From assembly GCA_016937945.1 (NCBI GenBank), contig JAFGVP010000175.1:1-33687 (forward strand): a DNA stretch of 33,687 nucleotides, written 5' to 3'. The stretch comes from Pontiellaceae bacterium (GTDB lineage: Bacteria > Verrucomicrobiota > Kiritimatiellia > Kiritimatiellales > Pontiellaceae). Position numbers and translations under genes: made by a program. Shown here piece by piece: positions 1 to 33,687 of this stretch. The notes under the pieces are model-generated. The model was not told the DNA's origin. It searched no databases and saw only the letters and a list, made by a program, of their open reading frames with translations. Positions within the stretch are counted from its first letter, which is position 1; each line of letters starts with the position of its first letter.

Positions 1-201
1 CTTCGCTTCGGCGGATGTTTTCAGCTCGTTCACCATTCAATTGCTCGTAAAAACTGTTCCGCCCGTCAGAAATTGCTCCTCAAAGCTCTCTGCTTCCGCT
101 ACCATTTATACTGATTTAGCCCGTGTATTCGTTTCCGCACCGGGCAACATGACCCACATAAAGAATCAGAGAATCCGCATTTACTGGGGATAAATGCGCA
201 T
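1..201. other. Left-edge stretch without a convincing gene
   Basis: No confident coding region is visible between the window edge and the tRNA terminator. On the minus strand there is a 22-codon reading frame that stops at a TGA directly followed by an ATG at 36, and that second frame runs off the window after about 12 codons. Neither has a clear ribosome binding site, so I do not call either as a gene. The start of a neighbouring gene or of mobile DNA next to the tRNA remains possible. Confidence 0.3.
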
Positions 202-241
202 AAAAAGCAAAACGGCGAACCCTTTTGGAGTTCGCCGTTTT
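202..241 (-). terminator. Rho-independent terminator of tRNA-Leu
   Basis: A perfect 12-bp stem (209-220 with 230-241) encloses a 9-base loop. Read on the minus strand, the stem ends in TTTT, followed by GC and five more T residues. It begins only a few bases beyond the CCA end of the tRNA, so it most likely ends the tRNA transcript. Confidence 0.85.
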
Positions 242-247
242 TTAGAG

Positions 248-334
248 TGGTGCACCCGAATGGAGTCGAACCATCACGCCATCGCTGGCACAAGAACCTG
301 AATCTTGCGTGTCTACCAATTTCACCACGGGTGC
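248..334 (-). tRNA. tRNA-Leu, anticodon CAG
   Basis: The minus strand folds as an 87-nt class II tRNA. The 7-bp acceptor stem is GCACCCG with CGGGTGC, followed by discriminator A and an encoded CCA (248-250). The anticodon stem CAAGA/TCTTG encloses the loop TTCAGGT, which gives anticodon CAG at 298-300, reading CUG. The long variable arm (stem GCCA/TGGC) is typical of leucine tRNAs, and the T arm carries TTCGA. It stands alone with its own promoter and terminator. Confidence 0.96.
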
Positions 335-349
335 GGTAAAAGGCCGTTA

Positions 350-378
350 TGTATACTTACATGACCCATACGAGTCAA
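350..378 (-). promoter_or_regulatory. Sigma70-like promoter of tRNA-Leu
   Basis: On the minus strand there is a -35 box TTGACT (373-378), a 17-base spacer and a -10 box TATACA (350-355). The -10 box lies 15 bases before the mature tRNA 5' end. Spacing and sequence are close to the housekeeping consensus. It sits between the aspartate kinase stop and the tRNA, so the tRNA is probably transcribed independently. Confidence 0.8.
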
Positions 379-422
379 CGGCCGAATTCAAAAAAATATC
401 ACCTCAAACAGAAACCCCTTTT

Positions 423-1772
423 TCATGCGAAAAATGCGTTCCCTAGCGCATGCACGGCCTTTTTGCGATCAGGCTCTTTTACGGCAAACATCATGCTGAT
501 TTCGGAGGCGCCCTGATTGATCATCTCGATGTTTACGCCGGCATCGCTGAGTGCTCCGGTGGCCCGTGCCGCCATGCCCACGGCATAGTGCATGCCTTCG
601 CCCACAACCATAAGCAGAGACAGCCCGTGCTCTACTGTAACGTTGTCCGGCGACAGCTCCTGCATGATTCGATCGACCACCGCCTTCTCCTTCTCAGCCC
701 CCAGCTCGGATGACTGAAGAATGACGGACAGGTTATCAATTCCTGACGGAGTGTGTTCAAATGAAATATCCTCTTCTTCCAGAATCTGGAGCAGGCGGCG
801 CCCGAAACCGACCTCGCGGTTCATCATGTATTTGTCGATGTAGATGGCACAGAAGCCGTCCGCACTTGAAATACCTACCACGGCAGCATGTTCATATTTC
901 CGCTCAGGAACAATCAGGGTTCCGGGCATTTCCGGACGATTGGTATTCTTGATACAGATAGGAATCTGGGCCTGAACCGCCGGAATAATGGCCTCGTCAT
1001 GAAAGACACCGAATCCGGCGTAGGAGAGTTCCCGCATTTCGCGGTAGGTCATCATCTCAATGGCCGGAGCTTCCGGCATAATGCGAGGGTCCATGGCATA
1101 CACGGAGTCAACATCGGTAAAGTTTTCATAAACCTCCGCCTTCACGGCGGCAGCCAGAATGGCCCCCGTGATATCCGACCCGCCGCGCGGGAATGTAGCC
1201 ACCTGTCCACCACGGGTTGACCCGAAGAACCCGGGAAAAACCACGATTTCAGGAGAATCAGCAAGGAGGGAAAGTTTTTCATAGGATTCGTGCAGCACTT
1301 CTGCATTACCGAACTCATCGCTCAGCAGCATGCCTGCTTCGCCGGGATTTACATAACGTGCCGGATATCCCCTCTTTGAAAAAGCAGCGGCAATCACCTT
1401 CGCATTGTTATCCTCGCCGGATGCTTTCATATCATCCATAAACTGCAGTAGATGATCTCCGCGTTCATCGATGCGCCGATGCAGGTCCGCCCGAATGTCA
1501 TCAATGACTGCTACATTCAGGTCCAGATCAGCCTGAATTTCGGCATAACGCATCACAACGGCTTCCAGCGCGGCATCATAGTCCTCGCCCTTGATTACAG
1601 AATTTCCAAGCGCAATCAACAGATCCGTTACCTTGGTATCGGAGCTGGACCGCTTTCCCGGAGCCGAAACCACCACGATTCGACGGTCCGCATCCGCAAC
1701 GACGATATCGATGATCTTTGAAATCTGTTCCGCATTAGCAACGGACGATCCGCCAAACTTCACGACCTTCAT
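423..1772 (-). CDS. lysC: Aspartate kinase (aspartokinase)
   Basis: The enzyme phosphorylates aspartate, the first step towards lysine, threonine, methionine and diaminopimelate. The 449-residue protein opens with the family motif KFGGSS (residues 5-10). The amino-acid kinase domain contains the PRGGSD substrate motif and a block ending YAGFGVFHDEA. Two ACT regulatory modules fill the last ~150 residues (one around GIDNLSVIL, one around NIEMINQGASE), as expected for an enzyme with amino-acid feedback. The ATG at 1772 is chosen because AGAAGGAG lies 7 bases upstream; the open frame extends further, but that extension only shadows the preceding gene. It follows homoserine dehydrogenase with a 19-base gap, so the two are probably co-transcribed. 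Which end product inhibits it cannot be read from the sequence; the symbol is the generic one. Confidence 0.95.
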   Translation of the reverse strand: MKVVKFGGSSVANAEQISKIIDIVVADADRRIVVVSAPGKRSSSDTKVTDLLIALGNSVIKGEDYDAALEAVVMRYAEIQADLDLNVAVIDDIRADLHRRIDERGDHLLQFMDDMKASGEDNNAKVIAAAFSKRGYPARYVNPGEAGMLLSDEFGNAEVLHESYEKLSLLADSPEIVVFPGFFGSTRGGQVATFPRGGSDITGAILAAAVKAEVYENFTDVDSVYAMDPRIMPEAPAIEMMTYREMRELSYAGFGVFHDEAIIPAVQAQIPICIKNTNRPEMPGTLIVPERKYEHAAVVGISSADGFCAIYIDKYMMNREVGFGRRLLQILEEEDISFEHTPSGIDNLSVILQSSELGAEKEKAVVDRIMQELSPDNVTVEHGLSLLMVVGEGMHYAVGMAARATGALSDAGVNIEMINQGASEISMMFAVKEPDRKKAVHALGNAFFA

Positions 1773-1791
1773 AACAAAACTCCTTCTATTT

Positions 1792-3093
1792 CTACTCGAA
1801 ATCTTCAAGCCGCATGCGAACCGGCTCGCAGCAGGACACCTCCAGCACTGCAATTTCGCGCATCGCAGCCGCAAACTCTGATTCACGGGCCTCCTGCGTG
1901 AGAATAACGACAGGCGCATATCCTGTTTTATGGCGTTCTTTCTGAACAACCGAAGCGATACTGATGTTATGAGCACCGAAGATCGTCATGACCTGCGCCA
2001 TGGCACCGGGTTTATCCTCAAGACAGAGACGGATATAGCAACGTTTGACAATGTTTTCGGCCGTACAATACTGAAGCTCATCCTTCTGAAGCATCATGGT
2101 CACACTCACCGGAGAACCGACATTGTTCAGCTTATCACCGGCCGCCTCCATGATATCACCGATTACGGCACTACCGGTCGGAAGGCGACCTGCGCCGCGG
2201 CCGTAGTACATGGTGTCGTCAACAATATCGCCCTTCACGAACACGGCGTTAAAGGAGTCGCTCACGGAAGCAATCATATGCTCACGCGGCACCAGTGTCG
2301 GCTCAACAGAAAGTTCCACCTCGCCATCATTATCCTTTATGATGGCCAGCAGTTTGATGCGATATCCCATTTCTTCGGCATTCGCGATTTCAGACGCCGC
2401 AAGCCCGCGGATCCCCTTGGTCGGACAGGCGTCCATCGGCACCGGAGCTCCATACGCCATGGAAGCCAGAACCACTGCCTTGTGCGCAGTATCGATTCCG
2501 TCAATATCCAGGTCCGGCGGCGTTTCTGCATAACCAAGTTCCTGCGCATCCGTGAGAATGGTATCAAACGGAAGTCCTTCGCGCTCCATGCGGGTGAGGA
2601 TATAGTTGCAGGTTCCGTTCAGTATACCGTAGATACTCTCAATACGATTACCAATGAGTCCGGCGCGCTGCGAACGAAGAATCGGAATACCTCCGCCGAC
2701 AGCTGCTTCGTAATAGATGCCGGTGTTGTTTTCCCGGGCGGCTTTATAGATCTCATCACCATGATCTGCCAGCAGCGCCTTGTTTGCCGTGATAACCGGC
2801 TTCCCCTGTTTAAGAGCCTCGAGAGTAAAGGTTCGTGCCACACCGGTTCCGCCGACCAGCTCAACGACAAGGTCAATCTCCGGATCAGAGATCACAGACA
2901 TAGCATCCGTGGTAAGAACACCGGCAGGAACCGTGATCCCACGATCGGTCTCAATGTCTAGATCGGCAATCCTGGCGACAACGGGATAAATGCCCGTCCG
3001 CTCCGCCATGAGCCCGCCGTTTTTCTGAATACCTTCAACCACGCCGGCACCAACCGTGCCGAATCCGAGAATACCAACCTTGATTTCTTTCAT
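1792..3093 (-). CDS. hom: Homoserine dehydrogenase
   Basis: The enzyme reduces aspartate semialdehyde to homoserine with NAD(P)H, the branch point to threonine and methionine. The 433-residue length is normal for the monofunctional form. The N-terminal Rossmann motif GFGTVGAGV begins near residue 10. The catalytic and dimerisation part includes EAAVGGGIPIL and the signature around GILNGTCNYILT and DLDIDGIDTAHKAV. The C-terminal ~80 residues form an ACT domain (LCLEDKPGAMAQVM), a likely threonine sensor. It is the first gene of a two-gene unit with aspartate kinase 19 bases downstream. A promoter candidate with an overlapping inverted repeat lies just upstream (3129-3172). Other threonine-branch genes are not in the window. 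Confidence 0.96.
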   Translation of the reverse strand: MKEIKVGILGFGTVGAGVVEGIQKNGGLMAERTGIYPVVARIADLDIETDRGITVPAGVLTTDAMSVISDPEIDLVVELVGGTGVARTFTLEALKQGKPVITANKALLADHGDEIYKAARENNTGIYYEAAVGGGIPILRSQRAGLIGNRIESIYGILNGTCNYILTRMEREGLPFDTILTDAQELGYAETPPDLDIDGIDTAHKAVVLASMAYGAPVPMDACPTKGIRGLAASEIANAEEMGYRIKLLAIIKDNDGEVELSVEPTLVPREHMIASVSDSFNAVFVKGDIVDDTMYYGRGAGRLPTGSAVIGDIMEAAGDKLNNVGSPVSVTMMLQKDELQYCTAENIVKRCYIRLCLEDKPGAMAQVMTIFGAHNISIASVVQKERHKTGYAPVVILTQEARESEFAAAMREIAVLEVSCCEPVRMRLEDFE

Positions 3094-3128
3094 ATACCAG
3101 AATACCTCGTCTCAAAAAATGAAGCGCA

Positions 3129-3172
3129 ACCATAGTGATTTGCCTTATTGACTCAAGCCAATTCCCTGAGTC
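3129..3172 (-). promoter_or_regulatory. Candidate hom-lysC promoter with operator-like inverted repeat
   Basis: Minus strand: -35-like TTGAGT (3151-3156), 16-base spacer, -10-like TATGGT (3129-3134), predicting a leader of roughly 30 bases before the hom ATG. A perfect inverted repeat GACTCA-N11-TGAGTC (3150-3172) overlaps the -35 box, a placement typical of repressor sites. The boxes are imperfect and no regulator is identified. Confidence 0.4.
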
Positions 3173-3212
3173 TACGACGATTTAGAAAAAGCGTAATCCA
3201 AGAATAACAGGC

Positions 3213-3248
3213 AAGCCGGCGCGGGATATCTCACCCGGCCGGCTTTTT
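3213..3248. terminator. GC-rich hairpin, probable terminator after the SHD1-like gene
   Basis: A 7-bp stem AAGCCGG/CCGGCTT (3213-3219 with 3239-3245), with further possible GGG/CCC pairing inside, lies just beyond the stop of the minus-strand gene at 3286. The run of five T is on the plus strand (3244-3248); the minus-strand exit (TTGCCTGTT) is less U-rich. It may act as a modest terminator of the minus-strand transcript. No plus-strand gene ends here. Confidence 0.5.
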
Positions 3249-3285
3249 CAAAATGATCCAGAAAGCAGTATATCCTGCGCAGGCT

Positions 3286-4059
3286 CTAGACCTGGAAACT
3301 ATCACGGCGCGTCCGCGGCGGCTGGCTCGGATGGACCCGCTTGCATTTGTCATTCAGCCAGGATCCGACTGGAAGCTTTTCGAGCTTGTCGAGATTCTTG
3401 ATCAACCACTCGCTTCGCCCTTTGTGAGCAATAATCTCTCCGCGTTCATCACGAACCAGAATCAGGTATTTGCTCGGCTTTTCGCCACGCGGATACAGGC
3501 TGTAAAGGTTGTAATAGATCACATTGTAGGTGTTCGGCGTATTGTACTCGAAACGGAACTTGTTCTTCTTATTGAGACGAAACGGCTTACTCGTGACGTG
3601 AGCAATCAGGTGATACTTGTCCGGATCATAGTTCTGTTCCGTAAAGACATACATTTCAACAACCAGATCATGATTATATTCCTTGGTCGACTTCTGCTTA
3701 ATCAGCGCCCCGAACGAAGCATCGATCACATATATGGGATGGTTTTGTGTGGTGCTTCCGCCATTCGACACCCAGGCCTCCGCTGTAAACTCCTTAGGCT
3801 GGCTGGATTCACGATAATCGACACTCAGATCCGGCGGATTCATCAGTTCCACATAAGCCTGATCGACCTCGCTCAGCTGATCAAAGGGTATCTTGACGAT
3901 TTTTCCGTTTGCATCGCTGATGTTTACGGCATCAAAGCCGAAGTTTACATATTCACCTTCCAGCGTCGTTCCGGAAGTACTCGTCCAGAGGCGTGATTCC
4001 GCATGCGAAATGCATGCGCAAAACAACACCGCGATAATCAATCCATATATCCTGTTCAT
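3286..4059 (-). CDS. Secreted protein with SHD1-like module
   Basis: This is an uncharacterised exported protein of 257 residues. The ATG at 4059 gives an ideal signal peptide (MNRIYG, then a hydrophobic run ending in SHA, cleavage near residue 20) with AAGGA about 9 bases upstream. A 20-codon longer frame exists but would bury the signal peptide. Residues ~22-70 (RLWTSTSGTTLEGEY, then IPFDQLSEVDQAYVE) resemble the SLA1 homology domain 1 (SHD1) module often found in secreted PVC proteins: a W-T/S-x-G-x-x-x-x-G start and an I-P-x-x-x-L-S-x-x-D end. The remainder is hydrophilic with beta-like segments and no recognised catalytic motif. The 62-base gap to the upstream TonB/PA14-like gene suggests a shared transcript. 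The function is unknown and the domain call is from motif memory only. Confidence 0.6.
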   Translation of the reverse strand: MNRIYGLIIAVLFCACISHAESRLWTSTSGTTLEGEYVNFGFDAVNISDANGKIVKIPFDQLSEVDQAYVELMNPPDLSVDYRESSQPKEFTAEAWVSNGGSTTQNHPIYVIDASFGALIKQKSTKEYNHDLVVEMYVFTEQNYDPDKYHLIAHVTSKPFRLNKKNKFRFEYNTPNTYNVIYYNLYSLYPRGEKPSKYLILVRDERGEIIAHKGRSEWLIKNLDKLEKLPVGSWLNDKCKRVHPSQPPRTRRDSFQV

Positions 4060-4121
4060 AAGGCAGTTCCTTTGATCTAGTCCAAATCCATATATTCTTG
4101 ATACCTGATTCATGACCAATC

Positions 4122-5270
4122 CTATAGGTCGTTGAAATAGGTGGTTACGTTGGTCACATTGGCTTCATCCTTGTACAGGTTCATCAGGATGGAATCCTGA
4201 AGACCCCAGGACAACGGCTCCAGGGCAAAGACCGGGAACATCGGCTGACCATACTCATTGAGTGGATATTTTTCGCCCTGCACTTCCACCATCAACATGG
4301 CATAGAACTCTCCTCCAGGGCCCTCACCGGCAACTGCATCAAAGTCGTGTGCAACACCAGGTTCCAGCGTAATCCAGGAGCTGCCGACCATCACCGAGTC
4401 GGCCATCTTATAGCTGCCGGCGTCATCCAGAATACCGCGACTCCCCGGAGCCTCATTCCCCCACCATTCCTGAGCAATGGTGTAGGCATCCACGCCGTCC
4501 CACGGGAAGTTGGCAGCGAGTACCACCTTCTTATCGATGGCAACGGTCAGCACATCATCACTGACCCCCCAGAAACGAAAGGTAATGCCATCCTTGTGCA
4601 CCAGCTTGCCGCGATAATGCGCGGCCCAGCATGCCGCATCCTCATAACTCTCACCAAAGGCAACAGGTCCCATGCAGGAAGTAACGATCGGAATGAATAC
4701 GGTGGTTGCATAAAGCTTGGTTGGAGAGTGGTAATAGCGCTTCAGCAGCGCCGTATTCCACCCGGAATCGACAAAGCGCTTCAGAATATTAAAATACTCT
4801 TTATGAGCCATCGATGTGTTAACGGAACCATTGGCATGGCGCTTCATACAGTAAAAGGTAACTTCAAGGTCATTACCACTGGTTACACCGCCGCCGAACA
4901 GGCTCATCTCTCCGATCTCCGGAAGTTCCATAAATTCACCACCAACACCGACGCCACCCAGCAGTCCTTCTCCCGTTCCTTCCAGATCAGGGAGCATGAT
5001 CTCCGGCATATCCCGGGTTTTAACCTTAGCGACAATCCGGGAGGAAGGCTTTGGATTGGAACTTTTCTGGACCTTTACCTTCGGCTTTTTCAACTGCATT
5101 TTAGGACGCTCAACCGGCGGAGGAGGAACAAATTCAGGATCCTTCTTGGTTACGACAGTAAAGACCACAAAAAGGCCGGCGATAAAGAAAGCCGCCACAT
5201 GCAGCAGAAGACTCACAACGAGGCCGCTTGGCGCTCCTTTGCTGACCCGGTTTTTCCCAGTTTTTTTCAT
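4122..5270 (-). CDS. Inner-membrane-anchored protein, TonB-like N-terminus and PA14-like C-terminal region
   Basis: This 382-residue protein has a basic N-terminus, one membrane helix (about residues 14-37), then a proline/lysine-rich linker (PPPPVERPKMQLKKPK) of the type found in TonB energy transducers. A glycine-rich segment with GGVGVGG follows. The C-terminal half is not the TonB fold: a segment around GITFRFWGVSDDVLTVAIDKK resembles PA14-like domains, in which a chamber of beta strands carries W/D-rich loops. The ATG at 5270 is preferred over an upstream TTG because GGAG sits 9 bases before it. A likely orientation is cytoplasmic N-terminus and periplasmic PA14-like domain, perhaps binding a glycan. 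No ExbB/ExbD gene is adjacent. Precise function unknown. Confidence 0.55.
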   Translation of the reverse strand: MKKTGKNRVSKGAPSGLVVSLLLHVAAFFIAGLFVVFTVVTKKDPEFVPPPPVERPKMQLKKPKVKVQKSSNPKPSSRIVAKVKTRDMPEIMLPDLEGTGEGLLGGVGVGGEFMELPEIGEMSLFGGGVTSGNDLEVTFYCMKRHANGSVNTSMAHKEYFNILKRFVDSGWNTALLKRYYHSPTKLYATTVFIPIVTSCMGPVAFGESYEDAACWAAHYRGKLVHKDGITFRFWGVSDDVLTVAIDKKVVLAANFPWDGVDAYTIAQEWWGNEAPGSRGILDDAGSYKMADSVMVGSSWITLEPGVAHDFDAVAGEGPGGEFYAMLMVEVQGEKYPLNEYGQPMFPVFALEPLSWGLQDSILMNLYKDEANVTNVTTYFNDL

Positions 5271-5661
5271 ATAATCCAACTCCAACTCTTTTATTGAAAC
5301 GAGAAACTACCCGAGAGGCTAACACGGGTACTTACTTCCGGTTCACAACCCGTATTATTTACCTCTTTATCAAGCGCTACAATTCAAATTTACACCTGAA
5401 AAGTTCGCATTCCTCTATGGGTACGTCCTTAACGAAGAAACTATTTGAAAAAAACGCACTTTTTCCCCTTCACTCCATTTGTCACGAAATTTTAGGTAAA
5501 ATGCAACTTAAACTGTTCACATATGATAAAAACATGGATATTCCCTTCGCTCACTCAAATAAGCAGAGGCTTCAGAAAACAGGTATCAAGCCTTTCCCCA
5601 AAGCGTGAACGCCCAGAGAAAAACCGCCCTTCCGGATAGCGGAGAATTTGAGGAAAAAAGG
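5271..5661 (-). other. 390-base intergenic leader region
   Basis: This gap separates the mlaD stop from the TonB/PA14-like start. Near the mlaD end is a weak terminator candidate (5617-5642). Near the downstream gene are three short complementary blocks in the probable leader: ACCCG at 5309-5313, CGGGT at 5325-5329 and ACCCG at 5348-5352, so two mutually exclusive 5-bp hairpins can form. A 104-codon plus-strand frame at 5294-5608 has no ribosome binding site or recognisable content and is not called. No clear sigma70 promoter is visible, although AT-rich sequence is abundant. Confidence 0.4.
5617..5642 (-). terminator. Weak terminator candidate after mlaD
   Basis: On the minus strand, CCGC (5639-5642) can pair with GCGG (5624-5627) and is followed immediately by five T residues. 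The stem is only 4 bp with a long loop, so this is a low-strength candidate. Its position about 20 bases after the mlaD stop fits the end of the long lipid-transport operon. Confidence 0.4.
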
Positions 5662-6591
5662 TTAGAATGCACCAAATAGAACGCTACTGAACGAGGTGAT
5701 CGGAGACGCTTCCCGCAGATCATCAATGGCCGCCCGGGTATCTTCAACCATCAGTGTGACCTCATCATACAGCTTATCATCCCGCACCAGTTTACCCAGG
5801 GTTCCCTCGCCGGAATTGATCTGCTCGGTGATACCGCGGACCGCTTTCATGATCGCATCAAGATCGCCATACACACCATCTTCGCCGGAAACCAGTTTAC
5901 CAAGCGTCCCTTCGCCGGACGCCAACCGATCACTGACTTCCCGAAGATTCGCCATCAACTGCTGAAGATCATTATACACCTGCTCATCTTTCATCAGCTT
6001 TCCGATGGTACCCTCGCCGTTTTCAAGACGCACTCCCATGGCCTGAAGCTGATCACTGACCGAAACCAGATTATTATAGATAGCATCATCATGAAGCAGC
6101 TTGCCCAGCGTGCCTTCGCCCCGGTTGACGCCATCGATCATGTCCTGAATACCCTGCACAGCGGCACTGAGCTCTTCTATGACATCCACTGGAGGTGCAC
6201 CTAGAATGGTTACATTTTCCCCCATCACATCAGCGCCCAGGGGGCCTTCATAGATCTTCAGATATTTACCTCCAAGCATGGAGGCATTCACGATCTCGAT
6301 TTTATAACCGGAACGAAGTTCGATCGGGACATCCAGCGTAACATAGATATGCACCTGATCATCTTCCAGCGAAGTCTGCCGAACCCGTCCGATGTTCATA
6401 CCGCGCAAATAGACGTTATCCCCCTCACGCAGCCCGCTGACCTCGCTGAACACAAATTCGTACTGATAGGAGGTTTTGAAGAAATTGTCGCGACTCAGAA
6501 CAATCGTGAACACCCCCAAAGCAATCAGCACGGTGAACATGAACAGACCAACAAGAATTTCAATCGAGATTTCGCGCCTGTGCTTATCCAT
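5662..6591 (-). CDS. MCE-family (MlaD-like) lipid-binding protein with GEGTLGKL repeats
   Basis: Membrane-anchored substrate-binding component of an Mla-type lipid ABC transporter. The 309-residue protein has one N-terminal membrane helix (residues ~11-33), an MCE domain at about 40-115 (EFVFSEVSGLREGDNVYLRG, then GGKYLKIYEG), and an amphipathic C-terminal tail. The tail holds four copies of a repeat beginning GEGT(L/I)GKL and continuing to a D-x-x-(V/L/I)Y-x-(D/N/E)-(L/V) motif, at residues 158, 192, 226 and 261, a 34-35 residue period. The start ATG overlaps the MlaF stop by 8 bases, indicating translational coupling. The MCE domain would assemble as a periplasmic ring on the MlaE/MlaF complex. 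The repeats are predicted helical and may form a needle or tether. The lipid and direction of transport cannot be told from sequence. Confidence 0.88.
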   Translation of the reverse strand: MDKHRREISIEILVGLFMFTVLIALGVFTIVLSRDNFFKTSYQYEFVFSEVSGLREGDNVYLRGMNIGRVRQTSLEDDQVHIYVTLDVPIELRSGYKIEIVNASMLGGKYLKIYEGPLGADVMGENVTILGAPPVDVIEELSAAVQGIQDMIDGVNRGEGTLGKLLHDDAIYNNLVSVSDQLQAMGVRLENGEGTIGKLMKDEQVYNDLQQLMANLREVSDRLASGEGTLGKLVSGEDGVYGDLDAIMKAVRGITEQINSGEGTLGKLVRDDKLYDEVTLMVEDTRAAIDDLREASPITSFSSVLFGAF

Positions 6592-7348
6592 GAATCAACT
6601 CTTCCCATTTACCTTTTTTCGTAATGTACTGCGATTCGAGAAAACTCTGAACCGTTTCGTTCTGTGACCGAATAAAATCGGCGGGCGGCGCGTTTTCCAC
6701 AATGCGACCCTGATGCAGCATCATGATTCGCGAACCGATAGCCAACGCACTATGCAGATCATGTGTCACGACCACACTCGTAATGCCCAGCCGCTCGCGC
6801 ATATCCACGATCAAATCATCAATCCGGCGCGATGTAACCGGATCGAGACCGGATGTAGGCTCATCATACAATACGATTTTCGGATTCATGATAATAGCCC
6901 GAGCCAGTCCGGCACGCTTCTGCATACCGCCCGAAATATCGGACGGAAACTTTTCCGCCGCATCAGCGAGCCCCAGCAGCTCCAATCGATCATCCACCTG
7001 CTTCCGGATCTCGTCATCAGACATTCGTGTGTGCTCGCGCAACGGAAGCCCTACATTATCGCGAACATTCATCCACTGCAGCAGGGCTGCCCCCTGGAAG
7101 AGCACCCCGAACTTTCTCCGAAGTTCCTGCAGTTCCCTTCGATCCGCGGCGACAAGATCTTCGTTATCAATATAAATACGGCCTGAATCCGGCTGCATCA
7201 GTCGAATAATATGCTTTAGTGTCACACTCTTTCCGGCGCCGGACAGCCCAACAATCACAAAGGTTTCGCCCTCGCCGATTTCAAAGTCGACCTGATCAAG
7301 CACGGCCCGACCACCCAGCACCTTGGTCACATTTTCAAACCGGATCAT
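6584..7348 (-). CDS. mlaF: Mla-type ABC transporter ATP-binding protein (MlaF-like)
   Basis: This 254-residue nucleotide-binding subunit powers lipid transport by the MlaE permease. Its motifs are intact: Walker A GLSGAGKS (residues 34-41), Q-loop in VLFQGAALLQWM, the LSGG-equivalent signature ISGGMQKRAGLARA, Walker B with catalytic glutamate in VLYDEPTSGLDP, and H-loop VVTHD. The phrase SGGMQKR is typical of the Mla/Ttg2A subfamily. The ATG at 7348 shares the ATGA overlap with the MlaE stop at 7345; the longer open frame upstream is a shadow of MlaE. It is followed by mlaD with an 8-base overlap, so all three subunits are coupled in translation. Confidence 0.93.
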   Translation of the reverse strand: MIRFENVTKVLGGRAVLDQVDFEIGEGETFVIVGLSGAGKSVTLKHIIRLMQPDSGRIYIDNEDLVAADRRELQELRRKFGVLFQGAALLQWMNVRDNVGLPLREHTRMSDDEIRKQVDDRLELLGLADAAEKFPSDISGGMQKRAGLARAIIMNPKIVLYDEPTSGLDPVTSRRIDDLIVDMRERLGITSVVVTHDLHSALAIGSRIMMLHQGRIVENAPPADFIRSQNETVQSFLESQYITKKGKWEELIHG

Positions 7349-8133
7349 ATGTAGAACAACCTCGTGATCATGTAACCGACGACCAGAATAATCAGGAAAG
7401 ATATAATCACGGAACGCCGGGTAGCCTTGCCCACCCCGACAGCCCCTTCGCGCGTGACAAAACCCTGATGACAAGCAACCGTCACGATGATGATTCCAAA
7501 AACAAATGCTTTGAGCAGACCGACGTATAGATCTTTGTTCGCCGCAAACTGAGTGGCATTATCCATATAGGCCCGCACAGAAACCCCCAGCTGAGTTGCT
7601 CCGACCACGGCGCCGCCCATTATTCCGAGAATATTCGTATATACCGTAAGGATCGGCATCATGACAGCAAGAGCAACCAAACGGGGCATTACCAGAAACC
7701 GGTTGGGATTGATGCTCATGACCTCCAGAGCCGCCACCTCTTCCGAAACCGTCATTGTACCGAGCTGGGCTGCAATAGCTGAACCAACACTGGCAGCAAT
7801 GATCAATCCGGTCATGAAGGGCCCCATCTCCCGAATCATGGTCACGGCCACGGCTGAACCGATAAACTCTTCATAACCCCAACGCTTGAGCTCAAGGCCG
7901 GTCTGGAGAGCAAGAATCATCCCTGTAAAGAGCGCCACTACAGTGATCACGGCGAGACTCTTGATGCCGGTTACATAAAGCTGCGTGAACGTTTCCTGAC
8001 GGCTCCGACGCCCGAAGGCATGACGAATAAACCAGATCGCCTCGAACAGCATAAACATCGCCTGTCCGGTATTATGGAGCAGATGCAGCACCTTTGCTCC
8101 CGTTCGCTCAGCAGAGCGTACGGGATACTGCAT
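7345..8133 (-). CDS. mlaE: Mla-type ABC transporter permease (MlaE-like)
   Basis: Integral inner-membrane permease, 262 residues, the usual size. It has the family layout: an amphipathic N-terminus, then about five hydrophobic helices including LAVITVVALFTGMILALQ and the C-terminal SVIISFLIILVVGYMIT. The conserved cytoplasmic coupling segment GTMTVSEEVAALEVMSINP is clear, as is EMGPFMTGLIIAASVGSAIAA. The start at 8133 has a weak ribosome binding site, so coupling to the upstream repeat-protein gene, which ends 20 bases earlier, is likely. It precedes mlaF with an ATGA overlap. MlaB and MlaC genes are absent from the window. Confidence 0.93.
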   Translation of the reverse strand: MQYPVRSAERTGAKVLHLLHNTGQAMFMLFEAIWFIRHAFGRRSRQETFTQLYVTGIKSLAVITVVALFTGMILALQTGLELKRWGYEEFIGSAVAVTMIREMGPFMTGLIIAASVGSAIAAQLGTMTVSEEVAALEVMSINPNRFLVMPRLVALAVMMPILTVYTNILGIMGGAVVGATQLGVSVRAYMDNATQFAANKDLYVGLLKAFVFGIIIVTVACHQGFVTREGAVGVGKATRRSVIISFLIILVVGYMITRLFYI

Positions 8134-8153
8134 ATAGTCTATGGGCGACCGGG

Positions 8154-9446
8154 CTATGGCTGACTCTCCTCTTCTCCGAAATGCATAAACAAAAACCGGA
8201 AACTATGGCTTTCCTCATTTTTCTTATACCCGAGTAATCCTTTAAGCAAGGACCATTCAACAGAGGCTTCCCCCCGTGACTGCCGATAAAGACCCCACAG
8301 CAGATGGTGCCCTGTGGTATCATCCACCTTTTCACGGCGATACAGGGTCCAGATCGGTGCCCAGTTACGCTCGACACCGGGAGTATCCCTCAGCGGCCAC
8401 AACTCCAGCATGCGAAACCGGGTGTCCTTTCCGTGCCGCTCCCAGCTCATCAACGGCCACGCTTTCCAATAACGTTCGACCACATCACCAACCTCAACAT
8501 CATCCTTAGAACCCGTGGCCAGTATCGATTCCGACTGAAAGACAGGTATGATGACGAAACGGTGCTGTTCCTGATCAACAAGCTGAACCCGACTGTTCCA
8601 TATCACCGGCCAGCACCAGAATTGTCGCCGGAGCGTACCGACCTCCTTTTTCCCGTAGATCGGCCAGTAATAACGTTTGTAAACATCTCCGTCGCTCCAC
8701 TGAACAAACGGATAAGGTGCATGAATTAAACGCTGCCCCCGCCCTTCCGAAAAACGGAACAGCGGCGGCACAAACCATTGATTACGTCCCTGCTCCGAAA
8801 CAACGCGGCCGTAGATCGGCATGAGAATAAAACCACCGCCGGGATTACGTTCATTGGTGTAGCGTACCGATGAATAGATCGGCCAAAGTACAAAACGCTT
8901 TTGATACTCACCTTCCAGCGAACTGCTTCCATAAAACGGCCAGACACGAAATCGGGAAACACCTTCTCCCGACGTCTTTGACCCAACCGGCCACAAGATC
9001 GATGTTGTGTGCAAATCATTGATACTCGACTCGGCATAAAGCGGAAAAAGAACAAAGCTCAAGCGATCGCGCCCAAGAAACTCATGTATGGTTCCCCCGA
9101 GAGGAAAGAGCGCAAAATAGTTTTCGCCGGCTGCATCCGTACCCTGGAAATAGAACGGAAGAATCCAGGTGCGATCCCGCTCGGTCTCCGGCGAAAAATC
9201 CAGACTGTATCCAAAGAAAAGGAGTCGGCTATAGGTTTCATCCTTGAATCCCTTTCGCGTGTAGATCGGCCACAGATAATCTTTCCGCCAGCGCTCCGTC
9301 TCGACGGAGCTCGAATAAAACGGCCGCCACGCCTCAAAATGTGCGCCGCGGTCAGACTGAATCTCTTCATGAAAAGGATCCCAGTCAAAGCCGGCCCACG
9401 CAGAAGCGCAGTATAGAACAAGGAGAATGGACAAAAACGGCTTCAT
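8154..9446 (-). CDS. Secreted WPxY-repeat protein of unknown function
   Basis: No recognised family. From the ATG at 9446 the product is 430 residues with a signal peptide (MKPFLSILLVLYCASAWAG, cleavage after AWA). Almost the whole mature chain is a degenerate repeat, one unit per ~18-25 residues, each built as a beta-type strand followed by a (L/V/Y)WP(I/F/V/L)(Y/F) core and a polar loop. Examples are YLWPIY, FVLFPLY, RVWPFYG, VLWPIYS, ILMPIYG and YYWPIYG; about 20 units can be traced. This suggests a beta-barrel or beta-solenoid with aromatic belts. The ATG overlaps the stop of the LolC/E-like gene (ATGA), and MlaE starts 20 bases after its stop, so it is embedded in an envelope-lipid operon. 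It may be an outer-membrane or periplasmic partner of that transport, but this is an inference from context. Confidence 0.7.
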   Translation of the reverse strand: MKPFLSILLVLYCASAWAGFDWDPFHEEIQSDRGAHFEAWRPFYSSSVETERWRKDYLWPIYTRKGFKDETYSRLLFFGYSLDFSPETERDRTWILPFYFQGTDAAGENYFALFPLGGTIHEFLGRDRLSFVLFPLYAESSINDLHTTSILWPVGSKTSGEGVSRFRVWPFYGSSSLEGEYQKRFVLWPIYSSVRYTNERNPGGGFILMPIYGRVVSEQGRNQWFVPPLFRFSEGRGQRLIHAPYPFVQWSDGDVYKRYYWPIYGKKEVGTLRRQFWCWPVIWNSRVQLVDQEQHRFVIIPVFQSESILATGSKDDVEVGDVVERYWKAWPLMSWERHGKDTRFRMLELWPLRDTPGVERNWAPIWTLYRREKVDDTTGHHLLWGLYRQSRGEASVEWSLLKGLLGYKKNEESHSFRFLFMHFGEEESQP

Positions 9447-10672
9447 TCGTACCTCAATGCATCCACAGGTTCTTTCCATGCCGCGATAATTGCCGGAATA
9501 AGGCCGGCAAGTGTGCAGAAAATCAGCACCAGCCCGCAGACAATCGAAACATCGAGACCGGAGGTATGGCTCGGAAGCCGGCTTAGCTGATACAGCTCCG
9601 GCGGCAACAGCTCCAGATTAAACTCACTCGACATAAACATTAAAAGTTCATTCCGGAAGCGCAGGACAAGCATCGCCAGTCCAACCCCCAGAATATTTCC
9701 GATAACCCCCTGAACCAGCCCCATGCTGAAGAATACACCCGTAATACCGCCGTTTCCGAATCCAAGTGATTTCAGCAACCCGATTTCCCTCGTTTTCTGC
9801 ACGGTTAGAGTGATTAGCGTATTGGTGATGCTGAATGCCGCCACCAAAGCCACAAACGCCAAAAGGAAAAACATCATGTTTTTCTCAACATGCAGTGCTG
9901 CAAAAATCTGGCTATGCATTTCCATCCAGGTTCGCGGATAAAACCGATACCCTAAACGCTCACGCATTGATGCAGCGACCGGCGCCGCCATCATCGGATC
10001 ATCAAGGACCACCTGTACGGAATGCACACCCTGCTCCACATCATAGAGCGCCCGCGCCGTATCAAGCGATGCGAAGGCAAATCCGACATCATATTCATAC
10101 ATCCCTACATGAAAAACGCCGGACACGGTCAAATCCACCGGAAGACGAATCTCATCTTCAGACACCAGACTTTGGGGAGAATAAACCGTCAGGACATCCC
10201 CTACCCAGACATCCAGACGCCTGGCCAAGTCACTGCCGATCACAATCTTTTCACCACTGACATCAAAGCTTCCGGCAATCATGCTCCCTGGAACTCGGCT
10301 GACCCGTTCCTCGTAGACCGGGTCCACCCCTCGAAGAAGCGGAGTCATGGTTCGGTCTTCGGTTTGAAGAAGAACCAACCCTTCCAGACTCGGCGCGGCT
10401 CCCTTTACCGAGCTCATCCCCTCAAGCTTCTGGATCAGCTGATCGGGATCATTAACAATCCCTCCCTGCTCGACAATGCTGATATGCGGATTGAATCCGA
10501 GAATCTTGTCCCGCCAGACTTCGTCAAAACCGGTCATCACTGACAGGACCACGATCAGTACCGCAACACCGATCGTCACGCCAAGCATGGAAATTACGGT
10601 GACAGCAGAGACAATCGACCGTTTCGGCTTCAGATATTTGATTGCAAGATATAGGGAAAAAGGAAGTTTCAT
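9443..10672 (-). CDS. lolC: Lipoprotein-releasing ABC transporter permease (LolC/LolE family)
   Basis: Inner-membrane permease of the MacB/LolCE type, 409 residues, the standard length. Topology is one N-terminal helix (SIVSAVTVISMLGVTIGVAVLIV around 20-45), a large periplasmic domain (about 50-265), then three C-terminal helices (MMFFLLAFVALVAAFSITNT, VFFSMGLVQGVIGNILGVGL, and VSIVCGLVLIFCTLAGLIPA). The N-terminal motif LAIKYLKPKR and the phrase QKTREIGLLKSLGF are strongly conserved in LolC/E. GGAG lies 5 bases before the ATG. The partner ATPase LolD is not next to it, so it must lie elsewhere if this is a Lol system. It is coupled by ATGA overlap to the WPxY-repeat gene. Whether it acts as LolC, LolE or a merged homodimeric LolF-type cannot be decided. 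Confidence 0.88.
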   Translation of the reverse strand: MKLPFSLYLAIKYLKPKRSIVSAVTVISMLGVTIGVAVLIVVLSVMTGFDEVWRDKILGFNPHISIVEQGGIVNDPDQLIQKLEGMSSVKGAAPSLEGLVLLQTEDRTMTPLLRGVDPVYEERVSRVPGSMIAGSFDVSGEKIVIGSDLARRLDVWVGDVLTVYSPQSLVSEDEIRLPVDLTVSGVFHVGMYEYDVGFAFASLDTARALYDVEQGVHSVQVVLDDPMMAAPVAASMRERLGYRFYPRTWMEMHSQIFAALHVEKNMMFFLLAFVALVAAFSITNTLITLTVQKTREIGLLKSLGFGNGGITGVFFSMGLVQGVIGNILGVGLAMLVLRFRNELLMFMSSEFNLELLPPELYQLSRLPSHTSGLDVSIVCGLVLIFCTLAGLIPAIIAAWKEPVDALRYE

Positions 10673-10736
10673 TCACGCTCCGTAAAAATCACGCTTTTCA
10701 TAACTGCTGAAGAACAGGCCATAAATCCGACCCCAA

Positions 10737-11273
10737 TCAGCGTATATTCAGCAGCACCTCATCAAACCGCCACCAGTCATCGTCTTCAGCATTTCGGAAA
10801 ACCTCTACAACCAGCATAACATACACCTGCTCCGTTCCAGGAAGAATTACCGCATCATCGATCTTAACCGGCATAAAAGCGGTGCCGGGCGAAGTGACTC
10901 CGGACCGATATTCCTTGATCAGGTTATTCTTGGTATCCATGCACAGTACAGCCAGACATACCTTTGAATTTGCGGACTGCACCACGCTGATCGCGGACAC
11001 ATCAACCTGCACCTCAACAATACGCCCGACCTCAATCCCCGATAGCGCCTGTACACACGCGCGTGTTTCCGCGGCATCACCTTTTTTGACACGACAGACA
11101 GCCGCCGACTCTCCCTTCGAAACCTTTTTGTGATCAATTGACCAGCCGGCCCCGCGAATGGCCCAGCCCGAATAATCCCGGCTCTCGAATCCGGCGTTTT
11201 TCAGTGCAAGCCCCGCATGCCCGACGGAGCAGCACAGAAGCAACAGCAGTATGGTCAAACGACTCACATTCAT
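10737..11273 (-). CDS. Secreted carbohydrate-binding-module-like protein
   Basis: A 178-residue exported protein I cannot place firmly. The ATG at 11273 gives a clear signal peptide (MNVSRLTILLLLLCCSVGHA, cleavage after GHA) and lies 7 bases after the FAH-family gene stop; the longer frame only overlaps that gene. The mature start LKNAGFESRDYSGWAIRGAGW resembles the opening of CBM4/CBM22-like or discoidin-like jelly-roll modules (N-x-G-F-E-x-x-x-x-x-G-W), and the end DDWWRFDEVLL resembles their last strand. It probably forms a single beta-sandwich that binds sugar or another ligand. The 64-base gap to the lolC-like gene suggests it is in the same operon. Confidence 0.55.
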   Translation of the reverse strand: MNVSRLTILLLLLCCSVGHAGLALKNAGFESRDYSGWAIRGAGWSIDHKKVSKGESAAVCRVKKGDAAETRACVQALSGIEVGRIVEVQVDVSAISVVQSANSKVCLAVLCMDTKNNLIKEYRSGVTSPGTAFMPVKIDDAVILPGTEQVYVMLVVEVFRNAEDDDWWRFDEVLLNIR

Positions 11274-11280
11274 ACGCGCC

Positions 11281-12156
11281 TCAGCATTCCACGTGGAGCG
11301 ATTCACATTCTTGTACGACTGATCGCTGACTACCCAGTCCGTCGACGCCCACCTCAATCACATCTCCGGCCCGCATCAAAACCTTCGGATCACGCGCAGA
11401 ACCGATACCGGGAGGGGTTCCCGTTGAAATCACATCACCGGGAAGCAAAGTCATTCCCCGTGAAATATATTCAATTAGGAACGGAATAGAAAACAGCAGG
11501 TCCGATGTGCAGCCATCCTGAAGAATCGTTCCGTTATACTTTTGCCAGACCCGCAGATTGTCCACATTGTCCACTTCGTCCGGCGTAACCAGAAAAGGCC
11601 CGATCGGGCAGAATGTGTCAAAACCCTTGCCTCGAAACCACTGAGATCCCGCACGTTGAACAATGCGTTCGGTCACATCATTCAATACGGTGTAGCCGGC
11701 AACATAATCCATTGCGCGCTGCCTCGACACAGACTTTGCCTCACGGGAAATCACAACCGCAAGTTCGGCTTCACTATCAACCACCTGTGCCTCTGCCGGT
11801 AGTACTATCTCATCATTTGGCCCGACAATCGCAGAGATTGCCTTTGAAAACAGAATTGGTTCCGACGGCACGTCATGACCGAACTCCTTCGCATGAGCGG
11901 CATAGTTGGCTCCGACGCAAATAATCTTTGATGGAATGGTAATCGGAGGACCGAGCCGGACTGCTGAAGAGTCGACATAAACCGCGCCGGGATCGGCAAT
12001 TAATTGGCGGAGCATATGCATCCCGAAGCCTGAAAAAAAATGGGCATCGAAGTCTTGCAAATGAAACGCAGAGGCACGCACATCAAGGATGCGGCCATCG
12101 CCCATCCATACGCCCGGGCATTCCAAGCCTTTTTCTCCAAATCGAACCAGCTTCAT
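11281..12156 (-). CDS. Fumarylacetoacetate hydrolase (FAH) family protein
   Basis: The 291-residue protein is a member of the metal-dependent FAH superfamily that cleaves C-C bonds in acylpyruvate-type substrates (for example fumarylpyruvate, 2,4-diketo-3-deoxy sugar acids, or oxaloacetate). The core starts near residue 75 with KIICVGANYAAHAKEFG. Metal ligands are visible as the E-x-E pair in DSEAELAVVI (E129, E131) and a later aspartate (D160 in LNDVTER). The signature end GDVISTGTPPGIGSA is intact. A GGGAG ribosome binding site precedes the ATG. It is the first gene of the long minus-strand run leading to the lipid transporters, with a promoter candidate upstream (12194-12222), but has no obvious link with them. 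Substrate not predictable. Confidence 0.88.
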   Translation of the reverse strand: MKLVRFGEKGLECPGVWMGDGRILDVRASAFHLQDFDAHFFSGFGMHMLRQLIADPGAVYVDSSAVRLGPPITIPSKIICVGANYAAHAKEFGHDVPSEPILFSKAISAIVGPNDEIVLPAEAQVVDSEAELAVVISREAKSVSRQRAMDYVAGYTVLNDVTERIVQRAGSQWFRGKGFDTFCPIGPFLVTPDEVDNVDNLRVWQKYNGTILQDGCTSDLLFSIPFLIEYISRGMTLLPGDVISTGTPPGIGSARDPKVLMRAGDVIEVGVDGLGSQRSVVQECESLHVEC

Positions 12157-12193
12157 TCACGTAGCTCCCTTAAATTGCTATAAATCCCAATAG

Positions 12194-12222
12194 GTTATAG
12201 AAGAATCGCTCAGACGCAACAA
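12194..12222 (-). promoter_or_regulatory. Promoter candidate of the FAH-to-mlaD operon
   Basis: Minus strand: -35-like TTGTTG (12217-12222), a 17-base spacer, and -10-like TATAAC (12194-12199). It is 38 bases before the FAH-family ATG. The region also separates this operon from the divergent SRAP gene, so both promoters share about 130 bases. Confidence 0.55.
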
Positions 12223-12285
12223 GGAATGCATGAATGGCGGCAGTTTCATATTGATTCATGATCAGGTGAATAACAAGGTGTTGAC

Positions 12286-12900
12286 ATGTGCGGCCGCTTT
12301 ACCCAGACAAAAACTCGCGAAGAAATCCTTCAGCAACTGGTGGAAATTGAACTGCCGCCGCTATTTCAAAATCGATACAATGTGGCTCCGATGCAAAAAG
12401 TCGCAACCATCCGAAACCTAGACACCAAAAATGCTGAAGAATCCATATGGGGCTTCTTAAATCCACGGTCAAGCTCACCGGTTATCAATGCCCGGTCAGA
12501 AACAGTATATGAGCGTCCCATGTTCAGGAATCTTCTGACAAACGGTCGATGTCTGATTCCTGCCGATGGCTTTTATGAATGGAAAGGACGCCAACCCTAT
12601 TACTTCCAACTACCGGAAAAGGAACTTTTCGCATTTGGAGGGCTTTGGAAAAATGATCGATGCGTAATCATCACGCGCGCCGCCGACAATACGATGCAAG
12701 GCATTCATGACCGAATGCCCTTTATGCTGCGGATCGGGCAATGGACATCCTGGCTTTCCTCGCCCTCGCCCGATCGCTTTCTTCACGAATTCCAGCCCCC
12801 CGAAATGACATGCCATCCGGTCTCTCGGCGCGTCAATGCCGTTAGGAATGATGACCCCGCCTGCCTGTCGGATGCCGAGATTCAGGAAGAGCTCTTTTAG
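12286..12900 (+). CDS. SRAP-domain protein (HMCES/YedK family)
   Basis: SRAP proteins crosslink covalently to abasic sites in single-stranded DNA through the N-terminal cysteine, protecting forks from breakage. The 204-residue protein shows all the key residues: Cys2 directly after the start Met (MCGRF), Asn68 in the VINARSET motif, Glu98 in IPADGFYEW, and His141 in GIHDRMP. The Met-Cys start confirms the ATG at 12286, because the cysteine must become the N-terminus. An AAGGTG motif lies about 7 bases upstream. It is transcribed divergently from the FAH operon, and aroQ follows 78 bases later on the same strand. No SOS box or DNA-repair neighbour is evident. Confidence 0.94.
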   Translation: MCGRFTQTKTREEILQQLVEIELPPLFQNRYNVAPMQKVATIRNLDTKNAEESIWGFLNPRSSSPVINARSETVYERPMFRNLLTNGRCLIPADGFYEWKGRQPYYFQLPEKELFAFGGLWKNDRCVIITRAADNTMQGIHDRMPFMLRIGQWTSWLSSPSPDRFLHEFQPPEMTCHPVSRRVNAVRNDDPACLSDAEIQEELF

Positions 12901-12978
12901 AAAACACCACATTCACAGGATGGGTTGTTCTTGTTTCCGGTCTGCCAGTTAATTACTTTATATTGAATCGGAGGAAAC

Positions 12979-13431
12979 ATGAAGATACTTATACTGAATG
13001 GCCCAAACCTGAATCTGCTCGGAACGCGGGAACCGGAAATTTATGGAGCAGAAACGCTGGCTGATATTGAAACGCATATCACAAACTGCGCAAAAGAGCT
13101 TGGTGACAGTATTGCAATTGATTTTCGCCAGTCGAACTCAGAAGCCGAGCTCATCACATGGATCGGCGAAAGTCGCGGCCGATTTGACGGTATCATCATT
13201 AACCCTGCGGCGCTGACGCATACAAGCCTCGGGCTCTGCGATGCACTCAAAGCAGTTGCCGATGTTGTTCCGGCCGTTGAAGTCCATCTGAGTAACACAC
13301 ACACGCGTGAAGAAATCCGGCATAAGAGCCTGACGGCGGCAGCCTGCATTGGTCAGATCATGGGATTTCGCGGACTGGGTTATGTTCTGGCCCTGCGCGC
13401 GCTCGTGAACAAGCTCAGCGATAACGCTTGA
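12979..13431 (+). CDS. aroQ: 3-dehydroquinate dehydratase, type II
   Basis: Converts 3-dehydroquinate to 3-dehydroshikimate in the shikimate pathway by anti elimination. The 150-residue length is the family norm. The opening ILILNGPNLNLLGTREPEIYG is diagnostic, with Arg17 and catalytic Tyr22 in the flexible lid. Later motifs are IIINPAALTHTS (Asn75, His81) and AVEVHLSN with the catalytic His103, followed by Arg110 and Arg114. GGAGG lies 6 bases before the ATG. The gene faces holB (convergent stop codons 35 bases apart). No other shikimate gene is present here. Confidence 0.96.
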   Translation: MKILILNGPNLNLLGTREPEIYGAETLADIETHITNCAKELGDSIAIDFRQSNSEAELITWIGESRGRFDGIIINPAALTHTSLGLCDALKAVADVVPAVEVHLSNTHTREEIRHKSLTAAACIGQIMGFRGLGYVLALRALVNKLSDNA

Positions 13432-13466
13432 GCTGGCTCGCAAAGCACGTGCGGCATATCGCGTCC

Positions 13467-14453
13467 CTATCGGCGCACCAACTTGCGGAACGCTTCATCA
13501 AATATCTGTAGTTCAGGAATATTTCGATTAAGGCGAGTGCCGATTCCCTCGACGATTTCCATCGCCTTTAAGGCCGATCCCTGAGTATGCAATTTGGCTT
13601 GTTCCGCGAGGTTTTTTCGTTCTTCGCCGTAAATCAGATGTTCTTCGCCAACACCGCTGGTGAGCAAAAGAATATCGCGATGCCAGTCGAGCATAGCCTG
13701 CAGAATTTCTGCGAGCACCTCCTTGAGACGGGCAAGTGTACGGGCCGCCAGTATTTCCTTGAGTTTTGACTCATCAAGCGCCGCCTCATTCTGTCCAATG
13801 TCAGCCTCGACCATCTCAGCGATTCCCGCCTTGATAAAGTCCGAGAGCCCTTTCATCTGACTGGCCAGGCGGGCCGCAGACAAGCCGTTGGCCGGCGGCA
13901 AATCACGCAATATGTCCAGTAAGGGCTGTCGCCAGACGGCGTCCGCTTTTTCAGTGCCGGCGGATGAAAGTACGATCTTCTGACATCTGGAGATAATTGT
14001 AGGAAGCAACGCCTGCGGGGCATCAGTGACAAGAAGCAGCAATGTTTTGGGAGGCGGTTCTTCCAGTGTCTTAAGAAGGACATTGGCAGACTGGGTATTC
14101 AGGCACTCAGCTGCCAGTACAATCCCGGCCTTCCACCCGCCTTCAAATGAGGTCTGGGTGATGCGCCGAACCAGTTCGCGAATTTCATCGGCCTTGATCT
14201 GCCTGGCTTTGCTCTGAGGCTCGATCCATAGCGTATCTGCATGCTTATGACCACCCACTCGCCGACAGGATGAACAGACACCGCAGGGCCGATCTGAACT
14301 TTCACAAAACAGCAGCTTTAAAAATTCTTCTGCAAAGTAAAGGCCGCTTCCCCGCGGTGAACCGACAATTACATATGCATGCCCCAGTCGACCGAGTTCA
14401 TATCCTTTTTGGATACCCGCCCACGCTTCGGCATGTAGATCCTGAACATCCAT
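13467..14453 (-). CDS. holB: DNA polymerase III subunit delta' (clamp loader)
   Basis: Part of the clamp-loader complex that places the beta sliding clamp on DNA. The 328-residue protein has the delta' hallmarks: a degenerate P-loop lacking the Walker lysine (GSPRGSGLYF, residues 31-40), a four-cysteine zinc module (Cys50, Cys57, Cys60, Cys63, then HKHAD), the QTSANVLLKTLEEPP-type helix (here NTQSANVLLKTLEEPP), and the SRC motif in TIISRCQKI. Delta' does not hydrolyse ATP, consistent with the missing lysine. The C-terminal half is helical and more divergent. It follows tmk with a 4-base gap, the usual tmk-holB pairing. Confidence 0.92.
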   Translation of the reverse strand: MDVQDLHAEAWAGIQKGYELGRLGHAYVIVGSPRGSGLYFAEEFLKLLFCESSDRPCGVCSSCRRVGGHKHADTLWIEPQSKARQIKADEIRELVRRITQTSFEGGWKAGIVLAAECLNTQSANVLLKTLEEPPPKTLLLLVTDAPQALLPTIISRCQKIVLSSAGTEKADAVWRQPLLDILRDLPPANGLSAARLASQMKGLSDFIKAGIAEMVEADIGQNEAALDESKLKEILAARTLARLKEVLAEILQAMLDWHRDILLLTSGVGEEHLIYGEERKNLAEQAKLHTQGSALKAMEIVEGIGTRLNRNIPELQIFDEAFRKLVRR

Positions 14454-14457
14454 TGTA

Positions 14458-15096
14458 TTAAATGAGTTTATCTGCGATTACCTGCCACACATCTTCAGCG
14501 ATTTCATCAATTGTCCGCGCGGCATCAATCACACAAAATCGGCCCGGCTCACGAGCTGTCAGCTTATGGTAGCCGTCGCGAACCCGACGGTGAAAATCAG
14601 ATGCCTCGCGCTCAAAGCGATCTTTCTCTCCGCCTCCACCGGCATATCGCACCGCAAGCCGTTCAAAACCTTTCTCAATGTCCAGATCGAGCAGGACCGT
14701 CAGATCGGGCTTCCGATCAAATATGGCAAAATCGTTGATTCCATCCAGCGTCGCAATATCCATGCCGCGGGCAAATCCCTGATAGGCCATCGTCGAATCA
14801 ATAAATCGGTCACAGAGAACCCACTGCCCTGCATTCAGCGAAGGAAGAATGATGCGATCCATTAACTGGGCGCGACTCGCTGTAAAAAGTAAAATTTCAG
14901 CACGCTCAGACAGAGGCTCATCAATGGCATCATGCTGCAAAATATTTCTAATGGCTTCGCCCATTCGGGTGCCGCCGGGCTCACGGGTACAGATGGTAGA
15001 AATTCCTACCTCTTCAAGCCGATCTGCCAGCCGACGAATCTGGGTGGATTTTCCACTGCCTTCCGGACCTTCAAATGTGATGAACTTGCCGGACAT
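14458..15096 (-). CDS. tmk: Thymidylate kinase
   Basis: Phosphorylates dTMP to dTDP for DNA synthesis. From the ATG at 15096 the protein is 212 residues, the usual size. The P-loop FEGPEGSGKST is at residues 8-18, the DR motif is in CDRFIDSTMAYQG, and the TREPGGT substrate motif follows the first helix. The lid region carries GGGGEKDRFE. The frame extends 20 codons upstream into cysS, but the family start is MSGKFITFEG, placed 5 bases after the cysS stop. The gene is coupled to cysS upstream and holB downstream. Confidence 0.96.
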   Translation of the reverse strand: MSGKFITFEGPEGSGKSTQIRRLADRLEEVGISTICTREPGGTRMGEAIRNILQHDAIDEPLSERAEILLFTASRAQLMDRIILPSLNAGQWVLCDRFIDSTMAYQGFARGMDIATLDGINDFAIFDRKPDLTVLLDLDIEKGFERLAVRYAGGGGEKDRFEREASDFHRRVRDGYHKLTAREPGRFCVIDAARTIDEIAEDVWQVIADKLI

Positions 15097-15101
15097 TGGG
15101 T

Positions 15102-16502
15102 TTATAGCTTTCTCAGTTTTGGTCCGACCGGCGTATCCTTCACGGTCCATCCGCATTCAGCCAGTGCATCACGTATGCGGTCCGACTCAGCCCAGTTTTT
15201 CTCTGCTCGCGCCTTTTTCCGGTCCTCCAACAGATCAAAAACCCGAGAAGGAATCGCCTCTTCCTGAGGGATCAAAATGCCGAGTACACGGTCGAGCTCG
15301 CTCCACAAATCAAGAACAGCGCGAGCCTCTCTCGAACTGACCGGGGAATCCGACATCGCTTTATTCCCGGCATGAACCGTGTCAAACACAGCTGCCATAG
15401 CACCGGAAATATTCATGTCATCATCCATGGCATCCGCAAAACGTTTGCGGGTTTCCGATGCCCATGCAGGCAGCTCTCCGGCAACATCATTATTTTCCGC
15501 AGCTTCTACAAGGGATGCATAAAATTCATCCAGTCGCTTTAGCGCCGCGCGATTCGCATCGAGTGACTTAAACGCAAAATTCAGAGACTGGCGATAATGA
15601 GAAGAGAGCAGTTCGTAACGAACCTCACGCCCCGTATACCCCATATCAAGAATCTCTCGCAGCGTGTAGAAGTTTCCCAGCGATTTACTCATCTTTCGAC
15701 CATCAACAACCAGATAACCACAGTGCATCCAATATCTGGAATACGGCTTACCCGTAGCAGCTTCTGACTGGGCAATTTCATCCTCGTGATGCGGAAAAAT
15801 GTTATCTACACCGCCGGTATGAATATCAAAGCTTTCTCCGAGTAATTTCATGCTCATCGCGGAACACTCAATATGCCACCCAGGACGACCTCTTCCCCAC
15901 GGGGAATCCCAGACCACATCTCCATCTTCGGGAACATAAGCCTTCCACAGGGCAAAATCGGCGGCGTTTTCCTTATCGTATTCATCCTGAGCAACGCGTG
16001 CCCCGGCCTGCATGCCTTCACGGTCAAGGTGAGCAAGTTTTCCGTACTCGGAAAATTTATCAATACTGAAATAGACGGAGCCATCATCCGATTTGTAGGC
16101 ATAACCCTTGTCAAAAAGGGTGCCGATAAGCTGAATCATCTCATCAATATAGTCCGTTGCCGCCGGATAATGCTCCGCCGGCTCAATATTGAGCTTCGCG
16201 AGATCCTCAAAGAAAGCATCAATATAGGTTTTGGTATACTCTTTTAAAGGGAGACCCTGCTGAATGGATGACCGAATGGTCTTATCATCCACGTCTGTAA
16301 GATTCTGAACCTGAGTAACCTTAAACCCGCAAAACTTGATATAGCGGCGCAAAAGGTCCTCAAACATATACGCACGGAAATTACCGATATGCGCATAGTT
16401 ATAAACCGTTGGACCACATGTGTACATGCGCACATGCTCACCATCGAGAGGTATGAGCTCCTCTTTGGTCCGACTCATGGTGTTAAAAATTCTGAATGCC
16501 AT
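15102..16502 (-). CDS. cysS: Cysteine--tRNA ligase
   Basis: Charges tRNA-Cys with cysteine. The 466-residue protein has the class I signatures: the HIGH-equivalent HIGN at 38-41 in YNYAHIGNFRAY, preceded by zinc ligand Cys29 in YTCGPTVY; the zinc/catalytic segment GWHIECSAMS; the HHEDE motif in NIFPHHEDEIAQSE; and KMSKS in DGRKMSKSLGNF. The C-terminal DALR-like helical domain and a short anticodon-binding tail follow (ending AECGWTVKDTP). GGAGG, inside the end of rsfS, lies about 9 bases before the ATG, and the intergenic gap is 2 bases. Zinc discrimination of cysteine needs no editing domain, and none is seen. Confidence 0.97.
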   Translation of the reverse strand: MAFRIFNTMSRTKEELIPLDGEHVRMYTCGPTVYNYAHIGNFRAYMFEDLLRRYIKFCGFKVTQVQNLTDVDDKTIRSSIQQGLPLKEYTKTYIDAFFEDLAKLNIEPAEHYPAATDYIDEMIQLIGTLFDKGYAYKSDDGSVYFSIDKFSEYGKLAHLDREGMQAGARVAQDEYDKENAADFALWKAYVPEDGDVVWDSPWGRGRPGWHIECSAMSMKLLGESFDIHTGGVDNIFPHHEDEIAQSEAATGKPYSRYWMHCGYLVVDGRKMSKSLGNFYTLREILDMGYTGREVRYELLSSHYRQSLNFAFKSLDANRAALKRLDEFYASLVEAAENNDVAGELPAWASETRKRFADAMDDDMNISGAMAAVFDTVHAGNKAMSDSPVSSREARAVLDLWSELDRVLGILIPQEEAIPSRVFDLLEDRKKARAEKNWAESDRIRDALAECGWTVKDTPVGPKLRKL

Positions 16503-16504
16503 GA

Positions 16505-16855
16505 CTACTCAACCTCCACGTCAACTCGCGGCGCATCCTTCCAGAGCTTTTCGAGATCATAAAATTCACGTAACTCCCGCTCAAATACATGGACCATGAT
16601 GCCTTGATAATCAAATATCATCCATCCGCTTTCAGGAACACCGGCTTTCTGAAATCCCTTGTAGCCATGGTCCTTGAAAGTCCGCTGCAATCCGTCAAAC
16701 AAAGCCTTTAGATGAGGTTTATTCGCTCCAGTCGCAACAATGAAATAGTCAGCGATATTCGCGTGCTGACGCAAATCCAGCACGATAACTTCCTCGGCTT
16801 TGCGATCATCAAGAAACGTGACAATCTCCTTAATTACATCGTAATCCGATACCAT
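16505..16855 (-). CDS. rsfS: Ribosomal silencing factor RsfS
   Basis: RsfS binds ribosomal protein L14 (uL14) and blocks subunit joining when nutrients are short. At 116 residues it has the single domain of the family, with the typical DLRQHANIADYFIVATGAN near residues 27-45 and the GWMIFDYQGIMVHVFERELREFY signature further on. AGAGGAT lies before the ATG. It sits 6 bases after nadD, the classic nadD-rsfS pairing, and 2 bases before cysS. Confidence 0.95.
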   Translation of the reverse strand: MVSDYDVIKEIVTFLDDRKAEEVIVLDLRQHANIADYFIVATGANKPHLKALFDGLQRTFKDHGYKGFQKAGVPESGWMIFDYQGIMVHVFERELREFYDLEKLWKDAPRVDVEVE

Positions 16856-16861
16856 AATTAT

Positions 16862-17494
16862 CTATCCTCTATATAATCCATGTTCGTAAATATACATCTC
16901 AACCTCGGAAGGAACCAGATAACGAATTCCTAATCCTTCTGCCACACGCATGCGAATCTCAGTTGATGAAATGTCTACCAGATGAGCTTCGATCAAATCT
17001 TCAACCAATCGTTCAGTATAGTGCGGTGCTAGCAGGATTTTTTTGCGAATATCATCTATGCAAAGTTCATCTGGACGTAACAACGTTGCTACCCGGCATA
17101 GTTCAAGCAACTCGTCCACACGATGCCATGTATGCAAATCAACCAGCGTGTCACTTCCAACAATAAGCACTAATTCCGAATCCGGACACAAACACTTCAT
17201 GTCATAAACGGTGTCATACGTGTAAGATACTCCTCCACGATGAATTTCCATATCCGACACAGAAAAGTGGATGTCCCCCTCGGTCGCAACCCGAAGCATG
17301 TTTAGGCGATGGTCCGACGACTCTCGCTGCAAATGCTGCTTATGAGGCGGAACTGCCGCAGGAATAAATACCACTTCCTGCAACTCCAGTCGCTCTAATG
17401 CATCCTGAGCAACAACCAGATGCCCGATATGAACCGGATCGAATGAACCACCAAAAATGCCAACCCGACGGGTTCCTATCCGCAGTTCATTCAT
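16862..17494 (-). CDS. nadD: Nicotinate-nucleotide adenylyltransferase
   Basis: Transfers AMP to nicotinate mononucleotide to form deamido-NAD in NAD synthesis. The 210-residue protein starts with the nucleotidyltransferase motif GIFGGSFDPVHIGH (HxGH at residues 22-25). It has the VGSDTL segment and the C-terminal ISSTEIRMR motif that binds the adenylate, and ends in LVPSEVEMYI. It lacks an obvious ribosome binding site before the ATG and lies only 27 bases after the polysaccharide export lipoprotein gene, so it may be read from that transcript. nadB of the same pathway is also in the window (25881), but not in the same unit. Confidence 0.95.
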   Translation of the reverse strand: MNELRIGTRRVGIFGGSFDPVHIGHLVVAQDALERLELQEVVFIPAAVPPHKQHLQRESSDHRLNMLRVATEGDIHFSVSDMEIHRGGVSYTYDTVYDMKCLCPDSELVLIVGSDTLVDLHTWHRVDELLELCRVATLLRPDELCIDDIRKKILLAPHYTERLVEDLIEAHLVDISSTEIRMRVAEGLGIRYLVPSEVEMYIYEHGLYRG

Positions 17495-17521
17495 CCGATT
17501 CGACTAAGGTCCGTTTTCAGG

Positions 17522-18151
17522 CTAATACCAGGTCGGAGGAACATTTACGACATCGCCAGCTTCGATTTTAACATCCAATGCTGGATTTTTCTCTATGTCC
17601 TTCATGTTTTTCTCTGTGCTGGTTCCACTGCGCAAAATCCGAACCTTTTTCTTGTCAGCGAACTCAGTATAGCCACGAGCAGAAGCTATGGCCTGCAACA
17701 GCGTAGTACCGCTTGTCAAAGGAAATTGACCGGGTGCCTTCACCTCTCCCTGCACATAATAAGTCTTCGCAGTCATTGTTACAACAACCGAGACACTGAT
17801 ATAAATGCCTCCATCAATGTAGAGATCTTTGATTTTATCCTCAAGCTGCGTGGTCGTCAGACCGGCAGCCTTGATCGGCTGATCGATATGGAGAAGCTTA
17901 ATCTCTCCATTCTCATCAATCACATCCTCAAGGTACTGCTGATCCTGAATACCGCTGAAACGGATGTAAATCGGATCCATTGCCTTTAATCTATATACAG
18001 AAACCATTGTTGCTGTCCTGTTTGTCGCAGAGTCAGCTTCAGCGTGAACCTCTCCAGCCACGGGGGCATCTGCAGGGTTAATTGGTTGAATACACCCGGA
18101 AAGAAGCGCCATAGCTGCAAACAGAACACTAAATAAAATCTTACGAAACAT
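17522..18151 (-). CDS. Polysaccharide export lipoprotein (short Wza type)
   Basis: Periplasmic/outer-membrane component of exopolysaccharide or capsule export. The 209-residue precursor has a lipoprotein signal peptide with lipobox LLSG-Cys20. It then has a Poly_export domain (YRLKAMDPIYIRFSGIQDQ onward, with the GEIKLLHI and AAGLTTTQLEDKI motifs) and a single SLBB-type domain (YYVQGEVKAPGQFPLTSGTTLLQA). E. coli Wza (about 380 residues) has more domains and a C-terminal helix that builds the outer-membrane pore; that part is missing here. The protein probably works with the barrel encoded at 20362. AAGGAT precedes the ATG. It follows the tyrosine kinase gene with a 28-base gap. Confidence 0.9.
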   Translation of the reverse strand: MFRKILFSVLFAAMALLSGCIQPINPADAPVAGEVHAEADSATNRTATMVSVYRLKAMDPIYIRFSGIQDQQYLEDVIDENGEIKLLHIDQPIKAAGLTTTQLEDKIKDLYIDGGIYISVSVVVTMTAKTYYVQGEVKAPGQFPLTSGTTLLQAIASARGYTEFADKKKVRILRSGTSTEKNMKDIEKNPALDVKIEAGDVVNVPPTWY

Positions 18152-18179
18152 GCTGATAATCCTTTTTCAGTAACAATAT

Positions 18180-20273
18180 TTACAGGTCATTTCCTTCGGA
18201 CATCTCACTCTGGGAACTACGGTAATAGTCTGAGTAGTAGGAATGATAATAGTAGTAGTAATCATCACGCATGACGTTGATGTTATTCAGAACAGCTCCA
18301 ACTACCTTCACGCCAAGTGATTCAATGGTCTGGCGAGCCTTGTTCAGCATTTCACGCGGATACTTACGGTACTGAACAACGATCACAGCTCCGTCAGCTT
18401 CCTTTGCGATAATTGCGGAGTCACTAATACCCACCAACGGGGGCGTATCGATAAGAACCACATCATACTTCGTTTTCAGACTGCCAATCAGCTCACGAAT
18501 ACGTTTCGGATCCAGTACCCCGAGCGATGTACGAGGTAAGCGTCCGCTTGGAAGAAAGTGAAGATTCGGAACACTTGTGGCCTTAATGGCCTCTTCGACC
18601 GGCACGTCACGAAGCAACACATTGGTCAAACCAAAGCGGTTTGACACCCCAAGAATTGTATGCTGCACAGGACGGCGCAAGTCGGCGTCAATCAGCAACA
18701 CTTTTTCACCTTGCTGAGCACATACAAAAGCCAGATTAAAACACGTTGTAGACTTACCTTCACCAGCACCCCCGGAAAGGACGCAAAATGCTCCATGGTG
18801 TGCTCCCCCCTCAGAAAATGCAAGGTTTGTGCGCAATACACGATAGGACTCTGCATGTTCACTGTCCGGCCCTTCTTCAATAAGAGGACGAACCTTCTGG
18901 GGAATAAGTCCAAGAACAGGCAAGCCAAGAATCCGTTCTATGTCCTCTGCGGTCTTAACCGATGTATCAAGATACTCAATGAAGTATGCCAAGCCAACTC
19001 CGGCACCAAGGCCGACAAAAATACTGAGCAGTACATTCATAAAAAGATTAGGGCTGACCGGACGGCGATTCGGTTCTGCGGCATCAATGATCTCAACAGG
19101 ATGCCGAGGCACATCCATGGTGATCATTTCTTGGCGAAGTCTGGCATTAAGCTGATTGTAAATGAATCGCTCGTTGTCAAGATCTGCAAGCGCCTGACGG
19201 AATTCCTGATACTGTTGCCCCTGAAGCTCGATCGTTTCCTTCTTGGCATCATCCAACAGCTTCTCCAACTCAACAAAACGACTGGATGCAACATCAAATT
19301 CAGTTTTGAGCCGTTTTCGCAATGCAATGAGCTGTTCTGTGAGCGTTTTCTCTACCTGTCCCTGCTGATTCTTGAGACGCTTAACTTCAGGATGATTAGG
19401 ACCGAAATTTGCACCAATAGAACTCAGCTGTACTTTAATATCCTGAAGTTGCTGCACCAACGAAATAACATTCGGGTCCTGAGTTATACCTGCAGCACTA
19501 TCAACCAAATCTTCCGGCTTAATCTTCTCGAGCACAGAAAGGGCCACCTCTTTATCGACCCTGACCTGCTGGGCAGCAGTACGATCGGCCTGCAACTGCT
19601 GAATCTGCAACTCAAAATAATCAGCGCTGCCTTCTCCTCCAGGCGTTGCAATACCATATTTGACACGTACAGCCTGAACCGTCGCTTCTGCAACAAGAAC
19701 CCGATCGGCCTGCTCAGTGAGTTCCTCTTTCATTTTGTTCAATGCATCACGAATCTGTTTACTAGCAATCTCAAGTCGAGAATCCCGATAAACCTCCGCA
19801 ATTTCATTGGCAATACGTGCAGATTCATCAGGATCATCACGACGCACAACAATCATGATCAGCGAGGTATCACGTTGCTGAATCACGCTGATGCTGTTTG
19901 CGAGAATCTTAAGCGCAACTTCGCGAGCAACCTTTTCTCCGCTCTCACCCCATCCTTCCTGAAGATTAAGCCGATTGATAACGGAGGTAAAAATAGGCTT
20001 GGACTGTATAATCTCAAACTGATCTCGAAGAAAGTACGGGTTGTACGATGAGTAGTATGTCTGCTGAGCAAACGGGTTAATCTCAGGACTATCTTCTGAT
20101 ACACGAATACGAACAGATGACTCGTAAATATTAGGCAATAACAGGGTATAGACCGTGCCGGTAATTACCACAAGAATAGCAACAGCGAGAACAATCTCTT
20201 TACGCGATCGAATAACCCGCCAGTAATCAAGAAAATGAAGGCTACTCGACTGTTGCGTTGTCTCAGAACTCAT
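18180..20273 (-). CDS. Wzc-type polysaccharide co-polymerase and tyrosine autokinase
   Basis: Bacterial tyrosine kinase (BY-kinase) that controls chain length and export of a surface polysaccharide. The 697-residue protein has an N-terminal Wzz domain with a first membrane helix near residues 30-50, a long periplasmic coiled region (about 170-390), a GNVR-like segment (DVPRHPVEIIDAAEPNRRP) before the second helix (about 415-440), and a cytoplasmic kinase domain. Walker A is GGAGEGKS (501-508), Walker A' is VLLIDADLRRP (525-535), and Walker B is VVLIDTPP (605-612). The C-terminal tail holds nine tyrosines within residues 672-684, the autophosphorylation cluster, followed by an acidic end. GGAG lies 7 bases before the ATG. 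A hairpin terminator sits in its 5' leader. No glycosyltransferase is nearby. Confidence 0.95.
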   Translation of the reverse strand: MSSETTQQSSSLHFLDYWRVIRSRKEIVLAVAILVVITGTVYTLLLPNIYESSVRIRVSEDSPEINPFAQQTYYSSYNPYFLRDQFEIIQSKPIFTSVINRLNLQEGWGESGEKVAREVALKILANSISVIQQRDTSLIMIVVRRDDPDESARIANEIAEVYRDSRLEIASKQIRDALNKMKEELTEQADRVLVAEATVQAVRVKYGIATPGGEGSADYFELQIQQLQADRTAAQQVRVDKEVALSVLEKIKPEDLVDSAAGITQDPNVISLVQQLQDIKVQLSSIGANFGPNHPEVKRLKNQQGQVEKTLTEQLIALRKRLKTEFDVASSRFVELEKLLDDAKKETIELQGQQYQEFRQALADLDNERFIYNQLNARLRQEMITMDVPRHPVEIIDAAEPNRRPVSPNLFMNVLLSIFVGLGAGVGLAYFIEYLDTSVKTAEDIERILGLPVLGLIPQKVRPLIEEGPDSEHAESYRVLRTNLAFSEGGAHHGAFCVLSGGAGEGKSTTCFNLAFVCAQQGEKVLLIDADLRRPVQHTILGVSNRFGLTNVLLRDVPVEEAIKATSVPNLHFLPSGRLPRTSLGVLDPKRIRELIGSLKTKYDVVLIDTPPLVGISDSAIIAKEADGAVIVVQYRKYPREMLNKARQTIESLGVKVVGAVLNNINVMRDDYYYYYHSYYSDYYRSSQSEMSEGNDL

Positions 20274-20290
20274 ATACGTACTCCAATGTT

Positions 20291-20328
20291 AAAAAATCAA
20301 GGTGGTGAAAGTAAACTTTCACCACCTT
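20291..20328 (-). terminator. Intra-operon terminator or attenuator before the tyrosine kinase gene
   Basis: A perfect 13-bp stem (20299-20311 with 20316-20328) with a TAAA loop is followed on the minus strand by GA and six T residues (20291-20296). It lies between the barrel stop (20362) and the kinase ATG (20273), leaving about 17 bases after the T run, enough for the ribosome binding site but not for a new promoter. Partial termination here would lower kinase levels relative to upstream secreted proteins. Confidence 0.85.
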
Positions 20329-20361
20329 TGCATTCAAATCAAAACTACAAGAAAGCGTCCC

Positions 20362-21525
20362 TTACAGGCGAAGTCTCCATCCAAGATCGACGCGATTGCG
20401 ATCGAACTCTGTTAGGAGTGCGTCTGCAGAACGATCGCTGTATTCATAACCAAGCTCAATAAAGTTGTTACGATTGATCTGGTAAGAACCACGTACGCTC
20501 AGCAACATGTACTGATCCTCAACATCCACAACACCAACAGATGCAGCATAGTCACTATCATACCACCCCATAATGTAGGCCAACGAGCTAGACAGGCTGA
20601 CCTTGGACGTCAAATCATGCCGAACACCAACACCAAAACGCAATTTTTCCTGAGAATTAAAGAATGAATTCTGAGCATTGGCAACCGAATATCCAACGGA
20701 GGCATTGAAGCCGGTATCTTCCGAAGGACTATAGTCTACACCCGCATCCAGATAAGGAGTCGCCGAATCTTCGGACCCAGTAACAGTGTCTACAGTAGAC
20801 ATGGTCGCACCAACACGTCCGAAACCTGACATATTAGCACTGAACGTATGGTCCGCACCTGCCATAAGCGATACGAAATCAAGACTTCCGCGAGAACCAT
20901 CATACTCATAGGTCTGGTAATTTACACCGACCATACCACTCGTAGCAGCCTGATTCATCACACGAACCAGCGAAGCATCAACCGTATAATGATCATAGTT
21001 GTTACCGAGGGTCTTGCCATAGTTATCATCATCCCATCGACGCAATTCATATCCAGCACCCAGCTTTAACTTTCCTTTGGGGCTCAGCATGATATCAGCC
21101 GCAGCCATGAGGTCATTATTCAGATAGCTCTGATCGGTTGTACTAACCAAGCCATCCTGACCATCACGCATTTGATACCGTAGACGATCGGACAACGTCA
21201 GATAAACACGTTCAGAGACAGCATGATTAAACCGACCGTATGCATTTTGATAACTGACCCCTTTAGGATCACCATCAAATCGATAACGCACTTCCGGCTG
21301 ATAAGAGAAAACAGCATCACTTCGCCCAGAAAAATTCACGGTACCGGAAATATTAACCATTTCCATAATCTCTGCCGTGTCCTGTGCATTACCAGTCTGG
21401 TAAATATTATCATCATAACCGACACGCACAAGATTCAGAATCCGAACATCACTCTCCTGCTCAGCGAAAGCGGACAGAGAGACCATAGCCGCGACTGCAG
21501 ACAAACAAACCGTTTTTTTACTCAT
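20362..21525 (-). CDS. Outer-membrane beta-barrel protein of the polysaccharide locus
   Basis: A 387-residue exported protein with a signal peptide (MSKKTVCLSAVAAMVSLSAFA, cleavage after AFA). The mature part is a series of alternating polar/hydrophobic strands with Y/D/N-rich loops (for example VRVGYDDNIYQTG, VGVNYQTYEYDG, FIELGYEYSDR), ending in DLGWRLRL. This pattern is that of barrels of the BBP2/EpsL-VpsM kind, which partner with short Wza-like proteins in exopolysaccharide export. The barrel call is from the strand pattern; the exact family is uncertain. GGGAG precedes the ATG. It follows an orphan secreted protein gene by 59 bases and is separated from the kinase gene by a terminator-like hairpin. 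Confidence 0.8.
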   Translation of the reverse strand: MSKKTVCLSAVAAMVSLSAFAEQESDVRILNLVRVGYDDNIYQTGNAQDTAEIMEMVNISGTVNFSGRSDAVFSYQPEVRYRFDGDPKGVSYQNAYGRFNHAVSERVYLTLSDRLRYQMRDGQDGLVSTTDQSYLNNDLMAAADIMLSPKGKLKLGAGYELRRWDDDNYGKTLGNNYDHYTVDASLVRVMNQAATSGMVGVNYQTYEYDGSRGSLDFVSLMAGADHTFSANMSGFGRVGATMSTVDTVTGSEDSATPYLDAGVDYSPSEDTGFNASVGYSVANAQNSFFNSQEKLRFGVGVRHDLTSKVSLSSSLAYIMGWYDSDYAASVGVVDVEDQYMLLSVRGSYQINRNNFIELGYEYSDRSADALLTEFDRNRVDLGWRLRL

Positions 21526-21584
21526 ACTTAACTCCCTTTAATGAGTTTTTTTTTGCAACCCTAAGAAACCCTGAAGATTACCCA

Positions 21585-22151
21585 TTACTCCGGCGTAGCA
21601 TCGCTGTCGCCAAATACACTTCCGCTCCCGAATGAAGACGCATTCCAGAAATTCCCGAAAGCCTGTTCGTAGAAACTACGAAGTCCCTGCGACTGCCACG
21701 GAACATCATTAATATTCGGAGGATTGCCAGCAGTTTTACCTGAAGCCTTCGCCTGCCCCTGCTCCGCACGCATTTTTTCAGCCAGCCCTTCAGGAATCTT
21801 ACCGGACATAGCCCCTGACAGCAACAGCAGCGCATCCTTCATGTTCTCTTCAGCACTCGCGGCCGACTCTGCATCACCATTCTTAACCGCAAGCTCAATC
21901 GCAGCATATGCTTTACGAGCAGCAGCACAGACAACATCAATTGCATCCGAACTCTTCTTCGCGGCGGCCAACTGATCCACATCACCCTTCAAACCGGCGG
22001 CAGCTATCATAGCTTTCGCCGCCACAGACTTTGCTTCAATTTCCGCAAGAAGCCCTGCCGCCGATGCAAGATCCGCAACCGATGAAGAAACCACAGCCAG
22101 AGAGAAAACTCCTGCTACAATACTGCTTTTCAAAAATTTACTTTTAGTCAT
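21585..22151 (-). CDS. Orphan alanine-rich secreted protein A
   Basis: Unrecognised 188-residue protein. A basic start and hydrophobic run (KFLKSSIVAGVFSLAVVSSSVA) form a signal peptide with likely cleavage near residue 26. Residues ~28-120 are rich in Ala, Lys and Glu with helix-type periodicity (AEIEAKSVAAKAM, AAKKSSDAIDVVCAAARKA, EENMKDALLLLSGAM), suggesting a helical bundle. The last ~45 residues change character: a Pro/Asn stretch and an aromatic/Gly/Ser tail (SFYEQAFGNFWNASSF). AAGGAG precedes the ATG by 6 bases, and the gap to the previous gene is 11 bases. It has no visible catalytic motif. The context suggests a periplasmic part of polysaccharide export or of a matrix. Confidence 0.75.
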   Translation of the reverse strand: MTKSKFLKSSIVAGVFSLAVVSSSVADLASAAGLLAEIEAKSVAAKAMIAAAGLKGDVDQLAAAKKSSDAIDVVCAAARKAYAAIELAVKNGDAESAASAEENMKDALLLLSGAMSGKIPEGLAEKMRAEQGQAKASGKTAGNPPNINDVPWQSQGLRSFYEQAFGNFWNASSFGSGSVFGDSDATPE

Positions 22152-22162
22152 GATCGTCTCCT

Positions 22163-22711
22163 TTATTTAGAATACTTCTCAGATATAACTTCCTTAACCT
22201 TGTCATAGTAAAACTGCACCTGCGAAGACCCCGCAAGAGCATCCTGCATAGCATCACGAAGCAAATCCAGAGATTCTACCTTCTCTCTAGCAACGGCTTC
22301 AACATAGGCAAGACCAATCTGAACCACACTGGCTCCGGAAATCGCTACATCAGCATTAACCCTGGCAAGAAGAGCATAATCCGCAGCCAAAGACGCGTTG
22401 CCGGCAGAAGCGACCTTCCCGGCACTTTCCTTTGCACCATTAAGAGACTCGACAGCATGCTTCCAGCTCGCAGCCGCAACCTGCAGCATCTGAGTAACCT
22501 CGGGCATATAGGCAGAATCTTCAGGAATCAAAGCAACCAGCTCTTTACCCTTGGCAATTGCATCACGAGCTCCAGAGATCGCCTTCTCTGCGGATGCAAT
22601 CTTGGCCGACACATCGCTTGACATCGCTGATTGCGCAACGGCGTTGTCGATCATACCGACAAAAGACAACCCACAAGCAATCAATGCAACAAACCAACCA
22701 CGTCTTTTCAT
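22163..22711 (-). CDS. Orphan alanine-rich secreted protein B
   Basis: Unrecognised 182-residue protein with a signal peptide (MKRRGWFVALIACGLSFVG..., cleavage near AVA at residue 26). The mature protein is almost entirely predicted helix, rich in Ala, Ser, Val and Lys (AKIASAEKAISGARDAIAKG, MLQVAAASWKHAVESLNGA). Helix-heavy, low-complexity composition resembles neighbour A, so they may be distant paralogues, but I see no reliable alignment. It ends in a charged helix VKEVISEKYSK. GAAGGG lies 7 bases upstream of the ATG. It is the middle gene of three orphan genes heading the export locus. Confidence 0.75.
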   Translation of the reverse strand: MKRRGWFVALIACGLSFVGMIDNAVAQSAMSSDVSAKIASAEKAISGARDAIAKGKELVALIPEDSAYMPEVTQMLQVAAASWKHAVESLNGAKESAGKVASAGNASLAADYALLARVNADVAISGASVVQIGLAYVEAVAREKVESLDLLRDAMQDALAGSSQVQFYYDKVKEVISEKYSK

Positions 22712-22773
22712 ACCTCAACCCTTCGTTTAATTTGATTCAGAAAAGCACAATACACTTTGATGCGCAAGTTAAT

Positions 22774-23235
22774 CTAACGAGATAAATCACGAAGAAAAAC
22801 AACTGTCAACACCAGTTTTTCATAACCCTGTGCATACTGTACATCATTCAATATACAGAACTCTTCCCAAGAAGCAACACCAGAAGGCAATTTAACCTTC
22901 CCCGCTTCAAATTGAGCCTCGCCGGAAAAAAGAAGATTTAACTGCCCCATCACCTTAGCACAATCTACTCTGCTGAATTCAGACCCATTCAGAACTTCCA
23001 GCAAACCGAAATAAACCCCATGCTGATTTAGAAAAGCTACACACTCGTTCAGAGAAGCACCTTCACTTATATAGCGCTCAAATAAGCCTGAATATTTTGC
23101 AATCACCATAACAGCATCCGCATGGGTAGGCAAAGAGTCGCCTTCTTCTGAAGAAGCAAACGCCACCACCGCCCCGAGCAGAGGAAACAAAAACAAACAC
23201 AGCGCAAAAACCCCGGACTTTGCAAAATACAACAC
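22774..23235 (-). CDS. Orphan secreted protein C, first gene of the export locus
   Basis: Unrecognised 153-residue protein that starts with GTG at 23235, with a G-rich ribosome binding site (GGGGGG) 5 bases before. A hydrophobic segment (GVFALCLFLFPLLGAVVAFA) forms a signal peptide or anchor. The rest is helical (HADAVMVIAKYSGLFERYI), with cysteines at ECVAF, VDCAK and EFCIL that could form disulfides. It lies divergently from rnhC; the 91-base intergenic region must hold both promoters. The gap to the next orphan gene is 62 bases. The annotation as a true gene rests on its signal segment, spacing and start site; function is unknown. Confidence 0.65.
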   Translation of the reverse strand: MLYFAKSGVFALCLFLFPLLGAVVAFASSEEGDSLPTHADAVMVIAKYSGLFERYISEGASLNECVAFLNQHGVYFGLLEVLNGSEFSRVDCAKVMGQLNLLFSGEAQFEAGKVKLPSGVASWEEFCILNDVQYAQGYEKLVLTVVFLRDLSR

Positions 23236-23326
23236 GGCACCCCCCAGTCAGACATCTATCCATACTTAATACCGAAACAATGAAGTTCTGCTGTACGCTT
23301 CTGTCATTATTTAACATGATAACAAC

Positions 23327-24274
23327 ATGAATTCTAACTCTTTTACCTTTAATCTTACGGCCGCACAACAGGCGGACACTTTTCAACTTCTGAAACAGCT
23401 CAAATATATTCCCGAAAGCGTACCTCATACAAAAATAGCTGTCTCCATTCCTGATTGCAGAATCAACCTTTACAATAGCGGCAAATTAGTTGTGCAGGGG
23501 AAAGGAGCAAAAGACTGGGTAACATTTACCCTTGAACCCGAAATCCTAAAAGAAGTATCGCTCGGATACGAAGAACTGAACGATCCCGAGGCATTTCAAC
23601 CACACATGGGCATCGATGAGAGCGGCAAAGGCGACTTCTTTGGACCGCTGGTTATCGCTTCCGCGTATGTCAACGAGGAACTCGTCACCAAACTGCGAGA
23701 AATGGGCGTCCGAGACAGCAAAAAGATCTCTTCAGACAAAGTCGCCCTGTCCATGGCACGAGATATCAGAAAACTTCTTGGTGATCGTTGCGCACTCGTC
23801 ACCATTGGCCCTCGCTCCTATAACCGGATGTATTCAAAAATCAGGAATGTAAACAAAATGCTGGCATGGGGACATGCCCGAGCCATCGAAAACCTGCTTG
23901 AAAAAGTTCCGGATTGCCCAAGAGCGCTCTCCGACAAATTCGGACCCACCCATCAGATTGAAAGAGCCCTGCTGGAAAAAGGAAAAAAAATAAGACTGGA
24001 CCAACGCATAAAAGCCGAGTCAGACCCCGCCGTGGCAGCGGCATCCATTCTTGCCCGTGCGGGATTTGTTTACGCCCTTCAAAAAATGGGAAAGGAACAT
24101 AACACCCTGATCCCGAAAGGTGCGTCCGATAAAGTACGCAGAGAAGCAGAAAAAATGATAGCAGAGCACGGCCCCGGCATATTACTGAACCTAGCGAAGT
24201 GTCATTTCCAGACCACCGACAAGGTTTTGGCTGAAGTTGGATACTCCCGAAAGGACCTCCCACCGACCAACTAA
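23327..24274 (+). CDS. rnhC: Ribonuclease HIII
   Basis: Cleaves the RNA strand of RNA/DNA hybrids. The 315-residue protein combines an N-terminal TBP-like substrate-binding domain (about residues 1-80, with VQGKGAKDW) with an RNase HII-like catalytic domain. The active-site motif GIDESGKGDFFGPLV (Asp97, Glu98) has the ESGKGD form that separates HIII from HII, where it is EAGRGP. Further matches are VRDSKKIS and AESDPAVAAASILARAGF. No clear ribosome binding site precedes the ATG. It is divergent from the export locus. RNase HIII is found in some Firmicutes and in chlamydiae and relatives, consistent with a PVC origin. Confidence 0.95.
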   Translation: MNSNSFTFNLTAAQQADTFQLLKQLKYIPESVPHTKIAVSIPDCRINLYNSGKLVVQGKGAKDWVTFTLEPEILKEVSLGYEELNDPEAFQPHMGIDESGKGDFFGPLVIASAYVNEELVTKLREMGVRDSKKISSDKVALSMARDIRKLLGDRCALVTIGPRSYNRMYSKIRNVNKMLAWGHARAIENLLEKVPDCPRALSDKFGPTHQIERALLEKGKKIRLDQRIKAESDPAVAAASILARAGFVYALQKMGKEHNTLIPKGASDKVRREAEKMIAEHGPGILLNLAKCHFQTTDKVLAEVGYSRKDLPPTN

Positions 24275-24383
24275 GCACTCCCTGATGCTCCGACCGGCTC
24301 TAAAAAAATAAAAGTTAGCCTTGCGCAGGAAGGCAGGGTTTGTTTAAAAACCACGCTCCCAATTGAACACGAGGATTTTTGCC

Positions 24384-24590
24384 ATGAAAAAAGATATTCA
24401 TCCCAACTATAACGAAGCAGTTATTCGCTGCGCCTGCGGAAACGAGATCCAGACTCGTTCGACCGTTAAGGAAATGCACGTGAACACCTGCTCAAGCTGT
24501 CATCCGTTCTTCACCGGACAGGCCAAATTCATCGACACTGAAGGTCGTGTGGATCGCTTCAAGAAGCGTTTCGCTGAAGGCATGTACTAA
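24384..24590 (+). CDS. rpmE: 50S ribosomal protein L31
   Basis: Small ribosomal protein bL31, 68 residues, of the zinc-binding type. It starts MKKDIHPNY and holds the metal ligands Cys16, Cys18, Cys36 and Cys39 (CACG and [11 protein letters not shown]), so it would be the Zn-replete form. The ATG at 24384 is supported by GAGG about 9 bases upstream; a 7-codon longer frame is not needed. A possible promoter TTGCGC-N17-TTAAAA lies upstream. It is followed by a strong terminator and then by prfA, the common rpmE-prfA order. Confidence 0.97.
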
Positions 24591-24608
24591 TCATTGCTGT
24601 TGTAGAAT

Positions 24609-24641
24609 GGCCGAACCCGCGAAAGCCGGTTCGGCCTTTTT
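24609..24641 (+). terminator. Rho-independent terminator after rpmE
   Basis: Stem GGCCGAACC/GGTTCGGCC (24609-24617 with 24628-24636) with additional inner pairing around a GAAA tetraloop, then five T. It starts 18 bases past the rpmE stop and ends 27 bases before the prfA ATG, so it probably limits transcription into prfA. Confidence 0.93.
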
Positions 24642-24668
24642 GTATCCACACCCCACCCCAGACATCCC

Positions 24669-25751
24669 ATGATTGACCATTCCTATTTAGAACATCTCAA
24701 AGAACAGGTCACCGCACTCGAAAGCCGCATGTCCCTGCCGGAAGTATCTTCCGACCCGAAAAAAATGCAGGAATGCATGCGGGAATATGCACACAAGAAA
24801 AAACTTGCAGACTGTGCGGGAAAAGTTTTGTTCCTTACGGATGCAAAAGAGGAAAGTGAAGCAATCCTGTCAGATATAACTTCTGACGAAGAACTGAGAG
24901 AAATGGCGGAAATGGAACTGGCCGACATCAGCGAACAGCTGCCTGAGGCGGAACGGGAACTGATGATTGCACTGATCCCTCCGGACCCCACGGACAGTCG
25001 CAATGTGATCATGGAAATCCGGGCAGGAACCGGAGGCGATGAAGCCGGCATTTTCTCAGGCGACCTGCACCGAATGTATACACGCTACTTTGATGCGAAG
25101 GGATGGAAACATTCTGTACTCGACGTCAGCCCTTCCGAAGCAGGCGGTTACAAGGAAATCTCTTTCTCGGTCGAAGGCGAAAACGTGTATAAAACCCTCA
25201 AACACGAGGGAGGAACGCATCGCGTACAACGGGTCCCGAGCACGGAAACCCAAGGCCGTGTCCACACATCAGCGGCAACCGTTGCTGTTCTGGCAGAAGC
25301 TGAAGAGGTGGATATTGAAGTTCGAGCTGAAGACCTCCGTATTGACACCTACCGGGCATCCGGCGCCGGGGGCCAGCACGTGAACACCACGGACTCGGCG
25401 ATCCGCATCACGCACATACCAACCGGCGTCGTCGTTCAGTGCCAGGACGAACGCTCTCAGCACAAAAACAAAGCCGCCGCCATGAAAATGTTGCGAGCGA
25501 AGCTGTTTGATGAAGAACAGAGAAAAAAAGCGGAAGCCGAGGCTTCCGAGCGAAAATCCATGGTAGGCACCGGAGACCGGTCGGAAAAAATCAGGACTTA
25601 TAACTTTCCGCAAAACCGCATGACGGATCATCGCATAAACCTGACTCTTTACAAGCTGGATCGGGTTATGGAAGGAGATCTGGAAGAAATCCTTACCGCC
25701 CTTTATGAGCACGATGTTGAACTGCGTATCAAGCAACAACTAAAAAGCTGA
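24669..25751 (+). CDS. prfA: Peptide chain release factor 1
   Basis: Reads UAA and UAG stop codons and releases the peptide. The 360-residue length is standard. The GGQ hydrolysis motif is at residues 234-236 ([15 protein letters not shown]). The codon-recognition tripeptide region appears as PST at 190-192 in [15 protein letters not shown], equivalent to the PxT motif of RF1 rather than SPF of RF2. The [12 protein letters not shown] segment is conserved. No ribosome binding site is visible before the ATG, which follows the rpmE terminator by only 27 bases; initiation signals are therefore unusual. The next gene downstream is nadB after 129 bases. Confidence 0.96.
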
Positions 25752-25880
25752 TCAACGCTGGCACTTCCTCCGCCCCCGCTTTCACCCCATAAAAATAAAG
25801 AGATCATCCTGCTCTTCTCATTCTGGGTATGACGCGTATATTCCAACACATACAGCGATAGAGAGGCGGTTTAACCACGC

Positions 25881-27500
25881 ATGAACTCAACGTCAACAAG
25901 CTATGATTTTCTGGTAATCGGCAGTGGTCTGGCCGGGCTGACAGCAGCAATAGAACTGTCTCGACACGGATCCGTGCTCGTTGCAAGCAAAGAGCAGGCG
26001 TCAGAGTGTAACAGTTTTTATGCTCAGGGCGGAATTGCCTGCGTAATTGATCCGGAAGACTCCATAGAGGCACATCTCGAAGATACCCTGCAAACCGGTC
26101 AGGGACTAGTGGATCAGAATGTAGCCCGCAAGATTATAGCGGCAGGTAAAGACAGGATCTGTGATCTTGAAGAATTGGGAATCGAATTCGATCACCGAAG
26201 GCGTAAGGGATACGAAAATGAATATGATCTAGGCAAGGAAGGCGGACATTCCCATCGACGGGTATTGCATGCCGGAGATATTACCGGACAATCCATGATG
26301 CAAACACTTCTTTCTCTGGTCCGTAAAAATGAGCACATCTGTATTCGTGAAAACCTGATGGCGATTGATCTCGTTACCACAGGATGGATTGGTCATCCGG
26401 GGCCAAACCGATGCGCCGGCGCTTATTTTATCGACAAAACGAGCAACAGGATTTTTCCAGTTCACGCATCGTGCACAGTGCTCGCCACCGGAGGACTGGG
26501 AAAGGTTTATCCATACACGTCCAATCCGGACCTAGCAACGGGCGACGGAGTCGCCATGGCCTGGCGTGCCGGACTACCGATCCGCAACATGGAGTTTGTC
26601 CAGTTTCACCCGACATGCCTTTACCACCCGCAGGCGAAATCATTCCTCATATCCGAAGCCGTTCGCGGAGAAGGTGCCGTTCTGAAGGATATCCGAGGCT
26701 ATGCCTTTATGGCTGAATTTGATGAACGAGGGTCACTGGCAACCCGGGATATTACCGCCCGGGCGATCGATTTTATGATGAAAAAACATGGTGACCCCTA
26801 TGTTTATCTCGATATTACGCACCGGTCCGAATCTTTTTTAAGAGAACGATTCCCCAACCTCTACGCCGCCTGCCTTCATTATGGAATCAACATGGCCAGA
26901 GATCCTATCCCGGTTGTTCCTGCAGCTCACTATTCCTGCGGCGGCGTTGTTGCGGAAGTCGACGGAACAACCAGCCTGCCCGGTTTGTATGCCTGCGGCG
27001 AAGTGGCAAGCACAGGGCTTCATGGCGCAAACCGCCTTGCCAGCAACTCGTTGCTTGAAGCTCTGGTCTGCGGCCACGAAACCGCAGTGGAAATTAGCGG
27101 TGTTTGGAAAAATTTCAGGGAGGAGGTTACGATTCCTCCGTGGAAATGCGGCGAAGCCGTCTCATCTGACGAGGCGGTGGTTGTTGAGCATAACTGGAAT
27201 GAAGTGCGAACAGCTATGTGGGATTATGTCGGGATTGTCCGCACCGAACGACGACTGGCCCGAGCCCGCGCTCGCATTCGAAACCTCCGGCAGGAAATCA
27301 ACGAGTATTACGGGGACTATCTGGTCACCTCGGACCTTCTTGAACTGCGAAATATTGCCGATGTCGCCGAACTGATTATCCGCTCAGCCGAACAGCGTAA
27401 AGAGAGCCGTGGGCTGCACTATATGGCCGACCACATAGAACAGACGGATGCGCCGGCGCATACCATTATTCACGACAAGCCCGGTGGTCCCCTGACCTGA
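25881..27500 (+). CDS. nadB: L-aspartate oxidase
   Basis: FAD enzyme that oxidises aspartate to iminoaspartate, the first step of de novo NAD synthesis. The 539-residue protein has the N-terminal FAD motif VIGSGLAGLTAAIEL (GSGLAG at 14-19), the conserved EQASECNSFYAQGGIA segment, the HSHRRVLHAGDITG motif, RNMEFVQFHPTCLYHP, the active-site HYSCGGV and GLYACGEVASTGLHGANRLASNSLLEA. The last ~110 residues are the helical flavoprotein C-terminal domain, ending in ESRGLHYMADH. The ribosome binding site is weak and distant (GAGG ~15 bases). nadA and nadC are not in the window. Confidence 0.96.
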   Translation: MNSTSTSYDFLVIGSGLAGLTAAIELSRHGSVLVASKEQASECNSFYAQGGIACVIDPEDSIEAHLEDTLQTGQGLVDQNVARKIIAAGKDRICDLEELGIEFDHRRRKGYENEYDLGKEGGHSHRRVLHAGDITGQSMMQTLLSLVRKNEHICIRENLMAIDLVTTGWIGHPGPNRCAGAYFIDKTSNRIFPVHASCTVLATGGLGKVYPYTSNPDLATGDGVAMAWRAGLPIRNMEFVQFHPTCLYHPQAKSFLISEAVRGEGAVLKDIRGYAFMAEFDERGSLATRDITARAIDFMMKKHGDPYVYLDITHRSESFLRERFPNLYAACLHYGINMARDPIPVVPAAHYSCGGVVAEVDGTTSLPGLYACGEVASTGLHGANRLASNSLLEALVCGHETAVEISGVWKNFREEVTIPPWKCGEAVSSDEAVVVEHNWNEVRTAMWDYVGIVRTERRLARARARIRNLRQEINEYYGDYLVTSDLLELRNIADVAELIIRSAEQRKESRGLHYMADHIEQTDAPAHTIIHDKPGGPLT

Positions 27501-27543
27501 TCCCTCCCCGACTCCGAAAGGAACGTTGGAAATAGCGCACACC

Positions 27544-27774
27544 TTACGAACGAACAGCGTCGTTCAGCGTACCGCATCGCGGACATCGGTCCATTGGACG
27601 ACTGCGGGCGATCGCATAGACATGCCCGCAGTGTGCACACTCATAGATGCTGTCCTGCGATCGCAGCGGCCTGTGCAGGGAACGCACACTATAGTAGGCC
27701 GCAAGAAAAGCCGTCATCAAAAGCGGCAGGCTCACGAAAAGCACGATGATGCCGGAGAAAGAGAGTGTTATCAT
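27544..27774 (-). CDS. Small membrane protein with a zinc ribbon
   Basis: A 76-residue protein with an N-terminal membrane helix (IIVLFVSLPLLMTAFLAAYY) and a cytoplasmic or periplasmic C-terminal zinc ribbon formed by two CxxC knuckles (ECAHCGHVY and RCPRCGTLN). Its ATG overlaps the TonB-like gene stop (ATGA), so it is the last gene of the TPR-ExbB-ExbD-TonB operon. It is convergent with nadB, with 43 bases between the stops. The function is unknown; the zinc ribbon could act in metal sensing or protein contact. Confidence 0.75.
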   Translation of the reverse strand: MITLSFSGIIVLFVSLPLLMTAFLAAYYSVRSLHRPLRSQDSIYECAHCGHVYAIARSRPMDRCPRCGTLNDAVRS

Positions 27775-28496
27775 GGCGCCCCCCCCGCTTCTTCCTGGTC
27801 AGATGCGTAGATTTCTATCCTGCTTTCAAGTGCGTTTCCCGGCTTGAAACGAAGCTGATAGAGCATACTGACCAGTTGTTGATTGAGCGTTTTAGAACTT
27901 AGCGGTTGCTGCACAAACACATGCTCCACCACGCCGAATTCAGAAACATTCAGTACGGCCTCTATGACCTTATCAGCATCGGTGGACTGACCAAGTCCCT
28001 CAGGAAGAACGATTTCACCGATCATTCGGTCGCGCAGTGCCGGATCCAGAACCACGCGACGCCCCGGAGCAATTCCCGACAAGGCTCCTCGATCATCCTC
28101 GGGAATCTCCAATCGTTTTTTTGAGGGAGAGATCATTAATGACTCCGGCGCACCGAAATCGAGATTCTTCCACTGCTGGAGATCGACGGAAAGAAACTGC
28201 TCCGTCTCACTCTTCGGGGGCACGGTTGTTTTGCTGGTTTTCACATCATGATCAAGCAGCTCGGCACTGAAGCCCGAAGCGGAAGGCAGAGAAAAGAGAA
28301 CCGGCGACCAAACAACCCGGGCATCCGTTTCGTTCGCGGAAGTAAGTTCTCCTCCGACCATAAAGCGCGTGACAGGAGGAACCGGCAGTCCATTGACCGG
28401 CGCAGAATCAACCGGCTTAACCACCAGAAGAAACAGCAGGTGCAATGCAACACCGACTCCGGCAATAATTCCGATCCCCATCCGGGAATGATTCAT
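27771..28496 (-). CDS. TonB-like energy transducer
   Basis: 241-residue protein with one N-terminal membrane helix (GIGIIAGVGVALHLLFLLVV, about residues 7-26), a long periplasmic linker, and a C-terminal ~70 residues resembling a TonB C-terminal fold (VIEAVLNVSEFGVVEHVFVQ, then LVSMLYQLRFKPG). It lacks the classical EP/KP repeat; the linker is only moderately proline-rich. Context supports the call: it directly follows ExbB- and ExbD-like genes, overlapping the exbD stop by ATGA. It would pass proton-motive force energy to an outer-membrane receptor or to the TPR partner encoded in the same operon. Confidence 0.72.
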   Translation of the reverse strand: MNHSRMGIGIIAGVGVALHLLFLLVVKPVDSAPVNGLPVPPVTRFMVGGELTSANETDARVVWSPVLFSLPSASGFSAELLDHDVKTSKTTVPPKSETEQFLSVDLQQWKNLDFGAPESLMISPSKKRLEIPEDDRGALSGIAPGRRVVLDPALRDRMIGEIVLPEGLGQSTDADKVIEAVLNVSEFGVVEHVFVQQPLSSKTLNQQLVSMLYQLRFKPGNALESRIEIYASDQEEAGGAP

Positions 28497-28954
28497 GGAC
28501 TGGTCTCCTCAACGCCGGCAATTCGCGTAGCAATGGAAACCTCCTGCACGCCTGCCCCCATAGCTGCGTTCCAAGCCTCGACAATACGCCCGAGATCGAC
28601 GTCCCTGTCGGCCTCAATAATCAGCGGAATTCCCGGATTCCTGGCCGCTTCTTCCATGAGCGCGTCCGGAAGTCGCCCGGAATCCAGCCGCTCATCGTTA
28701 AAATAAAACCATCCTCCACGAGTGATCGACAAAACCATGGAGCTGAACCGGGCACCGCCGGAAAATGTGGATATCGGCAGATCAACCTGAATACCGGGCT
28801 GTAGAACAAAGGGCGAAACCGCGAGGAAAAATGCAAGCATCAGCAACGCCGCATCGCAGAATGCCGTCGCAATTGTAAACACGCCGGCGCGCTGCCGCGT
28901 CGGCTTAAACTGACGCAGCGCCTTACTCTGTTTATGGGGATCAAACGGTTTCAT
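28493..28954 (-). CDS. ExbD/TolR-family biopolymer transport protein
   Basis: 153-residue proton-channel subunit with one membrane helix (about residues 25-50). Asp34 in FCDAALLMLAFFL matches the essential aspartate of ExbD/TolR. The periplasmic domain carries the family pattern IQVDLPIS near the start and the segment PLIIEADRDVDLGRIVEAW. The ATG at 28954 overlaps the end of the ExbB-like gene by 14 bases; the longer upstream frame is only a shadow. The TonB-like gene follows with an ATGA overlap. This three-gene coupling is a strong sign of a stable complex. Confidence 0.88.
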   Translation of the reverse strand: MKPFDPHKQSKALRQFKPTRQRAGVFTIATAFCDAALLMLAFFLAVSPFVLQPGIQVDLPISTFSGGARFSSMVLSITRGGWFYFNDERLDSGRLPDALMEEAARNPGIPLIIEADRDVDLGRIVEAWNAAMGAGVQEVSIATRIAGVEETSP

Positions 28955-29582
28955 CGCCAAATTCTCCGACCGGCACGCGGTCATACGCGAGAAAACGATA
29001 TATTTCCTCTGCGGCATAATCCATGTTCAGTGTGATCCGTTCCACGCGACTGAGCAGGAAGTTATATCCGGCAAAAGACGGAATCGAAACACAAAGACCC
29101 ACGGCACTGGTCACCAGCGCCTGCCATATCCCGCCGGAAAGAGCACCGATCTCAATCAGCGGAGCCCCCTGCTCCATCGTCATAAAAACCTGCACCAGAC
29201 CGACAATCGTGCCCAGCAAACCTAGAAGAGGCGTGATCTGGGCAATGGTCAACAAACCGCCAAGATTCTTTTCCAATCGGGGAATCTCTGCCAGTCCGGC
29301 CTTTGAAATCGTCTGTTTGAGCTCGTCCCTCGGTTCGTCGGAATGGAGCAGCGCCGTCCGCACAATGTGCGCAACGGGCCCCGGCGTTTGATCGCAGATA
29401 GAAACCGCTTCTGCCACATTACCGCGATTGACCAGCGTATAAATTCCACTCAGGAAATCCTCCTGCTTGATCTGAGCACGGTGCAGATGAAAGACCCGTT
29501 CAAGAAACATCACCGACGCCGCTATGCTGCAGATCATGATCGGCCACATGATCAGGCCGCCCTTAATCATTAGTTCCCACAT
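28941..29582 (-). CDS. MotA/TolQ/ExbB proton channel family protein
   Basis: 213-residue polytopic subunit with three membrane helices: an N-terminal one (GLIMWPIMICSIAASVMFLE), a second (LLTIAQITPLLGLLGTIVGLV), and a third (ALVTSAVGLCVSIPSFAGY), with the loop EIPRLEKNLGGLL between the first two. The ATPLLGLLGTV-like block and the GIWQALVTSAVGL block are the family signature. The ATG at 29582 has GGAG 9 bases upstream; 55 further codons upstream belong to a shadow frame in the TPR gene. It lies 19 bases after the TPR gene stop and overlaps exbD by 14 bases. Confidence 0.92.
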   Translation of the reverse strand: MWELMIKGGLIMWPIMICSIAASVMFLERVFHLHRAQIKQEDFLSGIYTLVNRGNVAEAVSICDQTPGPVAHIVRTALLHSDEPRDELKQTISKAGLAEIPRLEKNLGGLLTIAQITPLLGLLGTIVGLVQVFMTMEQGAPLIEIGALSGGIWQALVTSAVGLCVSIPSFAGYNFLLSRVERITLNMDYAAEEIYRFLAYDRVPVGEFGDETV

Positions 29583-29601
29583 ATCAAAACTCTCCGTCTT
29601 T

Positions 29602-32118
29602 CTATTCCGATTCCCGGGCCTGTTCAAAGAGCAACCAATTGGCCGTCCGGATCTTTTCCATTTTCTTTCTGGCTTCATCGGCAGCTGGAACAGCCGCCTC
29701 CACCACCCGCTCATAAACCTGAACCGCGTCCACCCAGGACTGTTCATTCTCCTTGAGAGCAGCTGCCCCGAAGGAGGCCCGCGTAAACCACATTACGCTG
29801 CGCGGTGAACGCTCTGTCGCAGGGAAGGAATAGACCACGTTCATATAGCGGCTGAAGGCTTTGTCAAACATCCCCTGCTTTTCGAGACATCGACCGATTT
29901 TATATTCAGCCTGCAGTTTCAGCGGCGCCGGCGCAACAGGACGGTCCAGAATCGCCTGATACGAAGCCATCGCTTCTTCGTAGCGGACAGGATTCTCCGC
30001 TCCCAGCGAAAACTGACAGTCCCCTTTGCGTCCCCAAGCAGCATTCACAAGATCGCTCTCCGGATAATTCTTAATGACCTCTTCGAAGGCAAGAATGGCT
30101 CGGGAAAACTCGCCGATCATGGTCAGCGCATCGCCTTGGGCAAATCGGATCTGCGGCAGGATATCCGATTCAGGATAGCTTTTGGCTACCTCACTGTAAC
30201 GCTCGATCGCGCCGCGGTAATCCGACTCGGCAGCCGCCGCACGCCCCGCCCAGTAAAGAGCTCTCGGCGCAAGCGGGTGCGAGGAAAATTCTTTGGCAAC
30301 CTGAAGAAACAGCGGCATCGCGGCGTCATAATCACCCTGATTATAATAGTGCTCAGCCAGCCAGAATACCACTTCCGGCGTCCATGCAGACGTCGGATAC
30401 TCCTTAACAAATTGCTGACAGGTCTGAATTGCCTCATCAATCTGACCGCGAGCATAAAGACAGAACCCCCTCATGTAGTAAGCCTGCGGCGCATATTCAC
30501 TTTCCGGATGATTCTCCACCTCAAAATTAAACACTTCCTGCGCTTCCTCGTAGCGACCAAGCTGATAAAGCACCAAGCCCCGCTGATGCTGGGCGGTCAC
30601 CGCGTCCGCACTGTTTGTGTACGTCTGGCTGATCTGCGTATATTTTTTCAACGCCGCCTCCCACTGGCCGCTGGCGCGAAGGATATGGGCGGAGCGCATC
30701 GCGGCCCGCTCGGCAAACGGACTGTTCGCATGGCTGGCCTCCACGATATCGAAGGTCGCCAGCGCCTCCGTGCGACGACCGATGCGAGCCAGCACAAGGC
30801 CCAACTGATAGAGCACGTTCGGCATGTTTTCATTTCCTGAATAATCCAGAATAAAACTCCGGTACCGCTTTTCCGCCTCCTCAAATCGTCCGCACTGGTA
30901 GTAGGAATCACCGGCTTTGATCACGGCGGCGGCTTTCTCGCTATTACTGGAATAGGCCTTGGCCGCTTTGTCGAAAAGCACTGCCGCTTCTGCGTAACGG
31001 GCCAGTCCCCACAAAGCAATCCCCTTACCCATGTAAGCCTCCGCCAGTCCCTCTGAATCATCGGAAACATCCAGATAAACCTGATAGGCATCCACCGCGT
31101 CAGCAAAACGTTCCCCCTTAAGCAAAGCACCTGCTTTCTCTAGCTGAAGCTCTGCAGCCACGCGTTCGTCCGGCGCTTCCGTACGACACTCCTCCAACAG
31201 CTTCAATGCAGCGGCAACATCACCGCCGCTTAAAATCTTCTGAGCCAGAGCCAGTTTCAGGGAAACCCGCAGCCGGGCATCAGGGGAGAGAGCAATTCCT
31301 TTTCTAAGAGCCGCAACCGCTTCGTCATCCCGGCCGGCATGCTCTTCCAATGCCGAAAGCTCAATACACGCATCGATGCGGCTGGCAAGCCGGACCATAT
31401 CATCATCCACCAATACCATCAGCATTTCGCGGGCGGCATCAACGTCCTCATCGCTCCCCGTCGTATAAAGCAGATGGGCCAGCCTGAGCTGGGCAAGACG
31501 GGCCCCGGGCTCTTCAGGATCCTTCAGGAGCACCTCATAAAGCGCCTTTGCATCAGCATATCGTTCCTGCGCCAGATAGACATCCGCAAGATCGAGCATA
31601 TTGTCATTAATGCCCGGACCCGTTGGATAGAGCGAAGCAAATAGCTTATAGGAGGCCGCCGCATCGTTCAGCTTCCCGGAGAGTTCCTGCAATCGCCCTT
31701 TGAGGCGCAGGGCTGCCGGTGCGTAGAGGGTCCCCTTGAGCCCCTCCTCTCCCGATTCAATTGTTGCCAGAGCTTCATCATAACGGCGCAGCTCAAAATA
31801 GGCCCTCGCACGCCAGTAAGCCACTCCCGGGCCGTTTCCTTCGCTCATTAAAAGCTGAAGCATCTCCGAAAAGCGTTTCTGGCCCCATAGTGCGTGCGCC
31901 ATCAACAGGGCTGCATCCCGACGTTCCTCTTCCGAAGGGCCGGACAGCAGCACACCGCGCGCCTGCTGCTCCGCAAGAACATAAAAACCATCGTCCAGCG
32001 ACGACTGGATTACAGGGAAACGCTCGCTTGAGGGATTTCCAAGCACTTCCTGTGCACCGGACTCGACCAAAGGAAGCAAAGCAAAAAACAACAGAATGGC
32101 TGAAAGATAGTGACGCAT
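29602..32118 (-). CDS. Large exported TPR-repeat protein
   Basis: 838-residue protein with a signal peptide (MRHYLSAILLFFALLPLVESGAQ) and an almost continuous chain of tetratricopeptide-type helix pairs. Repeats show the pattern A/Y-x-x-A...-Y-P, for example FEEAEKRYRSFILDYSGN, YEEAQEVFNFEVENHPES and AIERYSEVAKSYPESD. The later half is a run of YbgF/CpoB-like units with the spacing AxxxYxxxxxxYPxS. No catalytic motif is present. It leads the ExbB-ExbD-TonB-like operon with a 19-base gap to exbB, so it is probably a periplasmic scaffold energised by or feeding the proton channel, as TPR partners are in Tol/TonB-type systems. The ribosome binding site is weak; the ATG at 32118 is set by the signal peptide. 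Confidence 0.88.
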   Translation of the reverse strand: MRHYLSAILLFFALLPLVESGAQEVLGNPSSERFPVIQSSLDDGFYVLAEQQARGVLLSGPSEEERRDAALLMAHALWGQKRFSEMLQLLMSEGNGPGVAYWRARAYFELRRYDEALATIESGEEGLKGTLYAPAALRLKGRLQELSGKLNDAAASYKLFASLYPTGPGINDNMLDLADVYLAQERYADAKALYEVLLKDPEEPGARLAQLRLAHLLYTTGSDEDVDAAREMLMVLVDDDMVRLASRIDACIELSALEEHAGRDDEAVAALRKGIALSPDARLRVSLKLALAQKILSGGDVAAALKLLEECRTEAPDERVAAELQLEKAGALLKGERFADAVDAYQVYLDVSDDSEGLAEAYMGKGIALWGLARYAEAAVLFDKAAKAYSSNSEKAAAVIKAGDSYYQCGRFEEAEKRYRSFILDYSGNENMPNVLYQLGLVLARIGRRTEALATFDIVEASHANSPFAERAAMRSAHILRASGQWEAALKKYTQISQTYTNSADAVTAQHQRGLVLYQLGRYEEAQEVFNFEVENHPESEYAPQAYYMRGFCLYARGQIDEAIQTCQQFVKEYPTSAWTPEVVFWLAEHYYNQGDYDAAMPLFLQVAKEFSSHPLAPRALYWAGRAAAAESDYRGAIERYSEVAKSYPESDILPQIRFAQGDALTMIGEFSRAILAFEEVIKNYPESDLVNAAWGRKGDCQFSLGAENPVRYEEAMASYQAILDRPVAPAPLKLQAEYKIGRCLEKQGMFDKAFSRYMNVVYSFPATERSPRSVMWFTRASFGAAALKENEQSWVDAVQVYERVVEAAVPAADEARKKMEKIRTANWLLFEQARESE

Positions 32119-32330
32119 TTAAATACCAGATAAACGACGCATATTATTTCCATAACCCGGCAAATATAAAGCATTTTTTCCCGGGGCTTGAATGCCCCCG
32201 CAATCTTACGGAGTCCGCGTGATCGGCAGATTTCAGCCTTATAAGAGGCGCAATGACGATTGCACCTCCATGAAGGACTGCCTACCTGGCCGGTTGGAGA
32301 CAATACCCGCACGGTTTTGACGTCGATCGT
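32119..32330. other. Intergenic stretch between the TPR operon and the IS graveyard
   Basis: This 212-base region holds no convincing gene. On the minus strand a weak promoter candidate for the TPR operon is TTCAAG-N18-TATATT, just upstream of the TPR start. The remaining sequence may be derived from mobile DNA flanking the inverted repeat at 32331, but no specific element is recognised. Confidence 0.35.
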
Positions 32331-32345
32331 TTCTAGCCCGGATGT
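32331..32345 (+). repeat. Left inverted repeat of the IS1380-like remnant
   Basis: TTCTAGCCCGGATGT here is matched as an inverted copy at 33423-33437 (13 of 15 bases, the first ten identical). The pair encloses the transposase remnants with short spacers on both sides (about 37 bases to the IS110 stop at this end, about 70 bases to the IS1380 start at the other), as expected for terminal inverted repeats. Confidence 0.65.
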
Positions 32346-32382
32346 TGCATGAGTAGTTCTTTTTGAACGCAAAGAAACGGTG

Positions 32383-32939
32383 TTAAACGACAACCAAAAA
32401 ATCAGGATTTTTAACGGCTGAGTTCGCAGCAACAATTAATTTCCGCATTACGGCGGTCAAGGCGACTTTTTTAAGACGATGGTTATCTTCAACCAAACGA
32501 GTATAGAACTCCTTCATTGCGGGGTTGTGCTGGATTGCACAGCCCGCTGCCATATAGAGGCAGGCTCGAAGTCGCTTGCGACCCCCATGGATGTGGCTCC
32601 GCTATCCCGGTTATAGGGGGCCAGGCCGGCCAGCGCCGCGATTTCCTGACAGGAAAGCGTTCCGATTTCCGGAATATGTGCAAGCAGGGTTGCGGCGCAG
32701 ATTTTCCCCAGCCCCTTTATACGTTGGATTCGCCGGTTTTTTTCTTTCATTGGCGCGTTGGTACTGATCGTCTCCGCGATCTTCTTCTCAAGCATCTTGA
32801 GCTCCTTCTCGATCCAGTTAAGGTGCTTTTTCACCATTGCAAGGAACGATGGATCGGCGGCGGTTTCAAGCCGGCTCGTTTCGGCGGTGCGCATTTCATT
32901 GAGCTGCTGGCGCCGGTCAACTAATGCACACAAAAGCCG
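32383..32939 (-). pseudogene. IS110-family transposase, C-terminal remnant with frameshift
   Basis: The readable part starts near 32939 (LCALVDRRQQLNEMRTAE, then a coiled helix) and contains the Transposase_20-type core (IQRIKGLGKICAATLLAHIPEIG, then AALAGLAPYNRDSG). At a run of five C (32582-32586) the frame shifts. In the next frame the typical IS110 ending continues (RKRLRACLYMAAGCAI, then MKEFYTRLVEDNHRLKKVAL and MRKLIVAANSAVKNP) to a TAA at 32383-32385. The N-terminal DEDD catalytic domain is absent, so it cannot be active. One missing G restores the frame. It is joined in frame to the IS1380 fragment upstream. Confidence 0.85.
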
Positions 32940-33352
32940 CTGTTCCTTGATCCGGGTCTCCATGTCGCTACGGGCACAGTACCCGTGGTCGTAGAGATCC
33001 TGAGGATCGCCGTCGAGCGAGGTGACGATAAAACGCGGGTTGCTGCCGCGCGAACTGTGTTCGGCTTTTATGATGACTCGTCGTTCCCGATCCCATGTTC
33101 CGGCCGCGTAGCTGAACGCGATGAAGAGCCTCTGCTTCTTTCCGGTTTCACTGAAGAGTGCTTCAGCCGCTTCCATAAGCGCAGCGCCCATGGCCTTGAG
33201 TCTTTTGTTTTTGGCCAACCCAAGCTGCCGGTCCGCCTGTTTGAGCAGCATGACGCCTTCCAAAGAAGAGATGTTTCCGCCGGAAAGTCGGCGTTAACCT
33301 TTCTTGATTTACAGGAAGGGAAAGCGTACGAGGTTTGTTTACATTTCGTCAT
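32940..33352 (-). pseudogene. IS1380-family transposase, internally deleted and frameshifted remnant
   Basis: It starts MTKCKQTSYAFPSCKSRKVNADF (ATG at 33352), the usual IS1380 opening. A one-base loss in the A run at 33284-33286 breaks the frame; adding a base gives ADFSGGNISSLEGVMLLKQAD. The chain then jumps from the N-terminal QADRQLGL directly to the later segment GLAKNKRLKAM, so the middle with the first catalytic aspartates is missing. It resumes with GKKQRLFIAFSYAAGTWDRER and RFIVTSLDGDPQDLYDHGYCAR and ends at METRIKEQ, where the IS110 fragment begins. The internal deletion shares the LGL/GLA residues on both sides. Not functional. Confidence 0.85.
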
Positions 33353-33422
33353 GGCGTCTTTCTCTGCGGGAAGAGACTGCACTTTAGCAGGTAACAACGG
33401 AAACGCTTCTTTATTGGTGAAT

Positions 33423-33437
33423 ATATTCGGGCTAGAA
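33423..33437 (-). repeat. Right inverted repeat of the IS1380-like remnant
   Basis: Minus-strand copy TTCTAGCCCGAATAT of the left repeat at 32331-32345. It lies 70 bases upstream of the IS1380 transposase start, a normal distance for this family. Confidence 0.65.
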
Positions 33438-33506
33438 CGGCTACGTTTCCTCCGTTTTCACCATGGGAAGGCAAAAGGCGGCATCAGGATCGAAAAAAAC
33501 GAAAAC

Positions 33507-33687
33507 TCATCGCTGGTACCAGGGTTTAAACGAACCCTGCTTCAGGTCAACCCCGTCGAGCAGCAGGGCCAATGCTTCGGGAGCAAGCTCAAGCTTCCCT
33601 TTCGCCCCGACGCCCTTCGGCCAGGTAAAGCATCCCTGTTCGAGTCGTTTGATCGCCACCCACATGCCTGTGCCGTCCCAGAACAGC
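33507..33687 (-). pseudogene. IS66-family accessory protein (TnpB/Orf2), C-terminal part
   Basis: The frame enters from the right window edge and ends at a TGA at 33507-33509. The 59 visible residues read LFWDGTGMWVAIKRLEQG, then CFTWPKG, and finish with ELAPEALALLLDGVDLKQG and KPWYQR. This is the conserved end of IS66 Orf2 proteins, where W-D-G-x-G-M-x-V and L-x-L-L-x-G-x-D-L are hallmark positions. The transposase gene tnpC should follow on the minus strand, but IS1380 sequence lies there instead, so the element appears truncated. Its N-terminus is beyond the window, so whether Orf2 itself is complete is unknown. Confidence 0.85.

What the first reader, a model, noticed from the sequence alone, without database searches (positions are those of the whole stretch)
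8154..9446. A secreted WPxY-repeat protein embedded in a lipid-transport operon
The mature protein is an array of about 20 degenerate units with a hydrophobic strand, a WP(I/F/V)(Y/F) core and a polar loop, which I cannot match to any family I know. It sits between a LolC/E-type permease (ATGA overlap) and MlaE (20-base gap), so it is translated together with both. A repeat fold with aromatic belts could form a barrel or bridge that moves or binds lipids across the periplasm, filling the role of the missing MlaC or MlaA.
Basis: partly seen in the sequence, partly recalled or inferred. Interest (0 to 1): 0.7.

Follow-up and report, generated by a model that had tools for sequence, protein, structure and literature searches.

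The report
Unnamed partner of MlaEFD lipid transporters
A secreted repeat protein that belongs to no catalogued family is encoded, in two groups of bacteria, next to a pump thought to move lipids between the two cell membranes, and it may be the missing bridge between those membranes.

Summary
Window 8154-9446 (-) encodes a 430-aa secreted protein of about 20 degenerate WPxY units. It overlaps a LolC/E-type permease by ATGA and ends 20 bases before mlaE. It has no Pfam, NCBIfam or PDB match.

Homologues ('REP') occur in 92 of 97 sampled genomes of its class. MlaE follows REP in 49 of 50, 71 of 75 and 40 of 48 testable loci. In a second phylum, 15 of 20 fetched loci again have REP beside MlaE or MlaD, mostly at the other end of the operon. 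The LolC neighbour is confined to the window's own lineage. MlaC and MlaA were not found in this genome, nor in 221 fetched REP loci with queries from two loci. MlaD's model shows no beta-barrel.

AlphaFold (pLDDT 95) predicts 41 short strands; Foldseek finds no global match, only weak likeness to single-layer sheets among other folds. I read it as a long amphipathic beta-ribbon, about 180-190 Å if straight, carrying lipid between MlaEFD and the outer membrane. The partnership is well supported; the bridge is inferred.

The parts
8154..9446 (-). REP: 430-aa secreted WPxY-repeat protein
   Evidence: ORF and translation; matches in 52 of 58 genomes, own genome included; model pLDDT 95.3
9393..9446 (-). 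signal peptide (residues 1-18, AWA|GF by eye; no lipobox)
   Evidence: sequence and helix 2-17 in the model
8175..9371 (-). repeat array, 41 short strands (residues 26-424), interrupted by a helical insert at residues 356-366
   Evidence: DSSP of the model; repeat profile
8346..8372 (-). conserved motif [VI]ER[NS]W[AS]P[LIW]W (from residue 358) near the C-terminus; candidate docking site (inferred)
   Evidence: alignments; pattern used; helices 356-361 and 363-366
7345..8133 (-). mlaE, permease
   Evidence: PF02405 239.1 bits
6584..7348 (-). mlaF, ATPase
   Evidence: PF00005 114.7 bits; ATGA overlap
5662..6591 (-). mlaD: one N-terminal helix, MCE domain, helical tail with GTLGKL repeats, no barrel in the model
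   Evidence: PF02470 54.5 bits; model pLDDT 80.2, low in the tail
9443..10672 (-). LolC/E-type permease, lineage-specific neighbour
   Evidence: TIGR02212 300.5 bits, below cut-off; linkage counts

Best explanation
REP is a dedicated periplasmic (in some relatives lipid-anchored) subunit of a distinct type of MlaEFD lipid transporter whose operon lacks MlaC and MlaA. About 20 beta-hairpins stack into one long antiparallel sheet about six residues wide. At every other turn the motif [LIV][WF]P[LIF][YF] lies on the same edge, so a continuous aromatic and hydrophobic lane runs along the ribbon while the other edge is polar. One end docks on the MlaD ring or MlaE and the other reaches the outer membrane; acyl chains slide along the lane. 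Shown: the family, the repeats, the gene linkage, and that MlaC/MlaA were not found. Predicted: the strands. Inferred: the overall shape of the ribbon, docking, lipid binding and direction of transport.
For: Linkage: MlaE follows REP on the same strand in 49 of 50 (own locus included), 71 of 75 and 40 of 48 testable loci, from sets of 53, 79 and 49. In a second phylum, of 20 loci that I picked from 84 hits, 15 have REP beside MlaD or MlaE: 12 after MlaD, 3 before MlaE. Each of the 127 genomes of the window's phylum with a strong REP match is also listed with MlaE (chance 3e-6 ignoring kinship). MlaC in 4 of 57 and MlaA in 5 of 57 class genomes, neither in the window's genome. Where REP's place is known as well (G213, G055, G056 for both; G047 for MlaA) they lie on another contig than REP. 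MlaC/MlaA ORFs of L240 and L241 hit L233, L240 and L241 but none of 221 REP loci (59 of these loci are under 5 kb). Model pLDDT 95.3, pTM 0.83. Hydrophobic fraction, averaged over 16 units, is 0.69-0.99 at offsets -4 to +2 (the proline apart) and 0.13-0.38 at the offsets around them. MlaD has no barrel in its model, as PMC10665443 (passages) reports for PVC bacteria.
Against: No lipid binding, docking or localisation was tested. Foldseek matches are weak: in the 50 rows shown per library the TM-score is at most 0.23 by query and 0.33 by target length, and the top PDB rows are large eukaryotic complexes; OspA starts at rank 12 and the CPAP domain at rank 36. MORN1, the analogue I lean on, has its groove filled by its own aromatics and did not bind lipid vesicles (PMC7725318, passages). 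REP stands apart from mlaE in 1, 4 and 8 testable loci and has no Mla gene beside it in L215, L219, L220 and L221. 5 of 97 class genomes lack REP and 4 of those 5 have MlaE. In the whole sample 140 of 161 genomes without a strong REP match have MlaE, so MlaE does not need REP, though these may be other MCE systems.
Confidence: 0.5

Rival explanations
1. REP is a fourth Mla subunit but a scaffold or regulator: a rigid rod that holds MlaD at a set distance from the outer membrane or peptidoglycan, with its hydrophobic edge buried by self-packing or dimerisation. It carries no lipid itself.
For: The same gene linkage. In MORN1 crystal structures aromatic residues fill the groove and stabilise it (PMC7725318, passages). 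The conserved ER[NS]W[AS]P helical insert suggests a protein docking site.
Against: MlaC and MlaA were not found in the genome and MlaD has no barrel in its model, so something else has to carry lipid between the membranes.
Confidence: 0.25
2. REP is a soluble shuttle or outer-membrane lipid acceptor (a functional stand-in for MlaC or MlaA) that binds one or few lipids and is not a span-length bridge.
For: Gene order mlaE-F-D-REP in 9 of 20 second-phylum loci puts REP after mlaD, where mlaC stands in L240 and L241. No lipobox in most members.
Against: A regular repeat of about 20 hairpins is more than a shuttle needs. In the second phylum 7 of 20 members have a lipobox by a crude pattern, which fits anchoring better than shuttling.
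Confidence: 0.15
3. REP is an outer-membrane beta-barrel or porin-like protein.
For: All-beta secreted protein with many aromatic residues; porins and VDAC appear in the Foldseek list.
Against: Strands average 5.9 residues, longest 8; no Pfam outer-membrane family in 66 members.
Confidence: 0.04
4. REP's place beside mlaEFD is inherited gene order without a shared function.
For: In the loci read from the window's phylum REP, where linked, is always upstream of mlaE; loci with REP apart exist.
Against: A second phylum has the same partners mostly in another order; each of 127 strong REP genomes has MlaE.
Confidence: 0.06

Closest known systems
Mla system of E. coli type (MlaFEDCB + MlaA)
   Same: MlaE, MlaF and MlaD core; a secreted partner gene in the operon
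   Different: MlaC and MlaA not found in this genome; REP in their place
MlaEFD of Veillonella parvula with elongated beta-barrel MlaD (PMC10665443, abstract and passages)
   Same: lacks MlaA and MlaC, so another link to the outer membrane is needed
   Different: there MlaD itself ends in a barrel; here MlaD has none in its model and a separate repeat protein is present
MORN-repeat proteins such as TbMORN1 (PMC7725318, passages)
   Same: short hairpin repeats with regularly placed aromatics; the closest structure named there, the CPAP G-box, is also among the Foldseek hits here (4bxr, ranks 36 and 37)
   Different: no MORN match in Pfam; WPxY turn instead of YEGEW and GxG; unit mostly 16-21 residues; secreted
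TamB/YhdP/AsmA-like and LptA-type bridges (recalled)
   Same: proposed role: a beta structure conducting lipid across the periplasm
   Different: those have longer strands (recalled) and Pfam domains; none of these domains matched any of 66 members
NCBIfam NF047486 LA_1737_Cterm (Leptospira family, taxon recalled)
   Same: faint similarity: 1 of 66 members E 0.042, one long paralogue E 0.0016
   Different: 18.4 bits against a cut-off of 60; not membership

Membership tests
MlaEFD (MCE-type) lipid transporter | MlaE permease, MlaF ATPase and MlaD MCE protein in one operon | tested here: met
   MlaF is an ABC ATPase placed by its neighbours, its best NCBIfam hits are below cut-off
E. coli-type Mla pathway | MlaC shuttle (PF05494) | tested here: not met
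   not found in G000 (draft, 94.56% complete); 4 of 57 class genomes; in G213, G055 and G056 on another contig than REP, G323's REP place unknown
E. coli-type Mla pathway | MlaA lipoprotein (PF04333) | tested here: not met
   not found in G000; 5 of 57 class genomes
Long barrel-ended MlaD bridge | C-terminal beta-barrel on MlaD | tested here: not met
   model of window MlaD: strands only within 42-114 plus stray bridges, then helices; pLDDT low in the tail
MORN repeat | match to the MORN profile | tested here: not met
   none of 66 members at E up to 1
MORN repeat | elongated antiparallel sheet of short hairpins with an aromatic-lined groove | tested here: inconclusive
   short strands with short turns predicted; local hits to OspA, CPAP domain, viral MORN protein, but TM-score at most 0.23 by query and no coordinates
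Outer-membrane beta-barrel | strands long enough to cross the membrane (about 9 or more residues, recalled) | tested here: not met
   41 strands, mean 5.9, maximum 8
AsmA/TamB-type bridge | Pfam AsmA/TamB domain | tested here: not met
   no such family in 66 members
Lipid-transport protein in function | binds or conducts lipid | not testable with these tools
   needs biochemistry

The most novel reading that the evidence does not exclude
A new architecture of transenvelope lipid bridge: a single-layer, MORN-like beta-ribbon with a hydrophobic WPxY lane about 180-190 Å long, working with barrel-less MlaEFD in the Kiritimatiellia and their relatives and in a second phylum, and answering how MlaEFD reaches the outer membrane where MlaA, MlaC and the MlaD barrel are all absent.
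Probability: 0.4. Interest if true: 0.87.

Novelty: new variant of a known kind. Interest (0 to 1): 0.74.

Why it matters
PMC10665443 (abstract and passages) proposes MlaEFD as the ancestral core and finds the MlaD barrel completely absent from PVC and FCB bacteria, which leaves open how their MlaEFD reaches the outer membrane. REP is a conserved gene, in no family library searched here, that sits in such operons, so the question becomes testable by deletion, pull-down and structure. A cultured carrier exists: the record titled Pontiella sulfatireligans F21(T) has LolC, REP and mlaEFD in a row (L063). If REP carries lipid it would be a new bridge architecture beside MCE tunnels, barrel-ended MlaD, beta-taco proteins and soluble shuttles (the last two recalled).

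Tried and rejected
Barrel: disfavoured on strand length. LolC as a fixed partner: rejected, lineage-specific. Known family: none in Pfam, NCBIfam or PDB sequences. Viral contigs and plasmids: no relative, by searches that reach close relatives best; phage records were not searched. LA_1737 lead: faint, and no relevant paper. VIA-align structure comparison: library not available. Promoter and terminator scan of 5000-11500: no excess over shuffles. Rfam: one tRNA only. Papers: ten searches showed no description of this family in their listings; the library lacks most subscription journals. Only two papers were opened, for passages (PMC10665443, PMC7725318); the rest were seen as listings.

MlaE loci without REP: 20 regions fetched, 19 with genes shown (L239 too short). 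No ORF in them matched the REP profile at E 1e-3 and no gene shown had more than 4 motif matches. L240 and L241 are MlaEFD-MlaC-MlaA operons; L233 also holds MlaC- and MlaA-like ORFs.

Counting notes. The three locus sets overlap: G052, G053 and G054 appear in two of them, and species of the first two sets partly coincide. The first set includes the window's own locus (L002). The third set holds the 20 best loci and 29 that I picked; the 11 loci L174-L184, fetched as weak matches, most of them in long ORFs, were left out of the count. L206 is the same genome as L133. Many loci are cut 1.5 kb from REP, so MlaF and MlaD counts there are lower bounds. The HMMs contained fused ORFs and gave spurious labels; one search uses those rebuilt. 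The 127 strong genomes (92 in class, 35 outside, E below 1e-20) and 10 weak ones were counted by eye and checked by eye against the rows. The MlaC/MlaA search used ORFs of two loci, one of them an overlapping spurious frame, and could miss diverged copies. In one search I chose the 16 unit positions from the invariant and near-invariant prolines.

Full report
OBSERVATION. The ORF at 8154-9446 (-) encodes 430 aa with a signal peptide followed by AWA|GF. The [WFYLIVM]P[LIVFWYM][YFWLVIMG] core occurs 13 times against 1.5 +/- 1.2 in shuffles, maximum 7 in 20,000. In a 66-sequence alignment 22 columns are invariant, 14 of them prolines, and 11 of the 13 steps between these are 16-21 residues. No family in Pfam or NCBIfam fits the protein; among 66 members only single stray matches above E 0.01 appear. 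No PDB sequence fits (one match at E 1.4).

DISTRIBUTION. Among the window's genome and its nearest relatives 52 of 58 match; the misses are G015, G020, G022, G033, G034 and G037. A scan of one genome per species found 189 stretches that encode a relative, of which the best 79 loci were kept; the titles are mostly Kiritimatiellales, Pontiella, Kiritimatiellia or Verrucomicrobia, with some under other names and one labelled Desulfuromonadales. With profile A3, 137 of 288 sampled genomes of the window's phylum match: 92 of 97 in the class, 35 outside it with E below 1e-20, and 10 weaker ones (counted by eye). Several of the weak hits lie in long ORFs, such as 799-1,421 aa in L178-L180. The tool does not name the phylum; by record titles it is the Verrucomicrobiota of GTDB (name recalled), while NCBI puts Pontiella in a phylum of its own, Kiritimatiellota.

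SECOND PHYLUM. The genome behind L133 is titled Desulfuromonadales, an order of Thermodesulfobacteriota in NCBI. In the phylum in which the tool places it 84 of 247 genomes match. None of these scores above 403 bits, whereas the class of the window reaches 651, so this is not the window's phylum again under new handles. That is an inference, since the tool tells no kinship here.

GENE NEIGHBOURHOOD. REP is followed by mlaE on the same strand in 49 of 50, 71 of 75 and 40 of 48 testable loci. The testable exceptions are L049; L122, L123, L127 and L131; and L168, L172, L187-L189 and L191-L193. Of the rest, 2, 4 and 1 loci ended too soon and L054 had no REP above 100 bits. An upstream LolC within 1 kb is found in 22 of 49, 15 of 71 and 0 of 46 loci with enough sequence. 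The 22 are all in the window's genus or family, and the 15 encode REP at least 52% identical to the window's. In the second phylum 20 of 84 hits were fetched, spread down the score list. 12 have REP after MlaD (9 as mlaE-F-D-REP; L216 without an MlaF hit; L223 and L224 without MlaE), 3 have REP before MlaE (L206, L212, L218), and 5 have no Mla gene beside REP (L215, L219, L220, L221, and L210, whose contig ends near REP). In L222 the gap to MlaD is about 0.6 kb. The same partners in another order speak against mere inherited order.

WHAT IS MISSING. MlaC is found in 4 of 57 class genomes and MlaA in 5 of 57; neither is found in the window's genome, a draft of 94.56% completeness. In G213, G055 and G056 both lie on another contig than REP, as does MlaA in G047; for G323 the place of REP is not known. 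L240 (G213) and L241 (G143) are MlaEFD operons that end in MlaC and MlaA, and both genomes also carry REP upstream of mlaE elsewhere (L152 and L186). MlaC/MlaA ORFs from these two loci hit none of 221 REP loci, 121 of which are 10 kb or longer and 59 under 5 kb. The MlaD model has an N-terminal helix, an MCE domain and then helices, with low confidence in the tail and no barrel. PMC10665443 (passages) reports that the barrel is completely absent in PVC and FCB bacteria. REP is not required by every MlaE: 140 of 161 genomes without a strong REP match have MlaE.

STRUCTURE. The model of REP (66 sequences, pLDDT 95.3, pTM 0.83) has 41 strands, mean 5.9 residues, with 36 of 40 gaps of 5 residues or fewer. 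In most units the WP turn alternates with a turn of 2-3 residues on the other side. Averaged over 16 units, offsets -4 to +2 around the proline are hydrophobic in 69-99% of sequences (proline apart) and the other offsets from -10 to +11 in 13-38%. Foldseek lists 784 PDB and 535 viral matches up to E 10; 5 and 3 are at E 0.001 or better, the five PDB ones in large eukaryotic complexes and two of the three viral ones in phage tail or baseplate proteins, the third unnamed. The highest TM-score shown is 0.23 by query and 0.33 by target length. Lower in the lists stand OspA (from rank 12), the CPAP domain 4bxr (ranks 36 and 37) and a viral MORN protein (rank 4 of the viral list), which are single-layer sheets as far as I recall, together with many propellers and some porins. 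PMC7725318 (passages) describes TbMORN1 as an elongated antiparallel sheet with an aromatic-lined groove, 80 Å long for 9 repeats, nearest in structure to the CPAP G-box. [quoted passage not shown] By that scale REP would be about 182 Å, or 190 Å as a flat sheet. These lengths assume a straight ribbon and are not measured.

ANCHORING. By a crude pattern a lipobox was found in 1 of 50, 7 of 79, 0 of 20 and 7 of 20 REP proteins of four sets. The window protein has none. So the protein seems soluble or lipid-anchored depending on lineage.

MECHANISM. Best reading: REP replaces MlaC and MlaA in a distinct MlaEFD type and conducts lipid along its hydrophobic edge. The partnership I put at about 0.85, lipid conduction by a bridge at about 0.5. 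A scaffold role is the main rival, and the MORN1 facts above fit it as well.

NOVELTY. Ten searches of the paper library listed no paper that describes the family. The transporter core is known; the subunit is not in the family libraries searched. I therefore call it a new variant of a known kind, with a bolder reading in the section on the most novel reading.

Noticed in passing
L174 3541-6828 (-), own genome contig C24: A 1,096-aa lipoprotein-like ORF (LLLAGCTTSS) made of similar FPLYY/LPWW repeats, matching the REP profile at E 3.9e-11. Comparable long ORFs occur in L175-L180, L182 and L183 with no Mla gene detected in the fetched stretch.
   Followed up: partly
5662-6591 (-), MlaD: The MlaD tail carries repeated GEGTLGKL segments and a conserved C-terminus ending SPITxFxSxxFGAF, a possible docking point for REP.
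   Followed up: partly
4122-5285 (-): ORF downstream of mlaD that looks TonB-like at its N-terminus by eye (one hydrophobic stretch, then proline- and lysine-rich) and has no Pfam match.
   Followed up: no
L223 and L224: MlaD and REP adjacent without MlaE in the fetched stretch; in L223 two ABC ATPases precede them that look, by eye, like parts of a branched-chain amino-acid transporter.
   Followed up: no
3286-4119 (-): SHD1-domain protein (PF03983, 25.8 bits) next to the operon.
   Followed up: no
LolC neighbours in L002-L024: Upstream permeases of the genus fall into two groups by best BLAST segment, roughly 66-82% and 44-49% identical to the window's.
   Followed up: no
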